Positions 1 to 64,000 of a DNA stretch of 64,000 nucleotides are shown one piece after another. A program made the translations under genes and the position numbers. Location: positions 1 through 64,000 of the forward strand of contig JAGXTA010000003.1 in assembly GCA_018333535.1 (NCBI GenBank), written 5' to 3'. How positions within the stretch are numbered: the stretch's first letter is position 1; each line of letters opens with the position of its first letter. Source of the DNA: Deltaproteobacteria bacterium. Lineage in GTDB: Bacteria; Desulfobacterota; BSN033; UBA1163. The notes under the pieces were generated by a model. It was not told the origin of the DNA, did not search any database, and worked only from the letters and a program-made list of their open reading frames with translations.

Positions 1-2
1 TC

Positions 3-233
3 TATCGGCTCTTAGGGACGGAGATCGGACAGGGATATCAAACGGCAATCTCCCGTCATCTGTTTCGTGACTTTATCGAGGCAACGGCCCAGGTCCACAT
101 CCTTGAGAAGGAGATTGTAGTTCAATTCCAGAAACGGGCTCATAATCCATTGCTGTTGGCCGCGGGTTTCGATAAAAAGAATGTTCCGATCCCCTGGCTA
201 GGGAAAAAACGACTGCAACTTCTGTTCGGTTGA
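3..233 (+). CDS. C-terminal end of a transposase-like protein (partial)
   Basis: An open frame enters from the left edge and ends at TGA 231-233, giving 76 residues. The tail carries KRAHNPLLLAAGF followed by IPWLGKKRLQLLFG. From memory this resembles the C-terminus of putative DDE-type transposases common in deltaproteobacterial genomes, which often end in a HNP...PWLG segment. The catalytic core lies outside the window, so the family cannot be confirmed and no inverted repeat could be paired. It may equally be a fragment. The codon pattern is protein-like and no other frame is open here. Confidence 0.5.
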   Translation, partial: YRLLGTEIGQGYQTAISRHLFRDFIEATAQVHILEKEIVVQFQKRAHNPLLLAAGFDKKNVPIPWLGKKRLQLLFG

Positions 234-285
234 GGCGCATGGTGTTAACTCAAAAAACTAACATGGGAATCCAGGTTAGTATAAT

Positions 286-1638
286 TCAGTCCACCAACAA
301 AATCCTCACATCCATCACATTGGTGCGGGTCGGGCCGGTGATGAGCAGGTCGCCCAGTTTCTTGAAAAAGTGGTAAGAATCGTTATTCTCAAGAAATTTC
401 ACTGGATCCAGGCCCATTTCCCTTGCCCTGGTGATCGTTGTATGGTCAGCCATAGCCCCGGCCGCATCGGTTGGGCCATCCGTTCCGTCCGTTCCACCGC
501 TCAGAAGGACAGTCTTTTCCAATCCGCTGATCTCTAAAGCCCCTGATAGGGCAAACTCCTGATTTCTTCCTCCCAAGCCGCTGCCCCTGATGGTCACGGT
601 CGTTTCGCCTCCCGAAAGGATGCAGGCTGGCCTACCTATGGGTTTGCCTGTGGATACCACCTCCCTTGCTATGGCTCCGTGAAATCGTGCTACTTCCCTG
701 GTTTCCCCCACAATAGAAGAAGAAAGTGTAATCGTATTAAATCCGGCCAATGAGAATTCCTTTTCTGCAGCCCGAAGGGCAATGATATTTGAACCGATGA
801 TCATATTATGGACTTTTTCAAAGACCCCTTCTCCGGCCTTCGGAGTCTCCTCCATCTTACCCTCTTTCCCTGCCCGAAGATGGTTTCGGATGGAGGAAGC
901 AATCTCATTGATCAGACCATATCTTTTGAGGATCTCCCAGGCTTCTTGGAAAGTGGAGGTATCAGGGACAGTGGGGCCGGAGGCAATCACATCAAGGGGG
1001 TCTCCAACGACATCCGAAAGGATAAAAGTGATGATGGTCGAAGGATAAGCCCAGCGGGCAAGCCAGCCTCCCTTCATCTTGGAGATATGTTTCCGGATGG
1101 TATTGATCTCCTTGATATCGGCTCCGCAATCTAAAAGAAGCTGAGTTAACTCCTGCTTCTCCTCAAGCGTGATCCCATCTGCAGGAAGCGGCAGAAGGGC
1201 GGATCCTCCCCCTGAGATGAGAAAGAGGACGAGATCTTTAGGGCCGGTGTTGGTGAGAAGGTCTTTAATCTTCTGGGCGCCTTCCAGTCCTTTGGGGTCG
1301 GGTAAGGGATGGCCTGCTTCATTGATTTCGGTAAACCTTAACGGCAGGGAATGTCCGTATTTCGTCGTAATCAATCCCTTTGTAATACGATTTCCAAATA
1401 ATTCTTCAATGGCTTGAGCCATGGATGAAGAGGCTTTTCCGGTTCCAATGAGGAAGATCCTCTCAAATTCATTCAGATCGAAGACCTTTTCCGAAACTTC
1501 CTCAGCTCCGATGATCAAACGATTCTTATCGATACGGGCGATCTCTTTTAGCCTCTGATAGGGATCGACCGCAGAAACAGACTTTAAAAAAATGGCTTGG
1601 GCCATCTTCCGCATCTCTTCAAGGCTGAATCTACTCAA
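286..1638 (-). CDS. glycerate 2-kinase (MOFRL family)
   Basis: The product phosphorylates D-glycerate to 2-phosphoglycerate with ATP, feeding glycerate from serine, glyoxylate or tartrate routes into glycolysis; it is cytosolic. The family has an N-terminal DUF4147 domain and a C-terminal MOFRL domain. Visible signatures are IGTGKASSSMAQ, the glycine-rich LFLISGGGSALLPLP, LSDVVGDPLDVIASGPT, and the C-terminal LSGGTDGTDGPTDAAGA with a final TRTNVMDVRILL. Length is normal. The frame is open to 1653, but an AGGAGA motif lies six bases before a TTG at 1638, so that TTG is preferred; a downstream ATG at residue 9 is another option. It stands alone, convergent with the fragment at the left edge. 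Confidence 0.9.
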   Translation of the reverse strand: MSRFSLEEMRKMAQAIFLKSVSAVDPYQRLKEIARIDKNRLIIGAEEVSEKVFDLNEFERIFLIGTGKASSSMAQAIEELFGNRITKGLITTKYGHSLPLRFTEINEAGHPLPDPKGLEGAQKIKDLLTNTGPKDLVLFLISGGGSALLPLPADGITLEEKQELTQLLLDCGADIKEINTIRKHISKMKGGWLARWAYPSTIITFILSDVVGDPLDVIASGPTVPDTSTFQEAWEILKRYGLINEIASSIRNHLRAGKEGKMEETPKAGEGVFEKVHNMIIGSNIIALRAAEKEFSLAGFNTITLSSSIVGETREVARFHGAIAREVVSTGKPIGRPACILSGGETTVTIRGSGLGGRNQEFALSGALEISGLEKTVLLSGGTDGTDGPTDAAGAMADHTTITRAREMGLDPVKFLENNDSYHFFKKLGDLLITGPTRTNVMDVRILLVD

Positions 1639-1653
1639 TTTAATTCTCCTCAA

Positions 1654-2139
1654 TATTTGTGAATTTTATAACTAAATTGCACTTTGCTGTCAATTATTGT
1701 TTTATCGTTCTGACACCGTTAGTTGATATACCTGTAACCAGATGAAAATCCGTCCCCCCTGCACCCTGTGACACCGTCACCCTCGGTTTGCGAGACATTA
1801 GGTCATATTGTGCAATAAATTGAAATATTGCAGGCCTGTTCCCCCAATGGCCTCCTTTGTTGAAATCATATAACTTTTCGGCTAATGCTGAGCCATTTGG
1901 TTTTCCGCTCGCCCTGAGGCACTCGAAGGGTGAACGGAAAGCTCAGCCTCCGGCTCAGGCTCCGCCCCAGCCTCCGGCTCGTAAGAGCCTACGGCTCGGA
2001 GAGAGGGGCTCCTGCCCCGGAGGGAGAGCCTCTGGCTCGGAGAGGGCAGGCTTGTCGAAGTATGAAATCGATTTAAACAACAGCCCGTGAAGATGTCCCT
2101 CCGGAATGCTGGAGGAGAGGCGTGGGGAATATATGGGAA
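1654..2139. other. gene-free spacer with GC-rich repeat island
   Basis: No supported gene. The left part is AT-rich and carries the promoter region of the glycerate kinase. About 1870-2075 is much richer in GC and consists of imperfect repetitions of GCCTCCGGCTC, GCCTACGGCTC and GCCTCTGGCTC, which can fold on themselves. The motif CTTGTCGAAGTATGA at its end resembles palindromic intergenic repeats seen in many deltaproteobacteria. A reading frame of 77 codons crosses it but is only translated repeat. Confidence 0.5.
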
Positions 2140-2430
2140 TTAAGCTCTATTGAGAGTTAGCTCTTTTTTTATCATCTCCGACAGCCAATGGCGGATCAAT
2201 GCCTGGTAAGGGATAGATTTTTTCGTAGCCAATTTCCGTATGGCTATAACCTGGAGAGGGTCCATTTTGATAGCCATATTCTTGGGCTTTCGCTTCGTTC
2301 TTTTTGAAAGTATGTCCTGCTTAAGCCGGGGATCTAAATTGAAATGAATGGGCCCCTCAATCAACTCCTCGAAAATGTCCGCCTGGTCATAATAGTCAGC
2401 CCATTTTTTTGTTTTATTTTCTATTCTCAT
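2140..2430 (-). CDS. CopG/BrnA-type antitoxin, solitary
   Basis: A 96-residue protein with a ribbon-helix-helix C-terminus. The segment KRKPKNMAIKMDPLQVIAIR followed by KKSIPYQALIRHWLSEMI fits the CopG-antitoxin family (PF12441), which binds DNA as a dimer and normally neutralises a BrnT- or RelE-like toxin. AGGAG lies six bases before the ATG at 2430, so the gene looks expressible. No toxin gene is adjacent on either side: the downstream side is a repeat island and the upstream side is the MITE. It may be an orphan left after toxin loss, or may act on a distant partner. Confidence 0.75.
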   Translation of the reverse strand: MRIENKTKKWADYYDQADIFEELIEGPIHFNLDPRLKQDILSKRTKRKPKNMAIKMDPLQVIAIRKLATKKSIPYQALIRHWLSEMIKKELTLNRA

Positions 2431-2536
2431 GGTTCACTCCTGCATTTTTTAAATACTAAATTTATGACTATTTCATTAAGAGATGTCAAGTTTTTAAATT
2501 GGAGATTTCTGAAAAAGCCAGGGAATCTCTGATACC

Positions 2537-2666
2537 ATTATAGTGAACGACATAAATAAGTTGACATTAACCATATGTCATTGCGAACGAAGTGAAGCAA
2601 TCTCAAGGGATTGCCACGTCGCTTCGCTCCTCGCAATGACTACTTTTCAGGGTCGTTCACTATAAT
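2537..2666. mobile_element. MITE-like element, 130 bp, 15-bp perfect terminal inverted repeats
   Basis: The ends are exact reverse complements: ATTATAGTGAACGAC at 2537-2551 and its complement at 2652-2666. Inside is a second nested palindrome, TCATTGCGA at 2578-2586 pairing with TCGCAATGA at 2631-2639, with GCGAAGCGA-like sequence between. There is no coding capacity. This is the structure of a non-autonomous miniature element. It sits between the solitary antitoxin and the vapBC promoter. Confidence 0.7.
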
Positions 2667-2724
2667 AGAAGAGTCTGATGTCTAACGTCTGAAGTCCGGT
2701 GTCTGAATTACCAATAAAGAAAAA

Positions 2725-2792
2725 AGCTTGACTAATGTGCAATCATTTATTACCATTAATATGACATCACATTGTGCATGTGGAGGGCGACG
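2725..2792 (+). promoter_or_regulatory. vapBC promoter and possible operator
   Basis: A TTGACT-like -35 near 2729 is followed by AT-rich sequence. Close to the start codon is CACAT-N5-ATGTG (CACATTGTGCATGTG, about 2768-2782), and a related TGTGCAAT occurs about 35 bases upstream. Antitoxins of this type usually autorepress from short inverted repeats in this position. The assignment rests only on position and symmetry. Confidence 0.35.
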
Positions 2793-3050
2793 ATGAAGAC
2801 TATTACCATTCGAGGCATTGAGCCCGGACTGGACCGGGTGATCAAGTCTCGGGCAAAACAGAACAACCTGAGTGTGAATCAGTGGATCCTGCAGGCGCTA
2901 AAAAAAATTACCGGTATGGGAAAAGAGCCGGTGTTCAAGAAGCACAACGATCTGGATGCTCTTGCGGGCGGCTGGAGCAGGGAAGAAGTGAAATCTTTTC
3001 AGAAAAACACTAAAATCTTCGAGAGAATCGATGAGGATGTCTGGAAATGA
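2793..3050 (+). CDS. vapB: VapB-type antitoxin
   Basis: An 85-residue antitoxin paired with the PIN toxin downstream. The N-terminus MKTITIRGIEPGLDRVIKSR followed by NNLSVNQWILQALKKITG is a ribbon-helix-helix DNA-binding fold. The C-terminal half (KHNDLDALAGGWSREEVKSF) is the usual toxin-embracing tail. The frame is open from 2772, but GGAGGG at 2782-2787 places the start at the ATG at 2793. Its stop overlaps the toxin start (ATGA), so the two are translationally coupled. The protein is expected to repress its own promoter and block the toxin active site. Confidence 0.85.
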   Translation: MKTITIRGIEPGLDRVIKSRAKQNNLSVNQWILQALKKITGMGKEPVFKKHNDLDALAGGWSREEVKSFQKNTKIFERIDEDVWK

Positions 3051-3433
3051 GACGGATTGCGATTGATACGAACATTTATACCTCTTTCAAGTGCAATGAC
3101 CAAAGTGTCGTTGAGGCGCTCAGAGATTGCGACCTCATCGGCGTGGACATAACGGTCATCGCCGAGCTCTTTTCCGGGTTTTCACTCGGTGGCAACGAAA
3201 AGAAAAACCGGCAGGAATTAGAAGCGTTCCTCAACTCTCCCCGGGTTGATATGCTCCTGCATGATCTCGAAACGGCAGATTACTATGCTTTGATTGTCAA
3301 AAGATTGAGGGCAAAAGGTCGGCCCATTCCCACCAACGACATCTGGATAGCCGCCAATGCCATGAAGCATGGTTTGGCGCTCTTTTCATTTGACAACCAC
3401 TTTAAAGAGATCGAAGGCCTGCCGTTATTTTAA
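3047..3433 (+). CDS. vapC: VapC-type PIN-domain ribonuclease toxin
   Basis: A 128-residue PIN domain of normal VapC size. Metal-binding acidic residues are visible in order: D7 in IAIDTNIYTSF, the glutamate in VIAELFSGF, the aspartate in PTNDIWIAANAMKHG, and the aspartate in LFSFDNHFKEI. VapC toxins cleave tRNA or rRNA at specific sites and stop growth when the antitoxin decays. The gene overlaps vapB by four bases. All expected catalytic residues are present, so the toxin looks active. Its RNA target cannot be told from sequence. Confidence 0.88.
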   Translation: MRRIAIDTNIYTSFKCNDQSVVEALRDCDLIGVDITVIAELFSGFSLGGNEKKNRQELEAFLNSPRVDMLLHDLETADYYALIVKRLRAKGRPIPTNDIWIAANAMKHGLALFSFDNHFKEIEGLPLF

Positions 3434-3614
3434 ATAATTAAAATACAAAGGGTAAACCCCGTTAGAAATTCCAGCCAAACATTTAACCTTAATGATATTG
3501 ACAATTAGGATGCTTTGCGATAGTTTTTTTCAAATATGGGAGGGTCATAAAAAGGTTTAAACCTTCTTTCTAAAACAACGATGGAGAGAATTATGGTTTG
3601 GCCCGGAACTTGCT

Positions 3615-3646
3615 TCACTCACTCACTCACTCACTCACTCACTCAC
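3615..3646 (+). repeat. tetranucleotide microsatellite (TCAC)x8
   Basis: Eight perfect tandem copies of TCAC occupy 32 bases, with a ninth imperfect unit on the left. They lie 137 bases upstream of the hybrid histidine kinase start. Perfect tetranucleotide tracts of this length are rare in bacterial spacers and are prone to slippage. The rest of the 3434-3782 spacer holds no recognisable gene. Confidence 0.95.
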
Positions 3647-3782
3647 ATCTGCTCTATTTAGAAAGGTTTTGTCTCCCTTCTGTAATATTTAGTAGAGTAT
3701 TGATACGTTAATCTTGACGGACAGTTTCCATGAACCGAAGAATGAACAATGACAAGCGCCTTATAAATGGAGGTCCATTGTT

Positions 3783-6700
3783 ATGAAAACATTTCCACGT
3801 TGGGTGATGGCGGTTCTGGCGCTGGTATTTCTGGCTGTGCTTGCCTGTGGTGTGTGGTTCTACCGCACCCAGGAGCGGCACCTTCGACAAGAGGTTGAAA
3901 ACGATCTTTTCGCCATCGCAGAGCTCAAGGCAAGCCAGATTGTCCAGTGGCGGGCCGACCGTCTGGCAGACGGCGCCATACTTATGCACAGCCCCTTCCT
4001 GATCGAAGGCGTGGAGCGCTTTCTGGCCAGCCAGCCAGCGCCGTCGCATCAGCAGGCAGGCACAAAGACCGAGGATGCCGACGCTATCCTTTCACGTTTC
4101 CGGGCTTTACATGAGCACTATCGTTATTCCGACGTCCTCCTTGTGGCCCCTGACGGGGAGGTGCGCTTAAGCCTCAGTGGCGTCAGAGGCGCAGTCGGTG
4201 GCGAAACCCTATCGGCGCTGACTGCGGCGATGCGTGACCGCAAGCCCCTGCTCACCGATCTGCATATCGACAAAATCGAGCCATTGCCCCATATCAACGT
4301 GGTTGCTCCGCTCCTGGTGAGGGGACAGACTCAAGGGCCCATCGGCGCAGTCATTCTGCTTAGCGACGCCCGGCAGTTTCTCTATCCCCTGATTCAGTCC
4401 TGGCCGACGGCCAGCGAGACTGCCGAAACCCTGATCGTGCGGCGCGACGGCGAAGACGTGCTCTTCCTGAACGAACTTCGACACCAGCCGGATGCGGGGC
4501 TTGCACTTCGCATTCCATTGAGCCGCACCGACGTGCCGGCGGTCATGGCCGCGCTGGGCAGAGAAGGTGTTGTGCAGGGGAGGGATTACCGCGGGGCGGA
4601 GGCGCTGGCGGTTTTGAAGGCCATCCCGGATTCGCCCTGGTTCATGGTTGCCAAGAAGGACAAAGCAGAGGCCTTTGCCGTGTGGCGGTTCCGCTCCGTC
4701 CTCATCCTGGGACTGCTTCTGGGCCTGGTCGCTTTTGTTGGCGCTGCCAGCTTTGTCGTCTATCAACGGAACCAGAAAGCCCACTATCGGGTTTTATACC
4801 AGTCGGAAGCCGCCCTACGGGCAAGCGAAGAGGAGCATCGTGTGACGTTGATGAGCGCTGGTGACGCTGTGATTGCCACAGACTCCGAAGGCCGGGTGAA
4901 ACAGCTGAACCCTGTGGCGGAATCACTCACCGGATGGACCCAGGACGAGGCCCGGGGTAAGCCCATTGAAGAGGTCTTCCGTATTGTCAACGAGGAGACA
5001 CGACGGATGGTTAAGAATCCCGTAGAGCGGGTCCTGTGCGAAGGGGTCGTGGTGGGACTGGCTAATCACACCCTGCTCATCGCCCGGGATGGGACCGAGC
5101 GCCCTATTGCCGACAGTGGCGCTCCCATCCGCGATGAGCAGGGGACAATCACCGGCGTGGTGCTGGTGTTCCACGACCAGACCGAGGAGCGCGCGGCACA
5201 ACGGGCGCTGAAAGAAAGTGAAGAACGATATCGAACTTTGGTCGAAGAAGGCTTTGATGGGATCTTTATCCAAAAAGGGTCTAAGATTACTTTTGCCAAT
5301 CGGCCTCTGTCCGAGATGCTCGGTTATAATCGGGGCGAGTTGGAAGGGAAAGATCACTGGTTAGTTTACCACCCTGACTATCAGAAATTTACAAGAGAAC
5401 GGGCAAACGCGAGAATGCGGGGAGAAGCGGTTCCCTCCCAATATCAGGTCAAATTACAACGCAAAGACGGTTCTTCCTTTGATGGGGAAGTTCTGGCCCG
5501 AAGGATCATGTTCGGAGATGACCCGGGAATTCAGGTCTGGGTAAGGGATATTACCGAGCGCAAGTGTGCGGAAGAAGAGCGGAGGAAAAGCGAAGAGTTT
5601 CAGCGGGCGATTGTTGCTTGCTCACCCGTAGCGCTCTACAGCCTCGACCAAGACGGAAACGTGATCACCTGGAACGCGTCGGCCGAGCGGATGTTCGGCT
5701 GGACAACCGAGGAGATCGTGGGCAAACCGCTGGGGGTTGTGCCGGAAGACAAACAGGAGGAATTCCGTGAAATTCGTCGGCGTGTGATGTTAGGTCAGAC
5801 CTTTTTGAACCTGGAGACCATCCGCCGGAAAAAAGATGGCACACGCCTTGATGTCAGCCTTTCCACTGCCCCCATTATCGACGCCGAGGGCAATGTCATA
5901 GACATTATGAGCCACGTGGTAGACATCACCGAGCGCAAGCGTGCGGAGCAGGAGATGGCGGCCCTTCAGGAGCAGCTTCGGCAGTCTCAGAAGATGGAGG
6001 CGATCGGGCAGTTGGCCGGGGGGATTGCGCATGACTTCAACAACCTTCTGACGATCATCTCGGGAAGCGCCCAACTTTCGCTCCTTGATCTTCAGGAGGG
6101 AGATCCCTTGAAGGCAAACCTCGAAGAGATCCGAAGGGCTTCGGACAGGGCTGCGGACCTGACGCGCCAGCTTTTAGCTTTTAGCCGGAAGCAGATTTTA
6201 GAGATGAAAGTATTGGACATGAACCAGGTATTGGAGAGGCTTGATAAGATGCTTCGGCGTGTGATTGGGGAAGATATTGCACTGGAGGTTATTCCTGCCG
6301 AGCCCCTTGGGAAAGTAAAGGCCGATCCCGGTCAGATGGAGCAGGTATGGATGAACCTGGTGGTCAATGCGAGGGATGCGATGCCTGAGGGGGGCAAACT
6401 GACCATTGAGACCGCCAACGTGGAGTTGGACGAGGAGTATGCCAGGAGGCACATAGCGGTGAAGCCAGGTTCATATGTGATGCTGTCGGTGAGTGATACG
6501 GGGATGGGGATGACACCGGAGGTAAAAGAACGACTCTTTGAGCCCTTCTTTACGACCAAGGAGATGGGCAAAGGAACAGGGTTGGGGTTATCGACGGTTT
6601 ATGGGATTGTGAAGCAGAGCGGGGGAAACATCTGGGTTTATAGTGAGCCGGGTCAGGGGACAACCTTCAAGATCTATCTTCCACAGGTGGATGAGCCTTT

Positions 6701-7109
6701 GGAGGAGTTGAGGGAGGAGGAGATTCGGGAGATCCCTCATGGGAGCGAGACGGTCTTGGTGGTGGAGGATGAGGAGACGGTTCGGAAGCTTGCGGTGAGG
6801 ATATTGAAGAGGCAGGGGTATAAGGTATTGGAGGCAGAGGATGGGGGCAAGGCCTTTATGCTCTGTGAGAAATTCAAGGAGGCGATTCATCTCATTCTGA
6901 CCGATGTGGTGATGCCCGGAATGAGCGGACGGAAGTTAGCGGAGCGACTGAAGGAGATACACCCTGAGGCGAAGGTTCTCTACATGTCTGGGTATACGGA
7001 CAATGCGATTCTTCATCATGGTGTTCTGGAGCCGGGGATTCAGTTTTTGCAGAAGCCGTTTACGGTGGAGGGATTATCGAGGAAAGTGAGGGAAGCGCTT
7101 GACAAGTAA
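3783..7109 (+). CDS. membrane hybrid sensor histidine kinase, three PAS domains and C-terminal receiver
   Basis: An 1108-residue inner-membrane sensor. Order: transmembrane helix 7-27; periplasmic sensor region 28-300; second helix about 304-327; PAS domains near 345-470, 480-595 and 605-722; HisKA with phospho-accepting H750 in GGIAHDFNNLL; HATPase with the N-box near 859-866 and DTGMGM at 905-910; receiver with D1041 in LILTDVVMPG and K1091. Signal sensing should drive autophosphorylation and transfer to the fused receiver; a further phosphotransfer partner or response regulator is not adjacent. GGAGG lies nine bases before the ATG. The first 1400 bases look richer in GC than the PAS2 and kinase parts, which suggests a mosaic origin. 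The ligand is unknown. Confidence 0.92.
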   Translation: MKTFPRWVMAVLALVFLAVLACGVWFYRTQERHLRQEVENDLFAIAELKASQIVQWRADRLADGAILMHSPFLIEGVERFLASQPAPSHQQAGTKTEDADAILSRFRALHEHYRYSDVLLVAPDGEVRLSLSGVRGAVGGETLSALTAAMRDRKPLLTDLHIDKIEPLPHINVVAPLLVRGQTQGPIGAVILLSDARQFLYPLIQSWPTASETAETLIVRRDGEDVLFLNELRHQPDAGLALRIPLSRTDVPAVMAALGREGVVQGRDYRGAEALAVLKAIPDSPWFMVAKKDKAEAFAVWRFRSVLILGLLLGLVAFVGAASFVVYQRNQKAHYRVLYQSEAALRASEEEHRVTLMSAGDAVIATDSEGRVKQLNPVAESLTGWTQDEARGKPIEEVFRIVNEETRRMVKNPVERVLCEGVVVGLANHTLLIARDGTERPIADSGAPIRDEQGTITGVVLVFHDQTEERAAQRALKESEERYRTLVEEGFDGIFIQKGSKITFANRPLSEMLGYNRGELEGKDHWLVYHPDYQKFTRERANARMRGEAVPSQYQVKLQRKDGSSFDGEVLARRIMFGDDPGIQVWVRDITERKCAEEERRKSEEFQRAIVACSPVALYSLDQDGNVITWNASAERMFGWTTEEIVGKPLGVVPEDKQEEFREIRRRVMLGQTFLNLETIRRKKDGTRLDVSLSTAPIIDAEGNVIDIMSHVVDITERKRAEQEMAALQEQLRQSQKMEAIGQLAGGIAHDFNNLLTIISGSAQLSLLDLQEGDPLKANLEEIRRASDRAADLTRQLLAFSRKQILEMKVLDMNQVLERLDKMLRRVIGEDIALEVIPAEPLGKVKADPGQMEQVWMNLVVNARDAMPEGGKLTIETANVELDEEYARRHIAVKPGSYVMLSVSDTGMGMTPEVKERLFEPFFTTKEMGKGTGLGLSTVYGIVKQSGGNIWVYSEPGQGTTFKIYLPQVDEPLEELREEEIREIPHGSETVLVVEDEETVRKLAVRILKRQGYKVLEAEDGGKAFMLCEKFKEAIHLILTDVVMPGMSGRKLAERLKEIHPEAKVLYMSGYTDNAILHHGVLEPGIQFLQKPFTVEGLSRKVREALDK

Positions 7110-7248
7110 TTCAGATGGGGAGATGGGGAGAGAGGGGGATAGGGAGATGAAAAAGAACAGCTCGGAGTAAAGAATTCGGAGACAAACAAATATAATATAA
7201 GTTGCAAGTGGAAGATCGGGAGATGGGGAGAGAGTGAGGGGGGAAACG

Positions 7249-8655
7249 ATGGCCAATCTGTCCGAAATTTATAAAAAATATAATTGGGTTTTTTCCGGTG
7301 TCTTAATCCTTACTGGAATCTATCTTACCAGCCTCTACAGTTTTCTTCTCTTTCACAGCCTGGCTGAGTTGTTTAGTATTGTCATCGCCTTTGGCATCTT
7401 CATCGTTGCCTGACACTCCCGCCGTTTTCTCGACAACAACTATCTTCTGTTTATTGGGATTGCCTATCTCTTTGTGGGCGCCATCGATGTGGTTCACACC
7501 TTAGCTTACAAGGGCATGGGAGTTTTTCAGGGATATGACGCCAATTTGCCAACTCAGTTGTGGATTGTGGCGCGCTATGTTGAGAGCCTCTCCCTTTTGA
7601 TTGCCCCCTTCTTTTTCAATAGAAAGCTCAGGGTGGGCGCAGTATTTTTTGCTTACACGGTAGCCATTGCTCTTCTCTTCGGGACGATATTCTATGGGCC
7701 CATTTTCCCGGACTGTTTTGTCGAGGGAAAAGGGTTGACCCTCTTTAAAAAGATTAGTGAATACATTATCTCTTTGATCCTTCTTGGTTCTATGGCCCTC
7801 TTGATTCGGAAGCGAAGTGAGTTTGACAGACGTGTATTGACCTGGGTGATCTGGTCTATTATTGCGACGATCATTTCAGAATTGGCCTTCACCTTTTATA
7901 TCGGTGTCTATGGTTTATCGAATCTGGTCGGCCACATTTTTAAAATCATCTCTTTTTATTTGATTTACAAAGCCGTCATTGAGACGGGCTTAGCAAAGCC
8001 CTATAACCTTCTCTGGAGGAACCTGAAATTGAGCGAAGAAAAGCTGAGAGAAGAGAGGGATAGGGCACAGGGTTATCTGGATGTGGCCGGCGTAATGTTG
8101 TTGGTGATTGGTCCTGACCAGAAGGTCCGTCTCATCAATAAGAAGGGGTGTGAGGTTTTGGGGTATGACGAGAAAGAGATTATTGGGAAGAACTGGTTCG
8201 GCCATTTTTTGCCGGAGAGAGTCCGGGAAAATGTCAAAGTCATCTTCTCAAAGATAATATCCGGAGAAACGGGTTCTTTTGGGTATGTTGAAAATGTCAT
8301 TTTAACCAAGAGAGGCGAAGAGAGAATGGTCGCTTGGCACAATACGGTGTTCAGAAACGAAGCTGGAAATATCGTTTCAACTCTCAGCTCAGGAGAGGAC
8401 ATCACCGAGCGGAGACGTGCAGAAGAGGAACGAGAAAAGATCGTCCATGAGCTTAAAGAATCTATGGGGAAAGTGAAACTTCTGAGCGGGTTTATTCCTA
8501 TCTGTGCCTCCTGTAAAAAGATTCGCGATGATAAAGGGTTTTGGGAACAGGTAGAAGTCTATATTCGGGACCATTCCGAAGCGGAATTCAGCCACGGCAT
8601 CTGCCCGGAGTGCTTTAAGAAGCTTTATCCGGAAGAAACATTAGAGGATCTTTAG
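7249..8655 (+). pseudogene. MASE3-PAS sensor protein interrupted by an in-frame TGA
   Basis: The frame starts at ATG 7249 after a purine-rich GAGGGGGGAAA, runs 54 codons, meets TGA at 7411-7413, then stays open to 8655 (468 sense codons plus the TGA and final stop). The sequence on both sides is continuous MASE3 membrane-sensor sequence: AFGIFIVA, then the stop, then HSRRFLDNNYLLFIGIAYLF. The family usually has Trp at this position, so TGG to TGA is the simplest explanation. After the membrane domain come a PAS domain (about residues 265-395) and a tail with CASC...CPEC, probably a zinc ribbon. A shorter protein could restart at GTG 7471 or ATG 7474 but would lack the first helices. No output domain is fused. 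Sequencing error and readthrough remain possible. Confidence 0.72.
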
Positions 8656-8831
8656 AGGTCTTTTTTTGAACTGGTTACCTTGAATCTTGCTTCCATTGGG
8701 TAGAGCAAGGTTTCACGCCCTCCAGTCTACTGTCTCCCCTTTTCAGCTCTCCTAAAACAGGCCAACCTACTTCCCGTTCTTCTCTCCACTTTCTTATGAC
8801 AGAATTTCAGACAAAAGGAGGAGGAAAATCG

Positions 8832-8860
8832 TTGAGATGCACAAATAAATGTGGTATGAT
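8832..8860 (+). promoter_or_regulatory. sigma-70-type promoter upstream of xseA operon
   Basis: TTGAGA at 8832-8837 and TATGAT at 8855-8860 are separated by exactly 17 bases, close to the consensus. Transcription would start near 8867, run through a small remnant open frame at 8893, and continue into xseA. It is the only strong promoter candidate in the 8656-9047 spacer and so probably drives the 9-18 kb operon. Confidence 0.6.
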
Positions 8861-8892
8861 TGTTCACATTCAATCACCGATCGGAGGGTTAG

Positions 8893-8943
8893 ATGCGTGC
8901 GACCGTTACCATAGAGAGAGGGATACTGGATAGGTTATTTTAA
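8893..8943 (+). pseudogene. remnant of a VapB-like antitoxin start
   Basis: GGAGGG precedes an ATG that opens a 16-codon frame, MRATVTIERGILDRLF, then TAA. This is the usual opening strand of small ribbon-helix-helix antitoxins (MRATxTIDxxLLxxL). The following bases to about 9030 contain no continuation in any frame that I could recognise. It looks like the decayed 5' end of a toxin-antitoxin gene, or a short leader peptide for xseA. Confidence 0.35.
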
Positions 8944-9047
8944 AAACACAAAATCTTGATGAGCATTTCGACAGCATAAAGAAGTTTCTTCAGATCAAGA
9001 TATATATCCCAGATCTCAACCTCGGACCTCTTAAACCGAACTAAATC

Positions 9048-10388
9048 ATGGAACTTCCTCTACGGTATATCCTCACTGTCTCTGAACTGACAAAGGAGAT
9101 CAAAGAGGCCCTTGAGGCCAAATTCTTCGATCTATGGGTCGAGGGAGAGATCTCCAACCTCAGGGTTCCTCCTTCCGGGCACATTTATTTCACCTTGAAA
9201 GATGAAAGTTCTCAGATCAGGGCTGTCTTCTTCAAGATACAGTCCCGGACCCTCCGCTTTGTTCCTGAAGACGGCCTTCATGTGATCTGCCGCGGGAGGG
9301 TTACCCTCTATGAGAAGAGGGGAGATTATCAGCTCATCCTGGAAGGGATGGAACCCAAAGGGATCGGCGCTCTTCAATTGGCCTTTCTCCAGTTGAAGGA
9401 TAAACTTGAAAAGGAAGGGTTTTTTGAGACCGGAAGGAAAAAACCGATTCCGACCCTTCCTCAGACTATTGGAATCGTCACCTCACCTACCGGAGCAGCC
9501 ATCCAGGATATGATCCAGATCATTCATCGGAGATTTGAGAATGTCGCCATTCTTCTCTATCCTGTCCGGGTTCAAGGTGAGGGGGCTTCACAGGAGATTG
9601 CCGAAGGAATAAGGCGCTTCAACAGGATGAAGAATGCGGATGTGATCATTATCGGAAGGGGAGGGGGATCACTGGAGGATCTTTGGGCTTTTAATGAGGA
9701 AGATGTGGCAAGGGCAATTTACCATTCAGAAATACCTGTCATCTCTGCCGTAGGCCACGAGACCGATTACACGATCTCGGACTTTGTTGCCGATCTGAGG
9801 GCGCCGACGCCCTCTGCCGCAGCAGAGCTGGTGGTCAAGGATAAAAGAGAGTTGAAAAGAAATCTTCATCATCTGAAGTCCGTTCTGGAAAATCAAATGA
9901 CTCAATATTTGCAGGAGATGAAAACCAATCTGTTTCATCTCAAAAAAGGTTTAATCGATCCCCGAAAGATGATAGAAGACCACCTTTTAAGACTGGATGA
10001 CCTGGTCAATCAATCTCGAAGGCTCCTCCTGTGGAACGTAACAAGGAGGAAGGAGAAAAGGTTATTCCTTGCCGAAAGATTGAATCTTCAGAGCCCCTTC
10101 CAGAGAATCAGAAATATGGAGACCTCCCTCTCGGATGCGAGGAAATGGTTGGGCCAGAACATGAGACATAAGATTCAAATAAAGAAACAAAATTTAAAGG
10201 GAATTTTGGGGAAACTGGATTCACTGAGTCCCCTCTCCATCCTTCAGAGAGGATATAGTATCACCCGAAAACTTCCCTCCCTTAAAATCCTGAGGGATGC
10301 GGCTGAGGTTTTGGTTGGAGATAAAGTGGAGGTAAAACTGCACAGGGGAACCCTGTCCTGTAGTGTTGAGGAAAAAGAGAGGCCTTGA
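9048..10388 (+). CDS. xseA: exodeoxyribonuclease VII large subunit
   Basis: The catalytic subunit of exonuclease VII, which degrades single-stranded DNA in both directions to short oligonucleotides in mismatch repair and DNA damage processing. It has an N-terminal OB-fold (ILTVSELTKEIKEALEAKF, WVEGEISNLR, HIYFTLKDESSQIRAVFF), the catalytic central domain (PQTIGIVTSPTGAAIQDM, IIGRGGGSLEDLWAFNEEDV, PVISAVGHETDYTISDFVAD, APTPSAAAELV), and a coiled-coil C-terminus that binds small subunits. Its 446 residues match the family. It is the first gene of a compact operon with xseB 59 bases downstream. Confidence 0.97.
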   Translation: MELPLRYILTVSELTKEIKEALEAKFFDLWVEGEISNLRVPPSGHIYFTLKDESSQIRAVFFKIQSRTLRFVPEDGLHVICRGRVTLYEKRGDYQLILEGMEPKGIGALQLAFLQLKDKLEKEGFFETGRKKPIPTLPQTIGIVTSPTGAAIQDMIQIIHRRFENVAILLYPVRVQGEGASQEIAEGIRRFNRMKNADVIIIGRGGGSLEDLWAFNEEDVARAIYHSEIPVISAVGHETDYTISDFVADLRAPTPSAAAELVVKDKRELKRNLHHLKSVLENQMTQYLQEMKTNLFHLKKGLIDPRKMIEDHLLRLDDLVNQSRRLLLWNVTRRKEKRLFLAERLNLQSPFQRIRNMETSLSDARKWLGQNMRHKIQIKKQNLKGILGKLDSLSPLSILQRGYSITRKLPSLKILRDAAEVLVGDKVEVKLHRGTLSCSVEEKERP

Positions 10389-10447
10389 CGATCACAGCTT
10401 TGAAGAGATAATATAATATATTACATTAAAACTATTGGAGATTTCGA

Positions 10448-10765
10448 ATGCCAAGAGAAAAGAAGGAGAAGTTTGAAGACGCTTTGGAGAAATTGGAAAA
10501 GATTGTGTCTCAACTGGAGGAGGGGGAAATCTCCCTGGAAGAATCCTTGAAGCTCTTTGAGGAAGGAATTCGACTTTCCCGTTTCTGTAACCAGAAACTG
10601 GATGAAGCGGAAAAGAGAGTGGAGATCCTTCTTAAAGGCAAGGATGGAACTCTGGAGTCGGAGCCCTTTGAGCCTTTCGAGAACCCAGGGCAGGGTCCTT
10701 CAATAAACCCGGGACAATTTTCTTTTAAATTATCAGCTGATAACGAACCCGAAAAAGATGAGTAG
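10448..10765 (+). CDS. xseB: exodeoxyribonuclease VII small subunit
   Basis: The small subunit coats the coiled-coil arm of XseA. The core is the typical helical hairpin: KFEDALEKLEKIVSQLEEGE, then SLEESLKLFEEGIRL and CNQKLDEAEKRVEILL. At 105 residues it is longer than usual (about 70-80) because of an acidic, proline-containing tail after residue 65. A Shine-Dalgarno TTGGAG lies upstream of ATG 10448. The next gene, ispA, begins six bases after the stop. A xseB-ispA-dxs order is common in proteobacteria. Confidence 0.95.
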   Translation: MPREKKEKFEDALEKLEKIVSQLEEGEISLEESLKLFEEGIRLSRFCNQKLDEAEKRVEILLKGKDGTLESEPFEPFENPGQGPSINPGQFSFKLSADNEPEKDE

Positions 10766-10771
10766 GATCTC

Positions 10772-11671
10772 ATGGATATCAAAAAATATCTCGAGGAGAA
10801 AAAAGAGATTGTGGATAGAGCTCTGGAGAACTATTTACCCAACCGGGCAGAGAAGAGTGGGGAAGCGGATTTCCCAATCTCTCTTCGCAAGGCCATCCGG
10901 CACAGTCTTTTTAGCGGAGGGAAAAGGATACGTCCCATCCTGTCCATAGCCGCCTTTGAGGCTGCTGGAGGGAAAGGGGATAGGATTCTGCCTTTTGCCT
11001 GCGGATTAGAGATGATTCACACCTACTCCTTGATCCACGACGATCTTCCAGCGATTGACAATGATGACTATCGAAGGGGAAATCTCACCTGCCATAAGGC
11101 GTTCGGAGAGGCAATCGCTATTCTGGCAGGAGATGGCCTTCTCACAGAAGCCTTCAGATTGATGACGAAAGAGGCTTCCGCTGATCCGAGGGTTACTCTC
11201 GATATTGTGAATGGGATCGCACGGGCCTCTGGGATTTCCGGAATGGTCGGGGGCCAGGCTGCTGACATTGAATCAGAAGGGAAAGAGGTCGATTTTTCAA
11301 CGGTGGGATATATCCATAGCCATAAGACCGGAGCGCTTATATTGGCTTCGGTCAGGACAGGAGTGAAATTGGGGGGAGGGGATGAGAAGACCCTGAAGGC
11401 CTTCACCCGGTACGGAGAAAGCATTGGCCTTGCCTTTCAGATTGTTGACGATATTTTAAATGTGGAAGGAAAGGCTGAATTGTTGGGAAAGAACACGGGA
11501 AGCGATCTTTTTAAGAAAAAAGCTACCTATCCCTCTTTATTGGGGATCGAAGAGTCGAGGAAGCGGGCAGGAGAGTTAATGAAATCCGCCATCGATGCCC
11601 TCGACCCTTTTGGACCCGAGGTAGAGCCTCTCAGAGAGATTGCCAGATTCATCGTCCTGAGGGAATCCTGA
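10772..11671 (+). CDS. ispA: short-chain polyprenyl (farnesyl) diphosphate synthase
   Basis: Condenses isopentenyl diphosphate with dimethylallyl or geranyl diphosphate to give geranyl or farnesyl diphosphate, the precursor of undecaprenyl lipid carrier and quinone tails. The first aspartate-rich motif is HDDLPAIDNDDYRRG and the second is FQIVDDILNVEG, with GGKRIRPIL near residue 50 for substrate binding. The 299-residue length and the insertion in the first motif (DDxxxxD) fit bacterial type II FPP synthases. It sits between xseB and dxs, so precursor synthesis and condensation are co-transcribed. Exact chain length is not proven by sequence. Confidence 0.93.
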   Translation: MDIKKYLEEKKEIVDRALENYLPNRAEKSGEADFPISLRKAIRHSLFSGGKRIRPILSIAAFEAAGGKGDRILPFACGLEMIHTYSLIHDDLPAIDNDDYRRGNLTCHKAFGEAIAILAGDGLLTEAFRLMTKEASADPRVTLDIVNGIARASGISGMVGGQAADIESEGKEVDFSTVGYIHSHKTGALILASVRTGVKLGGGDEKTLKAFTRYGESIGLAFQIVDDILNVEGKAELLGKNTGSDLFKKKATYPSLLGIEESRKRAGELMKSAIDALDPFGPEVEPLREIARFIVLRES

Positions 11672-11674
11672 TAG

Positions 11675-13555
11675 ATGACGAAATTATTAGACCAGATCAA
11701 ACATCCGTACGATCTTAAAAATCTCGACGGAGAGGAACTGGTGGGGCTCTGCGAAGAGGTCCGCAAAGAGATTCTTGCCACCGTCTCACAAAATGGGGGA
11801 CATCTTTCCTCCAATCTGGGCACGGTGGAGCTGACCGTCGCCCTTCACTATGTCTTTGACCTTCCCAGGGACAAATTAATATGGGACGTGGGTCATCAGA
11901 GTTATTCCCATAAACTGCTCACGGGCAGGAGAGATCGTTTTCATACCTTGAGGCAATACGAAGGGATCAGCGGTTTTCCAAAAAGGGATGAAAGCCCTTA
12001 TGACACTTTCGATTCCGGCCACAGCGGCACTTCCATCTCAGCCGCCCTCGGAATGGCAGAGGCCAAAAGGCATAGGGGTGACGAGGGAAGGCCAATCGCC
12101 ATTATCGGAGATGGATCGATGACCGCAGGCCTCGCATTTGAGGGCCTCAATCAGGCAGGCCACATCGACCAAGATCTGATCGTCGTTCTGAACGATAATG
12201 AGATGTCGATCTCTCACAATGTGGGCGCCCTCTCCTCCTATTTGAACCGATTGATGACCGGGCAGTTCGTCAACCGGTTTCGGGATGAGATGAAGGACTT
12301 TCTCGAGACCATCCCGGGCATCGGGAAATCAGCCCTCCGTTTTGCTAAGAAAGCTGAGGAGTCGCTCAAGGGCCTTCTCATGCCAGGCCTCCTCTTTGAA
12401 GAGCTGGGCATGAAATTTATCGGGCCGATTGACGGTCACCGTCTCGATCATCTGATTGAAAACTTTCAGAATATTAAAAAATTGAGAGGCCCATTTCTCG
12501 TCCATGTAATCACCAAAAAAGGAAAAGGTTATGGGCCTTCGGAGAAAAACCCCTCCCTTTACCATAGTGTGCCGCCCTTTAACATCGAGACCGGAGAGAT
12601 TCAGAAAGGACAGACGCCCCTTCCTCCCACCTATACCGAAGTCTTTGGAGAGACACTCTGCGCATTGGCCGGGGAGAAAAGAAGGCTTATCGCCATTACG
12701 GCGGCCATGCAGAGCGGGACAGGTCTGGAAGAGTTTGCAATAAGGTTCCCTGACCGGTTCTATGACATCGGGATTGCAGAACAGCATGCGGTCACCTTTG
12801 CCGCAGGTCTTGCCCTCGAGGGCATGAAACCGGTCGTGGCCATTTACTCCACCTTTCTTCAGAGGGCGTACGATCAGATCGTTCAGGATGTCTGTCTTCA
12901 GAACCTTCCGGTTGTTTTTGCCCTTGACCGGGGGGGAATTGTGGGGGAGGACGGGCCTACCCATCACGGCCTCTTCGATTTCTCTTACCTCAGACATATC
13001 CCGAACCTGATCGTGATGGTGCCTAAAGATGAAGAGGAGTTCCGGCACATGATTAAAACCGCCGTGGATTGTCCTTCGCCAGTGGCCTTCCGGTATCCCA
13101 GATCAAGGGGGATAGGATTGAAGAAGGGTGAGAGCCTTAAATCTCTCGAGGTCGGTAAAGGAGAGGTGCTCAGGGAGGGGAAGGATATCCTTATCATTGC
13201 CATCGGTTCCACGGTCTATCCTTCACTCCGGGCCGCACAGAGACTGGAGGAGATCGGGATCGATGCCGCCATCATCAATAGCCGGTTTCTGAAACCCCTG
13301 GATGGAGACCTCCTCTGCCACTGGGCAAAAAGAACAGGGAGAGTCCTCACCGTTGAGGAGAATGTCCTGATGGGAGGGTTTGGAAGTGCGGTCCTCGAAC
13401 TCTTTCAGGAGAAAAAGATCGTATCCATTCCGGTGAAGCGTCTGGGCATCCCAGACTGTTTTATCGAACACGGACCCCAATCGCTTCTGCGGGAGAAGTA
13501 CGGGATCGATGAAAACGGGATATTCAGGGAGGCGAGGGCGATGGTCGAGAGATGA
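11675..13555 (+). CDS. dxs: 1-deoxy-D-xylulose-5-phosphate synthase
   Basis: A thiamine-diphosphate enzyme that joins pyruvate and glyceraldehyde 3-phosphate in the first, rate-limiting step of the MEP isoprenoid pathway. Visible features are [36 protein letters not shown], the ThDP-binding [18 protein letters not shown] with downstream NDNEMSIS, and the C-terminal transketolase segment with [15 protein letters not shown] and [15 protein letters not shown]. Its 626 residues match the family. It starts three bases after ispA and overlaps tlyA by four bases (ATGA), giving tight translational coupling. Confidence 0.97.
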
Positions 13556-14289
13556 CCAGGAAAGAAAGGTTGGATAAACTTCTCCTGGAGAAGGGCCTTG
13601 TTCAAAGTCGTGAAAAAGCGAGAGCGCTTATCATGGAGGGAAAGGTTCTCGTCGATGGAGCGATGATTGATAAGCCCGGAGTGAATGTGAATCCAAAGGC
13701 TGATATCAGACTTCAGGAAGGAGATTCACCCTATGTGAGCCGGGGAGGGAAGAAGTTAGAGGGGGCGGTCGTTACTTTTGGAATTGATCCTGCTGGGATG
13801 GTGGCGATGGATGTCGGCGCCTCAACAGGTGGATTTACGGACTGCATTCTACAGAAAGGGGCCCGAAAGGTTTACGCGGTCGACGTGGGTTACGGACAGC
13901 TGGCATGGAAGCTTCAGCAAGATCCAAGGGTGGTTAATTTAGAGAGAAGAAATATCCGCTATTTGAAGAGAGAAGAGGTGCATGAGGAGATTGACCTGAT
14001 CCTCATCGACACCTCTTTCATCTCCATGGAAAAGTTTCTTTCCCATCTTTTGGGGTTTCTTAAGAATGGGGGAGCCATCCTTGGCCTCATCAAGCCCCAG
14101 TTTGAAGTGGGAAAGGGCGAAGTGGGAAAGGGCGGTGTGGTAAAGAATGGAGTCCTCCATCAAAAGGTGATCGATAGAATTTCGGAATTTTGCCAAAGCC
14201 TGAGTTTGGAGGTTCTCGGCGTGATCGAATCCCCTCTGTTAGGCCCTAAGGGAAACAAGGAATTTTTCATTTACTTAAGAAAAGATTGA
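13552..14289 (+). CDS. tlyA: TlyA family rRNA 2'-O-methyltransferase
   Basis: A two-domain RNA methyltransferase. Residues 1-65 form an S4 RNA-binding domain ([20 protein letters not shown]), and the rest is an FtsJ-like Rossmann domain with the SAM-binding [19 protein letters not shown] and later [17 protein letters not shown]. TlyA proteins methylate ribose positions in 16S and 23S rRNA; some were first named hemolysins. The 245-residue size is normal. It overlaps dxs by four bases, an arrangement also found in Bacillus-type genomes. Confidence 0.93.
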
Positions 14290-14292
14290 AAG

Positions 14293-14838
14293 ATGGGAAA
14301 ACCAAACGAACCGCCTCTATCAAAACTGTTTATGAGTTTAATTGCTGAAGAAGAGGATGTCTGTTATCAAGCGATGGAAGCATTAAAGAAGGACTTCGGT
14401 GAAATCGATTTCGTCAGTGAAAAGCTTCCGTTCGATTTGACCGAGTATTATGCCCAAGAGATGGGAAAAAACCTGTTCCGTCACTTCATCACTTTTGCGG
14501 TATCCGTTTCTCGGGGCTCCCTTCCCGACATTAAACTCACCACCAACCATCTGGAGGAGAAGTTTTCCGGCCCCGGTGGAAATCGCCGGATCAATATCGA
14601 CCCGGGCTACCTCTGTCAGGCCCATGTCGTTCTTGCCACGACGAAGGGCTATGCGCATCGGCCTTATCTTGAGAAAGGCATCTATGCCGATTTGGCGCTC
14701 ATTTACCGGAATAAATCTTTTCAGCCATTGGACTGGACTTATCCTGACTACCGTCAGGAAAGAACCGTTCAACTCTTCAACCAGATCAGGAAGCGATATC
14801 TTGAAAACCTAAAGGAGAGGAAAGATCATTCATGCTAA
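14293..14838 (+). CDS. DUF4416 family protein
   Basis: A 181-residue cytosolic protein of unknown function that matches DUF4416, a family largely confined to deltaproteobacteria and relatives. Characteristic pieces are LFMSLIAEEE at the start, FDLTEYYAQEMG, RRINIDPGYL followed by VLATTKGYAHRPYL, and the C-terminal LDWTYPDY. It starts three bases after tlyA and overlaps yicC by seven bases. Conserved linkage to yicC, gmk and rpoZ hints at a link with RNA turnover or nucleotide metabolism, but this is only inferred from position. Confidence 0.9.
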   Translation: MGKPNEPPLSKLFMSLIAEEEDVCYQAMEALKKDFGEIDFVSEKLPFDLTEYYAQEMGKNLFRHFITFAVSVSRGSLPDIKLTTNHLEEKFSGPGGNRRINIDPGYLCQAHVVLATTKGYAHRPYLEKGIYADLALIYRNKSFQPLDWTYPDYRQERTVQLFNQIRKRYLENLKERKDHSC

Positions 14839-15710
14839 AATCGATGACAGGCTATGGAAGAGGGGAAGGGGAGACCAGCCTGGGAAGGGTGCTTGCGGAA
14901 TCCCGCTCTGTCAATCATCGCTATGGCGATATCAACATCAGGCTTCCCAAACGTCTGGCGATCTTTGAAAACCGGATCAAAGAGATCATCCGGTCTCAGA
15001 TCTCGAGAGGAAGAATCGATGTCTCCATTAAACTGGAGGCTTTGGAAAGTGAGAAGGTTCAACTTCAGGTCGATTCCAATCTCGCGGAGCAGTATTTTCA
15101 GGCTCTTCTCTCATTGAAGGATAAGTTTCAGCTCAAGGGCGAGATCACATTGGAATTGTTAGCCGGAGCAAAAGACCTGATCTCAGTGAAGGAAGAGTCA
15201 GGGGACATCGACCCCTACTGGCAGGAGATCGTCCCGATCCTGAAACGGTCTTTGCAGGAGATGGACGAGATGAAGCGTTCGGAAGGGGATGCGCTTGCGA
15301 AGGATATTCAAAAAAGGCTGGAACGGATCAACCAGCTACTAAAAGAGATCAAAGATCAGTATCCTTCTTACGTTGAGGCCTATCAAGGCAGGCTTCGGGA
15401 GAAGCTTCAATCTCTCCTGAGAGGAATCGAGGTGGATCCCATTCGGCTGCAACAGGAGATAGCCTTATTGGCCGAACGGACGGATATCACCGAAGAGGTC
15501 GTCAGGGCCCAAAGCCATCTCAGCCAGTTTGCCCTGCTCTTCAACGGGAATGAATCTGTGGGCAGAAAGATGGATTTTTTGCTTCAGGAAATCCATCGCG
15601 AGGTCAATACGGTGAGCGCAAAGGCCAATGACGCGGAGATTTCCCAGAAGGTGGTGGAGATCAAGAGCGAATTGGAAAAGATCCGTGAACAGGTGCAGAA
15701 CATTGAGTAG
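14832..15710 (+). CDS. yicC: YicC family endoribonuclease
   Basis: A 292-residue YicC/YloC protein. The family begins with MxSMTGYGRG and the N-terminal YicC_N domain; here it reads LKSMTGYGRGEGETSLGR, with ESRSVNHRYGDINIRLP. The C-terminal DUF1732 part contains LAERTDITEEVVRAQSHLSQF and KMDFLLQEIHREVNT, followed by SQKVVEIKSELEKIREQVQN. Members from E. coli and Bacillus have been reported as endoribonucleases that affect small RNA stability. It overlaps the DUF4416 gene and lies before gmk, as in many bacteria. Confidence 0.95.
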   Translation: MLKSMTGYGRGEGETSLGRVLAESRSVNHRYGDINIRLPKRLAIFENRIKEIIRSQISRGRIDVSIKLEALESEKVQLQVDSNLAEQYFQALLSLKDKFQLKGEITLELLAGAKDLISVKEESGDIDPYWQEIVPILKRSLQEMDEMKRSEGDALAKDIQKRLERINQLLKEIKDQYPSYVEAYQGRLREKLQSLLRGIEVDPIRLQQEIALLAERTDITEEVVRAQSHLSQFALLFNGNESVGRKMDFLLQEIHREVNTVSAKANDAEISQKVVEIKSELEKIREQVQNIE

Positions 15711-15739
15711 TCGGATAGCCCAAAAGGATTTCGTTCACC

Positions 15740-15849
15740 GGTTACGGCAACGATGCCCGTATCGGTTAACGGTAACGGTTACGTAAAAAGAGAATTACAG
15801 CCGATAAACGTAACCTTTTACAAACGATACGGGCTTCGTCACCGTAACC
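15740..15849. repeat. imperfect inverted-repeat element between yicC and gmk
   Basis: A 26-base arm at 15740-15765 starting GGTTACGG is the reverse complement of 15824-15849 at 22 of 26 positions, including a perfect 10-base core GCCCGTATCG. The inside is itself rich in GTTACGGTTACG-like sequence. There is no T-run, so it is more likely a small mobile palindromic element than a terminator. It may still act as an RNA hairpin between the two genes. Confidence 0.6.
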
Positions 15850-15889
15850 TAAGCCCTGAGCTATAGAGAGTTTATCTTAAGGAATTAGA

Positions 15890-16489
15890 ATGGGTAAGAA
15901 AAACCAGGAAGATCAACTGGGAAAAGGCCTTGTTTTTGTTATCTCCGCGCCATCAGGCACGGGGAAAACCACGCTGGTAAGACGGGTGATGGAAAAACTG
16001 CCATGCCTTCGCTTCTCTGTCTCTTACACCACACGGCCTCCCAGGGCCGGCGAGAAGGAGGGGGTGGATTACCGCTTTGTTTCCCCGGATGTTTTTCAGG
16101 AGATGGTTGCGAAAGAGCAATTCTTAGAATGGGCAGAGGTTTTAGGACATTATTATGGAACAGCCTGGGTCGATCCTAAAGTTTTGGAGATAGAAGGGGT
16201 GGATCTGATCCTCGATATTGATACACAGGGAGCAAAGAAGGCGAAGGAAAAGCTTGACCATGCCATCTTGATCTTCCTTCTCCCGCCTTCCATCGACTCC
16301 CTTAAGGAACGATTGATGGGCAGGGGCCTCGATTCAGCAGAGACCATCCAATTTCGCCTGGCCCATGCAAAGAGGGATGTTGGGGAGGCGCACTGGTATC
16401 ACCACATCGTCATCAATGAGAGGATCGAAGAAGCTGTTGAAAAATTGAAGGCCATCATCATCGATGAGAGACGTAAAAGAGATTTCTGA
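15890..16489 (+). CDS. gmk: guanylate kinase
   Basis: Phosphorylates GMP to GDP with ATP, a required step in GTP and dGTP synthesis and in recycling cyclic-di-GMP breakdown products. The P-loop is ISAPSGTGKTTLVRRV; the GMP-binding region is SVSYTTRPPRAGEKEGVDYRF; the later DTQGAKKAKEKL and LKERLMGRG are typical. At 199 residues it is the usual size. The start at ATG 15890 follows TAAGGAATTAGA. It stands in the common yicC-gmk-rpoZ order; a remA/DUF370 gene, often placed between yicC and gmk, is absent. Confidence 0.97.
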   Translation: MGKKNQEDQLGKGLVFVISAPSGTGKTTLVRRVMEKLPCLRFSVSYTTRPPRAGEKEGVDYRFVSPDVFQEMVAKEQFLEWAEVLGHYYGTAWVDPKVLEIEGVDLILDIDTQGAKKAKEKLDHAILIFLLPPSIDSLKERLMGRGLDSAETIQFRLAHAKRDVGEAHWYHHIVINERIEEAVEKLKAIIIDERRKRDF

Positions 16490-16509
16490 AAAAATCCAGA
16501 AATCTCTTA

Positions 16510-16547
16510 AAAATCTGTGGAATCTTTTTTTTAAAATCTGTGGAATC
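16510..16547. repeat. 15-bp direct repeat in gmk-rpoZ spacer
   Basis: AAAATCTGTGGAATC occurs at 16510-16524 and again at 16533-16547, separated by a T-rich octamer. It resembles a local duplication inside the 105-bp spacer. No regulatory role can be assigned. Confidence 0.6.
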
Positions 16548-16594
16548 AGAGAGCAAAGATAGTTTTTCAGAGCTCTCCAAAAAGGAGGAGAATC

Positions 16595-16816
16595 ATGGCA
16601 AGAGTTACCGTGGAGGACTGTTTGAAAAAGGTGGAAAGCCGGTTTGAACTGGTTGTCCTGGCTGCAAAAAGGGCCAAGATGTTGATGAAGGGGGCAAAAC
16701 CCCTTGTGGAAACGGATAACCGGTCTGTTGTGAACGCCCTGAGGGAAGTGGCTGCCGGGAAGGTAAAATTAGCTCCTCCGAAAGAGAAACAGGCCCATTC
16801 CTCTCAAGAGGAATAA
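16595..16816 (+). CDS. rpoZ: DNA-directed RNA polymerase omega subunit
   Basis: A 73-residue omega subunit that assists RNA polymerase assembly and binds beta-prime. The core reads [20 protein letters not shown], then [14 protein letters not shown] and [26 protein letters not shown] precedes the ATG. The C-terminal tail is short and polar. In proteobacteria omega contributes to one ppGpp site. It ends inside the start codon of the next gene (TAATG), so expression of the HD protein is probably coupled to it. Confidence 0.95.
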
Positions 16817-18249
16817 TGAAGACAGGGATCAAAGAAAAAAGAAGAGCGGTCGAAAGTCAGGGGACCGGACTGATTGCCGATCCCATCTATCACTATATCG
16901 TGATGACTGACCGCATCGCAGGCGAGAAGACGGAAAGGGATGTGATCGACTCTCCTTATCTTCAACGGCTCCGCCGCATCTTTCAACTCCAGAGCGCCCG
17001 CTGGGTTTTCCCCTCCGCAGAGCATACCCGTTTTCAACATTCCCTCGGAACGATGCATGTGGCAGGGGTTTTTTCCGATCAACTCTATCCTTCCCTCTTT
17101 GCTCTCTTTAAATCGGACCTTCCGTCCTTTTCCTATATCAAAGAGCTTCTGAGGATGGCCGGACTGCTTCATGACATCGGACATGGCCCTTTCTGCCATT
17201 TCTTTGACGAGCAATATCTAACGCGCTTTAAGACCAATCATGAAGAGATCGGGCAACACATCATCCGTGAAAAAATCGCTCCCATCCTGAAGGGAATTCG
17301 AAGAAGCGTCGGAGGCCCTTTTGAAAAATCGGAGGCGCTCGATCCGGAGCAGGTCGCCTTTCTCATCAAAAGGCCGCAAAAGAAGGCGAAGCAAAAGCAT
17401 CCGGAATGGCTCGTCTTTCTCCAGCAGCTCTTTAAGGGAATCTTCACCTTCGACAATATCGATTATATCCTTCGGGATGCCTATATGACCGGCGTCTCCA
17501 TCGGCCCTGTTGACTGGAGGCGTCTCCTCTATTACACCTCCTTCCGGAAGGAGGGGCTGGCTCTGGATAAAAGAGGAATGGACGCCCTGGCCATGTTCCT
17601 CAATGCGCGTCTCTATCTTTATTCCAATGTTTACTATCACCGGACAACACGCTCCATCGATCTTCAGCTCCAGGAAATCTTTAAGGAAACGATGGAGATC
17701 CTCTGCCCCTATCATCCGCTCAAGGAGGTCGAACAATATCTTGCCTTAACCGACTGGTTTCTGATGGAGAGGGTGATGGAATGGAAGCAATCCCTGTCGC
17801 CGAAGGAAAAGCGGCTGGGGGAAAAATGGGGGGAAGTTCTTTCGAGGAAGTTAAAATGGAGCAGTGTCTTTGAGGAAAAATTAACCCTTAAGGAGATGGA
17901 GGTTGGACGCCCCGTCTTTTTAACTCCGGAAGAGGTCAAGCAAAGAATGGAAAGGGTTTTGCCCAGGCCGTTGAAAACGGTCGAATTTCATGTTGACATG
18001 GCCCATCACGATCCCAGACCCCTCAATCCATGGCATGAGACAGCGGGGGCGACCCTGCTCATCTATGATCCGGGAACCCGGAGGATTTCAAGAGAACCTC
18101 TCCAGAGGGTGTTCCAGTATATTCCGGCCAAGGTGGCCATCTGCCGCGTCTATGCGCTGGATCACCGTTTTGACCGCCAGCTCGGTCAGGCCGCTCGCGA
18201 GGCGCTTGCTTCGGAAGGGCCTATGGAGATTTATGAAACGAATCTTTAA
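16816..18249 (+). CDS. HD-domain phosphohydrolase (dGTPase/SAMHD1-like)
   Basis: A 477-residue HD superfamily hydrolase. The metal site is visible as RFQHSLGTMHVAG and LLHDIGHGPFCHFFDE, with a following NHEEIGQHII, and a later aspartate in FDNIDYILRDAYMTG. This arrangement fits the YdhJ/dGTPase-like branch, whose members hydrolyse deoxynucleoside triphosphates or other phosphates in the cytosol. The substrate is not predictable here. Its ATG overlaps the rpoZ stop by one base. It is the last gene of the operon, followed by two hairpins. Confidence 0.88.
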   Translation: MKTGIKEKRRAVESQGTGLIADPIYHYIVMTDRIAGEKTERDVIDSPYLQRLRRIFQLQSARWVFPSAEHTRFQHSLGTMHVAGVFSDQLYPSLFALFKSDLPSFSYIKELLRMAGLLHDIGHGPFCHFFDEQYLTRFKTNHEEIGQHIIREKIAPILKGIRRSVGGPFEKSEALDPEQVAFLIKRPQKKAKQKHPEWLVFLQQLFKGIFTFDNIDYILRDAYMTGVSIGPVDWRRLLYYTSFRKEGLALDKRGMDALAMFLNARLYLYSNVYYHRTTRSIDLQLQEIFKETMEILCPYHPLKEVEQYLALTDWFLMERVMEWKQSLSPKEKRLGEKWGEVLSRKLKWSSVFEEKLTLKEMEVGRPVFLTPEEVKQRMERVLPRPLKTVEFHVDMAHHDPRPLNPWHETAGATLLIYDPGTRRISREPLQRVFQYIPAKVAICRVYALDHRFDRQLGQAAREALASEGPMEIYETNL

Positions 18250-18306
18250 GAGACATAATCACTCGTTTATGAGGGAAATTCCATTCCATTGATAGAAGGA
18301 GTCGAT

Positions 18307-18360
18307 AGGCGGGGTTTTTAACCCCGCCTCCAACATAGGCGGGACACGAATGTCCCGCCT
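18307..18360. repeat. two tandem hairpins after the xseA-to-HD operon
   Basis: Hairpin one pairs AGGCGGGGTT (18307-18316) with its complement at 18320-18329 around a TTT loop. Hairpin two pairs AGGCGGGACA (18337-18346) with 18351-18360 around CGAA. Both share the AGGCGGG foot, so they are duplicates. Neither is followed by a T-run, so they are probably REP-like hairpins that could protect the 3' end or stall transcription. Confidence 0.65.
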
Positions 18361-18398
18361 GTCGGGTGTCATTAAATTTTATCAGGAAGGAACGTTAT

Positions 18399-18428
18399 TT
18401 GTCTTTGAAGGGTTGACCGTGTTATGAT
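18399..18428 (+). promoter_or_regulatory. candidate promoter of the MoxR/GXGXG/VWA set
   Basis: TTGTCT at 18399-18404 and TATGAT at 18423-18428 are 18 bases apart. Transcription would start about 18435, which leaves only a few bases before an ATG at 18443. Confidence 0.45.
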
Positions 18429-18430
18429 TA

Positions 18431-19804
18431 ATGAAAATTAAAATGAATAACAGAAAGGTTTTAGTCGTGGAAAAGAACGGATATCAGAAACAGGTGATGG
18501 GGATCTACCAATTTATCAGCGACCATCTTTACTTCAATCGACCCGATATCGAAATCAAAGGCGAGCCCTATAATTCCGCCATCCTCTTAAGCCTGCTGAC
18601 CGGCCTGACCAAAGGAAAAGAGCTGATCATCGGAGAACCGGGATTGGGAAAGACGACTTCCGCTGAATTTATCTGTTCATTGGTCTACCAATTTCCGTTG
18701 GGTGTGATCTGGGGAAGTGAAGTTTCAGGCCATCCCGAACAGACCGAGGAAAAAATCATCGGAAGACCCGATCTTGGAAAACTGAACCGGGGGGAGGAAG
18801 ATGTGGTGTGGACCAATTTCTCCCAGGTGCCGGTCAAGATTGTGGATGAGATCAACCGCCTCCCCGAGACCAAACAGAGCATGATCCTCGACGGGGTGGA
18901 CCGGGGAAACTGGGAATACCTGAACGAGATGATCATCAACGACGAATACTGCCTCTTTGCCACCGCCAATTATCAGGACGGAGGGACAAACACGGTCATC
19001 GCACCCTTGGTCGACCGGTTCGATGTCATCGTGGAGTCGAGATATCCTGGCGCCAATCTCTCCTTTCTTATCGGGAAATCCCGTGGGAAGGACCACATCC
19101 TGAGGCATCCCAAATATGAAAAGGACCTCTATCGTATTTTGAAATCGAAGATCGCCTATCAGAAGAAGATTCCGAAACTTGAGGAGATCTGTGACGCCTT
19201 CGGAGAACATGTCCAGGAAACCCTTGGGGTAAAACCCCTTCGGAGAGAAGATCGCGACCGGATCCGAACCGAGATGGGAAGTCTCGACCTGGACCTCGAT
19301 GCCAGCGCTTTTGCACGGATGCTTTTGGCCGAACTCTCCTTCTGCGACCGATACGGCCAGAAGAGAATCGTCGAAAACTGTGAGGAGGGATGCCATTATA
19401 CCGGCTATCTCTGCCGTCAGATCAAGAATTGCGCCTCAAACCGCCTTCCGACTTCCATCAAGCTCTTCTCCCAGGGGCTGGCATGGTTGTTGGGGGATTC
19501 CGAAATCGATATCGAACATGTGAAGGCGGTCATGCCCTTTGCCCTTTCGCACCGGGTCCAGTGGAAGGACGAGATTCTCTCTCAAAAAGAGAAGGCCAAA
19601 CGGGATGATCCTTTCCAGATCTTTCTTGCCAAGGAAGCAGTGAAGACCGTTTCCCAGAGATACCGGGAGCAGAGCGATCATCTGAAGGATGCGCTTGCAC
19701 TCGGATCAAAGATCTTTCAGGGCGAATCCCTGGAGCCCCTGGAAGGAGATCATCCGATTTATACCGAAATCAAGAAAGATATCCGCCATAGAAGAAATTA
19801 TTGA
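18431..19804 (+). CDS. MoxR-type AAA+ ATPase with four-cysteine cluster
   Basis: A 457-residue AAA+ ATPase. Walker A is GEPGLGKTT (68-76), Walker B KIVDEINRL (136-144), and sensor 1 ATAN (178-181). MoxR ATPases act with VWA proteins as chaperones that insert cofactors or remodel complexes. Unusual for the family, the C-terminal half has C317, C321, C328 and C334 spaced CX3CX6CX5C (with C305 nearby), which could bind zinc or an Fe-S cluster. Two starts are possible, ATG 18431 and ATG 18443; the predicted promoter favours 18443. Its stop overlaps the next start (TGATG). The triad with the next two genes points to one complex. Confidence 0.85.
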   Translation: MKIKMNNRKVLVVEKNGYQKQVMGIYQFISDHLYFNRPDIEIKGEPYNSAILLSLLTGLTKGKELIIGEPGLGKTTSAEFICSLVYQFPLGVIWGSEVSGHPEQTEEKIIGRPDLGKLNRGEEDVVWTNFSQVPVKIVDEINRLPETKQSMILDGVDRGNWEYLNEMIINDEYCLFATANYQDGGTNTVIAPLVDRFDVIVESRYPGANLSFLIGKSRGKDHILRHPKYEKDLYRILKSKIAYQKKIPKLEEICDAFGEHVQETLGVKPLRREDRDRIRTEMGSLDLDLDASAFARMLLAELSFCDRYGQKRIVENCEEGCHYTGYLCRQIKNCASNRLPTSIKLFSQGLAWLLGDSEIDIEHVKAVMPFALSHRVQWKDEILSQKEKAKRDDPFQIFLAKEAVKTVSQRYREQSDHLKDALALGSKIFQGESLEPLEGDHPIYTEIKKDIRHRRNY

Positions 19805-20568
19805 TGAAGAACGGTTGTTCAAAGAAGAAGGCTCTCCTTTCTCCTCAGCAAGAGGTCCGAGCTCCCCTTATTAATCCATTCGAAGAATTCAGAGCCTTCC
19901 AATTCAAACATACGGAGATTCCTCTGGACCAGATCGTCCGGTCCACCGAGGCTATCATGGACCAGATTCGTCTGGGGTATGAGAAGCTTCTGGAAGAAGA
20001 AGCAAAGGAACTGGTCTGGATGGTGCAGTATAATACGATCATCAAGGCCTATGAGGTGGCGGAGAAGTATGTTAAGGAGATCGATTATTCCGCGGAAGAT
20101 ATCGAGGATTTTTGCTTTGCTCTCGAAACCCCCCAGAAGGTCCCCTATCTCATTCCAGGGCCAGCGGGAATCTACATCTCCGCATTGTGTAATTATGCGA
20201 AAGAGGAGGAGATCGTTCTAAAGCTTTCGGAGCTGAAGACAGAGATCAATCTCATCGGGTTTAGACTGCCGAGGGGGAAACGTCTGATGGTGGAGGGGGA
20301 TACGGGCGATTTCACGGGCATTGGCCTTGAAGGCGGAGAATTGCTGGTGGAGGGAAACACAAAGAACTGGACCGGAGCAGGGATGAGGGCCGGCAAGATA
20401 CTGGTTAAAAAGAATATCGGCCTCCATACTGGGGAGTGGATGATGGGTGGTGAAATCTACGTGGAAGGAAGGGTAAGGGGGCTTGGAAATATCGTTGAAG
20501 GAAAAGTCTACGAGAGAGATAAGCTTGTTTATCCAGGAAAGGCCCGTTTCCCCAACCAATATTATTAG
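19804..20568 (+). CDS. protein with GXGXG beta-helix C-terminal domain
   Basis: A 254-residue soluble protein. Residues 1-150 are mostly helical and unrecognised. Residues about 160-232 are a GXGXG repeat: GDTGDFTGIGLEGGELLVEG, then NTKNWTGAGMRAGKILVKKN and GLHTGEWMMGGEIYVEG. This right-handed beta-helix is known from the C-terminus of glutamate synthase and from formylmethanofuran dehydrogenase subunit C, where it is a structural partner rather than a catalyst. The preferred start is ATG 19804, overlapping the ATPase stop; TTG 19801 is also possible. It lies between a MoxR ATPase and a VWA protein, so a role as scaffold or substrate of that pair is inferred. Function unknown. Confidence 0.8.
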   Translation: MKNGCSKKKALLSPQQEVRAPLINPFEEFRAFQFKHTEIPLDQIVRSTEAIMDQIRLGYEKLLEEEAKELVWMVQYNTIIKAYEVAEKYVKEIDYSAEDIEDFCFALETPQKVPYLIPGPAGIYISALCNYAKEEEIVLKLSELKTEINLIGFRLPRGKRLMVEGDTGDFTGIGLEGGELLVEGNTKNWTGAGMRAGKILVKKNIGLHTGEWMMGGEIYVEGRVRGLGNIVEGKVYERDKLVYPGKARFPNQYY

Positions 20569-20575
20569 GCGATCC

Positions 20576-22213
20576 ATGGAAGAAAAAAGACTTCAAACCC
20601 TCATTGAAGAGATCTGGCCCCGGCTCAAAAGGAAACATCTCTACCCGGAGATACCCATCCCGAAGGTCGGGAAGGTCAACGATCCTCCGGATGAAGGGAT
20701 GGAAAAGAATGACCCCGCGTTTCGCGGGGTCGGATTGGAGATGAAAGATAAACAGTTGACCATCAACCCGTCATTTCTCTCCACCATGAAGGGCAAGATG
20801 TCGGAGGAGAACCTGATTGAGGCTCTTCTCGATCATGGAATTACTCATTACACCTTCTGCCCATGGGATTTTCAGACCCATCTCGCGCTCTATGCGGAAG
20901 CCAAAAAGGTGATGGGCGATAAAGAGACAGCCAAACAGGCGGCCACTCACTTTATCGATGTCATTGCCGATACCCACTGCGTTAAAAGAAGGGTTACGGA
21001 AATTCCGGAATTGCATCGAAACCTGAAAAAAGGAGCTGTCGAGGAAGTGATCGCCTCTCTTTATCAGAGAATCTGGGGAATCGATCTGGGGATTTCCTCT
21101 CCTAAAAAAGGCAACGAGGAGGTGGTTCGAAGGCTCGCGAGGATTCCTTATCTCGATCGCTCCAGGTGGACTGAAAGCATCCGGAAATTTTCCCGGTCCC
21201 TTAAACCCCTCCTCATCCTTGAGCAGAAGGAAAAGGAATCCGGGGGCGGCAAAGGAGATTCCAACCCCCTGGGGGAACATGATCTGAATCACTATTCGTA
21301 TGAAGAGATCGATCAGGGATTAAGGGATTATGCTCAGAAGACGATGGGACTTTCAGAATTCAAAGAGGTGGTCGAGGATTTTTCTGCTGAGCTGAAAGAG
21401 ATGGGGTATGGAATCGAAGGCGGAATGGGAAGGGGAAGGGGGGCTCCGATTGATGCCGATATTCTCTTTTATATGAAGCTGGCCGAAAATTATTCCATCC
21501 CCCTGAAAAAAATCCCCCTCGAAGAGGCAGGAACCCTCCACCCTCATTCCCATTCCCCGTGGGAAGTTGGGTCCCCGTTCCAGGACATCGACATCTGGAC
21601 CAGTTTTGGGAAAATCATGCCAGGGATCACGCAGATCTGGAAGAAGAAAGAGGGAAAAGGCCGGGGAAAGATCGAAGGGGCGCCGGACTGTCTCATCATC
21701 ATCGATTCGTCCGGGAGCATGATCAATCCTCGGAAAAACCTTTCCTATGCGGTTTTAGGGGCCGCCTGTGTCACCAATGCCTACCTGAGGAACCATTCAA
21801 AGGTGGCGGTCTATAATTTCAGCGATGCCCCTATGGGAGGCCGAGAGGTGCTCGATTATACCACCCACCGTGAAGAAGTCTACCGAACGCTATGCAAATA
21901 TTTCGGAGGTGGAACGGCATTGGATCTCGAAGATATCATGCCCATGATTAAGAAGAAGAAAGAGCTGGATCTCTTCATCATTACGGATATGAAGATTACC
22001 AACTTGGAGACCTTGATCGGGTTCTTCGGAAAGATCCAGAACAGGATCACCGCCGTCCATATCGGAGAAAATCCTTATGCTTCACGATTCGAAAAGGCGG
22101 TGGAGAAAAGAAAGAATATCAACATCTTCACGGTAAAAAAGAAGGAAGATATTCCCCATATTGTTTTAGGAAGCATTCGGGAATATTTTAACCCGATTCA
22201 TAAAGCCCGTTGA
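20576..22213 (+). CDS. VWA-domain protein with DUF2201-like N-terminus
   Basis: A 545-residue cytosolic protein. The C-terminal VWA domain has the MIDAS motif DSSGS at 377-381, a threonine in GGGTALDLED near 447, and the aspartate in LFIITDMKI. The N-terminal half carries LIEALLDHGITHYTFCPWDF, which resembles the metallopeptidase-like region of DUF2201 proteins but lacks a clean HExxH. The open frame extends back to 20483, but the ATG at 20576, seven bases after the upstream stop, avoids overlap. VWA partners of MoxR ATPases recruit client proteins through the MIDAS metal. It completes the triad. Confidence 0.85.
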   Translation: MEEKRLQTLIEEIWPRLKRKHLYPEIPIPKVGKVNDPPDEGMEKNDPAFRGVGLEMKDKQLTINPSFLSTMKGKMSEENLIEALLDHGITHYTFCPWDFQTHLALYAEAKKVMGDKETAKQAATHFIDVIADTHCVKRRVTEIPELHRNLKKGAVEEVIASLYQRIWGIDLGISSPKKGNEEVVRRLARIPYLDRSRWTESIRKFSRSLKPLLILEQKEKESGGGKGDSNPLGEHDLNHYSYEEIDQGLRDYAQKTMGLSEFKEVVEDFSAELKEMGYGIEGGMGRGRGAPIDADILFYMKLAENYSIPLKKIPLEEAGTLHPHSHSPWEVGSPFQDIDIWTSFGKIMPGITQIWKKKEGKGRGKIEGAPDCLIIIDSSGSMINPRKNLSYAVLGAACVTNAYLRNHSKVAVYNFSDAPMGGREVLDYTTHREEVYRTLCKYFGGGTALDLEDIMPMIKKKKELDLFIITDMKITNLETLIGFFGKIQNRITAVHIGENPYASRFEKAVEKRKNINIFTVKKKEDIPHIVLGSIREYFNPIHKAR

Positions 22214-22710
22214 AGTCATCGAGAGGTCCATAAAAAACCTTGGCTCTCATCCTTAAAATCCTGTAAGTTAGCTAAAAGTTCAGCTAATCCAATGAACTGA
22301 AGGGATTTCAAAGAGCGAAGCACATTATCGTTTTTAAATATCTAATGAGGCGACCTTCCGGAAGAATACAGATAACAAGTTGAAAATATTAACTTGCTGA
22401 TTGATTAAAAATTAGGCAAATTGTAAAAGAATTTAAGCGGCACGTCCTTTTAAAACCAAAAATTTTAAGTTATCAACAGGGTTTAAACAAAAAATGTGGG
22501 AAATAAGGCTAGCCATTTAGAATCATTTGATAAATAGAAAAGGGATCAGTTAGAGGAGGGCTTTAACTGATCCCGGCCAGTACATCAATTGGGGGTGAAA
22601 CAATGAGGTGATATGATTTGATGTACTGTTTGCATTTATTTTAACAGATAACAGAAAAATATCAAATTTTAATTGTTTTTTGGCACAGGATTTGCTGATA
22701 TAATTCAATT
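22214..22710. other. AT-rich spacer with two strong inverted repeats and a sigma-54 promoter
   Basis: No gene is supported. 22542-22552 (GGGATCAGTTA) pairs perfectly with 22564-22574, and 22578-22588 (CAGTACATCAA) pairs perfectly with 22618-22628. The two hairpins are almost adjacent and lack T-runs. They end about 50 bases before the sigma-54 site and could form the binding region of an activator or a structured RNA. Confidence 0.5.
22680..22696 (+). promoter_or_regulatory. sigma-54 (-24/-12) promoter of the DUF4124 gene
   Basis: TTGGCACAGGATTTGCT matches the consensus YTGGCACGRNNNTTGCW almost exactly, with TGGCAC and TTGC five bases apart. The predicted start of transcription, about 12 bases past the GC, leaves only four or five bases before ATG 22711. 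Confidence 0.7.
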
Positions 22711-23238
22711 ATGAAGATTTTCTTCCTTATCATTCTTTTTATTTTTATTTCAACTCCTGGATACGCCCAGGTTTATAAATGGGTGGACGATAAAGGGGTG
22801 GTCCATTTTACTGATGATGTGACCAAAATCCCTGATAAATATAGGCCTAAAACTGATAAGATTGGAATGTCCGAAGAAAAAAGCGAAACAAAAACAGGGA
22901 CAGATCCATCTCCGAAAAGAAAGGAAGACGCCTATAAAGACCAGCTGGGCAGGGGCGAGGAATACTGGAAGAACAGGGTCGAGGAATGGAAAAAGAAAAT
23001 GAGAATGGCTCAGGAAAAAATGGAAGGGGCAAGGATAACATATAATGAATTGACAGAAAAGTTTAATGATTCAAAGAGTTCGGCAGAGAGAAACCATCTC
23101 AGGAGAGAAAGAGATCAGGTCAAACAAGAGATGGATCAGTATAAAAAACAACTTGAAGAAGCCAAGACCATGCTTGAAAAGAAGATACCCGAAGAAGCAG
23201 ATATCTATAAAGCGAAGCAGGAATGGATCAAGCAGTGA
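22711..23238 (+). CDS. exported DUF4124 protein with coiled coil
   Basis: A 175-residue protein. Residues 1-19 form a signal peptide (MKIFFLIILFIFISTPGYA), followed by a DUF4124 domain (QVYKWVDDKGVVHFTDDVTKIPDKY) and a long charged coiled coil to the C-terminus. DUF4124 proteins are periplasmic or envelope-associated in proteobacteria with no settled role. There is no Shine-Dalgarno sequence; the start is fixed by the signal peptide. A strong sigma-54 promoter lies directly upstream, so expression should depend on an enhancer-binding protein. It stands between the VWA and PilZ sets. Confidence 0.85.
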   Translation: MKIFFLIILFIFISTPGYAQVYKWVDDKGVVHFTDDVTKIPDKYRPKTDKIGMSEEKSETKTGTDPSPKRKEDAYKDQLGRGEEYWKNRVEEWKKKMRMAQEKMEGARITYNELTEKFNDSKSSAERNHLRRERDQVKQEMDQYKKQLEEAKTMLEKKIPEEADIYKAKQEWIKQ

Positions 23239-23370
23239 AAAGATTTCATAGAAGCGTAAAAATGTACTTAACCAATAAAAAGTTGATAACCATTTGTTTT
23301 TTAAACTATATTCATTTCTACAACCTTTTTTTCAAAGTTATTTAAGAAGAATCATTTAAATAATTCGAAA

Positions 23371-23386
23371 TTGGTATCATTTTTGC
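23371..23386 (+). promoter_or_regulatory. distal sigma-54-type promoter upstream of first pilZ gene
   Basis: TTGGTATCATTTTTGC has TGGTAT (23372-23377) and TTGC (23383-23386) separated by five bases. The same TTGGTAT-N5-TTGC form occurs at 51635-51650. The site lies 124 bases before ATG 23510. Confidence 0.5.
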
Positions 23387-23478
23387 GAATTGATGATTTT
23401 ACCAGTTTTGACCAAATATGACCATTCACATGGTAAAAAATTAGCCAAATTAAATCCAAACCTTTAATATCAAGAGAA

Positions 23479-23493
23479 TGGCATTAAAAATGC
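23479..23493 (+). promoter_or_regulatory. proximal sigma-54-like site upstream of first pilZ gene
   Basis: TGGCAT (23479-23484), five bases, then ATGC (23490-23493), one mismatch from TTGC. The start of transcription would be about 23505, five bases before the ATG. It is weaker than the distal site. Confidence 0.4.
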
Positions 23494-23509
23494 AGTTATT
23501 AAAGTTGAT

Positions 23510-23896
23510 ATGAATAACCAAACGACAACAGAAAGAAAGATGGGCATACTTGCCGTTGAAAAGAGGCGGTATCCAAGATATACCGCCGAATTTCCCATGG
23601 ACTATGCACGGATCGATGACAAGGGGACTTATGGCGGAATGGTAGCCAATGTGAGCGAAGGAGGGTTATTGGTCTACCTACCCCAACGGATGGAGATGGG
23701 ATCTGTCTTAAAAATCGAAATCCTTTATGTCCAGGGTTTGGAATTTAACACGATCAAGGCTGTTGCCAAAATCGTTTGGTCTGACCTGACGGCAAAAGAG
23801 AGCTACGGAGAGTATCGGTATGGTCTGCAATTTCTCCATATCGAAGAGAAGGAATTCGACAGATTGATCAATCTGCTAAAGGAGATCGGTAAATGA
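23510..23896 (+). CDS. PilZ domain protein 1
   Basis: A 128-residue single-domain PilZ protein. The c-di-GMP binding elements are both present: RRYPR (an RxxxR motif, about residues 19-23) and NVSEGG (the D/NxSxxG motif, about 46-51). Such small proteins act as c-di-GMP receptors for motility, pili or exopolysaccharide. There is no clear Shine-Dalgarno before ATG 23510; an internal ATG at 23540 would still keep the whole domain. Sigma-54-like sites lie upstream. Two paralogs follow downstream on the same strand. Confidence 0.92.
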   Translation: MNNQTTTERKMGILAVEKRRYPRYTAEFPMDYARIDDKGTYGGMVANVSEGGLLVYLPQRMEMGSVLKIEILYVQGLEFNTIKAVAKIVWSDLTAKESYGEYRYGLQFLHIEEKEFDRLINLLKEIGK

Positions 23897-24116
23897 AAAG
23901 ATGATCCCTGGATCATGAACAGTCCCGACCCATCCTGCTTGCCATTCCACGTTGTTTCAAACCCCTCTCTTAAAAAATTAAAAAAACCTCTTGAACTTTT
24001 TAAAAAAATTAATAAGAATAGAGTAGGTTTATGGATAGCAGAGGTGGGGAGAACGCCTATCCTTTTTTACGAGAAATCGAACCCTAATATAACAGGACAC
24101 TAATACAAAAGGAATA

Positions 24117-26021
24117 ATGGTTCAATCTCATATGAAAGACGAAACGTATCGAGTCATCCTTCATCGAATCGGGGAAAATACCGAAGAGGAGAAGGCCCGT
24201 TTTTGCGAGGAGGTCTCAGAAAATCATGGGATCCCTCTCGACCTGATGAGAAAAATCGCTGATCGCTGTCCCATTGTCATTAAAAAAGACCTCCCATTTA
24301 AAAAGGCTGAAATGTTGGCGATTGCCTTTAAATCATCCGGGGCCTCTGTCTCAGTGGAAAGAAAACGGGATTTGCCACCTATTTCCCTCGAGCTCATCAC
24401 TGGAGGAACCTATCGTTTGGGATTGGAGTCGACCAGCCTCCGAAAGTCTCCCGGGGGAGCATGGCAGGTTTTCGGAAGGATTAAAAATATCTCTACCGAA
24501 GAACTCCGTGATGTCTGGACTCTGATTCAACTTTTTGACGAATATGAAGAGTTGGTCACCTTCGAAGAGATCCCTCTTCCCATCAATCCACTTCCTCCCA
24601 ATGAATCTTCTCCGTTAAAGGCTATTTTTGAAGGGGACCTTCCTTTGCAGAAAGTTTCCATCGCTTTTAAGAACGCAGCAGGGAATCCGCTTCCGGCTAT
24701 GGATAAGAGACAGAAGAAAGAATGGGTGGAGGTGAAAATTTCTGAGATCGGGGTAAGAAGTCGACCCCCTTCTTTGGTTGAAATATCTGAAGAGGTTCTT
24801 CACACCTTTGAGCTTCAACCCCCTCTTGTTCCCGAAGAGGGCGAAGAGAAGCCGGAAAGAGAAGGGGCTCTGATCGAAATCACACTGCCTGAAACGGAGG
24901 AAATCCCTTTAACGTCAAAAGAAAAAATAAAAAGCTCCGGAGAGGAGTTGGCTCTGGTTTTCTTTGAAAAAGACAGACAGCCATTAGAGGAGGAGAAAGA
25001 AAAAGAAGACGAGAGATTTCAAACGGTGGTCGGAGAGGATCGCTTACGGGAAGTGATTCATACTCTTAGGACCGAGGAAAGCTCTGAAGAAGAGCTTTAT
25101 CTCGATGATCTTGCCGAAGATCGAATGGAGGATTTCCGCCAGATTGAATCAAGCCTCTCCTCATTTGAAATAGAAGAACCTGTCGCAGAAGAAAAAGCGG
25201 CAACCGTTGAAATAAAAACGGAGGAGGAAACATCTCTTTATCCCTGGTTGGAAGACTTCAAAAAAGGGATTGAGGCCTATGATCAAACGAATCGGAACCC
25301 CTTCTTAATCTGGTTTGAAAATCTCCAGGAGGAAAAGCAATGGGGGGGCGTCTACCCGTCTCTCTTAACCCTATTGATTTACGCCCGCTTCAATCAAACT
25401 CCTTCCTCGGATACAGCGCTCGAAAATACTCAGAAGGTGTACCATCTGACCATCCAAGCGGACCAGTCCTACGAGGAATTCCCTCCCCTGAAAGGGGATC
25501 TCTTCTTTCCGTCAGATGTTTGGAGAGACCTATACATCAGGGCCATTCCTAAACTTCAGGAAGTGTCCCGTCGGATGATGGAGGGAAAGAATTGGGTCAC
25601 ATCCGATCTGGATCGACTCATTCGCGTCATCCCTCACATGACTGCACGGAATAGCCGTTGGGCCATTCGTGCCATCCATCACTGGATCCCAGGGATCATC
25701 CCTGATGTTTCAGATATGCCCATTGATATCACTGAAGGTCTCTACCGGGTGGCTTCCCGATTAGGCGTGATCAATCCCTTATTCGATTATTATCAGGGGA
25801 AAAATTCAACGGGTGATCTGAGACTTCAATCCTTTGCAAGAGTTGCCTTTCCTGAGGATCCGGGAAAAATTGAGGAGCCGATGAGCCGATTAGGAGCAAC
25901 AGACGAAGGAGGGCATTGTTTGCCAACCCAACCTCAATGCCAGGACTGCCCCTTCGAGAGCTTCTGCCAAAAACGTTTTATCGATTTTGACCCGGCGGAA
26001 AAAGGGATGATTCTTCAATAA
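24117..26021 (+). CDS. fusion: L7/L12-like domain, FxLYD-like domain, acidic linker, degenerate endonuclease III-like FeS domain
   Basis: A 634-residue cytosolic protein with a combination I do not know from any described family. Residues 10-82 look like a ribosomal L7/L12 C-terminal fold (YRVILHRIGEN through LPFKKAEMLAIAFKSSGASV). Residues 95-195 resemble FxLYD (GRIKNISTEELRDVWTLIQL). Residues 215-375 are a Glu-rich linker. Residues 385-634 resemble endonuclease III: C601, C608, C611 and C617 keep the exact CX6CX2CX5C [4Fe-4S] spacing, and D537 sits where the catalytic Asp lies. The helix-hairpin-helix LPGxGxKTA is replaced by IPHMTARNSRWA, so the lyase lysine is missing. AAGGA precedes ATG 24117. 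It lies among three pilZ genes. Confidence 0.75.
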   Translation: MVQSHMKDETYRVILHRIGENTEEEKARFCEEVSENHGIPLDLMRKIADRCPIVIKKDLPFKKAEMLAIAFKSSGASVSVERKRDLPPISLELITGGTYRLGLESTSLRKSPGGAWQVFGRIKNISTEELRDVWTLIQLFDEYEELVTFEEIPLPINPLPPNESSPLKAIFEGDLPLQKVSIAFKNAAGNPLPAMDKRQKKEWVEVKISEIGVRSRPPSLVEISEEVLHTFELQPPLVPEEGEEKPEREGALIEITLPETEEIPLTSKEKIKSSGEELALVFFEKDRQPLEEEKEKEDERFQTVVGEDRLREVIHTLRTEESSEEELYLDDLAEDRMEDFRQIESSLSSFEIEEPVAEEKAATVEIKTEEETSLYPWLEDFKKGIEAYDQTNRNPFLIWFENLQEEKQWGGVYPSLLTLLIYARFNQTPSSDTALENTQKVYHLTIQADQSYEEFPPLKGDLFFPSDVWRDLYIRAIPKLQEVSRRMMEGKNWVTSDLDRLIRVIPHMTARNSRWAIRAIHHWIPGIIPDVSDMPIDITEGLYRVASRLGVINPLFDYYQGKNSTGDLRLQSFARVAFPEDPGKIEEPMSRLGATDEGGHCLPTQPQCQDCPFESFCQKRFIDFDPAEKGMILQ

Positions 26022-26044
26022 GGGTAGAACATTGGAGGAACGGA

Positions 26045-26434
26045 ATGGAGAAGTTGAAATCGATGAATGACAGAAGAAAATCCCAGAGAATGATACTGGA
26101 CTTGCCCCTTGAATACCGCGTGATGGATGCGACTTATGGCCACGGAGGATTAGTGGTCAATGCAAGTGAACTGGGACTCCTTGTTCAATCTATAAAAAAC
26201 CTCCCCATTGGGACAAAATTAAATATAGCGGTCTTATTCCCCAAGGGATTTGAATTGGCCAACTTCGAAGTTCTGGCAGAGATCATCTGGAAGGACCTCC
26301 ATTGGGAAGAGGATTGGGAGGGATATAAGTACGGGTTAAGATTCCTGCAGATTCTCGATAACGAGTATTGGAAATTAAAACAGCTATTAGACGACCAATT
26401 TCATTTGGAGGAGGTCCAGCGAAATTATCGATAG
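26045..26434 (+). CDS. PilZ domain protein 2
   Basis: A 129-residue PilZ protein. RRKSQR gives RxxxR near residues 11-15 and NASELG gives NxSxxG near 38-43. The basic and glycine positions needed for c-di-GMP are kept, but the second motif has L where the two paralogs have G. GGAGGAACGGA precedes the ATG, and the gene begins 23 bases after the FeS-fusion gene, so the two are likely co-transcribed. Confidence 0.92.
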   Translation: MEKLKSMNDRRKSQRMILDLPLEYRVMDATYGHGGLVVNASELGLLVQSIKNLPIGTKLNIAVLFPKGFELANFEVLAEIIWKDLHWEEDWEGYKYGLRFLQILDNEYWKLKQLLDDQFHLEEVQRNYR

Positions 26435-26447
26435 GGACAGGGGGGGG

Positions 26448-26834
26448 ATGACAGAGAAAAAGAATGGAAAACCTCGCATCGGAATTGCCAATATTGAAAG
26501 AAGGAAGTACCCGCGCTTTTCAATCGACCTGCCGATAGAATACCATTCAATCAGCTCTCCCGTCAGCCATGCCGGCCGGGCGCTCAATGCGAGCGAAGGA
26601 GGATTGCTGGTGTACCTTCCGGAAAAGATGACCGTCGGCCAACACCTTGCCCTGAAGCTCTTCTTCCACTGCGGCGCTCAAATGAATATCATCGAGATGA
26701 CAGGAGAAGTCATCTGGATGGATATCCACCTGGACATGAACTGGGGGGATTATCGAACGGGCTTGAAGCTGATTGATATCTCTCCCGAAAATGTTCAACG
26801 ACTGAAAGACTTCCTGCTATCCCTTACAAAGTAA
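26448..26834 (+). CDS. PilZ domain protein 3
   Basis: A 128-residue PilZ protein, closest to PilZ protein 1: both share a NASEGG or NVSEGG followed by LLVYLP and an internal GDYR or GEYR step. RRKYPR (RxxxR) and NASEGG are intact. It starts 13 bases after PilZ 2 behind a G-rich ribosome binding site. The series of three points to duplication and divergence around the fusion gene at 24117. Confidence 0.92.
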   Translation: MTEKKNGKPRIGIANIERRKYPRFSIDLPIEYHSISSPVSHAGRALNASEGGLLVYLPEKMTVGQHLALKLFFHCGAQMNIIEMTGEVIWMDIHLDMNWGDYRTGLKLIDISPENVQRLKDFLLSLTK

Positions 26835-27241
26835 AATCCCATCAGACAATCCATCGGTGCATTGAACCCTGCTCGAGTGATTTAGAATGTAGCCCCGCCG
26901 AAGAACACGGGACATTATTGTCTCACTCGGGGAGAAAAACCCTCGCCTTTCCGCCGGAGGCGGATCCGCTTTTTGCGGACAGGCGAAGACTTTAGTATGC
27001 ACACTGTGTGCAGGTTTTTTAGATTTCCCCTCGTGAGGATTTCTGTGCTGTTTGTTTTGTCTTTTCCGCCAGAGGCGGATCCGCTCCTGGCGGAAGCTGA
27101 CTTCAGTCAGTAGAGAATCCACCAGCTTGTAGCTGGTGGTAGTTCAATTCTTATAAGATAAATCCAAGTTTTTCTTACCTGTTTAAATCTTCTTGTCAAA
27201 AAGAGAAATAGGACTTATAATTTTTTAAAAGGAGTAGAACA
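26835..27241. other. spacer with duplicated palindromic repeat
   Basis: No convincing gene. TTCCGCC(G/A)GAGGCGGATCC occurs at 26949-26967 and 27064-27082 and continues identically with GCT. The first contains the palindrome CCGCC-GGA-GGCGG; the second folds through TTCCGCCAG (27064-27072) with CTGGCGGAA (27087-27095). These are small mobile palindromic repeats. A ribosome binding site for the next gene ends the spacer. Confidence 0.6.
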
Positions 27242-27430
27242 ATGAGCGGAAAAAGCAGCTTTCCATACCGCAAATTTGACAGGAAGCCACATCCCCATAT
27301 CGTCAAACAGATCTTAGAGGATGAGGAACTGGTTGAGATGATGAAGGAGATGCTCGTTAAGGAAGGCAAACCCTGTCCTTTTTGCCACCGAAAACTGAAG
27401 GATGAAGTAAAGGCCCGGGAGATCTGGTAA
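27242..27430 (+). CDS. small hypothetical protein with CPFC motif
   Basis: A 62-residue frame preceded by AAAAGGAGTAGAACA, a strong ribosome binding site at ideal spacing. It is highly charged and ends with KPCPFCHRKLKDEVKAREIW, where CxxC plus a histidine could be half of a zinc site. No signal peptide or membrane helix is present. I do not recognise a family. It is convergent with the exported protein on the opposite strand, 29 bases away. Confidence 0.55.
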   Translation: MSGKSSFPYRKFDRKPHPHIVKQILEDEELVEMMKEMLVKEGKPCPFCHRKLKDEVKAREIW

Positions 27431-27459
27431 TCATTGCCGGCCTGAGAACAACTCATTCC

Positions 27460-27801
27460 CTACATATTTTCGTCCGGGAATTCCCTGGTAAAAGAAAATT
27501 TTAAAGGATTGAGCATAAGCATTTTTGCTGAATCTTTTACTGCATTTGCAGGCTTATCTCCTTTTCGCGAGAAAATATCAACCGTAAGGGTAAAAGGAAG
27601 TGAAACGGAAAAAAGCCCCAATCCCACAACCGCTGCAGCAACCCCTAAGGGTCTTGCAACTATTAAATCAATCGTATTCCATTCGTCTGTAAATGGATCA
27701 TCCTTTTTCCATTTATCCGAGGCCAATGCATTCGGATAAATACTTCCCATTATCATTGCGGAAATCAAAAGCATTGAAAAGGCTTTTTTATATCTCTTCA
27801 T
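27460..27801 (-). CDS. small exported membrane protein
   Basis: A 113-residue protein. The N-terminus MKRYKKAFSMLLISAMIMGS followed by IYPNALAS is a cleavable signal peptide. A hydrophobic segment near residues 52-74 (GVAAAVVGLGLFSVSLPFTL) would span or insert into a membrane. The remainder is polar and ends near the stop with FTREFPDENM. AAAGGAGG precedes the ATG and a near-perfect promoter lies upstream, so it is well expressed. No named family is recognised with certainty. Confidence 0.75.
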   Translation of the reverse strand: MKRYKKAFSMLLISAMIMGSIYPNALASDKWKKDDPFTDEWNTIDLIVARPLGVAAAVVGLGLFSVSLPFTLTVDIFSRKGDKPANAVKDSAKMLMLNPLKFSFTREFPDENM

Positions 27802-27827
27802 ATGCGCCTCCTTTCAAGTTTGAAAAA

Positions 27828-27856
27828 ATCATATCAGAACTTGACGTCTTTGTCAA
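27828..27856 (-). promoter_or_regulatory. sigma-70 promoter of the small exported protein
   Basis: On the minus strand TTGACA (27856-27851) and TATGAT (27833-27828) are separated by 17 bases, essentially a consensus promoter, and the gene starts 27 bases further on. Confidence 0.75.
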
Positions 27857-28355
27857 TCATTTCAAAGAAATAGGCGGTTGAGGCAAAAAGGAGGGCGTTA
27901 ACGCAAGGTTTTCATCAACCAGACAGAAATGATTTTAGCGATGAATAACTTGATTATCAGGAGATGAATCTTCAAAAGATAAAGATTGGCAAGTGTTTCT
28001 TCCTTGATTACTCTAAACATCTGTCAACACCTCTTAAACTCCAGCCCGCATAATGATAAAGTGAATGATCATAAACCCTGACCATGGCAGGAACAGGGGT
28101 TGATTTAAAAAAAAGGAGGAGGAAAGGGGAGATGAGTTTTTGAATCGTGTTCATCAATTGAATCATACAAGATATGACTGCAACAATCCTGCCAAACCCA
28201 GAATGATACGACTACTTATTGATATCATTAAATATTTCCAATAACTCTTTTTAAAATGTTTTGAGTTTTGTGACATAGATTGTCAATAAATTGAAAAAGG
28301 GTCAGTTCCGGAAAGAGAGTGAAAAGGAGTCTTTCAGAGCTCTCTGAAAAAATCC
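27857..28355. other. gene-free spacer
   Basis: About 500 bases with stop codons in all frames and no recognisable RNA gene. TTCAGAG-CT-CTCTGAA at 28333-28348 forms a short palindrome just upstream of the HNH gene promoter; a similar TTTCAGAGCTCTC occurs upstream of rpoZ. Confidence 0.45.
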
Positions 28356-28384
28356 TTGACAACCGGGAAGAAAATCGTTATTTA
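28356..28384 (+). promoter_or_regulatory. sigma-70 promoter of the HNH gene
   Basis: TTGACA at 28356-28361, a 17-base spacer, and TATTTA at 28379-28384. Transcription would begin near 28391, about 36 bases before ATG 28427. Confidence 0.6.
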
Positions 28385-28426
28385 ACCTTAAAATTCAACA
28401 GGAATCTCAGATCATCTTCATAAGTT

Positions 28427-28951
28427 ATGGAGTGGACATTACTTCTGAATTCAACTTTCGAACCGTTGAGAGTGGTGACCTGGAAAAAAGCAATCATTAT
28501 GGTCATGCTCGGGAAAGTGGAAGTGATCGAACAGTATGAACGGGCCATCAGGGGAATCAGCGTCTCGATTCATCTTCCGGCCGTCATTCGTTTAAATCGG
28601 TTTATCAGGAGAAAAACACCCATCATTAAATTTTCCAGACAAAATTTGTATGTCAGGGACAAGGGGATATGTCAATATTGCGGAACCCCTTTTGAGCATA
28701 AAGAGCTGACCTATGATCATGTTGTCCCCCGTTCCAAAGGCGGGCAGACAGAATGGACAAATGTCGTCACCTGTTGCACGGCTTGTAATCTCAGAAAGGG
28801 AGGGAGAACGCCGGAAGAGGCAGGCATGATCTTAATGAAAAAGCCTAAGGCCCCTATCTGGATCCCTCTATTAACCAAGAGCCTAGGGATCGACGAAACT
28901 CCTTCGCCTTGGAAGGATTATCTCTACCTTCATCAGGAATGGTCACTATAA
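28427..28951 (+). CDS. HNH endonuclease
   Basis: A 174-residue HNH nuclease of a family widespread as a stand-alone chromosomal gene. The core is FSRQNLYVRDKGICQYCGTP with YDHVVPRSKGG, NVVTCCTACNLRKGGRTPEE; CQYC and CTAC form the structural zinc site, and the H of DHVVP and the N of CNLRKG are catalytic. The N-terminus (LLLNSTFEPLRVV, KKAIIMVMLGKVEVIE) is typical of this subgroup. No Shine-Dalgarno sequence is visible. The role may be DNA repair or defence; no restriction or phage genes are nearby. Confidence 0.9.
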   Translation: MEWTLLLNSTFEPLRVVTWKKAIIMVMLGKVEVIEQYERAIRGISVSIHLPAVIRLNRFIRRKTPIIKFSRQNLYVRDKGICQYCGTPFEHKELTYDHVVPRSKGGQTEWTNVVTCCTACNLRKGGRTPEEAGMILMKKPKAPIWIPLLTKSLGIDETPSPWKDYLYLHQEWSL

Positions 28952-29054
28952 ACGTTCATGGATACGATACCCGGTAACCCACCCTTCTATTTTAGCCGCC
29001 TGTTTAAAAAAAAATGGGGAAAGAGGATTTGACGACTCACCAGAAGGAGAGGCC

Positions 29055-29573
29055 ATGAAACATCTTTGGGCTCCATGGAGAATGGATTATATTCTGAGGC
29101 GAAAAGAAAAAGGGTGCATCTTCTGCCTTCATCCAAGGTGTGATGGAGACAGGGACAATCTCATTTTATATCGAGGGAATCATGCCTTTGTAATGATGAA
29201 TAGATATCCTTACAATAATGGTCATCTGATGGTCGTCCCCCGTCGGCACTGCATCGACCTGGAATCTTTAAACCACTTTGAGTCAAAAGAACTCTTTGAA
29301 CTATTAAGCGCTTCCATCAGGGTGTTAAAGAAATCCCTCTCCCCGGAAGGGTTCAATATCGGTGTCAATATCGGGAAGGTCGGGGGAGCCGGTGAGGACC
29401 ATATCCATTTTCATATCGTTCCCCGCTGGCCGGGGGATACCAATTTTATGCCGATCCTGGGGGAGACGAAGATCGTTCCGGAGTATCTTTCAAACACTTA
29501 CCAGAGGCTTCATTCTGCCTTTATCGAACATCTGAAAAAAAGACCGGGACAGAAAGGAGGAGGAAAAAAGTGA
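29055..29573 (+). CDS. HIT family hydrolase (Ap4A-type)
   Basis: A 172-residue histidine-triad nucleotide hydrolase or phosphorylase. The triad is EDHIHFHIVPRW (HxHxH), preceded by NNGHLMVVPRRH. The N-terminus holds CIFCLHPRC, a zinc-binding pair often found in Ap4A phosphorylase-like members. It probably cleaves diadenosine polyphosphates or nucleoside phosphoramidates in the cytosol. AGAAGGAGAGG precedes the ATG. It overlaps the next gene by four bases. Confidence 0.92.
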   Translation: MKHLWAPWRMDYILRRKEKGCIFCLHPRCDGDRDNLILYRGNHAFVMMNRYPYNNGHLMVVPRRHCIDLESLNHFESKELFELLSASIRVLKKSLSPEGFNIGVNIGKVGGAGEDHIHFHIVPRWPGDTNFMPILGETKIVPEYLSNTYQRLHSAFIEHLKKRPGQKGGGKK

Positions 29574-29902
29574 AATGGATTAAAACGCTTCTCATCATGA
29601 TCATCTTCATCCTTGTCATCCTCTTCTCCCTTCAAAACAGGGAAGAAGTGGCTCTCCGATTTGGCCTTTATCCCATCCAAGATCAGTTTTGGGAGGTCCC
29701 CAGGCTTCCCCTTTTTTTAATCATTCTCTGCTCCGTCTTTTTGGGGGTGTTGATCGGAGGGATCGGAGACCTTTACCAAAGGTTTCAACTTAAAAAATCC
29801 CTTCGCCAAAATGAAAAAATGATTGAGAGATTGAGTAGGGAAGTTGAAACCCTTCGGGGCTCAGGCGTGGAACCATCCTCGTATTTTAAAAAAGATGTTT
29901 GA
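29570..29902 (+). CDS. LapA (DUF1049) family membrane protein
   Basis: A 110-residue inner-membrane protein with two helices, about 4-20 (IKTLLIMIIFILVILFSLQN) and 46-66 (LFLIILCSVFLGVLIGGIG), followed by a cytoplasmic coiled coil. The NREEVALRFGL segment between the helices is typical of LapA/DUF1049; the E. coli homologue works with LapB in controlling lipopolysaccharide synthesis. It starts with GTG 29570, overlapping the HIT gene stop, so the two are translationally coupled. Confidence 0.88.
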   Translation: MKWIKTLLIMIIFILVILFSLQNREEVALRFGLYPIQDQFWEVPRLPLFLIILCSVFLGVLIGGIGDLYQRFQLKKSLRQNEKMIERLSREVETLRGSGVEPSSYFKKDV

Positions 29903-29955
29903 TCTATTCAAGAAATTCATGAAAGCAATCTGCCCTTACTTTGAAAAATATTCTC

Positions 29956-29984
29956 TTGCATTTAGGATGAATTTGTAGTATAGT
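29956..29984 (+). promoter_or_regulatory. promoter of the rimP-nusA-infB operon
   Basis: TTGCAT at 29956-29961 and TATAGT at 29979-29984 are 17 bases apart. Transcription would start near 29991, giving an approximately 78-base leader that contains the terminator hairpin at 30012-30040. Confidence 0.55.
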
Positions 29985-30011
29985 TTTTCCAAAGAGTCGG
30001 GTCTGCTGAAA

Positions 30012-30040
30012 AAGCGGGCTATTTGCCCGCTTTTTTTTTA
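30012..30040 (+). terminator. intrinsic terminator inside the rimP leader (possible attenuator)
   Basis: AAGCGGGC (30012-30019), loop TATTT, GCCCGCTT, then a run of nine T. This is a textbook intrinsic terminator. It lies after the predicted rimP promoter and before the rimP start, so it may attenuate the operon. GAGTC at 29994-29998 and GACTC at 30042-30046 flank it and could pair in an alternative fold. It could also simply end transcription from the HNH-HIT-lapA side. Confidence 0.8.
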
Positions 30041-30068
30041 GGACTCCTCTTTTAAAAGAGAAAGAAAG

Positions 30069-30527
30069 ATGTCAGAGGAGATGATCCATCGGTTGATGAA
30101 AATGATCGACCCCATCCTTTTAGATGAAGGGATGGAATGCGTTGATCTGGAATACCGGAGGGAGGCCAGAGGATGGATCTTGCGCATTTATATCGATAAA
30201 GAGGGCCGGGTCACGCTCGACGATTGCGCCCGAATCAACCAAAAAGTAGGAAGAACGTTAGATGTGGAAAACCCCATCGAGTCCCCTTATCACTTAGAAG
30301 TTTCTTCTCCAGGTTTAACAAGACCCCTCAAGACGGAAAAAGATTTCGTAAGATATCAGAATCGACTGGTGAGGGTTAAGACCGTTGAGCCCATTGAGAA
30401 TCAACGACAGTTCAAAGGAAGGCTTTTAAGGGTTATCGATAAGGGGATTGAAATCGAAATGGATGAAACGATCGTCCATATCCCTTTTCAAAGCATTGCA
30501 AAGGCCCGTTTAGAGTTGGAGTTTTAA
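30069..30527 (+). CDS. rimP: ribosome maturation factor RimP
   Basis: A 152-residue RimP, which helps 30S subunit assembly. Recognisable parts are LDEGMECVDLEYRREARGWI, LRIYIDKEGRVTLDDCARI, the conserved YHLEVSSPGLTRPLKTEKDF, and a C-terminal Sm-like domain (VRVKTVEP to VHIPFQSIAKARL). It opens the conserved rimP-nusA-ylxR-infB order, 25 bases before nusA, behind the leader terminator. Confidence 0.95.
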   Translation: MSEEMIHRLMKMIDPILLDEGMECVDLEYRREARGWILRIYIDKEGRVTLDDCARINQKVGRTLDVENPIESPYHLEVSSPGLTRPLKTEKDFVRYQNRLVRVKTVEPIENQRQFKGRLLRVIDKGIEIEMDETIVHIPFQSIAKARLELEF

Positions 30528-30552
30528 GAAGGATAAGAAGGAGAGATCGACC

Positions 30553-32031
30553 ATGCCGACCAATCTAAATTTTGTGATTGACCAGGTGGGAAAGGACAAA
30601 GGGATCGACCGGAGGGTGATCATCGAAGCCCTGGAACAAGCGGTCCTGACCGCCTCCAGAAAAAAATACGGTCAACAGGGAGAGATTGAGGTTCACTATA
30701 ACGAGGAAATTGGCGAGGTGGAGTTATTTCAATTTAAACAGGTCGTCGAAGAAGTGATCGACCCCTCAACGGAAATCTTGCTTGAAGAGGCAAAGGAACT
30801 GGACAGCGAGGTCCAGATTGGGGACAGCCTGGGTGTCAAACTCAATACCGATTTTGGTCGGATCGGCGCCCAGACGGCGAAACAGGTGATCATCCAGAAG
30901 GTTCGCGATGCCGAAAGGGATAATGTCTTTAATGAGTTTAAAGACCGCAAAGGAGATCTTGTTAGTGGAATGGTCCAGAGGATGGAGAAAGGAAATCTTT
31001 TCGTCAATATTGGAAGAGCGGAAGCCGTCCTATTATCCAAAGAGCAGATTCCGGGTGAGGTCTACCGACAGGGAGAACGGATCAGAGCCTATATTCTTGA
31101 TGTTCAGAAGAATGCCAAGGGACCCCAGGTCTTTCTTTCCAGAACGCATCCGGGGTTTGTCATCAAGCTTTTCGAAATGGAGGTGCCGGAGATCGCCGAA
31201 GGGGTGATCAAGATCATCAGCGCCGCCCGGGAACCAGGAGAGAGGGCGAAGATCTCCGTCTACAGCTCAAGCCGTGATGTCGATCCAGTCGGAGCCTGTG
31301 TAGGAATGAAAGGTTCCAGGGTCCAGAATGTGGTTCAGGAACTCCGCGGCGAACGGATCGATATCATCCCGTGGTCACAGGATCAGGCCAAATATATTTG
31401 CAGCGCGCTTGCTCCTGCCAAGGTCTCAAGAGTTTATATCGATGAGGAAAACCGTCATATGGAGGTGGTGGTTGCGGATGACCAGCTTTCCCTTTCCATA
31501 GGGAAAAAAGGGCAGAATGTTCGTTTGACCTCCAAATTAACAGGCTGGAAGATTGACATCAAGAGCGAATCAAAGATGGAAAAGATTTCGGGCGAGATTC
31601 TGGAGAGCTTTAAGGGCCTTCCGCATATCGGCGATGTGGGAAGCCGCATCCTTTATAGCGAAGGGTTTCGATCTCTCCAGGAGCTTGGGGAAGCGGATCC
31701 CGAAGAATTGGCCAAGATTTTAGGGACCGAGAAGGGGAAGGCAGCCGAAATTGTTCAAATCGCATTGCGGATGGTTCAGGCGAAGGGGCCTGAAGAAGGT
31801 GCTATGGAATCTCCACAAGCTGTCGAAGCATCGGGCCTCGACGCTCTGGAAAGAATAGAAGGGGTCGGAAAGAAACTTGCAGAAATCCTTAAAAGCCATG
31901 GATTTCATACCATCCAGGACATTCTGAAGTCAGACGTGGAAAAACTTTCAAACCTTCCGGGAATTGGTGAAAAAAAGGCGGATAAATTGATCCGCTCAGC
32001 GAAAGAGTTTCTTGAAAGCAACCCCTCATGA
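30553..32031 (+). CDS. nusA: transcription termination/antitermination factor NusA
   Basis: A 492-residue NusA that binds RNA polymerase and nascent RNA and controls pausing, termination and rRNA antitermination. Order: N-terminal polymerase-binding domain (1-125), S1 domain (about 130-200; LVSGMVQRMEKGNLFVNIG), KH1 and KH2 (about 200-345; GACVGMKGSRVQNVVQELRG and LSIGKKGQNVRLTSKLTG), then two helix-hairpin-helix segments (LPHIGDVGSRIL; LDALERIEGVGKKLAEIL with LSNLPGIGEKKADKLI). It overlaps ylxR by four bases. NusA commonly autoregulates this operon, which fits the leader terminator. Confidence 0.97.
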   Translation: MPTNLNFVIDQVGKDKGIDRRVIIEALEQAVLTASRKKYGQQGEIEVHYNEEIGEVELFQFKQVVEEVIDPSTEILLEEAKELDSEVQIGDSLGVKLNTDFGRIGAQTAKQVIIQKVRDAERDNVFNEFKDRKGDLVSGMVQRMEKGNLFVNIGRAEAVLLSKEQIPGEVYRQGERIRAYILDVQKNAKGPQVFLSRTHPGFVIKLFEMEVPEIAEGVIKIISAAREPGERAKISVYSSSRDVDPVGACVGMKGSRVQNVVQELRGERIDIIPWSQDQAKYICSALAPAKVSRVYIDEENRHMEVVVADDQLSLSIGKKGQNVRLTSKLTGWKIDIKSESKMEKISGEILESFKGLPHIGDVGSRILYSEGFRSLQELGEADPEELAKILGTEKGKAAEIVQIALRMVQAKGPEEGAMESPQAVEASGLDALERIEGVGKKLAEILKSHGFHTIQDILKSDVEKLSNLPGIGEKKADKLIRSAKEFLESNPS

Positions 32032-32267
32032 GCCATAGGGGATATGTCCCGATTCGCATGTGCATGGGATGCGGAAAGAGAAGAAAGAAAGAGGAAATGA
32101 TTCGCTTTACCCGGACCGCCGGCGATCAAGCTCTGGTTCCCGCTGGAAAGAATCAGGATGGGCGAGGGTTTTATCTCTGCCCGGATGCATCCTGTTTAAA
32201 AGCCGCAAAGAAGAAGCGGCGGTTAGAACCCTTTAAAGATAATTGCAAAATGCAAATTGAAAAATGA
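32028..32267 (+). CDS. ylxR: YlxR (DUF448) RNA-binding protein
   Basis: A 79-residue YlxR protein with the family signature CMGCGKRRKKEEMIRFTR and the basic GRGFYLCPDASCLKAA. The Bacillus homologue RnpM modulates RNase P. The last eight codons (NCKMQIEK) and the stop lie within a dispersed AT-rich repeat (ATTGCAAAATGCAAA, also at 42103), so the natural C-terminus appears to have been replaced by repeat sequence. An L7Ae-like gene often found before infB is missing. Confidence 0.9.
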   Translation: MSHRGYVPIRMCMGCGKRRKKEEMIRFTRTAGDQALVPAGKNQDGRGFYLCPDASCLKAAKKKRRLEPFKDNCKMQIEK

Positions 32268-32335
32268 GCGAACAAAGCTAATTTTCTAATTTGCATTGAT
32301 CTCTTGAAAAGGGTTGTTATAAAGGAGGAAGTTGA

Positions 32336-34882
32336 ATGGCGAAGGTAAAAGTCCTCGACCTTGCAGGTGAAGTTGGGGTAGGGGACGACAAACTGCTTCA
32401 GAAATTAAAACGGATGGGGTTGAAGGTTAAGGATAAAAAGCCTGAACCTTCCGAGAAGGCCGCCCCGCTCTCTGATGAGAAGATCATTGAAAAGGATGCT
32501 GAGAAAGAGGTCGTCGAGAAGCGGGTCAAACCCACGGTCATCCGAAGAAGAACGAGAAGTCTCGAGATTCCGCCCCCGCCCCCTCCTCCTGTCTCTGTCG
32601 CACCCGAGATTGTCGTTCCAAAAGAAGTGACCAAACATGAAGTGATTCCCCCTAAATTGGAGGCAGAGGCAAAGTTCGCGAAGAAAGGGGAGAAAAGGGA
32701 AGAAAAGGGAAGCAAACCCTCCCCAAAATTCCAGAAGGCAGAGAAGAAACCGGAAGGAATCATCGAGGTGAAAGCCGAAGTCAAAGAGGTTGAGCCATCC
32801 AAGCCGGTCGCCGCTCCTGCCAGACCTGTAGTCAGAGAAGGTGCGGAAGGCCCCAAGAAGGCTGCGGAAGCGGTAAAACAGAAGGAAGTCCCTGCTAAAA
32901 AGTTGGAGACAAAATTTCCCACGAAAGAAGAACTCCTTCAAGCGAAGAAAAAGGGGATCATTAAGAAACGAAAACTGATCGAAGAGAGGATGGTGCAGGA
33001 GGAGGATTTTACAGAAGATAAAAAACATGAAAAAGAAGGGGAGTTGATAGGCAGACCCTTTAAACCTTTTAAGAAGAAGCTCGTTCTGAAGTCACCCAAA
33101 AAGACGGAGATCACGGTCCCCAAACCCATCAAGAGAATCATTCGGATTGCCGAGGTCATCTCGGTCGGCGACCTTGCCAAAAGGATGGGCGTCAAGGGGG
33201 GGGATTTGATTAAAAAATTGATGGATATCGGCGTCATGGTCACGATCAACCAGATGATTGATGCGGATGTGGCTTCCCTGGCGGCGAGTGAGTTCGGATA
33301 TGAAGTGGAACGCGTTTCCATTGAACGTCAGGAGCTTCTCGAAAGGAAAGAGGATCGCCCCGAAGAATTACAGGCCAGGCCTCCCGTGGTCACGATCATG
33401 GGCCATGTCGATCACGGTAAAACCATGCTCCTGGACGCCATCCGGAAGACGAACGTGTTGGAAGGCGAGGCGGGTGGAATCACCCAGCATATCGGGGCCT
33501 ATGATGTCCAGCTGGAAAACGGGCATGTCGTTTTTATCGATACTCCCGGCCATGAGGCATTTACGGCAATGAGGGCCAGGGGAGCACAGGTGACCGATGT
33601 GGTTGTCCTGGTGGTCGCTGCGGATGACGGGGTCATGCCGCAGACCAAAGAGGCCATCGATCATGCCAGGGCAGCGAAGGTTCCCATCCTCGTCGCCATC
33701 AACAAAATTGACAAACAGAATGCCAATCCCGAAAAAGTGAAAAAAGAAATGTCAGAATATGGATTGGCTCCCGAACAATGGGGAGGCAGCACGCTCTATG
33801 CGGAAATATCCGCCAAACAGAAGATCGGAATCAAAGAATTGCTCGAACTCGTTTTACTTCAGGCGGAGATTCTGGAGTTGAAAGCCAACCCCAATAAGCC
33901 GGCTCGGGGGATTGTGATTGAAGCCAAGCTTGACAAGGGAAGAGGACCCGTTGCAACCGTTCTGGTTCAAGAGGGGACCTTGAAGGCAGGGGATGTCTTC
34001 ATTGCAGGCTCTCACTATGGAAGGGTAAGGGCCATGCTCAACGATAAAGGGCAGAAGATCGAAAAGGCAGACCCCTCCACCCCGGTGGAAGTGTTGGGTT
34101 TTACGGATGTTCCGGATGCCGGAGAGACGTTCATCGTGGTTACGGAAGAGAGGATGGCCAAACAGATCAGCCTCTATCGACAGGAGAAGATTCGCGACAA
34201 AGAACTCTCCAAGCTGAGCAAGGTCTCTCTTGAAGAGCTCTATGAAAAGATCAAGAAGGGTGAGATCAAAGAGCTTAATACGGTCATCAAAGCGGACGTC
34301 CAGGGATCGATCGAAGCGATGAAGGAGGCTTTGAAAAAACTTTCCAACGATGAAGTAAAAGTGAACATCATCCATGACGGAGTCGGCGGAATCACGGAAA
34401 CCGATGTGAACCTCGCTTCCGCCTCCAATGCGATCATCATCGGGTTCAATGTGAGGCCAGGCCCCAAGGCCCAATCTCTCGCCGAGCAGGAAAGCGTCGA
34501 TCTCCGGTCCTATTCGGTTATTTACGATGCTGTCTCGGATATCAAGAAAGCCATGGAGGGCCTCTTAGAACCGACCTACAAGGAGCATCTTCTGGGCAGA
34601 GCCCAGGTGCTTCAGCTCTTCAATGTCCGTAAAATGGGGACCGTTGCCGGGAGCTTGATCACCGACGGGAAAGTGGTCAGGGGATCCCACGCCAGACTTC
34701 TCAGGGACAACGTCGTCATTTACGACGGACGGATTTCCTCGCTCAAACGATTTAAAGACGATATGAAGGAGTGCACTCAGGGTCTTGAATGCGGCATCTG
34801 GATGGAGAATTTTAACGACATCAAACCCGGGGATATCATTGAATCCTATGAGATGGAGGAAATTCAGTCTCACTTGTCTTGA
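32336..34882 (+). CDS. infB: translation initiation factor IF-2
   Basis: An 848-residue GTPase that places initiator tRNA on the 30S subunit. It has an N-terminal IF2_N domain, a long Lys/Glu/Pro linker (about 60-260, including a run of seven prolines near 79), a second IF2_N region, and the GTPase core from about 350: GHVDHGKT (356-363), [26 protein letters not shown]. Domains II-IV follow. AAAGGAGGAAG precedes the ATG. Length and order are normal. The next gene starts 33 bases downstream. Confidence 0.98.
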
Positions 34883-34914
34883 GCCCCAATGGGTTGAAAC
34901 GGGAGGAAAAAGGG

Positions 34915-35202
34915 ATGGTCGTTGGAATTTGTCAGCTTGATTTTCGAATTCCGGAGAATCATTCGCTCAAAGGAAAGCGCCATGTCCTCCGAAAAATGAT
35001 CGACAGAGTGAGACATCGATTCAATGTATCCATCTCGGAGGTCGGGGACCAGGATCTCTGGCAGAGGGCGCAGATCGGGATCTGCGCGGTGGGAAATGAC
35101 CGCAGGCATATTAACTCCAGTCTGGACAAGGTGGTTGATTTCATCGAAAAGATGAGCCTCGGAGAGCTGGTTCATACGGAGATGGAGATCCTTTCGGTCT
35201 GA
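34915..35202 (+). CDS. DUF503 (YlxP-like) protein
   Basis: A 95-residue protein matching DUF503, known as YlxP in Bacillus and located between infB and rbfA in many genomes. Signature pieces are MVVGICQLDFRIPENHSLKG, KRHVLRKMIDRVRHRFNVSI and ICAVGNDRRHINSSLDKVVD. GGGAGGAAAAAGG fixes the start at ATG 34915; the frame is open a little further upstream to a TTG within the infB stop. Thought to help ribosome assembly, but the role is not settled. Confidence 0.92.
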   Translation: MVVGICQLDFRIPENHSLKGKRHVLRKMIDRVRHRFNVSISEVGDQDLWQRAQIGICAVGNDRRHINSSLDKVVDFIEKMSLGELVHTEMEILSV

Positions 35203-35210
35203 ACCTTGGG

Positions 35211-35283
35211 ACATACAATGAACGATGGACAATGAACAAAAAAGATGCCTTATCGTTCATCGTATATCGTTTAACGTTCATGG
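35211..35283. repeat. dispersed palindromic repeat, copy 1
   Basis: CAATGAACGATGGAC at 35216-35230 recurs at 46910-46924 and 50454-50468; copies 1 and 3 agree over 22 bases (35211-35232 and 50449-50470). Here the right half (ATCGTTCATCGT, CGTTTAACGTTCATGG) is roughly complementary to the left, so the unit can fold. It sits between DUF503 and rbfA inside the infB operon. Confidence 0.7.
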
Positions 35284-35290
35284 TAAGAAA

Positions 35291-35659
35291 ATGGAAGGAA
35301 AACGTTCCGATAAAGTGGCAGACCTGATCCGCAAGGAGGTCTCTGAGATGTTTGTGAGATCGGTCAAGGATCCCCGGATCGGTTTGATCACCATTACCAG
35401 GGTGACGGTGACCCAGGACTGCCGTTCGGCCAGGATCCATTTCAGTGTGCCGGGCTCTATGGAGGAGAGGGAAAGGGCCATCAAAGGCCTTGATAGCGCC
35501 AAAGGATATATCCGGAGAGAACTGGCCCGGAGGATCAACCTTCGCTATACCCCTGAGATATTATTTGAATTTGATCCTTCGATTGAGTATGCCATCCATA
35601 TTGGAGAAGTTTTGCAATCCCTTCAAAAAGAGAGAGAGGAGAACCCCGATGAGAATTGA
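35291..35659 (+). CDS. rbfA: ribosome-binding factor A
   Basis: A 122-residue RbfA that matures the 16S rRNA 5' end. Recognisable are GKRSDKVADLIRKEVSEMF, DPRIGLITITRVTVTQDCRS and ARIHFSVPG, and RELARRINLRYTPEILFEFD. The frame extends upstream through the palindromic repeat, so the ATG at 35291 after GGTAAGAAA is preferred. It overlaps truB by eleven bases. Confidence 0.93.
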   Translation: MEGKRSDKVADLIRKEVSEMFVRSVKDPRIGLITITRVTVTQDCRSARIHFSVPGSMEERERAIKGLDSAKGYIRRELARRINLRYTPEILFEFDPSIEYAIHIGEVLQSLQKEREENPDEN

Positions 35660-36590
35660 CGGCCTTCTCGTCGTGGATAAGCCTGAGGGAATGACCTCTC
35701 TTGATGTTGTAAGGGAGATCAAGGCCAGATTTTTAATCAAGAAGGCGGGTCATATTGGAACGCTTGACCCTTTTGCCACGGGTGTCCTGCCCATCGTCAT
35801 CAATGAGGGAACAAAGCTGGTTCCTTTCCTGCACGATGATCCGAAGGATTACGAAGCAGTGATGAAGCTCGGAGAAGAGACCAGAACAGACGACCTCACC
35901 GGCGAAATCGTTAAGAAAGGGGTCTGGGAAGGCCTCTCAACGGAAGTCATCCGGATGGTTTTTAAATCATTCTCAGGAAAAATCCGCCAGACTCCGCCGA
36001 TGTTTTCGGCCGTGAAGGTAAAAGGAAAACCCCTCTACCGGATGGCCAGAAAAGGAATTGAGATCGAACGGGAGGAGAGGGAGATTCATCTCTACGATCT
36101 CCAGATACAAAAGATCGACCTTCCTATCATCCATTTCAGAGTTTCCTGTTCAAGAGGGACTTATATCCGCGCTCTGGCAAGGGACATTGGGAAACGGATC
36201 GGGTGCGGGGCTCATCTCATCTCTTTGAGACGAACCCGCAGCGGTCCCTTTACTCTCGAACAGGCCATTCCGATGGATGGATTGAAGGCGCTTACGGGGA
36301 ACGAAGCCTTCCATTCCTCGCTCATTCCAATGAGAGAGGTTCTGTTGGGTCTCCCCGAAGTGATCGGAGATGAGCGGATGATCCGGAAGGTCCGTTATGG
36401 AAAAGAGATGATCGTGAGAGACCTCGACCCGCAAACGCTTCCTCCCTTTGAGGAAGGACAGTGGCTCAAGATGTCCTCTCCTGAAGAAGGATTGGTGGCT
36501 ATTTTACAGTCGGTTTTAAGGGGCGGAGAGATCGGAAAGGCGGACCCGGACAGGATCGCCCTTCGTCCATTAAGAGTTTTTAGGCCTTAA
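35649..36590 (+). CDS. truB: tRNA pseudouridine(55) synthase
   Basis: A 313-residue TruB making pseudouridine 55 in the tRNA T-arm. Conserved pieces: GLLVVDKPEGMTSLDVVREI, KAGHIGTLDPFATGVLPI with the catalytic Asp in GTLDP, YEAVMKLGEETRTDDLTGEI, QTPPMFSAVKVKGKPLYRMA, SCSRGTYIRALARDIG, and a C-terminal PUA-like region. GAGAGGAGAACCCC fixes ATG 35649. It follows the standard rbfA-truB-rpsO order. Confidence 0.96.
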   Translation: MRIDGLLVVDKPEGMTSLDVVREIKARFLIKKAGHIGTLDPFATGVLPIVINEGTKLVPFLHDDPKDYEAVMKLGEETRTDDLTGEIVKKGVWEGLSTEVIRMVFKSFSGKIRQTPPMFSAVKVKGKPLYRMARKGIEIEREEREIHLYDLQIQKIDLPIIHFRVSCSRGTYIRALARDIGKRIGCGAHLISLRRTRSGPFTLEQAIPMDGLKALTGNEAFHSSLIPMREVLLGLPEVIGDERMIRKVRYGKEMIVRDLDPQTLPPFEEGQWLKMSSPEEGLVAILQSVLRGGEIGKADPDRIALRPLRVFRP

Positions 36591-36684
36591 CCCCATCCTT
36601 CCGGTGGCCACCCCGCCTTGCGGGATGCTACTGAGAGAGAGAAGGTGAGGGGAAAGATCCTATTTAAATTGAAGGAGGAATTTC

Positions 36685-36954
36685 ATGGCATTGGTTCAAG
36701 ACAAGAAAAAAGAGATCATTGACAAATTTAGGGCTCACGAGAAGGACACCGGATCACCGGAGGTTCAAGTTGCCCTTCTCAGTGAACGGATCCGTTATCT
36801 CACCGACCATTTCAAAGGGCACAAGAAGGATCATCACTCAAGGAGAGGCCTCTTGAAGCTGGTGGGACAGCGAAGAAGGCTTCTCAACTACCTGAAGGAG
36901 AACAGGATGGATCGTTATCGAATGATCATCGAACAATTAGGGCTCCGAAAATAA
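36685..36954 (+). CDS. rpsO: 30S ribosomal protein S15
   Basis: An 89-residue S15, standard length. The signature [20 protein letters not shown], then [20 protein letters not shown] is complete. S15 binds the central domain of 16S rRNA early in assembly. AAGGAGGAATTTC precedes the ATG. As in most bacteria it is directly followed by pnp, so the two are probably co-transcribed and subject to RNA-level control. Confidence 0.98.
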
Positions 36955-37005
36955 AGCGGATGCTTTTTAAAAAAATTGAATAAACGAAGGAGAGTGAACA
37001 AGCCT

Positions 37006-39099
37006 ATGATGCAAAAGTTGCAGATCGAATTGGGTGGAAGGCCCTTTTCCATAGAGACAGGAAAGGTGGCCAAGCAGGCCAACGGCTCGGTGGTGGTTCA
37101 GTATGGCGAGACCGTGGTATTGGTTACAGCGGTGTCATCGGAGGAGAAGAGAGAGGGGATTGATTTCCTCCCCCTTACGGTGAACTATCAGGAGATGACC
37201 TATGCGGCGGGAAGAATCCCTGGAGGATTTTTTAAGAGGGAGGGAAGGGCGACCGACCGTGAGATCCTCATCTCCCGATTCATCGACCGACCCTTGAGGC
37301 CTCTCTTCCCGAAAGGATTCCAGAACGAGACACAGATTATTGCAACGGTTCTCTCTGCAGATTCGGGGAATGATCCCTCTGTTCTGGGAATGATCGGGGC
37401 TTCGACCGCCCTCTATCTCTCCGATATTCCCTTCGATGTTCCCATCGCGGGAGCAAAAGTGGGAAGAATCGATGGGGAATATGTCCTCAACCCCGCGCCC
37501 GACGAATTGGAGCTGAGCGATATCGATCTCTTTGTCGCCGGAAGCGAGGATGCGATTATCATGGTCGAGGGCAGTGCAAAGGAGGTGAAAGAGGAGGTCA
37601 TCCTGGAGGCCATCCTATTCGGCCACCAGTCCCTTAAGCCTGTCATCGAACTCCAAAAACAGCTCAGAGAAGTTTGTGGAACGAAGAAGAGGGAGTTCGA
37701 CTTCAAAAAAACCGACGTGGCCCTTCTCGAAAAGGTGACGGGGATCACGCAAGAGAAATTACGGGAGGCCTATCGGATCCCGGAAAAGGCGAAGAGGCGG
37801 GAGCAATTGGAGGACATCTTTAATTTCGCCCTGAAGGAATGCCAGGCCGAAGATGAACCGGCCCGGAAGATGGTGAAGAAAGTTTTCGAGGAGTTGGACC
37901 GCAAACTGAAGAGAAAATGGATCCTGGAGAAGAGAGAGAGGATCGATGGGAGGGGCCTGCCGGAGATTCGCCCCATCTCATGCGAAGTCGGAATCCTTCC
38001 CCGAACCCATGGCTCCGCCCTTTTCACGCGCGGAGAAACCCAGGTACTGGCCGTGGTCACTTTTGGCACATCCGAAGACGAACAGAAGATCAACTCCTTA
38101 TTGGGAGAGACCTATAAATCGTTTATGCTTCACTACAACTTTCCTCCGTTCAGCACCGGGGAAGTCTCTCCTTTGAGATCGCCTTCTCGAAGGGAGATTG
38201 GCCATGGAGCCCTGGCGGAGCGGGCGATCCTTCCCATCCTTCCCTCCAGTGAGAAATTTCCTTACACGATTCGAATTGTCTCAGAGGTCCTGGAGTCGAA
38301 TGGCTCTTCTTCGATGGCCACCGTATGTGGGGCGACCCTCTCCTTGATGGATGCGGGCGTTCCCATCAAAGCGCCTGTCGCCGGCATCGCCATGGGGTTG
38401 ATTCTTGAAAACGGAGGAGAGGCGATTCTCTCCGACATCCTGGGAGACGAAGATCATATCGGCGATATGGATTTCAAGATGGCGGGCACAGCCGAAGGGG
38501 TAACGGCCATTCAGATGGACATCAAGATCAAGGGGATATCCAAAGAGGTGCTGGGCCGTGTCCTCCAGCAGTCGCGCGAGGGAAGACTCTTTATCCTTGA
38601 AAAGATGAGGGAGACCCTCCCTGACCCCCGGAAGGACCTTTCCCGGCATGCCCCGAGGATTGTTACCCTCCAGGTCAAACAGGAGAAGATACGCGATATC
38701 ATCGGACCAGGGGGAAAGAATATTCGGTCTATTGTCGATCAGACCGGCGTGAAAATCGATGTGGAGGATTCCGGCACCGTCAAGTTAGCCTCTCCCAATT
38801 ATGAATCGATTGAAAAAGCAATCCTGATCATCAAAAGGCTCACCCAGGAAGTGGAAGTAGGGGGAATCTACAAGGGCAAGGTGATAAGGATCATGGGGTT
38901 TGGCGCCTTTGTCGAGATCTTTCCTGGGACGGATGGTCTGGTCCACATCTCTCAATTAGCGGATCACCATGTCAAAGAGGTGACCGATATCGTGAAGGAA
39001 GGGGATGAGATCACTGTCAAGGTGATCGAGGTTGATCCGGGGGGTCGAATACGTCTCAGCCGAAAGGCCGCCATGAAAGAGGCCACGCCTTCGAAATAG
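37006..39099 (+). CDS. pnp: polyribonucleotide nucleotidyltransferase (PNPase)
   Basis: A 697-residue 3'-5' phosphorolytic exoribonuclease. Two RNase PH domains are seen (YGETVVLVTAVSS... and TRGETQVLAVVTFGTSEDEQ; the active-site GEVSPLRSPSRREIGHGALA and MDFKMAGTAEGVTAIQMDIK), then a KH domain (RDIIGPGGKNIRSIVDQTGV) and an S1 domain (GGIYKGKVIRIMGFGAFVEI). The open frame begins at TTG 36976, but GGAGAG at 36989 and the adjacent ATG codons support 37006 (or 37009). It works in mRNA decay. Confidence 0.97.
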   Translation: MMQKLQIELGGRPFSIETGKVAKQANGSVVVQYGETVVLVTAVSSEEKREGIDFLPLTVNYQEMTYAAGRIPGGFFKREGRATDREILISRFIDRPLRPLFPKGFQNETQIIATVLSADSGNDPSVLGMIGASTALYLSDIPFDVPIAGAKVGRIDGEYVLNPAPDELELSDIDLFVAGSEDAIIMVEGSAKEVKEEVILEAILFGHQSLKPVIELQKQLREVCGTKKREFDFKKTDVALLEKVTGITQEKLREAYRIPEKAKRREQLEDIFNFALKECQAEDEPARKMVKKVFEELDRKLKRKWILEKRERIDGRGLPEIRPISCEVGILPRTHGSALFTRGETQVLAVVTFGTSEDEQKINSLLGETYKSFMLHYNFPPFSTGEVSPLRSPSRREIGHGALAERAILPILPSSEKFPYTIRIVSEVLESNGSSSMATVCGATLSLMDAGVPIKAPVAGIAMGLILENGGEAILSDILGDEDHIGDMDFKMAGTAEGVTAIQMDIKIKGISKEVLGRVLQQSREGRLFILEKMRETLPDPRKDLSRHAPRIVTLQVKQEKIRDIIGPGGKNIRSIVDQTGVKIDVEDSGTVKLASPNYESIEKAILIIKRLTQEVEVGGIYKGKVIRIMGFGAFVEIFPGTDGLVHISQLADHHVKEVTDIVKEGDEITVKVIEVDPGGRIRLSRKAAMKEATPSK

Positions 39100-39124
39100 G
39101 GAAAGGGATCGGAAAAGGGTAACC

Positions 39125-40459
39125 ATGGATCAGATCAAGGGAAATAGGCTCTCTTCATTAAAATCCATATCGATGCCCGATGAACCGGGTTATCAGAAAA
39201 CCGTTTTGAACAACGGGATCAAAGTGATCACCGAAAAAATCCCCTACCTGAAATCGGTCTCCATTGGCGTCTGGGTCACCACAGGCTCCAGGGATGAGCA
39301 CCCGGACGAAAACGGCATCTCTCATTTGATCGAGCATCTCCTCTTCAAAGGGACCGAGAGGAGAACCGCACTGGACATCGCCAAAGAGATCGATTCGGTG
39401 GGGGGCACGCTGAACGCCTTTACCGGCAGGGAGTACACCTGTTTTTATGCCAAAGTGATCGACAAGAATTTACCCCTTGCCATCGACCTCCTCTCGGATA
39501 TCTTTCTTCATTCCCTCATGGACGAAAAGGATGTGGAGAAGGAAAGGATGGTCATCCTTCAGGAGATCAAGATGGTGGAAGATACTCCCGATGATTATGT
39601 CCACGATCTTTTTAACCGGACCTGTTGGGGAGATCACCCCCTTGGCTTTCCCATCTGCGGAACCGTAGAACGGGTTCAATCGTTCAGCCGGAATCAAATC
39701 GAGCAATTTTTCAGAGCCCATTATCAACCGGACCGGGTCATCGTCTGTGCGGCAGGAAACCTCCACCATCAGGAAGTGGTTGACCTCATCGAGGCCACGT
39801 TTGGCCAAATTTCGAAATCGAACAGGGCAAAGGAAAGGGTGAAACCCCTTTCGATCTCCACCACCCATATCTCAAAGCGGGACCTGGAACAGGTCCACTT
39901 CTGCCTGGGCACCCATGGACTTCATTACAACCACTCCCTTCGGTTTGCCTCGTATGTGTTGAATACCATTTTAGGAGGGGGGATGAGTTCGAGGTTATTT
40001 CAGGAGATCAGGGAGAACCGCGGTCTGGCCTATTCTGTCTATTCCTATCTCCCTACCTACATCGACACCGGTCTGGTCGTGGTCTATGCGGGGACGGATC
40101 AAAACTCATTCGAAGAGGTCTTTCGACTCATCCTCCAGGAGTTTAAAAGGCTTAAAGCGGAGCCTTTCAAGAACGGAGAACTGGAAATCGCCAAAGAACA
40201 GTTGAAGGGAAATCTTCTCCTCAGCCTGGAAAGCTCTGACAATTTAATGACCCGACTGGCAAAGAATGAAATCTACTTTGAAACCTATCAAACGGTGGAT
40301 TCCATCTTAAAGGGCATTGATGGGGTCGACGAGCGGATGGTTAAAAGCCTGGCAAGCCATCTCTTCGATGAACAGTACTTCTGCCTTACCGTTCTGGGAC
40401 CCATGGATGGAAGCCATCTTGACGGGAATCCGCAACCCTGGTGTCAATGGAACAGGTAA
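39125..40459 (+). CDS. M16 family zinc peptidase
   Basis: A 444-residue member of the processing-peptidase (pitrilysin-like) family. The inverted zinc motif HLIEH is at 67-71, with the third ligand in the region of [13 protein letters not shown] near 140. The C-terminal half carries the usual [34 protein letters not shown]. It lies immediately after pnp, a placement common to many bacteria. The substrate is unknown. It overlaps dut by 13 bases. Confidence 0.94.
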
Positions 40460-40896
40460 AGATCCATATCAAACGCCTTAAAAAAAGCCAACCCATCTCC
40501 CTTCCTCAATATATGACCGAAGGGGCTTCCGGAATGGACCTCTTTGCCTCTCTCGAAGAGGAGGTCACCCTGATGCCAGGAGAGAGAAGACTGATCCCAA
40601 CCGGGATTTCGGTGGCTCTCCCTGAAGGGTTTGAAGGACAGGTTCGACCCCGCAGCGGCTTGGCTATTCAAAAAGGAATTGGACTGGTCAATGGTCCCGG
40701 GACGATCGATTCGGATTATCGCGGAGAGGTGGGAGTCCTCTTGATCAATTTCGGGAAGGAACCCTTTGTCGTCCGTAACGGTGAGCGAATCGCCCAGATG
40801 GTCATCTCCCGCGTGTCCCGTTCGATTCTATTGGAGGTGGACGATCTTCCCCCCACTCAGCGACAGGGAGGAGGGTTTGGCCACACCGGCGTCTAA
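40447..40896 (+). CDS. dut: deoxyuridine 5'-triphosphate nucleotidohydrolase
   Basis: A 149-residue trimeric dUTPase that converts dUTP to dUMP and pyrophosphate, keeping uracil out of DNA and supplying dTMP synthesis. Motifs: GASGMDLFA (1), [11 protein letters not shown] (2), [20 protein letters not shown] (3), GERIAQMVI (4), and [11 protein letters not shown] (5), all intact. The ATG at 40447 overlaps the end of the peptidase gene; GTG 40441 is a less likely start. Confidence 0.97.
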
Positions 40897-40968
40897 CAGA
40901 ATACGAGCAAAGATACGAATAAGATTGTGCGCAAAAGGGAACAAAATATTATTGATCGAGCGGGGTCT

Positions 40969-41121
40969 AAATCCGAAGCACGAAATCCGGGCGAAGCATC
41001 CCAGCAGGGATCAATTCGAAACAATTTCTAATGTTCAAAATTCGAAACATCAAAATCTTTTTGTTTGAATCATTTGAACATTTGGATTTCGGATTTGTTT
41101 CGGATTTCGATATTCGGATTT
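40969..41121. repeat. 153-bp AT-rich inverted-repeat element between dut and xer
   Basis: The ends are imperfect reverse complements: AAATCCGAAGCACGAAATCC at 40969-40988 against the complement of 41102-41121, with repeats of CGAAATCCG and CGGATTTCG inside. No coding content. It fills most of the dut-xer spacer (40897-41205), which otherwise shows nothing. Related formats are common in deltaproteobacterial spacers. Confidence 0.65.
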
Positions 41122-41205
41122 CGAATTTATTCAACTCACGATTTATTTTGGTTCTGGCTACGCCAGGTTAGATAAAAATAAAAACATCGTCTGCCCAAAA
41201 GAACG

Positions 41206-42093
41206 ATGCATCAATCGTTGGATCGATTTCTCCATTACCTCGTCGTCGAAAAAGGTCTTTCTAAGAATACGATCGAAGCCTACAGCCATGGCCTGAGTCG
41301 GTTTTTAAATCATTTGCGGGCAAAAGGCCTGGAAGAAGTCGGAGAGATCACCAAACTTGACATCAGGGAATTTCTTCTCTTCCTGAAAAAGAAGCGCCTT
41401 TCAAGCAAAACCCTGGCGAGGAATCTGGTCTCCATCCGGGTCTTTCTGCGGTTTCTGAACGAAGAGGGCATTCTGAGCGCCAATCCTGCCGAAGAGATCG
41501 AATCTCCGAAGATTGCAAAGACGTTGCCGGAAATCCTTTCCCTGGAAGAAGTGGAAACCTTGCTGGAGGAACCTGACATTCAGATTCCTCAGGGGATGCG
41601 GGACCGGGCCATGCTGGAGATGCTCTATGCTACGGGGATGAGGGTGTCTGAACTGACCCGGCTCCAGGTCAATCATCTCCGTCTCGAGGCGGGCTATGTC
41701 CTCCTTTACGGAAAGGGATCAAAGGAGAGAATCGTTCCCATTGGCAACGAAGCGATGCAATGGGCGCGTCGCTATATGGGGGAGGCCAGGAAAAGGCTTC
41801 TAAAGAAGGGAGAGAGTCCCTTTCTCTTTGTCAATCGATCCGGAAAGCCGATGAGCCGACAGCATTTCTGGAAGAGCATCAAAACCCACGGAAGGAGGGC
41901 TGGAATCAAAAAGAGGATCACCCCCCATCTCCTCCGCCATTCCTTCGCCAGCCACCTCCTGGAAAGGGGAGCGGATCTTCGCTCCGTGCAACTGATGCTC
42001 GGCCATGTCGACATCTCCACCACACAGATCTATACCCATGTGGCAGGGGAACGGCTGAAAAAGATTCATCAACAGTATCATCCGAGAGGCTAA
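41206..42093 (+). CDS. tyrosine recombinase XerC/XerD
   Basis: A 295-residue site-specific recombinase of the Xer group, which resolves chromosome dimers at dif with FtsK. The SAM-like core-binding domain is in residues 1-90 (FLHYLVVEKGLSKNTIEAYS). Catalytic residues are seen in ATGMRVSELTRL (Arg), YGKGSKERIVPIG (Lys), HLLRHSFASHLLERG (His-x-x-Arg), LGHVDISTTQIYTHV (His and Tyr). The sequence reads more like XerD, but the choice between XerC and XerD is not certain. There is no Shine-Dalgarno sequence. Confidence 0.93.
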   Translation: MHQSLDRFLHYLVVEKGLSKNTIEAYSHGLSRFLNHLRAKGLEEVGEITKLDIREFLLFLKKKRLSSKTLARNLVSIRVFLRFLNEEGILSANPAEEIESPKIAKTLPEILSLEEVETLLEEPDIQIPQGMRDRAMLEMLYATGMRVSELTRLQVNHLRLEAGYVLLYGKGSKERIVPIGNEAMQWARRYMGEARKRLLKKGESPFLFVNRSGKPMSRQHFWKSIKTHGRRAGIKKRITPHLLRHSFASHLLERGADLRSVQLMLGHVDISTTQIYTHVAGERLKKIHQQYHPRG

Positions 42094-42102
42094 TGAAGAA
42101 TC

Positions 42103-42205
42103 ATTGCAAAATGCAAAATAGTCAATTAGCAATTAGCATTAAAAAATGAATTCAAGTGGTTTTAATATTGCTAACTTTGCACTGTTAATTTTTCATTGCT
42201 AATTG
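42103..42205. repeat. AT-rich palindromic repeat related to the one in ylxR
   Basis: ATTGCAAAATGCAAA at 42103-42117 is identical to 32242-32256. The remainder (CAATTAGCAATTAGCATT and TTGCTAACTTTGCACTGTTA, then TTTTTCATTGCTAATTGA) is roughly self-complementary. It fills the xer to DHH-gene spacer. Confidence 0.6.
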
Positions 42206-42213
42206 ATTATTTT

Positions 42214-44841
42214 ATGGAAGTGATCACCACCCATACGAATGCGGATTTCGATTCCCTGGCTTCCATGCTGGCGGCCAAAAAGCTTTATCCGGGAGCCGTA
42301 TTGGTCTTCCCCGGATCCCAGGAGCGCAGCCTGCGGGAGTTCTTCATCCACTCCACCCTTTATGCCCTTGAGGTGGAGCGGGTGAAAAATATTGACCTCC
42401 GGGAGGTTGAACGATTGGTCCTGGTCGATACCCGTCAGATCAGCCGGATCGGAAAATTTTCTGAAATCGTCCTGAAACCCGGCCTCGATATCCATATTTA
42501 CGATCACCATCCTCCATCTTCGGAGGATATCCATGGCTCTTTCGAAGTGATCTCCGAAGTCGGGGCGACGGTCACGCTCCTTCTGGACCTCCTGAGAAAA
42601 AAGGGAATTGACATCACGCCGGATGAAGCCACGGTGATGCTCCTCGGCATCTACGAGGATACGGGAAACCTGACCTTCTCCTCGGCCAAAGAGGAGGATT
42701 TTCAGGCGGCGGGATATCTCGTGGGCAAAGGAGCCAACCTCAACATCCTGTCGAATGTGATCACCAAAGAGCTCACCTCGGAACAGATCTTCCTGCTCAA
42801 CGACCTGATCCAATCGGCTACACGGTACGATGTCCACGGAATCGACGTGGTGATTGCCCAGGCCTCTGTGGACCGGTATATCGGAGACATTGCCATCCTC
42901 GTCCATAAATTAAAGGATATGGAGAATCTCGATGTTCTCTTCGTCCTCGTCCAGATGGAGGGTCGTGTCTACCTGATCGGAAGGAGCAGGATCGAGGAAG
43001 TCAATGTCTCAGAGATTGCCGCTGAGTTTGGAGGCGGCGGCCACCCCACTGCCGCTTCAGCCACCATCAAGGAAATGGCGCTCATAGAGGCGCACGGGCA
43101 GTTGCTCAAGAGATTGAGACAGATCGTTAGGCCCAGAAGGGTGGCCAGGGACCTCATGGTCTATCCGGTCAAGACCGTGGAACCCGACCGCACCCTGGAG
43201 GAGGCAGGGGAGATCCTCTCACGGTACCTCCTCGATATCCTCCCGGTCTTTAAAGAGGAGAGGGTGGTCGGGCTCATCTCCAAGGAGGTAGTGGACAGGG
43301 CCGTTCGTCACGGGCTAAAGGATGCCCTTGTCAAAGAGTATATGACAACCGAGTTCTCCGCCATCTCTCCGGAAACCCCTTTCTCTCGAATTCAGGAATT
43401 AGCCATCGGACAGAACCAGAGTCTCATCCCTGTCATCGAGAAGGAACGGCTCGTCGGGGTTGTGGCCCTGGGTGACGTGATGCAGGTCCTTCACGAGGGG
43501 ATGATCAAAACGGTGAGAGAGATCCAGCCCCTTTATGCGCGAAAGAAGATGATCTCCAAATTGATTGGGGAGCGATTTCCGGAAAGGATCCGTAACCTCC
43601 TTGAGGAATTTGGCCGGGTAGGGGATGACCTGGGATATTCGGTCTTCGGCGTGGGAGGTTTTGTGCGCGACCTCCTGATGAGGGTGGAAAATTACGATCT
43701 GGATATCGTCGTGGAGGGCGATGGGATCCGGTTCGCAGAAGAATTTGAGAAGAGGTTCCCTTGCCGGATTCGAACTCATAAAAAATTCGGGACCGCGCTC
43801 ATTCTCTTCTCGGATGGCCTTAAGGTGGATGTGGCGACCGCGCGTCTGGAGGTCTACGACTCTCCGGCTGCTCTTCCCACGGTGGAAAGGGGGTCGATCA
43901 AGGCAGATCTCTATCGCAGGGACTTTACCATCAACACGCTGGCGATCCACCTCAATCCCCGGTCGTTTGGAGAATTGATCGATTTCTTCGGCGGGGTCAA
44001 AGACATCAAGGAGAAGGTGATCCGCGTCCTTCATAATCTCTCTTTTGTAGAGGATCCGACACGCGTCTTTCGTGCGATCCGTTTTGAACAACGGTTCAGA
44101 TTCCAGATCGGGAAGCCTACCCAGAATCTGATGAAGAATGCGGTTAAGATGTCCATCTTTGATCAACTTTCAGGAGGGCGGATCCTCTCAGAGTTTATCC
44201 TCATCTGCCAGGAAGAGGATCCGATCCCCGCCTTGAAACGGATGAGAGATTTCAACCTCTTTCATTTTCTCCATCCCCAACTTAAATTGGACGAGGAGAA
44301 GATCGCCCTCTTTGAGCAGATCCATCATGTCATCTCCTGGTTTGATCTTCTCTTTCTTGAAGAAAGATATGAACGTTGGCTCATCTATTTTTATGGCCTC
44401 ATCGATTCTCTTAAAGAAAAGGAAGGCATGGAGATCTGCGAGCGATTGGCGATGAACGATCGGCTGAAAAAGAGCGTGATGGAGGGAAAACGACAGGGCG
44501 ATCTGAGCCTGTTCCAGATCTACTCCTGGATCAGCGCCGGCAGAGAGCCCAAACGTTCGGAGATTTATATGGTTCTTGATTCCCTTTCGACGGAGATCAA
44601 GCTCTTGATGATGGCCAAGACAACCCAGGTGGCCACCCGGCGATACATCTCGCTCTACTTTACCCAGTTGAAGGATACGAAACCGATCCTGAAAGGAGCC
44701 GACCTGGTTCAAATGGGAATCAAACCCGGACCTTCCATCCGGAAGGGATTGGAGGACCTTCTCAAAGCCCGATTGGACGAGCAGGTGATCACGCGACAGG
44801 ATGAATTTCAATACTTGACCAAATCTCTTGGAGTGAAATGA
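42214..44841 (+). CDS. DHH phosphoesterase - CBS pair - tRNA nucleotidyltransferase fusion
   Basis: An 875-residue three-part protein. Residues 1-305: DHH/DHHA1 phosphoesterase (THTNADFDSLAS; DHH at 97-99; FGGGGHPTAASATI). Residues 310-430: two CBS domains, likely binding adenine nucleotides. Residues 465-875: class II CCA-type nucleotidyltransferase (GVGGFVRDLLM, YDLDIVVEGDG with the catalytic Asp pair near 495-497, RRDFTINTLAI, EDPTRVFRAIRFEQRF). The fusion is known in deltaproteobacteria and others, probably an A-adding tRNA enzyme with a nanoRNase or c-di-AMP-type hydrolase. ATG 42214 is used because upstream codons lie in the repeat. It overlaps scpA. Confidence 0.93.
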   Translation: MEVITTHTNADFDSLASMLAAKKLYPGAVLVFPGSQERSLREFFIHSTLYALEVERVKNIDLREVERLVLVDTRQISRIGKFSEIVLKPGLDIHIYDHHPPSSEDIHGSFEVISEVGATVTLLLDLLRKKGIDITPDEATVMLLGIYEDTGNLTFSSAKEEDFQAAGYLVGKGANLNILSNVITKELTSEQIFLLNDLIQSATRYDVHGIDVVIAQASVDRYIGDIAILVHKLKDMENLDVLFVLVQMEGRVYLIGRSRIEEVNVSEIAAEFGGGGHPTAASATIKEMALIEAHGQLLKRLRQIVRPRRVARDLMVYPVKTVEPDRTLEEAGEILSRYLLDILPVFKEERVVGLISKEVVDRAVRHGLKDALVKEYMTTEFSAISPETPFSRIQELAIGQNQSLIPVIEKERLVGVVALGDVMQVLHEGMIKTVREIQPLYARKKMISKLIGERFPERIRNLLEEFGRVGDDLGYSVFGVGGFVRDLLMRVENYDLDIVVEGDGIRFAEEFEKRFPCRIRTHKKFGTALILFSDGLKVDVATARLEVYDSPAALPTVERGSIKADLYRRDFTINTLAIHLNPRSFGELIDFFGGVKDIKEKVIRVLHNLSFVEDPTRVFRAIRFEQRFRFQIGKPTQNLMKNAVKMSIFDQLSGGRILSEFILICQEEDPIPALKRMRDFNLFHFLHPQLKLDEEKIALFEQIHHVISWFDLLFLEERYERWLIYFYGLIDSLKEKEGMEICERLAMNDRLKKSVMEGKRQGDLSLFQIYSWISAGREPKRSEIYMVLDSLSTEIKLLMMAKTTQVATRRYISLYFTQLKDTKPILKGADLVQMGIKPGPSIRKGLEDLLKARLDEQVITRQDEFQYLTKSLGVK

Positions 44842-45578
44842 TGTCCGAAAATAGCTTCTACGCAGAGGAAAACTCTCCTTATACGGTCCGGCTCGAGGCC
44901 TTTGAAGGCCCTCTCGATCTCCTGCTCCATCTCATTCAGAAAAATGAGATGGATATCTTCAACATTCCCATTGCCTTGATCACGGAACAATATCTGGAAT
45001 ATCTAAAATGGATGAAGACCCTCAATCTTGACATTGCGGGTGACTACCTTCTGATGGCCTCCACCCTCCTCCATATCAAATCGAGGATGCTCCTTCCCCA
45101 GCCTTCCGTGGAAGAAGAGGAGGAGGGGGACGATCCCAGGGCGGAGCTGGTGCGAAGGCTGTTGGAATATCAGAAATATAAGATGGCGGCCACCGAACTG
45201 GTCCAGAGACCCATGCTGGACCGGGATGTCTTTATCCGTTTAATATCAACGGAAGAAAGAGCCCCCGAAGAGGAGAGGATCGAGGCGAACCTTTTTGATC
45301 TCATCGATGCTTTTCGAAAGGCAATTGAAAGGGCAAAGGAGGAGTCCTTTCATGAAGTGATCCTGGATCGTCTCAGTGTCGAAGATAAGGTTCAGGAAAT
45401 CCTTCTCCTTCTTCAGAAGGAGAAGAGGAGCCTTCCTTTTCATCTCCTCTTTCACGAACAGGCTTCGCGCAGAGTGATCGTCATCACTTTTCTTGCCGTC
45501 CTCGAACTGGTTAAAATGAAATGGATACGGGTCTTTCAGGCAGCTCCTTTTGAAACGATTCGAATATCACCGGTTTAA
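44838..45578 (+). CDS. scpA: segregation and condensation protein A
   Basis: A 246-residue ScpA kleisin that bridges SMC heads in chromosome condensation. Conserved parts are YTVRLEAFEGPLDLLLHLIQ, KNEMDIFNIPIALITEQYLE, LLMASTLLHIKSRMLLPQP, and a C-terminal winged helix ending FLAVLELVKMKWIRVFQ. The start may be ATG 44838 or 44841, both overlapping the preceding stop. Its usual partner scpB does not follow; a repeat region and sppA do, so scpB must lie elsewhere. Confidence 0.95.
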   Translation: MMSENSFYAEENSPYTVRLEAFEGPLDLLLHLIQKNEMDIFNIPIALITEQYLEYLKWMKTLNLDIAGDYLLMASTLLHIKSRMLLPQPSVEEEEEGDDPRAELVRRLLEYQKYKMAATELVQRPMLDRDVFIRLISTEERAPEEERIEANLFDLIDAFRKAIERAKEESFHEVILDRLSVEDKVQEILLLLQKEKRSLPFHLLFHEQASRRVIVITFLAVLELVKMKWIRVFQAAPFETIRISPV

Positions 45579-46012
45579 CACCCCAATTGAGTGAAAAATT
45601 ATTGCTTGATTGAGCTGCAAACATGATAGCGAGACTATTTAAAGGTTTGTTAAACCCCATATTAAAATCCCCCTTATTCCCCCTTTGCCCCATATTGACG
45701 GGGAAAAAGATTCCCAAAGGGGGATAATAATAAGTCCTCCCCTTTGGCAAAGGGGAGTTAGAGGGGATTTTGTCAAAATATTTTCACTCGATTGGAGTAA
45801 CATATTTAGTAAAAAGAGGTTTATGGTGACGATGCTCGTATCGAGGTTAGACGCAATAAGCTCGAAGCTCGATAATAATCCGAGCCTCCAGTTTCAACAA
45901 GCGAGCCTCCCTGCCTACCGGCGGGCAGGGATACGAGTTTCGACAACGACAAACGTTGGGTCTTTGCCGTTGCTGTAAGACGAAACCTATTTTCTAAACA
46001 AGGGAGATCTCT
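45579..46012. repeat. spacer with a 210-bp MITE-like palindromic element
   Basis: CCAATTGAGTGAAAAATT at about 45584-45601 matches the complement of AATATTTTCACTCGATTGG near 45778-45796 with few mismatches. Inside, AAAATCCCCCTT near 45664 faces GAGGGGATTTT near 45763, and CCCCTTTGG/CAAAGGGG pairs again. A second palindromic area (CTCGTATCGAGG, GGGATACGAG) spans about 45836-45960. No gene is supported. Confidence 0.6.
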
Positions 46013-46903
46013 ATGAAACGGAAAAGAATTCTGGTGGGTTTGGTTGCGATCGTCGGATTACTGGCCTTCTTTTTTATTCTCCTCTTCGCCATCGGTCAAT
46101 TTACCTCCAGGTTGGGATCTGCGAAATTTGCCTTCGGAGATAAGATCGCGGTCATTGAGGTCCGCGGACTGATCACTCAATCCCAGGGCGTCATCGAAGA
46201 GCTTCACCGTTACACCGAGGATGAAGGGGTGAAAGCCATCATCTTGAGAATCGATTCTCCAGGCGGAGGGGTAGGGCCTTCACAGGAAATTTACCGGGAG
46301 GTCTTGAAGATCAAATCAAATCAGAAAAAGAAGGTGATCACCTCCATGGGTTCGGTCGCGGCCTCGGGCGGATACTATATCGCGAGCGCCTCCGATCTGA
46401 TCGTGGCCAATCCAGGAACGATTACGGGCTCCATAGGCGTTCTGATGGAGTTCACCAACATTGAAGAGCTTTTCAAGAAGATCGGGGTCAAGGGTGTGGT
46501 ATTAAAAAGCGGCGAGCATAAGGATATTGGGTCGCCTTTCAGGGAAATGACCCCTGAAGAGAAAAAGCTCATGCAGTCGGTCATTGACAATGTCCATCAG
46601 CAATTCATCCAGGCTGTCGCTGAGGGGAGAAAGATGGACCGCTTAAAAGTCGCACAGGTGGCCGACGGTCGAATCTTAACCGGAGAACAGGCCAAACAGT
46701 TGGGGCTGGTGGATCAGCTTGGAAATCTTCAAGACGCTATCGATACAGCCGCCAAATTGGTGGGGATCGAGGGGAAACCTCTCGTCCTCTATCCAAAAAG
46801 AAAATTTTCCCTTCTCGAACTCCTGATCGAAGGGGTGACGGAGGCGATCCTGAAAACCTTAAGCGAAAAGGGTGTTCAGCTAAACTATCGCCTCCACCCT
46901 TAA
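46013..46903 (+). CDS. sppA: signal peptide peptidase SppA
   Basis: A 296-residue inner-membrane serine protease of the short (36K) type. Helix 6-28 anchors it. The catalytic Ser118 lies in GSVAASGGYYIAS and the Lys170 of the Ser-Lys dyad in KSGEHKDIGSPFR. LRIDSPGGGVGPSQEIY and TGSIGVLMEF are conserved. It clears signal peptide remnants and membrane fragments. AGGGAGATCTCT precedes the ATG. It is convergent with the glycosylase gene that follows. Confidence 0.95.
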   Translation: MKRKRILVGLVAIVGLLAFFFILLFAIGQFTSRLGSAKFAFGDKIAVIEVRGLITQSQGVIEELHRYTEDEGVKAIILRIDSPGGGVGPSQEIYREVLKIKSNQKKKVITSMGSVAASGGYYIASASDLIVANPGTITGSIGVLMEFTNIEELFKKIGVKGVVLKSGEHKDIGSPFREMTPEEKKLMQSVIDNVHQQFIQAVAEGRKMDRLKVAQVADGRILTGEQAKQLGLVDQLGNLQDAIDTAAKLVGIEGKPLVLYPKRKFSLLELLIEGVTEAILKTLSEKGVQLNYRLHP

Positions 46904-46904
46904 A

Positions 46905-46984
46905 ATGTACAATGAACGATGGACGGTGAACAATGAACAAAAATAATTATCTACTGTTCAACGTTCATCGTTTAACGTCCATCG
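46905..46984. repeat. dispersed palindromic repeat, copy 2
   Basis: CAATGAACGATGGAC at 46910-46924 followed by AACAATGAACAA and then ACGTTCATCGTTTAACGTCC in opposite sense, giving a foldable unit. It lies between the ends of sppA and the glycosylase gene and overlaps the 3' end of the latter. Confidence 0.65.
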
Positions 46985-47724
46985 TCAGCAAGAGCTTTGG
47001 CGATCTGTTTCATATCCTCCCAGACTTCCCTTTTCTTTTCAGGATTCCGGAGCAAATAGGCGGGATGGTAGGTCGGAAAGAGCTGGATGCCCGAGAAGTC
47101 GTAGGCCTTCCCGCGAAGCGCTGTGATCTTGACATCGGTCCTGAGAAGGGTCTGGGCGGAAAACGTTCCAAGGGCACAGATGATCCTTGGCCGAATCGCC
47201 TGAATCTGTTTTAAAAGGAAAGGATAACAAGTCTCTATCTCATCGGGTTCAGGGTTTCTGTTCTGAGGAGGCCGGCATTTGATGATATTGGCAATATAAA
47301 CCTCCTCTCGATCGACGCCAATGGATTGAAGAATTTTGGTTAGCAGCTGTCCAGCCTTCCCCACAAAGGGTCTTCCCTGAACATCTTCGTCATTGCCAGG
47401 TCCTTCCCCGATGAGCATCAACCGTGCCTTTTCGTTTCCCTCTCCAAAAACAATCGTGCGCCGTGTTCGATGAAGCTTGCATCTCTGACAATTCCCCAAT
47501 TCGCTTCGTATTGCTTCAAGGTGTTGAGCCTCGGAATGAGAAAGATCAGGTGTTCCGTACGATCGAAGCGATTCATGAATCGCCCCTGCGCTGCCGGAAG
47601 CCTCTGAGGAATAGACTTTATCATCCCCGTCACCCAGGAGGGGCAATTCGGTGATCCCCAGCCCCTTAAGATATTCAAGATAAGATTTAAGATCCCCGAT
47701 CATTTCCCCGACATCTCCATTCAT
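46972..47724 (-). CDS. uracil-DNA glycosylase, family 4
   Basis: A UDG family 4 enzyme with a [4Fe-4S] cluster that removes uracil from DNA. Visible are NCQRCKLHRTR (first two cluster cysteines), MLIGEGPGNDEDVQGRPFVG, GKAGQLLTKILQS, NIIKCRPPQNRNPEPDEIETC (further cysteines) and the C-terminal FPTYHPAYLLRNPEKKREVW. The frame is open to 47850, but that part is low-complexity, so the ATG at 47724 (about 250 residues) is preferred; an ATG at 47703 is possible. The last bases are within repeat copy 2. Confidence 0.92.
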   Translation of the reverse strand: MNGDVGEMIGDLKSYLEYLKGLGITELPLLGDGDDKVYSSEASGSAGAIHESLRSYGTPDLSHSEAQHLEAIRSELGNCQRCKLHRTRRTIVFGEGNEKARLMLIGEGPGNDEDVQGRPFVGKAGQLLTKILQSIGVDREEVYIANIIKCRPPQNRNPEPDEIETCYPFLLKQIQAIRPRIICALGTFSAQTLLRTDVKITALRGKAYDFSGIQLFPTYHPAYLLRNPEKKREVWEDMKQIAKALADDGR

Positions 47725-47891
47725 CGAATCTTTCCCTTTCCGGCCGGACCATCCTGTTCCGGGCGACGTCCTTTGCCTTGATTGAGTCGAACCGTTTCCC
47801 CTTTCTTTCGGTTCTCCATAGCCTTTTCTCGCTTCCATGTCAAGAAACAAAAAAGCCGAAAAGGTTTTAGTTGATTGTCATCGAGTTTTAT

Positions 47892-47897
47892 TATAAT
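47892..47897 (+). promoter_or_regulatory. -10 element upstream of the receiver-kinase gene
   Basis: TATAAT lies 12 bases before ATG 47909, with TTGATT 15 bases upstream as a weak -35. The transcript would begin about five bases before the start codon, with no Shine-Dalgarno sequence. Confidence 0.35.
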
Positions 47898-47908
47898 ATA
47901 GAGTTGAT

Positions 47909-49018
47909 ATGATCAAAAAAGAAAGAAAACTTTTAGTCGTAGATGATAACATCGACTTTATTCATTTCATACGGAGAGCCTTGGAACGGGAGGATTACCG
48001 GATCTCCATCGCCCTGGATGGGAAAACAGCCATTGAAAAAACATCGACGGAGAATCCGGAGCTTATTCTCCTTGACATGAAACTGCCCGACATATCTGGA
48101 GAAGAGGTATTGGAGAGGGTTAAGGAGGTCAATAAAGATATTCCCGTGATAGTCATCACCGGTTATGGAGGAGACCAGGTGGCCATCGACATGATGAGAA
48201 AAGGGGCTATCGATTTTCTCACAAAACCTGTGGAACCCCGGATTCTTATCAAGGCGATAGCGAGCGCCTTGGCGATTCACGACGCCCAGAAGAAGGATAA
48301 AAAGAACCCCTATCCCTCTCTTGAAATATTTTTTCCTTTTCTCGCCCATGAGATTCGCAACCCGCTCCATGCCATTGCTGGCGCCATGGCCATCATCCAA
48401 AAGCGCTGTAATTTAGAAGATGAATTTCTCACCCAATCCATCAAGATCATCCACGAGGAAGTCAACCACTTAAATGATTTTGTTCAGGGGTGCCTCAATT
48501 TCGTAAGACCCCCCGATTTCATTCGTTTCAGCGAGGTCAACCTCCGGGAGTTGATTTCCGTGACCACGAGCATGATGACTCACACGTTGGAACCCGAATC
48601 AAATAAAATCAAGATCGACATCAAGGCGGATCCTGATCTCCCAAAGGTTTATATAAATTACGAAGAGATAAAACAAGCCTTTTTAAACATCGTCAAAAAT
48701 GCCTTTGAAGCGATGCCTGAAGGAGGGGAATTGTTGATCGAGGCCTCCCAGACCCATGAATCTCCGAAAGCGGTGGAAATCGTTTTTAAGGATCAGGGGG
48801 TAGGCATCAAGAAGGAAGCGATGGACCTTCTCTTTAGTCCTTTTTTTACCAACAAACCGAGGGGAAATGGGTTAGGGTTGGCCCTCTGTCGAAGAATTAT
48901 TGTCGAACGTCATCAAGGGACCATCCATGTCGAAAGCGAAGAAAACAAGGGGACAACGGTTAAGGTGAGATTGCCCATCGACCGCCCACAACAGGATCAA
49001 CCGGGAGAGGCATCGTGA
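47909..49018 (+). CDS. soluble receiver-histidine kinase
   Basis: A 369-residue cytosolic protein with receiver first, kinase second. The receiver holds D12-D13, D56 in LILLDMKLPD and K107. The HisKA region has H147 in FLAHEIRNPLH, and the ATPase has NIVKNAFEAMPEGGELLIEA, DQGVGI and GNGLGLALC. It overlaps the next gene (NtrC-type) by four bases, so they form a cognate pair: an input phosphorelay to the receiver, then the kinase to the NtrC-type regulator. No transmembrane or PAS region is present, so the signal must come from another kinase. Confidence 0.92.
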   Translation: MIKKERKLLVVDDNIDFIHFIRRALEREDYRISIALDGKTAIEKTSTENPELILLDMKLPDISGEEVLERVKEVNKDIPVIVITGYGGDQVAIDMMRKGAIDFLTKPVEPRILIKAIASALAIHDAQKKDKKNPYPSLEIFFPFLAHEIRNPLHAIAGAMAIIQKRCNLEDEFLTQSIKIIHEEVNHLNDFVQGCLNFVRPPDFIRFSEVNLRELISVTTSMMTHTLEPESNKIKIDIKADPDLPKVYINYEEIKQAFLNIVKNAFEAMPEGGELLIEASQTHESPKAVEIVFKDQGVGIKKEAMDLLFSPFFTNKPRGNGLGLALCRRIIVERHQGTIHVESEENKGTTVKVRLPIDRPQQDQPGEAS

Positions 49019-50394
49019 CGTCTCAAGCTTCTATTTTGGTAGTCGATGACGAACCCAATTCCCTTTTCGGGATCTGTGAGGTTCTCACCGATGAGGGCTT
49101 TAATGTCCTTCCAGCCGGAAACGGAAAGGAGGCATTGGAGTTGCTCCATGCGAATCCCATCAATGTGATCGTGACCGACGAGAAAATGCCTGACCTGAGC
49201 GGCATGGAGCTCCTCGCCGAGATAAAGAAGAACTACCCGAATATCCCGGTGATCCTCATCACGGCCTACGGGTCCGTTTCAATGGCGGTTGAGAGCCTCA
49301 AACGGGGGGCATTCTATTTCTTTGAAAAACCGATTTTTAATAACTTGGAGAGATTTGTCACCATCATCCGGAAAGCCATCAAAACTCAGGAGATGGAGAA
49401 AGAAATCGACTCTCTAAGGAGGGAGGTCACTGAAAAATATTCTTTCCCCAACATCATCGGGAATCACCCCAAAATGGTTGAGGTGTTTGAGACGATTGGA
49501 AAAGTATCCAAGACCGATGCGACCATTCTCATCCAGGGGGAAAGCGGGACGGGGAAAGACCTCATTGCAAAAGCGATCCATTACAATAGTTCGAGGCGGG
49601 AAAAACCGTTGGTGACCGTCAATTGTGGAGCGCTCACGGAAAGCCTTCTCACGACGGAATTATTCGGTCACAAAAGGGGTGCGTTTACGGGTGCGGTTAA
49701 GGACACGATCGGACGCTTTCAGGCCGCGCACGAAGGGACCTTGATCTTGGATGAAATCAGCGAAATTGTGGTCAATCTTCAAAAAACCCTTTTAAGGGTG
49801 ATCGAAGAAAAGGAGTTTGAAAGGGTGGGAGATTCGAGGTCGACCAAGGTCGATGTGCGAATCATCTCGACGACCAATCGGAACCTTAGGGAAGAGGTGG
49901 TCAAAGGAAATTTCAGGGAAGACCTTTATTACCGGTTGGGGATCGTTCCAATAACGCTCCCCCCCTTGAGGGAGCGCCTCTCTGACCTCCCCTTGCTGGT
50001 CAAGCACTTTATTAAGAAGTTCCAGGAAAACAACGTTCCGATAAAAATTGAACCGGAGGCGATCGAACGTCTCAAGACTTTTCCCTGGTCTGGAAATGTG
50101 AGGGAATTGGCCAATGTGATTCAGCAGATGGCGGTTTTCTGCAGAGATCATACCATCAGGGTCGAAGACCTTCCCTACCAACAACTCCTCAAGGCAGATG
50201 AGGTCCGTGTTGAAAACAAAGGGAAGGTGCACTTAATGCGGGCCATTGAACATCTTGAGAAAAAAACAATTCTTGCCAAATTAAAGGAGACCAACTGGAA
50301 TCAAGGGAAGACAGCTCAACTGCTTGGAATAACAAGGAAAATGCTGGCGAATCGAATAAATAAATATCACCTCAAGCCATTGAGAAAGAGGTGA
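49015..50394 (+). CDS. NtrC-family sigma-54 response regulator
   Basis: A 459-residue activator. Receiver: D11-D12, D55 in VIVTDEKMPD. AAA+ domain: Walker A GESGTGKD (175-182), GAFTGA (222-227) for sigma-54 contact, Walker B LILDE (243-247), and REDLYYRLGIVPITLPPLRE. The C-terminal Fis-type helix-turn-helix is near 415-455 (NWNQGKTAQLLGITRKMLAN). It begins at GTG 49015, overlapping the kinase stop. It should drive the -24/-12 promoters seen at 22680, 23371 and 51635; this link is inferred. Confidence 0.94.
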   Translation: MTSQASILVVDDEPNSLFGICEVLTDEGFNVLPAGNGKEALELLHANPINVIVTDEKMPDLSGMELLAEIKKNYPNIPVILITAYGSVSMAVESLKRGAFYFFEKPIFNNLERFVTIIRKAIKTQEMEKEIDSLRREVTEKYSFPNIIGNHPKMVEVFETIGKVSKTDATILIQGESGTGKDLIAKAIHYNSSRREKPLVTVNCGALTESLLTTELFGHKRGAFTGAVKDTIGRFQAAHEGTLILDEISEIVVNLQKTLLRVIEEKEFERVGDSRSTKVDVRIISTTNRNLREEVVKGNFREDLYYRLGIVPITLPPLRERLSDLPLLVKHFIKKFQENNVPIKIEPEAIERLKTFPWSGNVRELANVIQQMAVFCRDHTIRVEDLPYQQLLKADEVRVENKGKVHLMRAIEHLEKKTILAKLKETNWNQGKTAQLLGITRKMLANRINKYHLKPLRKR

Positions 50395-50448
50395 TCTTTA
50401 TGTTTGGGTAATAGTCAATGGGTTAAGATTACGGTCACGAACCCCTTG

Positions 50449-50470
50449 ACATACAATGAACGATGGACAA
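50449..50470. repeat. dispersed palindromic repeat, copy 3 (half-unit)
   Basis: These 22 bases are identical to 35211-35232. The opposing half is not present; it is followed instead by ATTCCATTATTCC-like repeats with TGGAATGTTGG and CCATTATTCCAC facing each other (50487-50560). Confidence 0.6.
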
Positions 50471-50568
50471 CAAACATCCGTAATAATGGAATGTTGGGTA
50501 ATACTAAAAGATAACTTCTCCTAACCCATTATTCCACTATTCCATCATTCCACTTAAGGATATAACCT

Positions 50569-51423
50569 ATGGACTCACACTGGATTCTTCTGATCGATCC
50601 CTTCAAAAACCTCCTGAATGCCTACCGGATGATTTTGGAGGAGGAGAATTACTGTATTGATACAGCCCTCAATACGAAAGATGCCCATTCTCTTTTTGAT
50701 AAAAGGCCATACTCGGCTATCCTGATGGAATATATCCCTCCCCTTGAGCATTTGCAGGGACTGATCCGGGGGATGAAAGAAAAATCTCCAGAAATCTATA
50801 TCCTGTTGGTGACGAATGCGGCGGTGGACGAAACCACCTATGAGAAACTTTTTGAGATAGGGGTCGATGACTTTATTCTGAAACCCTATTCACCACAAAA
50901 AATTATTGCCCATATTAAGAAGGGGTTGAGACAACGGGAGGTGACCTCAAAAGTGCGAGGTTTGGAAAGATTGAATCTCCTCGACCCCATCTCAGGCGAG
51001 ATGGAGGGAGTGGTTTTTAACAAAATCTTTTTGAACCGCTGTCTGAGACAGGAGATCAAGAAAGCGAGAAGGCACAGTCGTTTTTTCACGATTCTTCTCG
51101 TCGGGATCCCGACGGAAGACAGGGCAGGGGAACGATATGTCCATTTCCATGGGGAACTCTTGAAGATGATCAGAAGCTTCATCAGAGAAGAAGACGTCGT
51201 GGCAAGGAATAACGGGGAGATCGCCCTCCTCCTTCCCGAAACAGACCAGATGGGTTCAAAAGCTCTTGGAGGGAGGCTTTCCCATTTAATCCGAAATCAT
51301 CCCCCATTTCAACATGACGATCTCTTCCAGGCAATGGCTCAAATACTATCTTTTCAATACTTTACCTATCCTAATCCTTTTGATCTACCCGAACCTCTCG
51401 CAGCCGCGGTTAAAGATCTGTAG
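50569..51423 (+). CDS. pseudo-receiver with degenerate GGDEF domain
   Basis: A 284-residue protein. Residues 1-125 are a receiver-like fold with LLIDPF and K105, but the phospho-acceptor Asp is replaced by E54 in AILMEYIPP. Residues 140-284 follow the GGDEF fold, with the catalytic signature reduced to NNGEI at 214-218 (RNNGEIALLLPETD in place of GG[DE]EF). Both active sites are therefore lost or altered. The protein probably acts as a binding or scaffold element. It is followed by a second divergent receiver and two activators of the same pathway. Confidence 0.82.
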   Translation: MDSHWILLIDPFKNLLNAYRMILEEENYCIDTALNTKDAHSLFDKRPYSAILMEYIPPLEHLQGLIRGMKEKSPEIYILLVTNAAVDETTYEKLFEIGVDDFILKPYSPQKIIAHIKKGLRQREVTSKVRGLERLNLLDPISGEMEGVVFNKIFLNRCLRQEIKKARRHSRFFTILLVGIPTEDRAGERYVHFHGELLKMIRSFIREEDVVARNNGEIALLLPETDQMGSKALGGRLSHLIRNHPPFQHDDLFQAMAQILSFQYFTYPNPFDLPEPLAAAVKDL

Positions 51424-51764
51424 AAGGAATATCCCCATCATTAGTTTGCCTTTTTATTCCAGAGCCGAAACTCCTCGAAATGATTTAAATTAATTCTCTC
51501 CCATGTGCCATTTGGCTCACTAAATGTGCCCAATGGTTGATCTGAACAATGATCGAAATATTTCTCAAAAACTTTCTCTCATCAATCATCAATCAAATCG
51601 ATAGATTGCAAAGTTTTTAGGAAAAACCAATAGATTGGTATTGTTATTGCTATATAATACGAAACTAAGGTCAATTGGTTAAGGTTACGCTTAAATGATT
51701 AAAAGACTATCTTTTTATTAACGATATAGGCCTCGTAACCGCTAAACTTAACCTTTTTCTACCC
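51424..51764. other. spacer with sigma-54 promoter and inverted repeat
   Basis: No gene. A sigma-54 site is at 51635-51650. GGTTAAGGTTACG near 51679 faces CGTAACCGCTAAACTTAACC near 51735, a form similar to the palindromes at 15740 and 50420. A TATAAT at 51653 overlaps the right side of the sigma-54 site. Confidence 0.5.
51635..51650 (+). promoter_or_regulatory. sigma-54 (-24/-12) promoter upstream of the divergent receiver gene
   Basis: TTGGTATTGTTATTGC: TGGTAT (51636-51641), five bases, TTGC (51647-51650), the same form as 23371-23386. It lies 115 bases before ATG 51765 and is a good candidate to drive the 51.7-62 kb operon. Confidence 0.55.
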
Positions 51765-52202
51765 ATGTCAAAAGAAACTATTCTCATCCTCAATAAAGAA
51801 TGTAGGGATTCCTCTCACCTAAAAACCTTTTTAGAAAAAGAGAAATATATTGTGCTCCCGGTCAATACCATTAATAGGCTATTAACCAATTTTCAAGAAT
51901 TCGAAGTTTCAGGGGTCATTATTGATCTTAATGTGGATCATTTTTACCTTTTTGAAATCATTAAAAAAATAAGGGAAAGGTTTCCCAAACTCTATATCAT
52001 GATGATGGCGGATGGGAAGATTGGTGAAAAGGAGCATCAGCAGGTGATCGAGACAGGGGTTCAAGATTTCTTTGTCAAGCCGATGTCTTACGAAAAAATC
52101 CTTTTTCACCTTAAAAGCGGATTGAAACAACGCAAGAAATATCTTCAAAAAAGAGCGGAAAACTATTCCAATCAGATAGTTCGAAAAATGATTTCGGAGT
52201 GA
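51765..52202 (+). CDS. divergent single-domain receiver
   Basis: A 145-residue protein with a CheY-like fold: D54 in GVIIDLNVD and K105 in DFFVKPMSYEKIL are kept, but the acidic pair that binds magnesium is replaced by LNKE at 9-12. The C-terminus is a basic helix (KQRKKYLQKRAENYSNQIVR). Phosphorylation is doubtful. It starts after TCTACCC, with no Shine-Dalgarno, four bases before the next gene, and is likely co-transcribed with the activators. Confidence 0.8.
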   Translation: MSKETILILNKECRDSSHLKTFLEKEKYIVLPVNTINRLLTNFQEFEVSGVIIDLNVDHFYLFEIIKKIRERFPKLYIMMMADGKIGEKEHQQVIETGVQDFFVKPMSYEKILFHLKSGLKQRKKYLQKRAENYSNQIVRKMISE

Positions 52203-52206
52203 AAAA

Positions 52207-53868
52207 ATGAAACTCGATACCTTATCAAAAAGATTTGAAAACGCTTCAGAAATTCCTTTTTGGGTCGGAAAAGAGAATAGGACCTTCGGCCTCTTCCAGA
52301 AAATTCAGGGAGCGATGCGTCATGTGCCTGATTTTGGCGAAACCTGCAGGGCCATTTTGGACGTGGTGATTGAAGAGACCGATGCCGAAAACTGCTCGCT
52401 GATGTTGAAAGACCCCGTTTCCGGATATCTCGTGGTTCGTTCAGCCCGAGGGAAGGGTGAAAAAAAGAGTGTTTTTTACCCCGAACAGCCTGAAAATGGA
52501 GAAAGATTTAAATCTGGAGATGGCATTGCGGGGAAAGTTCTCAAAGAAGGACAGGCCATCATGCTGAATGATGTGAAAAAAGAGCCTCATTTCTTAAAGG
52601 CAGATGGCTTAAGCGAAAAAGTAAATTCCCTGATCTGTTTCCCCATCCGGGAAGAGGATCAAGTCGTGGGAGTATTTAATATCAGTCATTCCCAAAAAGG
52701 AGCCTTCGATGAAGGAGACAAGTGGGTGCTGTCCTATATCTCCAACCAGGTCGGAATGGCTCTCACCTCCTCTCGGTTCTTTTTAGAGATAAATGAAATA
52801 CACCGTTTAATGAAGCGTTCCGAAAAGGTTCCTTCTGTCGCTCTCCCTGCTTTTGTGGAAGTCGGCGAAATGACTCGTGAGAATGGGATTTTTATCTATG
52901 CAAGCGAAAAAATGCATCGAATTAAAGAGCTGATTGATCAGGTCGCCGATACAGATGTAACGATCCTGATTCAGGGGGAAAGCGGCGTTGGAAAAGAGGT
53001 GGTTGCCCGCTCGATCCATCTCAATTCGTTTCGGAAAGAAAAACCCTTTGTCAAAGTCAATTGCGCGGCCCTCCCGCAAGAACTTCTGGAGAGTGAACTC
53101 TTTGGCTATGAGAAGGGTGCGTTTACAGGGGCTTACCGGCAGAAACCGGGGAAATTTGAACTCGCCCACACTGGGACGATCTTTTTAGATGAAATTTCAG
53201 AGATGAGCCCCTCTCTCCAGGGCAAGCTTTTACAAGTGCTTCAGGACAGAGAATTTTCGAGATTAGGAGGGAAGAAAGACATATGGGTGGATGTTAGGGT
53301 ATTGGCCGCTACCAATAAAAATATTGAAGAAATGGTGAACCATCAACGATTTCGCGAAGATCTCTATTATCGTCTCAATGTTGTCAACATTACCCTTCCT
53401 CCCCTGAGAGAGAGGAAGGAGGAGATTCCTGTTTTTATCGAATATTTTCTAGATAAATTCAGCAAAAAATACCAGAAAAAGGTAAACCCCATTTCGAGCA
53501 AGATCATGAAGATTTTTAAACAACATCATTGGCTGGGAAATGTTCGAGAACTGGAGAATGTCATTCAACGTTACGTGATTCTTGAAAACGAAAAGATGAT
53601 TATGGATGAACTAACCCATGGGATCATTGAGAATGCGGCCATCGAAAGAGAAAAATCCGTCGCCCATACCCAGGCCTGGCCTTCGTTAAAAGAGGTCTAT
53701 CGGGAAGCCACGATCAAAGCCGAATCCGCAACGATTCTCAAGACATTGCAGATAACGAACTGGAATAGAAAAAGGGCAGCCCAACTTCTCAATATTAGCT
53801 ATAAAGCCCTCCTTTATAAAATTAAAGATGGCGGTCTTGACAAACTCATTCTCCCTATGACGGCTTAA
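52207..53868 (+). CDS. GAF-domain sigma-54 activator
   Basis: A 553-residue enhancer-binding protein. A GAF domain (about 45-195; CRAILDVVIEETDAENCSLM, GDGIAGKVLKEGQAIMLNDV) senses a small ligand. The AAA+ domain has GESGVGKE (257-264), GAFTGA (304-309) and TIFLDE (324-329), with REDLYYRLNVVNITLPPLRE. The C-terminal Fis-like helix-turn-helix is near 512-550 (NWNRKRAAQLLNISYKALLY). It probably activates the export and polymer genes downstream. The arrangement resembles the PrsR-type regulators seen upstream of exosortase/EPS loci, which is a comparison, not a proof. Confidence 0.94.
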   Translation: MKLDTLSKRFENASEIPFWVGKENRTFGLFQKIQGAMRHVPDFGETCRAILDVVIEETDAENCSLMLKDPVSGYLVVRSARGKGEKKSVFYPEQPENGERFKSGDGIAGKVLKEGQAIMLNDVKKEPHFLKADGLSEKVNSLICFPIREEDQVVGVFNISHSQKGAFDEGDKWVLSYISNQVGMALTSSRFFLEINEIHRLMKRSEKVPSVALPAFVEVGEMTRENGIFIYASEKMHRIKELIDQVADTDVTILIQGESGVGKEVVARSIHLNSFRKEKPFVKVNCAALPQELLESELFGYEKGAFTGAYRQKPGKFELAHTGTIFLDEISEMSPSLQGKLLQVLQDREFSRLGGKKDIWVDVRVLAATNKNIEEMVNHQRFREDLYYRLNVVNITLPPLRERKEEIPVFIEYFLDKFSKKYQKKVNPISSKIMKIFKQHHWLGNVRELENVIQRYVILENEKMIMDELTHGIIENAAIEREKSVAHTQAWPSLKEVYREATIKAESATILKTLQITNWNRKRAAQLLNISYKALLYKIKDGGLDKLILPMTA

Positions 53869-53897
53869 TTTCCATATCATATTTCAGTTCAATTGTT

Positions 53898-54953
53898 ATG
53901 AATAACATTTCTAAAATCATTTTTTCTGACTGTTTAAAGATGGAAAAAGTCAAAACCATTATCGATCAAATCGCGCAGACCGATATCACGGTTTTAATAA
54001 AAGGCGAAAGCGGAACGGGGAAGGAATTAATAGCCAAGACAATTCACGATATTTCTCCGAGGGCAAAAAACCATTTTGTAAAACTGAATTGCGCTGCCAT
54101 TCCTAAAAGCCTTATTGAAAGCGAGCTTTTTGGGTTTGAAAAGGGGGCCTTTACAGGGGCCCACCTCAAGAAGCCGGGGAAGTTCGAATTAGCCGATGGT
54201 GGAACAATAGTGCTAAATGACATCGGTGAAATAGATATTTCCATTCAGGGCAAACTTCTACAAGTCCTCCAGGATGGAAAATTTTCTCGATTGGGAGGAG
54301 ATGAGGATGTCCTGATCGATGCCCGGATCATCGTCACCACTAAAAATCATTTGGAAAGGTCTATGATGGAAGGGCTTTTTCGTGAGGACCTCTTCTACCG
54401 GATCAATATCATCAGCATCACGATTCCTCCGTTAAGAGAACGGAAGGAGCAAATCCTTCCACTTACCCACTATTTTTTAAATTTTTTTAAAGAGAAATAT
54501 AGACGGGAGGTCCACCCCTTCTCGCCGAAAGCCACCAAGATATTCAAAGAATACCATTGGCCGGGAAACATCCGGGAATTAGAGAATATCGTCAAGCGGA
54601 GGGTCGTCACATCGGATGAAGAGGCGGTCATTCAAATGCTTCTCGGAAAAAAGGAAAATGGCGGGATCGGAGTCGAATCCTTAGGGTCCTACGGCATCCG
54701 AGAACCGCTCCTCAATTTGAAGGAAGTGGGAAGAAAAGCGGGTGAAGAAGCGGAGAAAGATCTCATTCACGCCACCCTCCATGAAACCCATTGGAATCGA
54801 AAGGAGGCGGCCAAATTGCTCTGTATCAGTTACAGGGCGTTGCTCTATAAAATTGAGAAATACCATTTGAATACAGGGAGGGAGTATCAGGTAAAGGGAG
54901 AGATGGTCGGTTCAATCGTTAGACCCATTTCAAACAAGACTGGAGGGATGTGA
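53898..54953 (+). CDS. short sigma-54 activator with altered Walker B
   Basis: A 351-residue activator lacking any sensory domain; the AAA+ part starts near residue 4. Walker A GESGTGKE (36-43) and GAFTGA (83-88) are intact. The Walker B reads TIVLNDIGEI, so the usual Asp-Glu pair is Asn107-Asp108; sensor I is TTKN in place of ATNK. The REDLFYR and the Fis-type helix-turn-helix (NWNRKEAAKLL-like, about 295-330) are kept. ATP hydrolysis may be slow or the protein may serve as an assistant in hetero-oligomers. No Shine-Dalgarno. It overlaps the open frame of the export gene. Confidence 0.88.
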   Translation: MNNISKIIFSDCLKMEKVKTIIDQIAQTDITVLIKGESGTGKELIAKTIHDISPRAKNHFVKLNCAAIPKSLIESELFGFEKGAFTGAHLKKPGKFELADGGTIVLNDIGEIDISIQGKLLQVLQDGKFSRLGGDEDVLIDARIIVTTKNHLERSMMEGLFREDLFYRINIISITIPPLRERKEQILPLTHYFLNFFKEKYRREVHPFSPKATKIFKEYHWPGNIRELENIVKRRVVTSDEEAVIQMLLGKKENGGIGVESLGSYGIREPLLNLKEVGRKAGEEAEKDLIHATLHETHWNRKEAAKLLCISYRALLYKIEKYHLNTGREYQVKGEMVGSIVRPISNKTGGM

Positions 54954-54997
54954 TGGCGGGTGACAGGGGGGCAAAATCTAAAGGGAGGGGTTGGAAA

Positions 54998-55624
54998 ATG
55001 AAAAAATTAATGTCCTTTGGAATCATTGGGATAGGAATCCTTTTGATCGGTCATTCCTTGGCTTTCTCTCAAACAGAGAAAGCGGAGAAAGAGACCCTTT
55101 TAAAAAAGCAGGCTCAAGCCGAGGTGGTTGCCGATAGCGAAAACTATATCATTGGGTCTGAGGATATTCTTTATATCCACATTTGGAAGGAAGAGCATCT
55201 GTCAAGAACCGTTCCGGTAAGGCGGGACGGCATTATTTCTTTGCCCCTGGTGGACGAAATTAAAGCCGAAGGCCTGACTCCTCTTCAATTGAAAGAGATA
55301 TTGGCCCAGCGATTTAAAGAATTTATAGGGGATCCGAATATCACGGTGATGGTGATGGAGGCCAATAGTTTCAAGGTCTATCTCTCTGGCCAGATAAGAA
55401 ATCCCGGGGTATATCGGTTGCGAAGTGAAACGTCTCTCCTTCAGATCATTTCCATGGCAGGAGGATTTACGGATTGGGCCAATCAAAAGAAAATTTTGAT
55501 CATCCGGAAAGAAGGCGGGAAAGAAAAACGAATCACCGTCAATTATAAAAAGATTGTCAAAGGGGAGGATCCGGGTTCAAACATCATCCTCAAGGCGGGC
55601 GACACCATCATCGTGCCGGATTAA
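54998..55624 (+). CDS. Wza-like polysaccharide export protein
   Basis: A 208-residue periplasmic/outer-membrane export protein. A signal peptide covers the first 25 residues (MKKLMSFGIIGIGILLIGHS...). Next is a Poly_export domain (YIIGSEDILYIHIWKEEHLS, VPVRRDGIISLPLVDEIKAE) and an SLBB segment (VYLSGQIRNPGVYRLRSETS; GDTIIVPD at the end). GGGAGGGG eight bases before ATG 54998 fixes the start; the frame is open back to 54950. The missing lipoprotein cysteine and short length suggest it forms the periplasmic part of a channel with the barrel downstream. Confidence 0.92.
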   Translation: MKKLMSFGIIGIGILLIGHSLAFSQTEKAEKETLLKKQAQAEVVADSENYIIGSEDILYIHIWKEEHLSRTVPVRRDGIISLPLVDEIKAEGLTPLQLKEILAQRFKEFIGDPNITVMVMEANSFKVYLSGQIRNPGVYRLRSETSLLQIISMAGGFTDWANQKKILIIRKEGGKEKRITVNYKKIVKGEDPGSNIILKAGDTIIVPD

Positions 55625-55683
55625 GAAGTCTGATATCGAGTGATAGCCGTAATGATAAAAGGCTGATAGGAGGGATAAATAAA

Positions 55684-57018
55684 ATGGATAAAATGAAGTG
55701 GTTGATCTGTACTCTGTTTCTTTTGGTGATTTTCCCTGCAGGGGCCGATGCGGAGTCAAAGGATATTCTCCTCCATTTCCAACCCTATATCACCCTCCAG
55801 GAAGAATACAACAGCAATATCGACCTGACCCCGAACCGGGGCAAACGGGACGACTACATCACCACGATTACTCCGGGTCTGAAATTTTCCACTGCGACCA
55901 GATCCCCGGTGACGGGAGAATTCCGACCCACCCCCACGGCCGAAGAGAGGTATGGGGTGGATTTGGACGTTCGGGCGGGGTTCAACTTTTATGCGAAAGA
56001 GGAGGATTATAACTATACCAGCCTTCATGGAACACTCAACGCCTGGTATGCCGCCACTCCAAGGCTGATCTTTCGGGTCAGGGATTATGTCCTCCGATCG
56101 GATGAGATCAGAGAGGCAGAATATGCTTCCCCCATCGAGGGCGGATATCTTCTCTCAAGGACACGGAAGAGGACGCCCTATGTCCGGAATGTTTTTGAGC
56201 CCTCGGTCCAGTATCAGTTCGGCAGGGAAAACGTGATTTCCCTGAATTACCGTAATAACCTCTACGAGATTCAAGGGCGGACGAATGAAGATAGTATCGA
56301 GAATTTCATCAACCCCAGAATCACGTATTGGTTCGACATCCGAAATGGAGTGTCCTTCGAATATGGCCTCACGCTTGGACATTTTGAGAGATCCCCGGAT
56401 TTAACCGGTCATATGGCGATGGGACGATACACCCATCGCTTCAATCCGAAAACCTCCCTCTTCGGAGAATATACTCAACTCTGGAGGAATTTCGATTCCC
56501 CCTCGGTTGATTATGCGGTCTATCGACCGAGCCTCGGACTGGAACATGCCTTCAATCCAACACTAAGCGGAAGGATCCAGGGGGGGTACTACTGGAAAAA
56601 TCCTGCGCGTGGGGCAACCCGGGGCGGCCCTTTTTATGACGTTCTCGTCACGCAGCGGGCCCAAAAAACAACCTATGCCCTCTCTTTGCAAGGCGGATAC
56701 ACGGAGGACTACTTCTCTGCTGAAAACAAAGGCTTCACTCAATACCACCGGGTCCTGGGAAGGGTGAACTATCAGCTTCTTAAAAAGATGAATCTTGGAC
56801 TTTTTAACAGTTATGAATGGGCCAAGCTTCCTGGAGATGTTATCGGAGGGAGAAAAGAGACCCATCACATATGGGGGATCGGAGGAAATGGTTCCTACCG
56901 GCTTTTCCATTGGTTAACGTTGGCCCTCGAGGCTTCTCATCGTGAAAACCATTCCAACCTTGACGGAAATGACTATAGCGAGTATCGAGGAGTGCTTAGG
57001 GTGACAGCAACCTATTAA
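55684..57018 (+). CDS. outer-membrane beta-barrel protein (BBP2-like)
   Basis: A 444-residue protein with a signal peptide (MDKMKWLICTLFLLVIFPAG, ending ADA) and a mature part of alternating amphipathic strands rich in Tyr and Phe, typical of outer-membrane barrels. It resembles the beta-barrel proteins found in exosortase-type EPS loci. It ends in an aromatic-X pattern (RGVLRVTATY), the classical barrel C-terminus. GGAGGGAT precedes ATG 55684. It probably forms the outer-membrane route for the polymer, together with the Wza-like protein. The exact family is unassigned. Confidence 0.78.
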   Translation: MDKMKWLICTLFLLVIFPAGADAESKDILLHFQPYITLQEEYNSNIDLTPNRGKRDDYITTITPGLKFSTATRSPVTGEFRPTPTAEERYGVDLDVRAGFNFYAKEEDYNYTSLHGTLNAWYAATPRLIFRVRDYVLRSDEIREAEYASPIEGGYLLSRTRKRTPYVRNVFEPSVQYQFGRENVISLNYRNNLYEIQGRTNEDSIENFINPRITYWFDIRNGVSFEYGLTLGHFERSPDLTGHMAMGRYTHRFNPKTSLFGEYTQLWRNFDSPSVDYAVYRPSLGLEHAFNPTLSGRIQGGYYWKNPARGATRGGPFYDVLVTQRAQKTTYALSLQGGYTEDYFSAENKGFTQYHRVLGRVNYQLLKKMNLGLFNSYEWAKLPGDVIGGRKETHHIWGIGGNGSYRLFHWLTLALEASHRENHSNLDGNDYSEYRGVLRVTATY

Positions 57019-57085
57019 TTTTTAAATTGGGGTTAACCCTTGAACCCTGGACCTCTTGAATCCAGAGGGACATTGGAGGAGTAAA

Positions 57086-58642
57086 ATGATCAATCCTGAG
57101 AAATCATTCGATATCCATGACTATATTGAAATCTTTTGGAGACGAATCTGGTATATTGCCATCCCTTTTGTCCTGATTCTGTCCGGAGCCGTCCTTTATG
57201 CAGTTACCTCTCCCAAGGAATATCGCTCCGCCACGCTGATCCTGGTCACCCCTCAGAAAGTTCCGGAGAGCTTCATTCGACCCACCGTGACCTCAAAGAT
57301 TGAAGACCGCCTCCAGTCCATCGGCCAGGAGATTATGAGCCGGACCCGTTTGGAACGGTTGATCTCCGAATTAAAACTCTATCCCGAGGAGGCCAAGTCA
57401 AAAAGCAAGGAAGAGGTTTATGAATTGATGCGCAAAAACATCCGTGTGGAGATAAAAGGAAAAGAAGGTTACTTCACGATCTCCTATATTGGAAAGGACC
57501 CCAGGGTGGTAACGACCGTTACGAACAAGTTGGCCTCTCTTTTTATTGAAGAGAATCTTAAATTAAGGGAGCAACAGGCCCAGGGAACCTCAGAGTTCGT
57601 TATGATTGAGTTGAATGCGACAAGGGTTAAACTGGAAGAACAGGAGAAGACCGTCACGCATTTCAAAAGACAGTTTATGGGTGAACTTCCGGAACAGCGG
57701 GAGGCCAACCTTAAAGTCCTCGAACAACTCCAGTTGCAGAGTCAGAGGATCGGTGAAAATATCAGGGCGGCCCATGATCGAAAACTGATCATCCAGAAGC
57801 AACTTGCCGACACCGAACTTCTCATCGCCTCGAGCATTAAAAAAGAGGAGGGTTTCCTTTCTTCCTCATCACCTATTCAAACCGAAAAGGTCTCGAGATC
57901 CGTTGTCAGGGACCCGCTGGAAGTTCAATTGGAACAGATGAAGTACTACCTGATCGATCTTCAATCCAAATACACGGAGAAACATCCTGACATTATGATC
58001 GCTAAGAAGAGGATCTCGGAACTCGAAGCGAGGATCGAGAGGGAAAGGTCAGAAAAGGGGGCCGCGGAGAAGAAGGAGTCTGAATCAAACATTGTGACCA
58101 CGCCATTGTCTCCGCCCAAAATCGTTACCAAGAAGGAGGAGAAGGAGGCCGTTAAACTGAACCCGCGTTATAAAGAGATGGAGAATCAACTCATTGCCAC
58201 TGAGCTGGAGATCAACAGGCTGAAGGAAGATGAGGAGAAGATGAAAGCCCAGATCACGAAATATCGGGAGAGAATCGAAAACACGCCCATGCGGGAACTG
58301 GCCATGACTAACCTGAACAGGGATTATCAAAACACGAAAGATCTCTATCAAACCCTCTTAAGGAAGAGTGAGGAGGCACAGCAGGCGGAGAATCTGGAGC
58401 GCCGGCAGAAAGGGGAGCAATTTAAAATCATCGATCCAGGGAGAATTCCTGAGAAACCCTTTCGGCCTGATATCCCCAAAATTCTCCTTTTCGGGGTTTT
58501 AATAGGTTTGGGTTCAGGTTTTGGACTGGCCTTCTTTAGGGAGCAGATGGATCGTTCATTCAGGGATGCTGAAGATCTGGAAGCCACCTTGGGGTTTAAG
58601 GTGCTGGCGAACATCCCAACCATTCAAAAGGAGGCGGCTTAA
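57086..58642 (+). CDS. Wzz/GumC-type chain-length determinant
   Basis: A 518-residue inner-membrane co-polymerase. Helices at about 28-49 (IWYIAIPFVLILSGAVLY) and near 475-495 frame a periplasmic coiled coil (about 160-440) with a Wzz N-terminal domain (YEIFWRRI, PKEYRSATLILV). The GNVR-like end reads NTPMRELAMTNLNRDYQNTK, RRKQGEQFKIIDPGR and PxxPFRPD. It sets the length of the exported chain with the BY-kinase. GGAGGA fixes ATG 57086. No kinase is fused. Confidence 0.92.
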   Translation: MINPEKSFDIHDYIEIFWRRIWYIAIPFVLILSGAVLYAVTSPKEYRSATLILVTPQKVPESFIRPTVTSKIEDRLQSIGQEIMSRTRLERLISELKLYPEEAKSKSKEEVYELMRKNIRVEIKGKEGYFTISYIGKDPRVVTTVTNKLASLFIEENLKLREQQAQGTSEFVMIELNATRVKLEEQEKTVTHFKRQFMGELPEQREANLKVLEQLQLQSQRIGENIRAAHDRKLIIQKQLADTELLIASSIKKEEGFLSSSSPIQTEKVSRSVVRDPLEVQLEQMKYYLIDLQSKYTEKHPDIMIAKKRISELEARIERERSEKGAAEKKESESNIVTTPLSPPKIVTKKEEKEAVKLNPRYKEMENQLIATELEINRLKEDEEKMKAQITKYRERIENTPMRELAMTNLNRDYQNTKDLYQTLLRKSEEAQQAENLERRQKGEQFKIIDPGRIPEKPFRPDIPKILLFGVLIGLGSGFGLAFFREQMDRSFRDAEDLEATLGFKVLANIPTIQKEAA

Positions 58643-58647
58643 CGGAG

Positions 58648-59649
58648 ATGTATACCAAGTTTTACGGTTTTAAAACAAAACCCTTTGAGATCACTCCGGA
58701 TCCCAAATTTCTCTTTCTAAGCGAAGGCCATAGAGAGGCGTTGGCTCACCTCACCTATTCGGTTAGAGAGAGAAAGGGGTTTACCGTGATTACCGGAGAG
58801 GTGGGGACCGGCAAAACCACACTCGTCCAGACTCTTTTAAGCAGATTGAATGGGAACACAAGGACGGCTTACCTCTTCAACCCGAAATTGGGCTCCACCG
58901 ATTTTATTAGCTATATCTGCGAGGATTTAGGGCTCAAAGGACAGAAAAGATCGAAGGGGCAATATCTGACCATGCTCCACAATTTTTTATTGGAACGTTA
59001 TGCTCAAAATGAAAATGTCGTTTTGATCATCGATGAGGCCCATACCCTTGATCCGAAATTGCTCGAAGAGGTGCGTCTGCTTACCAATCTGGAGACACCC
59101 AAGTCCAAACTCCTCCAGGTGATCCTGATCGGCCAGCCGGAGCTGAACGGTGTTTTGAACGATCCGCAATATCGCCAGTTGAAACAGAGGGTGAGCCTCC
59201 GTTACCATCTCCAGCCTCTCAATCAGGAGGAGACAAAAGAATTCATTGGCAAAAGGTTGAGGGTCGCAGGCTTAGCCGATCCTCATCTTTTCACCGCCAA
59301 AGCCTTGGAGGAGATTTATCGGTATTCAAAGGGAATCCCACGGCTGATCAATATCGTTTGCGATAATGCGTTGTTAACTGGGTATGCGACCGACCATAAG
59401 GTCATCGGACCCAAAATCATCCTTGAGGTGATTGACCATCTGGAGGGGACCGGGAAGAAACGAAAGCGAAGACGATCCATCTTCTTTGCCGCCGTATTGA
59501 TCATCTTTCTTACCTTTGGGATCTCCTCCTATATTTTATGGAAAGAGTCTTTTCCGAGAGTGAAATGGGAGATTGGGGAACGGATCCAATCTCTCGGGGA
59601 AATGGTCGAAAAGGTTTACGAGGAGACCCTGAGAAAATATTTTAGATGA
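58648..59649 (+). CDS. ExeA/GspA-like AAA ATPase with C-terminal membrane helix
   Basis: A 333-residue ATPase. Walker A is GEVGTGKTT (50-58), Walker B LIIDEAHTLD (near 128), with LEEVRLLTNLETPKSKLLQV and LIGQPEL typical of the ExeA group. Residues 272-292 are a membrane helix followed by a short periplasmic tail. This family member is regularly found in exosortase-linked EPS loci as a putative secretion ATPase. It lies six bases after the wzz gene. The role in transport or assembly is inferred. Confidence 0.9.
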   Translation: MYTKFYGFKTKPFEITPDPKFLFLSEGHREALAHLTYSVRERKGFTVITGEVGTGKTTLVQTLLSRLNGNTRTAYLFNPKLGSTDFISYICEDLGLKGQKRSKGQYLTMLHNFLLERYAQNENVVLIIDEAHTLDPKLLEEVRLLTNLETPKSKLLQVILIGQPELNGVLNDPQYRQLKQRVSLRYHLQPLNQEETKEFIGKRLRVAGLADPHLFTAKALEEIYRYSKGIPRLINIVCDNALLTGYATDHKVIGPKIILEVIDHLEGTGKKRKRRRSIFFAAVLIIFLTFGISSYILWKESFPRVKWEIGERIQSLGEMVEKVYEETLRKYFR

Positions 59650-59662
59650 ACGGAGAGGTGAA

Positions 59663-60580
59663 ATGAGCAAAATATACAAGGCGTTGGAAAAAGCGGAAAA
59701 GGAAAGGGAACGGGTGGATCATCCACCCCCCTCACGGGAGGGTCAGGAAGAAAGAAAAGGGGAATCTTATGAACTGAGGCCTGAGGTCTCAAAGACCGAG
59801 CCATGGGTTTCCGACCGGAGCCTCGTTTCCATCTTGCAACCCGGATCCCTGGCCGCGGAACAATTCAGAAAACTGAGGACTTACCTTCTTCGGGGAAAAA
59901 ACTCGGAATTTCCAAAAACGGTCATGGTGACGAGCGCGACCAATGCTGAAGGAAAAACATTTGTTTCAGCAAACCTTGCCGCGGGTATTGTCCAGGACCT
60001 TCATGCCCATGCCCTGATGGTGGACTGTGATATGCGCAGCCCCCAGCTATCACGATGGTTTGGGTTGAGTGAGGACAAAGGTCTCTCCGAATATCTCGCA
60101 GGAGATGGAAAGCTGGACAATCTGTTGAAGAAGACCGGCGTGGAGAAGCTGAGCATCCTCTCAGGTGGAGCTGTTCGGGACAATCCCACCGAATTGATCG
60201 CATCGAAGAAGATGGAAACGCTCATCGATGAATTAAAAACACGGTATCGGGACCGGTATATCATCTTCGATTCCACTCCCCTCCTTGCCACTACCGAACC
60301 GGAAGTATTGGCCAAGTTGGTCGATGGAATCATCATCGTCATTAAGGCTGGCGTAACCCCAAGAGAGACGGTCAAACAAGCCATCGCCTCTTTGGATAAG
60401 GAAAAGATCATAGGATTTGTCCTGAATGGTTTAGAGTTTAAATCCTCAGGACTTTCCACACGTTACTTTGGTTCAAATGGATATTATTACACATATGGCT
60501 ATGGCTACGGCAAAGGAAAGTCAAATGGTGAGAGCAGATGGAAGAAAATCTTTCCTTTTGCTCGGAAAGGTGGGGGATGA
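59663..60580 (+). CDS. CpsD/CapB-type tyrosine autokinase
   Basis: A 305-residue BY-kinase, separate from its Wzz partner as in Gram-positive and exosortase-type loci. Walker A is SATNAEGKT (91-99), Walker A' ALMVDCDMRSPQ (117-128), and Walker B YIIFDSTPLL. The C-terminal tyrosine cluster YYYTYGYGYGKG is the autophosphorylation tail. Cycles of Tyr phosphorylation regulate polymer length and export. The N-terminus has an SKIYKALEKAE coupling motif that contacts the Wzz protein in related systems. Confidence 0.93.
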   Translation: MSKIYKALEKAEKERERVDHPPPSREGQEERKGESYELRPEVSKTEPWVSDRSLVSILQPGSLAAEQFRKLRTYLLRGKNSEFPKTVMVTSATNAEGKTFVSANLAAGIVQDLHAHALMVDCDMRSPQLSRWFGLSEDKGLSEYLAGDGKLDNLLKKTGVEKLSILSGGAVRDNPTELIASKKMETLIDELKTRYRDRYIIFDSTPLLATTEPEVLAKLVDGIIIVIKAGVTPRETVKQAIASLDKEKIIGFVLNGLEFKSSGLSTRYFGSNGYYYTYGYGYGKGKSNGESRWKKIFPFARKGGG

Positions 60581-60635
60581 GGAGCGCTGAACCGCAGCAC
60601 GTGATTTCATAACTCATAACTCCGAACTTAAAACT

Positions 60636-61130
60636 ATGAACTGGTACGTCATCCAAACGAAACCCAAGAAAGAAGAAGAGGCGACCTCCTATCTCACCAC
60701 GAAAGGAGTCGATATCTTCGGCCCTAAAATTGAAGCCTATTCCCTGAGGGCAGGGAAAATGGTGAGGGAGCTGAAGCCTCTCTTCCCGGGGTATCTCTTC
60801 GGGAAGCTCAATCTGGAGCAGGACTATTCCCTGGTCAGATGGGGGAGGGGGGTTAAGAAAATCCTTGGTTTTGGTGGATATTCAATCCCCGTATCGGAAG
60901 AAGTGATTGAGATCATCAAGAATCGAGTGGACAGCAGCGGGGTCGTAAGAAAAACGGCTCACTTTAAACCCAATGATTTGGTGAGAGTCAAATCAGGGCC
61001 CTTAAAGGATCTAATCGGGATCTTTGACCGGTGGGTTTCAGACAGTGAAAGGGTCAGAATTCTCATGAACCTTATCGGATACCAGCCGGCCATAGAAATC
61101 CATTGCTCCATGCTTGAGAAAGTAGCGTAA
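60636..61130 (+). CDS. NusG-like transcription antiterminator (RfaH/UpxY type)
   Basis: A 164-residue specialised NusG paralog. NGN domain: MNWYVIQTKPKKEEEATSYL, PLFPGYLFGKL, VRWGRGVKKILGFGG. KOW domain: FKPNDLVRVKSGPLKDLIGIF. Such proteins bind RNA polymerase at long polysaccharide operons to prevent early termination. It lies in the middle of the EPS genes, between the BY-kinase and BcsS. No Shine-Dalgarno sequence is visible. Confidence 0.92.
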   Translation: MNWYVIQTKPKKEEEATSYLTTKGVDIFGPKIEAYSLRAGKMVRELKPLFPGYLFGKLNLEQDYSLVRWGRGVKKILGFGGYSIPVSEEVIEIIKNRVDSSGVVRKTAHFKPNDLVRVKSGPLKDLIGIFDRWVSDSERVRILMNLIGYQPAIEIHCSMLEKVA

Positions 61131-61247
61131 AAAGCAAGTGAATAAGGTAATGAGGTAATAAGTTAATGTATGGGAAAAATTATTAAATTAATTAACGATC
61201 AACTTATTAACATATTATACACAGCGTCATTAATCTCAAGAGAGCAC

Positions 61248-61333
61248 GTCATTCCCGCGAAAGCGGGAATCCAGGAAAACACTGGATTCCCCCGTATCAA
61301 GTACGGGGCAGGCTTAGTCAAGCCCGGAATGAC
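61248..61333. repeat. palindromic intergenic repeat (GTCATTCCCG type)
   Basis: GTCATTCCCG at 61248-61257 faces CGGAATGAC at 61325-61333, with GCGAAAGCGG and CCAGGAAAACACTGG palindromes nested inside. It is a widespread repeat format in proteobacterial spacers. The rest of 61131-61499 has no gene, so transcription from the NusG-like gene to bcsS passes through it. Confidence 0.7.
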
Positions 61334-61499
61334 AGAAAAGGAAAAGACTTCTGTCGTTGTGTATAACCTATTAACTCGTTTATTGTAGTAAACTTTTTTC
61401 CACTCAAACGTGGCTGCCAGATCTAACATTTTTAAAATATTTTGTAGGAAATACTTCATTTCCAAAAGGGCGGGAGCCTATCCAAATGAAAGAGGGAAA

Positions 61500-62222
61500 A
61501 TGAACTTTCAGAAATATTTTTTACTTCAGACCGCTATCCTGTTGTTCCTCCTTCCTGTTTCTGTTTTCCCGGCCGATTTATCTCTATTTGCCGGAGGTGA
61601 AATCGACACGAGAGGTCAGGGGTTTTCTTACCTGGGTGTCGATATCACCCAAAAATTCACTCAAAATCTATCCCTGGCCGGAAGAATCACTCCGAATTAC
61701 CTGACCTACAGATACCGGGATGGAAATCATCTCATCCGGGCGAAATCACTTGGGATATATACGGTCGTTGGACTGAAATACTCTCTGAACCAAACAACGC
61801 TCGGCATTTTTGGCGGAGCCGAATATAGAAATACCGATCTAAATCCCGATGTGAGAACGGCAGAGGTGAGGGGGAGCACTTGGGCTGGTTTGATTCAGGG
61901 AGAATTCGATACCTGGTTTGCAAGCCGGACCAATATAAACCTTTCCGCAAGCTTCAGCGGCACAGATAGCTTTTTTTATGAAAGAGGAAGAATTAAACGG
62001 CAGATCTCGAATTTTGAATTTAAGAAACCCAATACGATCAATCTTGGAATCGAACAATTTTATGGAAGGAACCCGGACTTTCGAATGGCAGGAGGGGGAC
62101 TCCTGTTGGAAGTCTATCATATTCCGAAGAAGTTATCCCTTGCCCTCAAGGGGGGCTATAAACATGATTCGACTTTTGGCAGCGGAGGCTATGGAGGGCT
62201 GGAGCTATTTGTTAGTTTTTAA
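61500..62222 (+). CDS. bcsS: cellulose biosynthesis protein BcsS family
   Basis: A 240-residue outer-membrane protein. Signal peptide (MNFQKYFLLQTAILLFLLPV to VFPA), then a beta-barrel-like mature part (GGEIDTRGQGFSYLGVDITQ, RTNINLSASFSGTDSFFYER, GYGGLELFVSF). The pattern fits BcsS (PF17036). GAGGGAAA just upstream supports ATG 61500; the frame is open to 61410 but that part is not signal-like. It is next to a cellulose-synthase-like gene, so a polymer-export role is plausible. Confidence 0.7.
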   Translation: MNFQKYFLLQTAILLFLLPVSVFPADLSLFAGGEIDTRGQGFSYLGVDITQKFTQNLSLAGRITPNYLTYRYRDGNHLIRAKSLGIYTVVGLKYSLNQTTLGIFGGAEYRNTDLNPDVRTAEVRGSTWAGLIQGEFDTWFASRTNINLSASFSGTDSFFYERGRIKRQISNFEFKKPNTINLGIEQFYGRNPDFRMAGGGLLLEVYHIPKKLSLALKGGYKHDSTFGSGGYGGLELFVSF

Positions 62223-62286
62223 ATAGAAAAGAGGAGATGCCAATCTCTCCCTTTTAAATTTTCAAATGATTGGTCCTGTCTGAAAA

Positions 62287-64000
62287 ATGATTTTATTAGG
62301 ATTAAAAACATGGTGGTCCGATGTTAAAGGGACTCAGTCCTATCTCCGGTACTTCGAGAGAGAGGACCGCAGGAGACGCTTAGCCGGCCAATTCCTAACC
62401 ATCATCACCATCGGTCTGGGAATTTACTACCTCGCCTGGCATGCTCAGCATATTAACTGGGAGGCAAAACTTTTTTCCTTTATCTTCTTTCTGGCAGAAT
62501 TCATAGGACTTATCCTGTTTACTTTCTTTGCCTTCAACGCCTGGTTTTTAAGATATCACTCCCCCCAAGGGGTTTCTGTTGAAAAGCCTGAATCCATCGA
62601 TGTCTTTATCACGGTTGCCGGCGAGCCGGTTAACATTGTTGTCGAAACCGTTCGGGCTGCCGTGAATATCGATTATCCCATCAAGAAAATATATCTCCTC
62701 GATGAAAAGGGAGATATCGCCTATCAAAACATTGCGGAGAAATTTGGATGTGGATACTTTGCGAGGGAAGACCATAGCCATGCAAAAGCAGGGAATCTCA
62801 ATTATGCCTTTGAAAGGACTCACAGCGACCTGATCCTCACCCTCGACGCCGATCAGATCCCTCAACCTCAGATCATCTCCACCCTCATCGGCTACTTCAA
62901 ATTTCCCATGATCGGGTTTATCCAATCCAAGCAGGATTTCAAAGTTCCCGTTGGAGATCCATTCGGAAACACGGACCGGGTTTTTTATAATGTCATGCAG
63001 TTGGGAAAGGATATGGATAATTCCGCCTTCTCCTGCGGGTCAGGGGTGATCTACCGAAGAAAGGCGTTAGAGGATATTGGGGGGTTCAGCACCTGGAACC
63101 TGGTGGAAGATGTCCACACCTCAATACTCCTCCATGACCGGGGCTGGAGGTCGGTCTATCACCATTACCCCTTAAGCAAAGGCACTGCCCCTGCTGATAT
63201 TTACGGGGTTTACAGACAGCGCAGGCAGTGGGCCGCCGATTCTCTGAGGATCCTCTTTTGGGACAACCCCTTCAGACGAAAGGGCCTGACGTTCAAGCAG
63301 AAGCTCCAGTACTTTAACCTGGGTTTTGTCTATCTCGTTTCGGCCTTTGTGATGCCTCTCTTCTTCCTGACGCCGATCTGGGCTCTTCTTACCCATCAGT
63401 TTGTCCTGATCGCTCCTGTAAAAAGTTATGTTCTCCATCGATTTCCATATTTCATCGCCATGTCACTTGCCTATGGGATTATAAATTATCCGACCCATTA
63501 TATGCATGCCTTTAAAATGTGGACAGGCCTCTTTCCTGCCTTCATTCATGCCACCTGGATCGCCATTAGGTCAAGAAAGAGAAAACCTGCTTATCGTGTG
63601 AATGTGAAGCCGGGAGGAAGGGTGAAACAGAAAAACCCATTCCTGGCCGTTCTCCCACAGCAGGGTATTATATTTCTTTCCATTTTTGCTGTTCTTTATG
63701 CATTCATCAAGGGAGTGGAGACCTGGGATTATTATCTTTTAAATGTTGTTTGGAGCACGTGGTCCATTTGGACCATGAGTGGGATTTGTCTTGCCGCCTT
63801 TAAAACCCGTCGTTGGATAGAAGAGGTTTCTTTAAAAAACCAGAAAGAGCCCTCTTTTATTTTAAGAGCGAGGGAGCTTTTTATTACCATGATCGTGACG
63901 CTTTTCATCGCCTTTTTCTTTTTAGTTGCAGATACGTCCGCAGTGAATCAAACGCTCAGCAACTTTCGGCAAAGGGTTTTATCCATAGGAGGAGAGAAAA
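62287..64000 (+). CDS. cellulose-synthase-like GT2 membrane glycosyltransferase (partial)
   Basis: The frame opens at ATG 62287 and runs off the right edge (571 codons). Two N-terminal helices (about 36-52 and 64-86) precede a GT2 domain: D105 in DVFITVAGEP, the TLDADQ motif at 186-190 (DAD), VED at 273-275, and a QRRQW at 311-315 where the usual form is QxxRW, so Arg is Gln here. Four or more membrane helices follow (LGFVYLVSAFVMPLFFL, FIAMSLAYGII, LFIAFFFLVA). It should polymerise and push a beta-glycan through the membrane. A PilZ domain is not seen within the part present. Confidence 0.9.
   Translation, partial: MILLGLKTWWSDVKGTQSYLRYFEREDRRRRLAGQFLTIITIGLGIYYLAWHAQHINWEAKLFSFIFFLAEFIGLILFTFFAFNAWFLRYHSPQGVSVEKPESIDVFITVAGEPVNIVVETVRAAVNIDYPIKKIYLLDEKGDIAYQNIAEKFGCGYFAREDHSHAKAGNLNYAFERTHSDLILTLDADQIPQPQIISTLIGYFKFPMIGFIQSKQDFKVPVGDPFGNTDRVFYNVMQLGKDMDNSAFSCGSGVIYRRKALEDIGGFSTWNLVEDVHTSILLHDRGWRSVYHHYPLSKGTAPADIYGVYRQRRQWAADSLRILFWDNPFRRKGLTFKQKLQYFNLGFVYLVSAFVMPLFFLTPIWALLTHQFVLIAPVKSYVLHRFPYFIAMSLAYGIINYPTHYMHAFKMWTGLFPAFIHATWIAIRSRKRKPAYRVNVKPGGRVKQKNPFLAVLPQQGIIFLSIFAVLYAFIKGVETWDYYLLNVVWSTWSIWTMSGICLAAFKTRRWIEEVSLKNQKEPSFILRARELFITMIVTLFIAFFFLVADTSAVNQTLSNFRQRVLSIGGEK

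Follow-up and report, generated by a model that had tools for sequence, protein, structure and literature searches.

MoxR-VWA machines are widespread, and both their mechanism and their clients are poorly understood. The genes for such a pair often adjoin the gene of the client, as is the case for NorQD, CoxDE and CbbQO (general knowledge; PMC9976466).

Three of the closest described systems combine MoxR and VWA. NorQ/NorD, composed of a MoxR AAA+ protein and a VWA protein, inserts FeB into cNOR (PMC13036017, PMC9976466). NorQD is a solved metal-insertion machine, in which NorD consists of an N-terminal domain, a linker and a VWA domain. In the NorQD model, which is the best studied, the VWA finger of NorD lies inside the NorQ ring, to which the N-terminal domain of NorD attaches, and it was proposed that an ATP-driven rotation stretches the linker and opens the client for iron insertion (PMC13036017). 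RavA-ViaA of E. coli is a self-contained MoxR-VWA module that is encoded away from its clients (PMC3893208, PMC10585395). Finally, MoxR-vWA ternary conflict systems have a third component, which can be VMAP, iSTAND, FtsH or a beta-propeller (PMC7159879). As such ternary systems were already described, the combination of MoxR and VWA with a third protein is not new in itself.

The locus considered here lies in a stretch of DNA of 64,000 nucleotides (the window) and encodes a MoxR-type ATPase, a protein with a GXGXG beta-helix part and a VWA protein. It shares with NorQ/NorD the two-part MoxR and VWA logic, as well as the build of the VWA protein, namely an N-terminal domain, a flexible linker and a C-terminal VWA domain with a MIDAS. 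NorQD, however, is without a beta-helix third subunit, whereas the trio is without a linked nor operon and carries, in all of its members, a Cys motif in the MoxR protein and an HxxxH in the VWA N-terminus. The norCB linkage that marks the NorQ/NorD system was not seen, as no nor genes were noted among the called neighbours in the window and in the loci examined, where the profile search covered part of the neighbours. The trio further differs from NorQD, CoxDE and CbbQO in having no linked client gene. In this it is like RavA-ViaA, when compared at the general MoxR-VWA level only; as described, however, RavA-ViaA is a pair without a third beta-helix gene. With the ternary conflict systems the trio shares the scheme of MoxR, vWA and one obligate third component. 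Its third component, however, is a GXGXG beta-helix, it lacks effector domains, is strongly conserved and has another phyletic pattern and, given also its uniform architecture, we do not count it among these systems. Within the openly licensed papers to which our search was limited, no description of a MoxR-VWA-beta-helix trio was found, in agreement with the initial annotation, which knew of no described system with these three parts. The new element is this particular third protein, with its beta-helix.

Layout and domain make-up of the locus

The trio is encoded at positions 18431-22213 by three neighbouring open reading frames on the + strand, in the order MoxR-GXGXG-VWA (Table 1). All three were found where the initial annotation had placed them, and its remark on overlaps or gaps of a few bases was equally accurate. 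The MoxR stop codon TGA (19802-19804) shares 1 nt with the GXGXG start codon ATG (19804), and 7 nt lie between the GXGXG stop (20568) and the ATG of the VWA gene (20576); the TTG at 20483, upstream of this ATG, is merely a mechanical ORF start. The single promoter candidate that had been suggested could not be upheld, as promoter-like sites in the trio region are not in excess (7, as opposed to 5.2 in shuffles) and the site at 18399-18428 ends only 2 nt short of the MoxR ATG. Scans with Pfam, NCBIfam and PADLOC gave no named family that covers the whole trio.

Table 1 Features of the trio locus, with their positions in the window.
Feature	Position	Strand	Basis
MoxR-type AAA+ ATPase, 457 aa	18431..19804	+	Pfam AAA_5 above cut-off, AAA_lid_2 near cut-off
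Walker A GEPGLGKT, residues 68-75	18632..18655	+	Alignment; P-loop in all 41 distinct members of the family
Walker B IVDEINR, residues 137-143	18839..18859	+	Alignment; 40/41 distinct members
Cys motif C305, C317, C321-H322, C328, with C334 in clade I	19343..19432	+	Precedes AAA lid; putative Zn or Fe-S site
GXGXG protein, 254 aa	19804..20568	+	TIGR03122, FwdC PDB chains, predicted model
Beta-strand/beta-helix part, residues 136-243	20209..20532	+	Predicted secondary structure; FwdC/glutamate synthase matches
VWA protein, 545 aa	20576..22213	+	VWA_2 in 17/17 members; model; NorD-VWA match Z 15.1
HGITH, residues 87-91, degenerate HExxH-like, N-terminal domain	20834..20848	+	HxxxH in 77/77 members
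MIDAS DSSGS, residues 377-381	21704..21718	+	D[ST]SGS in 74/77 members

The product of the first gene has the features that define the MoxR class, i.e., an AAA core, Walker A and B motifs, sensor and Arg-finger motifs and AAA_lid_2, together with sensor-2/lid features, so that its naming as an AAA+ MoxR ATPase in the initial annotation stands. AAA_lid_2 scores 20.0 bits in the window protein against a cut-off of 22.7, as compared with 43.1 in the MoxR protein of a divergent group of copies (clade II, see below), and AAA_3 stays below its cut-off in both. The arrangement C-x(8-13)-C-x(2-3)-CH-x5-C before the lid is present in all 41 distinct members of both clades, as counted within the family only, and the motif of clade I, to which the window belongs, also includes C334. 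Judging by its residues, this motif could be a site for zinc or an Fe-S cluster, or could serve as a redox switch. A sequence search of the MoxR protein against solved structures gave no match at the thresholds used. Two loci intended as generic MoxR comparators (L001 and L002) were seen to encode NtrC-type proteins.

For the GXGXG and VWA proteins, AlphaFold models of the whole chains were considered, both being of middling confidence (pLDDT 72 and 69). In the GXGXG model, a helical N-terminal domain (residues 25-130) is followed by a beta-rich, FwdC-like part that resembles FwdC weakly by fold. The GXGXG tail noticed in the initial annotation is borne out by the FwdC profile TIGR03122 (E=1.3e-21) and by solved FwdC chains (best E 2e-16 by sequence). 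The C-terminal half has its repeat in common with FwdC/FmdC/FhcC, which is the beta-helix subunit in complexes of formylmethanofuran dehydrogenase and of formyltransferase/hydrolase. Nonetheless, the match to TIGR03122 of 77 bits is below the family cut-off of 130.65, the helical N-terminal domain is a different one and no Fwd/Fhc partners are linked; the protein is thus a related beta-helix and not a member of FwdC/FhcC. Two Cys residues, C104 and C129, are invariant in clade I. Besides the trio protein, the genome of the window holds no GXGXG-type match at E<=1e-6 and, therefore, no FwdC.

The VWA protein is predicted to consist of a helical N-terminal domain, a linker at about residues 280-366, which is conserved in sequence and of low confidence in the model, and a C-terminal VWA domain. 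VWA_2 was found in 17/17 members, with the window protein scoring below the cut-off, and the VWA fold is seen by structure as well, the top structural match being the VWA domain of NorD (Z 15.1, rmsd 3.5 A, 195 residues). As other VWA chains, such as those of Rpn10 and Rea1, score within 1 Z unit of this match, it reflects a fold common to VWA domains and not a family. The DSSGS MIDAS, reported as intact in the initial annotation, is indeed present and conforms to DxSxS, and the exceptions within the family are a stretch masked as N (one locus, counted twice) and one DSSAS.

The N-terminal HxxxH is invariant and is accompanied by a conserved Asp-Val pair downstream. Clade II proteins read HHELNH here, which is a full HExxH, while clade I proteins have HGxxH or HAxxH. 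The motif may thus represent a metal site of peptidase ancestry, of which the catalytic Glu was lost in clade I. At the sequence level, the VWA N-terminus matched no Pfam family and no solved chain, and the whole protein matched no solved structure at the thresholds used; the structural match list of the whole model, by which the N-terminal part was barely probed, includes no metallopeptidase. The protein had also been labelled DUF2201-like, a family (PF09967/PF13203) that combines a VWA-like domain with an N-terminal putative metallopeptidase. This label was dropped, as DUF2201 and DUF2201_N matched none of 17 clade I members and the DUF2201 profiles reached only E=0.05, below the cut-off, with two clade II members.

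Co-occurrence, spread and gene order

Each of the three proteins was searched for with a profile of its own in one common set of 297 genomes from the window's phylum. The VWA profile matched 35 genomes, the MoxR profile (E<=1e-20) matched the same 35 and so did the GXGXG profile when trio-type matches were counted, such that no genome in this sample has one part of the trio without the other two. It should be noted that these 35 genomes represent 14 families and, owing to shared ancestry, are not 35 independent events. The remaining GXGXG matches are weak (about 51 bits at most) and nearly all limited to the repeat, many of them being located in frames of 870-940 residues, as expected of glutamate synthase-type proteins. 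According to the initial annotation, the trio would be incidental if the GXGXG gene were missing from most loci with the MoxR-VWA pair. For this subfamily of the pair, no such absence is seen, and the neighbourhood search that had been recommended, performed here in the window's phylum and Latescibacterota, presents the trio as a real unit.

Scanning genome contigs with the GXGXG protein yielded 24 loci, 23 of which contain the full trio in the same order and orientation, the 24th being a truncated contig. Among Latescibacterota, the VWA protein is present in 17 of 64 genomes. The 10 loci fetched from this phylum have the order MoxR-GXGXG-VWA, with one lacking MoxR, where only about 250 bases of contig precede the GXGXG match; the genome concerned (G328), a draft assembly, has no MoxR match elsewhere. 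None of 151 Chloroflexota genomes has the VWA protein. A truncated contig with MoxR-GXGXG was observed in one Chloroflexota MAG (L025/G299) and is probably misbinned. Our survey thus extends over two phyla and a Chloroflexota sample; a plasmid collection, searched with clade I and clade II VWA proteins, gave no match. Trees built for MoxR, GXGXG and VWA from 49 loci are congruent, with patristic r of 0.93-0.96, and the mean column identity of the trio alignments is 72-78% across two phyla.

Clade II comprises four divergent copies (in genomes G004, G038, G136 and G163) with the order MoxR-VWA-GXGXG or a remnant of it, and both clades are present in G004 and G163. G038 is a single-contig genome in which VWA and GXGXG lie side by side and MoxR is found about 330 kb away. 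The two parts of the clade II VWA gene of G163 lie at separate contig ends, with MoxR adjoining the N-terminal piece. Of 76 non-identical loci, some of which are near-duplicates, 71 show the clade I order and two the full clade II order, while three have no linked MoxR, two of these being at contig ends. As the order in clade II differs and as the unlinked MoxR gene of G038 is nonetheless present, the trio outlasts rearrangement and even unlinking. The obligate nature of the trio, its domain make-up and its conserved motifs are evident at this level of comparison between sequences and, since genomes of two phyla have either all three genes or none of them, the trio is very likely one undescribed three-part machine.

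Neighbouring genes and alternative readings

In the closest relatives, a conserved HD-domain gene precedes the trio. In other lineages, the neighbours encode a penicillin-binding protein, Lon protease, UvrA, adenine deaminase, or Ku and an ATP-dependent ligase (LigD). As the neighbour genes vary between lineages, no linked client is apparent, and none was found in the lineages examined.

The main rival to an adaptor role for the GXGXG protein is that this protein is itself the client, which MoxR and VWA would fold, assemble or metallate and which would later act as an enzyme subunit like FwdC. The FwdC-like beta-helix and the frequent encoding of MoxR-VWA pairs beside their client are consistent with such a role, but the lineages examined show no linked gene for a partner enzyme subunit, the window genome is without FwdC, and the conserved Cys/His sites that resemble metal sites are those of MoxR and VWA; GXGXG itself has C104 and C129, invariant in clade I. 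We therefore find it doubtful, although worth keeping in mind, that GXGXG is the client. As the protein always accompanies the pair and as no other linked gene is conserved, a subunit or adaptor is likelier than a dispensable client.

It is quite improbable that the trio is a defence-like system of biological conflict, akin to those with VMAP, iSTAND, FtsH or beta-propeller components, even though the logic of MoxR, vWA and an obligate third component is the same (PMC7159879). The third components known from those systems are all absent, variable effector domains are missing, and architecture and length are uniform in all loci seen; the high column identity and the congruent trees argue against this reading as well. 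PADLOC, moreover, gave no match for MoxR or VWA and only marginal ones for GXGXG (E about 0.01).

We consider it very improbable that the trio matures a tungsten or molybdenum enzyme of the aldehyde:ferredoxin oxidoreductase (AOR) family. In the window's phylum, all 35 trio genomes have an AOR, as do 198 of 262 others (Fisher p=1e-4, uncorrected for ancestry). However, as AOR is present in 0/17 of the trio-bearing Latescibacterota genomes, a general role is refuted, and AOR was rejected as a general client. Finally, that a MoxR-VWA pair came to lie beside an unrelated beta-helix gene by chance has no observation in its favour and practically no likelihood left, being refuted by the all-or-none distribution and by survival through changes in gene order.

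A proposed three-part machine and its significance

The reading that we favor, with a confidence that is about evenly balanced, is that of a NorQD-type machine for remodelling or cofactor insertion, in which an obligate FwdC-like third subunit serves as a client-recognising adaptor or platform. In such a machine, the MoxR protein would form an AAA+ ring, and the VWA protein would dock in or on this ring through its VWA domain. ATP hydrolysis would set the VWA domain in motion relative to the N-terminal domain of the same protein and so strain the bound client, for which the beta-helix protein would act as the receiving subunit. The MoxR Cys motif and the VWA HxxxH site would bind a metal or a cluster and, as they are proposed to do so, the task may be the maturation of, or metal insertion into, a client whose gene lies at another place in the genome. 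We infer complex formation by the trio, ATPase activity and ATP-driven remodelling, metal binding and an adaptor role. A more specific form of this proposal, which we offer as a tentative possibility, is a hitherto undescribed three-subunit AAA+ machine for metallocofactor insertion, with a disarmed peptidase-like domain of the VWA protein as the metal carrier, a cluster or zinc site in MoxR and the FwdC-like beta-helix protein as the dedicated client receptor.

An obligate third subunit that strictly tracks the pair opens a direct way to study how a MoxR-VWA machine recognises its target. The split between HExxH in one clade and HGxxH or HAxxH in the other suggests a route by which a peptidase-like domain may have turned into a component of an AAA+ machine that binds metal or protein. 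Being self-contained, and conserved in both phyla, the trio presents a well-defined target for biochemistry.

Sequences flanking the trio in the window

Between the HD-domain gene, which is conserved before the trio in the closest relatives, and the MoxR gene lies a near-perfect palindrome, GGCGGGACACGAATGTCCCGCC, possibly a terminator or else a repeat of the dispersed kind; our search of the 64-kb window found it only once. Downstream of the trio, three small paralogous proteins of ~128 aa were placed in one cluster by protein clustering. Judged by reading alone, they look like PilZ-type domains.

Coordinates of features near the trio, in the window and in contigs from other genomes
Feature	Sequence	Coordinates
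Palindrome	Window	18338-18359
Three small paralogues	Window	23510-23896, 26045-26434, 26448-26834
Ku and ATP-dependent DNA ligase genes	L057 (genome G136)	4411-7011
Second MoxR-VWA pair	L065 (genome G020)	231-2585
Post-trio cluster, family f22	L065	9439-15413
Post-trio cluster, family f22	L067	9589-13932

A truncated pair in an assembly labelled Dehalococcoidia

On one contig (L025) of a MAG that bears the label Dehalococcoidia sits a truncated MoxR-GXGXG pair with 75-77% identity to the window. As the VWA protein was found in 0 of 151 sampled genomes of this MAG's phylum, the contig is probably misbinned.

Neighbors of the trio in other genomes

In G136, Ku and an ATP-dependent DNA ligase are encoded after the divergent clade II trio (MoxR-VWA-GXGXG), on the same strand and with a gap of at most 22 bases, while at none of the other loci examined were these genes found next to the trio. 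G020 contains another, distinct MoxR-VWA pair ~3 kb upstream of its trio, which, as far as can be read from the sequence, is apparently CoxD/CoxE-like. Two family f22 genomes carry, after the trio, a gene cluster that, on the same kind of reading, looks like acyl-CoA dehydrogenase and electron-transfer flavoprotein genes.

Follow-up and report, generated by a model that had tools for sequence, protein, structure and literature searches.

A degenerate endonuclease III/MutY-like domain with a conserved, putatively iron-sulfur-binding loop is encoded among PilZ genes and may serve c-di-GMP signaling

What might a protein that contains the remains of an iron-sulfur DNA repair fold be doing among genes for PilZ proteins? 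The question is raised by a gene in a 64,000-nucleotide stretch of deltaproteobacterial DNA (hereafter the window), for which a preliminary description had proposed a fusion of an L7/L12-like, an FxLYD-like and a degenerate endonuclease III (EndoIII)-like domain. The 634-residue open reading frame is real, with AAAGGA placed just before its ATG (Table 1), and its combination of domains matched nothing in any library searched. By itself, the protein gave no significant match in Pfam or NCBIfam. No paper combining PilZ and FxLYD was found in the literature, and related themes likewise yielded no report of such a combination. Since the protein lacks a signal peptide, we presume it to be cytoplasmic. 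The preliminary description was largely right in what it observed, the catalytic aspartate excepted, and its interpretation is supported in part: a dead Fe-S repair fold and a link to c-di-GMP stand, and a nucleic-acid sensor is unlikely.

Table 1. Coordinates of the target gene, its domains and motifs, and its neighbors in the window.
Feature	Position	Strand	Basis
Target gene, 634-residue L12-like/FxLYD-like/linker/degenerate EndoIII-MutY Fe-S protein	24117..26021	+	ORF
AAAGGA, likely ribosome-binding site, 3 nt before the ATG of the target gene	24108..24113	+	read directly
L7/L12 C-terminal-like domain, residues 7-83, basic	24135..24365	+	profile comparisons
FxLYD-like domain, residues 88-205, without a preceding signal peptide	24378..24731	+	profile comparisons
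Acidic, poorly conserved linker, residues 206-373	24732..25235	+	ortholog alignment, charge, dN/dS
Degenerate HhH-GPD-like C-terminal domain, residues 374-634	25236..26018	+	hhalign, PDB profile search, residue comparison
R544-V-A-S-R548 arginine pair, equivalent to EndoIII R143/R147 and MUTYH R241/R245	25746..25760	+	invariant in 12/12
Cluster loop C601-X6-C608-X2-C611-X5-C617, with invariant P606	25917..25967	+	invariant in 12/12
Exported DUF4124 protein, constant neighbor in all three families	22711..23238	+	
PilZ1, single PilZ domain with c-di-GMP-binding motifs	23510..23896	+	
PilZ2, 23 nt downstream of the target gene, c-di-GMP-binding motifs	26045..26434	+	
PilZ3, 13 nt downstream of PilZ2, c-di-GMP-binding motifs	26448..26834	+	

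Twelve intact orthologs, the target included, extend the protein beyond a single genome. All of them belong to one GTDB family and share the same gene order, and their overall identity to the target protein ranges from 42 to 74%. Simple Nei-Gojobori counts give dN/dS values of 0.10-0.21 for the L12-like domain, 0.12-0.16 for the FxLYD-like domain and 0.15-0.28 for the C-terminal domain, as opposed to 0.31-0.59 for the linker (about 0.10-0.30 for the folded domains). Among the orthologs, this linker measures ~88-183 residues and carries a net charge of -18 to -47. Low values in the domains and higher ones in the linker argue for three folded units on a loose linker, maintained under purifying selection. 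Decayed remnants of the gene lie at L039:6800-7620 and L033:3800-4330 (genomes G004 and G016); in G004 the start of the target is joined to broken PilZ2 sequence, and in G016 the third cysteine of the loop is lost. From G011 the gene is absent. Decay and absence within the family suggest that the protein is useful but dispensable, and since PilZ1, PilZ3 and DUF4124 remain in these three genomes, the PilZ proteins do not need the target. The genomes surveyed in this family are mostly draft or metagenome; in G007 a contig end interrupts the locus, and the DUF4124-PilZ block was not found in G001.

The N-terminal domain resembles the C-terminal domain of ribosomal protein L7/L12, as had been proposed. 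The best PDB match of a profile built from the 12 proteins (A1) is the L7/L12 C-terminal domain 1ctf (E 0.028), and single orthologs reach E-values down to 2.9e-4 against Pfam L12. The target's own domain scores below the PF00542 cut-off; paralogous domains recovered from the same genomes by the A1 profile pass it. A comparison with true bL12 by hhalign, whose E-values here refer throughout to single comparisons and not to database searches, gives E 4.1e-5 over 70 columns, and 1.2e-5 with sequences of a second family (f2, introduced below) added. Judged by eye from the alignment, the invariant residues of the domain look like core positions. L12-like segments also occur in other architectures of these bacteria. 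One type (L068:5283-6422; G000:C90) combines the L12-like domain with a zinc-ribbon-like segment of two CxxC motifs and a Yip1 membrane domain; it is common to many related genomes and in several lies a few kb from mutY. In another protein, at L035:5815-7575 in G018, the N-terminal L12-like segment is followed by a membrane domain of the RDD type and by a pilin-like domain of type II secretion protein G.

The second domain can be called FxLYD-like by way of one intermediate only. Against the NCBIfam FxLYD model (NF038353) the orthologs themselves stay below the cut-off, with E-values of 0.0084-0.2. Columns 95-195 of the A1 profile match a lipoprotein in L106, from elsewhere in the phylum, at E 4.9e-14, and this lipoprotein passes the NCBIfam model (33.2 vs a cut-off of 23).

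The position of the gene among three PilZ genes had suggested a connection to c-di-GMP, and the genomic link is indeed strong. PilZ1, PilZ2 and PilZ3 all keep the RxxxR and [DN]xSxxG motifs, and they are three of the PilZ genes of this genome, which number about six (five from a genome search, plus PilZ2, which was known separately). Every intact copy of the target is flanked by PilZ genes on both sides, and the gene order is common to all. Where contigs extend far enough, the fuller order reads GXGXG protein, VWA-like protein, DUF4124, PilZ1, target and one or two PilZ genes, and continues with a small exported protein on the other strand, HNH, HIT, LapA-like, RimP and NusA. At positions 27460-27801 of the window (minus strand) lies the gene of a 113-residue exported or membrane protein, which has no Pfam match and is kept in nearly all orthologous loci.

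Beyond the orthologs, the DUF4124-PilZ block recurs in a total of three families. In f2, a protein with the same L12-like and FxLYD-like front and a different C-terminus adjoins DUF4124 among PilZ genes; this C-terminus has no GPD match, and homology to the C-terminal domain of the target family (f1) is undetectable. Dxs-TlyA-YicC-Gmk genes, identified by the beginnings of their proteins, are close to the f2 locus as they are to the one in the window, which indicates that the two loci are homologous. Four f2 proteins (L036:5320-7131, L037:3808-5640, L038:7066-8868 and L034:2024-3826) have a C-terminus that ends LGADYCQDGNCEHC and contains a hairpin-like motif. The cysteines of this ending are missing from a relative in G044 (L112/L113), which is fused to DUF7669. 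In the third family, f3, the counterparts (L147:4544-6766 and L148:1965-4319) lie between DUF4124 and PilZ and consist of a zinc ribbon, an L12-like segment, a likely membrane helix and DUF3352. Their L12-like segment was assigned by hhalign (E 5e-5) with a score of 29.8 against a shuffled maximum of 18.4, so that none of 100 shuffles reached it. A REC-like GGDEF gene is found upstream of the f3 counterpart in L147. The constant element of the DUF4124-PilZ locus in the three families is the L12-like domain, and its C-terminal partners change. The three families inherited the locus from a common ancestor and so document one long conservation, not three independent co-locations.

The same descent leaves room for the view that the target sits among PilZ genes as a mere neighbor, for instance by partnering some cytoplasmic protein that has nothing to do with c-di-GMP. 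The vertically inherited synteny block also carries plain housekeeping genes, and loss of the target leaves the PilZ genes in place. Against this, DUF4124 and PilZ persist while other neighbors change between families, the density of PilZ genes in G020 is extreme (7 of 21 within about 13 kb around the f2 gene, on a 2.07-Mb contig), and a GGDEF protein is encoded in the same gene run of G018. We therefore consider simple neighborhood unlikely.

The C-terminal domain, which we have seen only in the window's GTDB family among 395 genomes of the phylum, had been described as derived from a repair enzyme. The derivation holds strongly for one half of the domain and is suggestive for the other. Aligned by hhalign to a set of 31 proteins (E. 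coli Nth and 30 EndoIII/MutY-type sequences from these and related genomes), the domain matches over 197 co-linear columns (E 9.1e-6, again as a single comparison; hhalign probability 83%). Most of this signal stems from the cysteine loop, and the match without the loop is weak: its score of 22.4, vs 15.0 +/- 2.8 for column-shuffled profiles, is reached by 2 of 100 shuffles, and its aligned length of 162 exceeds every shuffle (maximum 103). In the PDB, MutY and EndoIII chains make up nearly all of the 20 listed matches of the C-terminal profile, all of them weak (E 0.25-1). The best of the curated profiles, TIGR01084, gives E 0.0059 and 16.2 bits against a cut-off of 286.5; PF10576 scores 10.9 against 20.5, and a search with PF00730 did not return the target. 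AlphaFold models of the full-length protein and of the C-terminal domain, built from three-sequence input, are of low confidence (pLDDT 48.8), and a Foldseek search with this low-confidence model found nothing (best E 1.3). Homology to the Fe-S HhH-GPD enzymes is thus well supported by sequence for the cluster half (~538-621), and the evidence for residues 374-535 remains suggestive. That the target is a functional repair paralog was considered and rejected, as EndoIII and MutY are already encoded in this genome, which also has a third HhH-GPD protein.

Which residues of the ancestral fold have been kept? The CX6CX2CX5C arrangement noted in the preliminary description (C601, C608, C611 and C617) is present and invariant in all 12 orthologs. 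A chance pattern was rejected, since the spacing is unique among the reading frames checked (no other instance in 114,538 residues of all-frame ORFs from 19 loci) and is kept throughout. In human MUTYH, the cluster is linked to the catalytic Asp236 via Cys290, Arg241 and Asn238, and variants of the cluster cysteines, R245 or P295 lose the metal (PMC12000561). Seven equivalents of the MUTYH cluster-retention residues are invariant in the 12 orthologs: the four cysteines, R544 (R241), R548 (R245) and P606 (P295). By analogy with MutY and EndoIII, we infer that the four cysteines hold a [4Fe-4S] cluster. Zinc in place of the cluster appears highly improbable: it would find some backing in a weak, non-significant match to the Pfam zinc-finger family PF25429 (E 0.08, in 2 of 12 sequences), and is contradicted by the exact EndoIII/MutY spacing, by the invariant R/R/P positions and by the PDB matches described above. 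We accordingly rejected a zinc finger.

The residues that would use the cluster have fared differently. Counted from the invariant R544 (= EndoIII R143), D537, which had been put forward as the catalytic aspartate, is out of register and variable (D,D,D,E,E,E,D,L,I,V,A,I in the 12 sequences). The position of EndoIII D138 and MUTYH Asp236 is T539, which varies across the orthologs (S,G,T,N,Q,R,E), whereas 24 of 24 EndoIII-type and 7 of 7 MutY comparison sequences have Asp there. A gapped hhalign path could place D530 (kept in 11/12) at this position, with eight residues inserted. The equivalent of MUTYH N238, G541, is lost or variable. That the helix-hairpin-helix lacks its GxG core and lysine is borne out: the hairpin glycine positions hold H/Q at 507 (H507) and T/G/D at 509 (T509), and the equivalent of EndoIII K120, R511, is R/Q/P/S across the orthologs, neither Glu nor Lys. 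In all 12 orthologs the domain is acidic (net charge -1 to -9, pI 5.2-6.7), compared with +3 to +45 and pI 8.7-10.4 for 30 true EndoIII/MutY-type proteins of these and related genomes, and pI 8.4 for E. coli Nth. With the cluster residues invariant, the catalytic and hairpin residues gone and the domain acidic, it seems that the cluster was kept while catalysis and DNA binding were lost.

Loss of the aspartate alone would be no proof of inactivity, since Sis-HhH-GPD of Saccharolobus islandicus, with Ser at the catalytic Asp, is active via a hairpin Glu (PMC11754123). This precedent, together with the near-invariant D530, the hairpin-like motif in the C-terminus of the f2 relatives and their middle region, which by eye is DUF7669-like, could be taken to mean that the target is a sensor that binds nucleic acid, or else an unusual glycosylase whose catalytic residues are new. 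We find this very unlikely in view of the residues at the K120 position, the lost hairpin glycines, the acidity of the domain in 12/12 and the EndoIII, MutY and third HhH-GPD protein that the genome already encodes. The DNA or RNA structure sensor of the preliminary description is disfavored on two of these grounds, the missing hairpin glycines and the acidity of the domain in every one of the 12 orthologs, as opposed to the 30 basic true enzymes. The other idea offered there, a redox-sensitive scaffold, is compatible with the results.

Our preferred reading, which we put forward tentatively, is that the target works without enzymatic activity, as a cytoplasmic [4Fe-4S] adaptor within a c-di-GMP effector module. 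Its four cysteines would hold the cluster as in MutY and EndoIII, and at least one c-di-GMP-bound PilZ protein would dock on the N-terminal L12-like domain; the constancy of this domain at the locus leads us to infer that it is the part working with the PilZ proteins. The flexible acidic linker might then let the Fe-S domain act on a protein partner, or report the redox, oxygen or NO state to it. DNA would not be a ligand.

The cluster could also be purely structural, the target being a scaffold in the PilZ/DUF4124 module that senses no redox state and whose loop holds the C-terminal domain together. For the DNA glycosylases, the part ascribed to the cluster loop in DNA binding is a structural one (PMC11754123), and in the target the cluster-holding residues are conserved with nothing else pointing to redox chemistry. 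Yet a costly cluster kept after the loss of DNA binding and catalysis might point to some further use, and we regard a purely structural cluster as slightly less likely than our preferred reading. Going beyond the adaptor reading, we speculate that an Fe-S domain of the EndoIII/MutY type, having lost DNA binding and catalysis, was recruited as the redox, oxygen or NO input of c-di-GMP signaling, with the L12-like domain docking PilZ and C-terminal outputs being exchanged across the bacterial class; this broader proposal is a distinctly long shot. If the cluster reading is true, this would be a conserved example of an Fe-S repair fold in which the cluster-holding residues, and just these, were retained and the cluster-using ones lost; it would thus inform the question of the cluster's purpose. 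The protein is also a candidate partner for single-domain PilZ receptors, a class with few known targets, and offers a candidate new role for an L7/L12-like domain.

Altogether, the protein resembles several known systems and coincides with none. With EndoIII and MutY it has in common the CX6CX2CX5C loop, the arginine pair and the proline for cluster retention; it differs in the missing catalytic Asp/Lys, hairpin GxG and basic charge, in an insertion before the GPD helix and in its place behind two fused domains. Sis-HhH-GPD is likewise an HhH-GPD protein with four cysteines and a replaced catalytic aspartate, but it keeps a hairpin Glu, which the target family lacks, and acts on DNA (PMC11754123). 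The likeness to the bL12 C-terminal domain consists of a domain-length profile similarity and of a beta-alpha-alpha-beta-alpha-beta order, predicted in a low-confidence model. Unlike bL12, the target has neither an N-terminal dimerization domain nor a hinge, its L12-like domain beginning at residue 7, and it is not ribosomal, the genome's own bL12 being G000:C88. FxLYD proteins (NF038353) are related to it by a profile match via the intermediate; in the target, however, the domain lies mid-protein, without signal peptide and presumably in the cytoplasm, and its own score is below the family cut-off. As for the single-domain PilZ receptors, the target itself lacks a PilZ domain, and what connects it to them is the adjacency of their genes, in which the binding motifs are kept.
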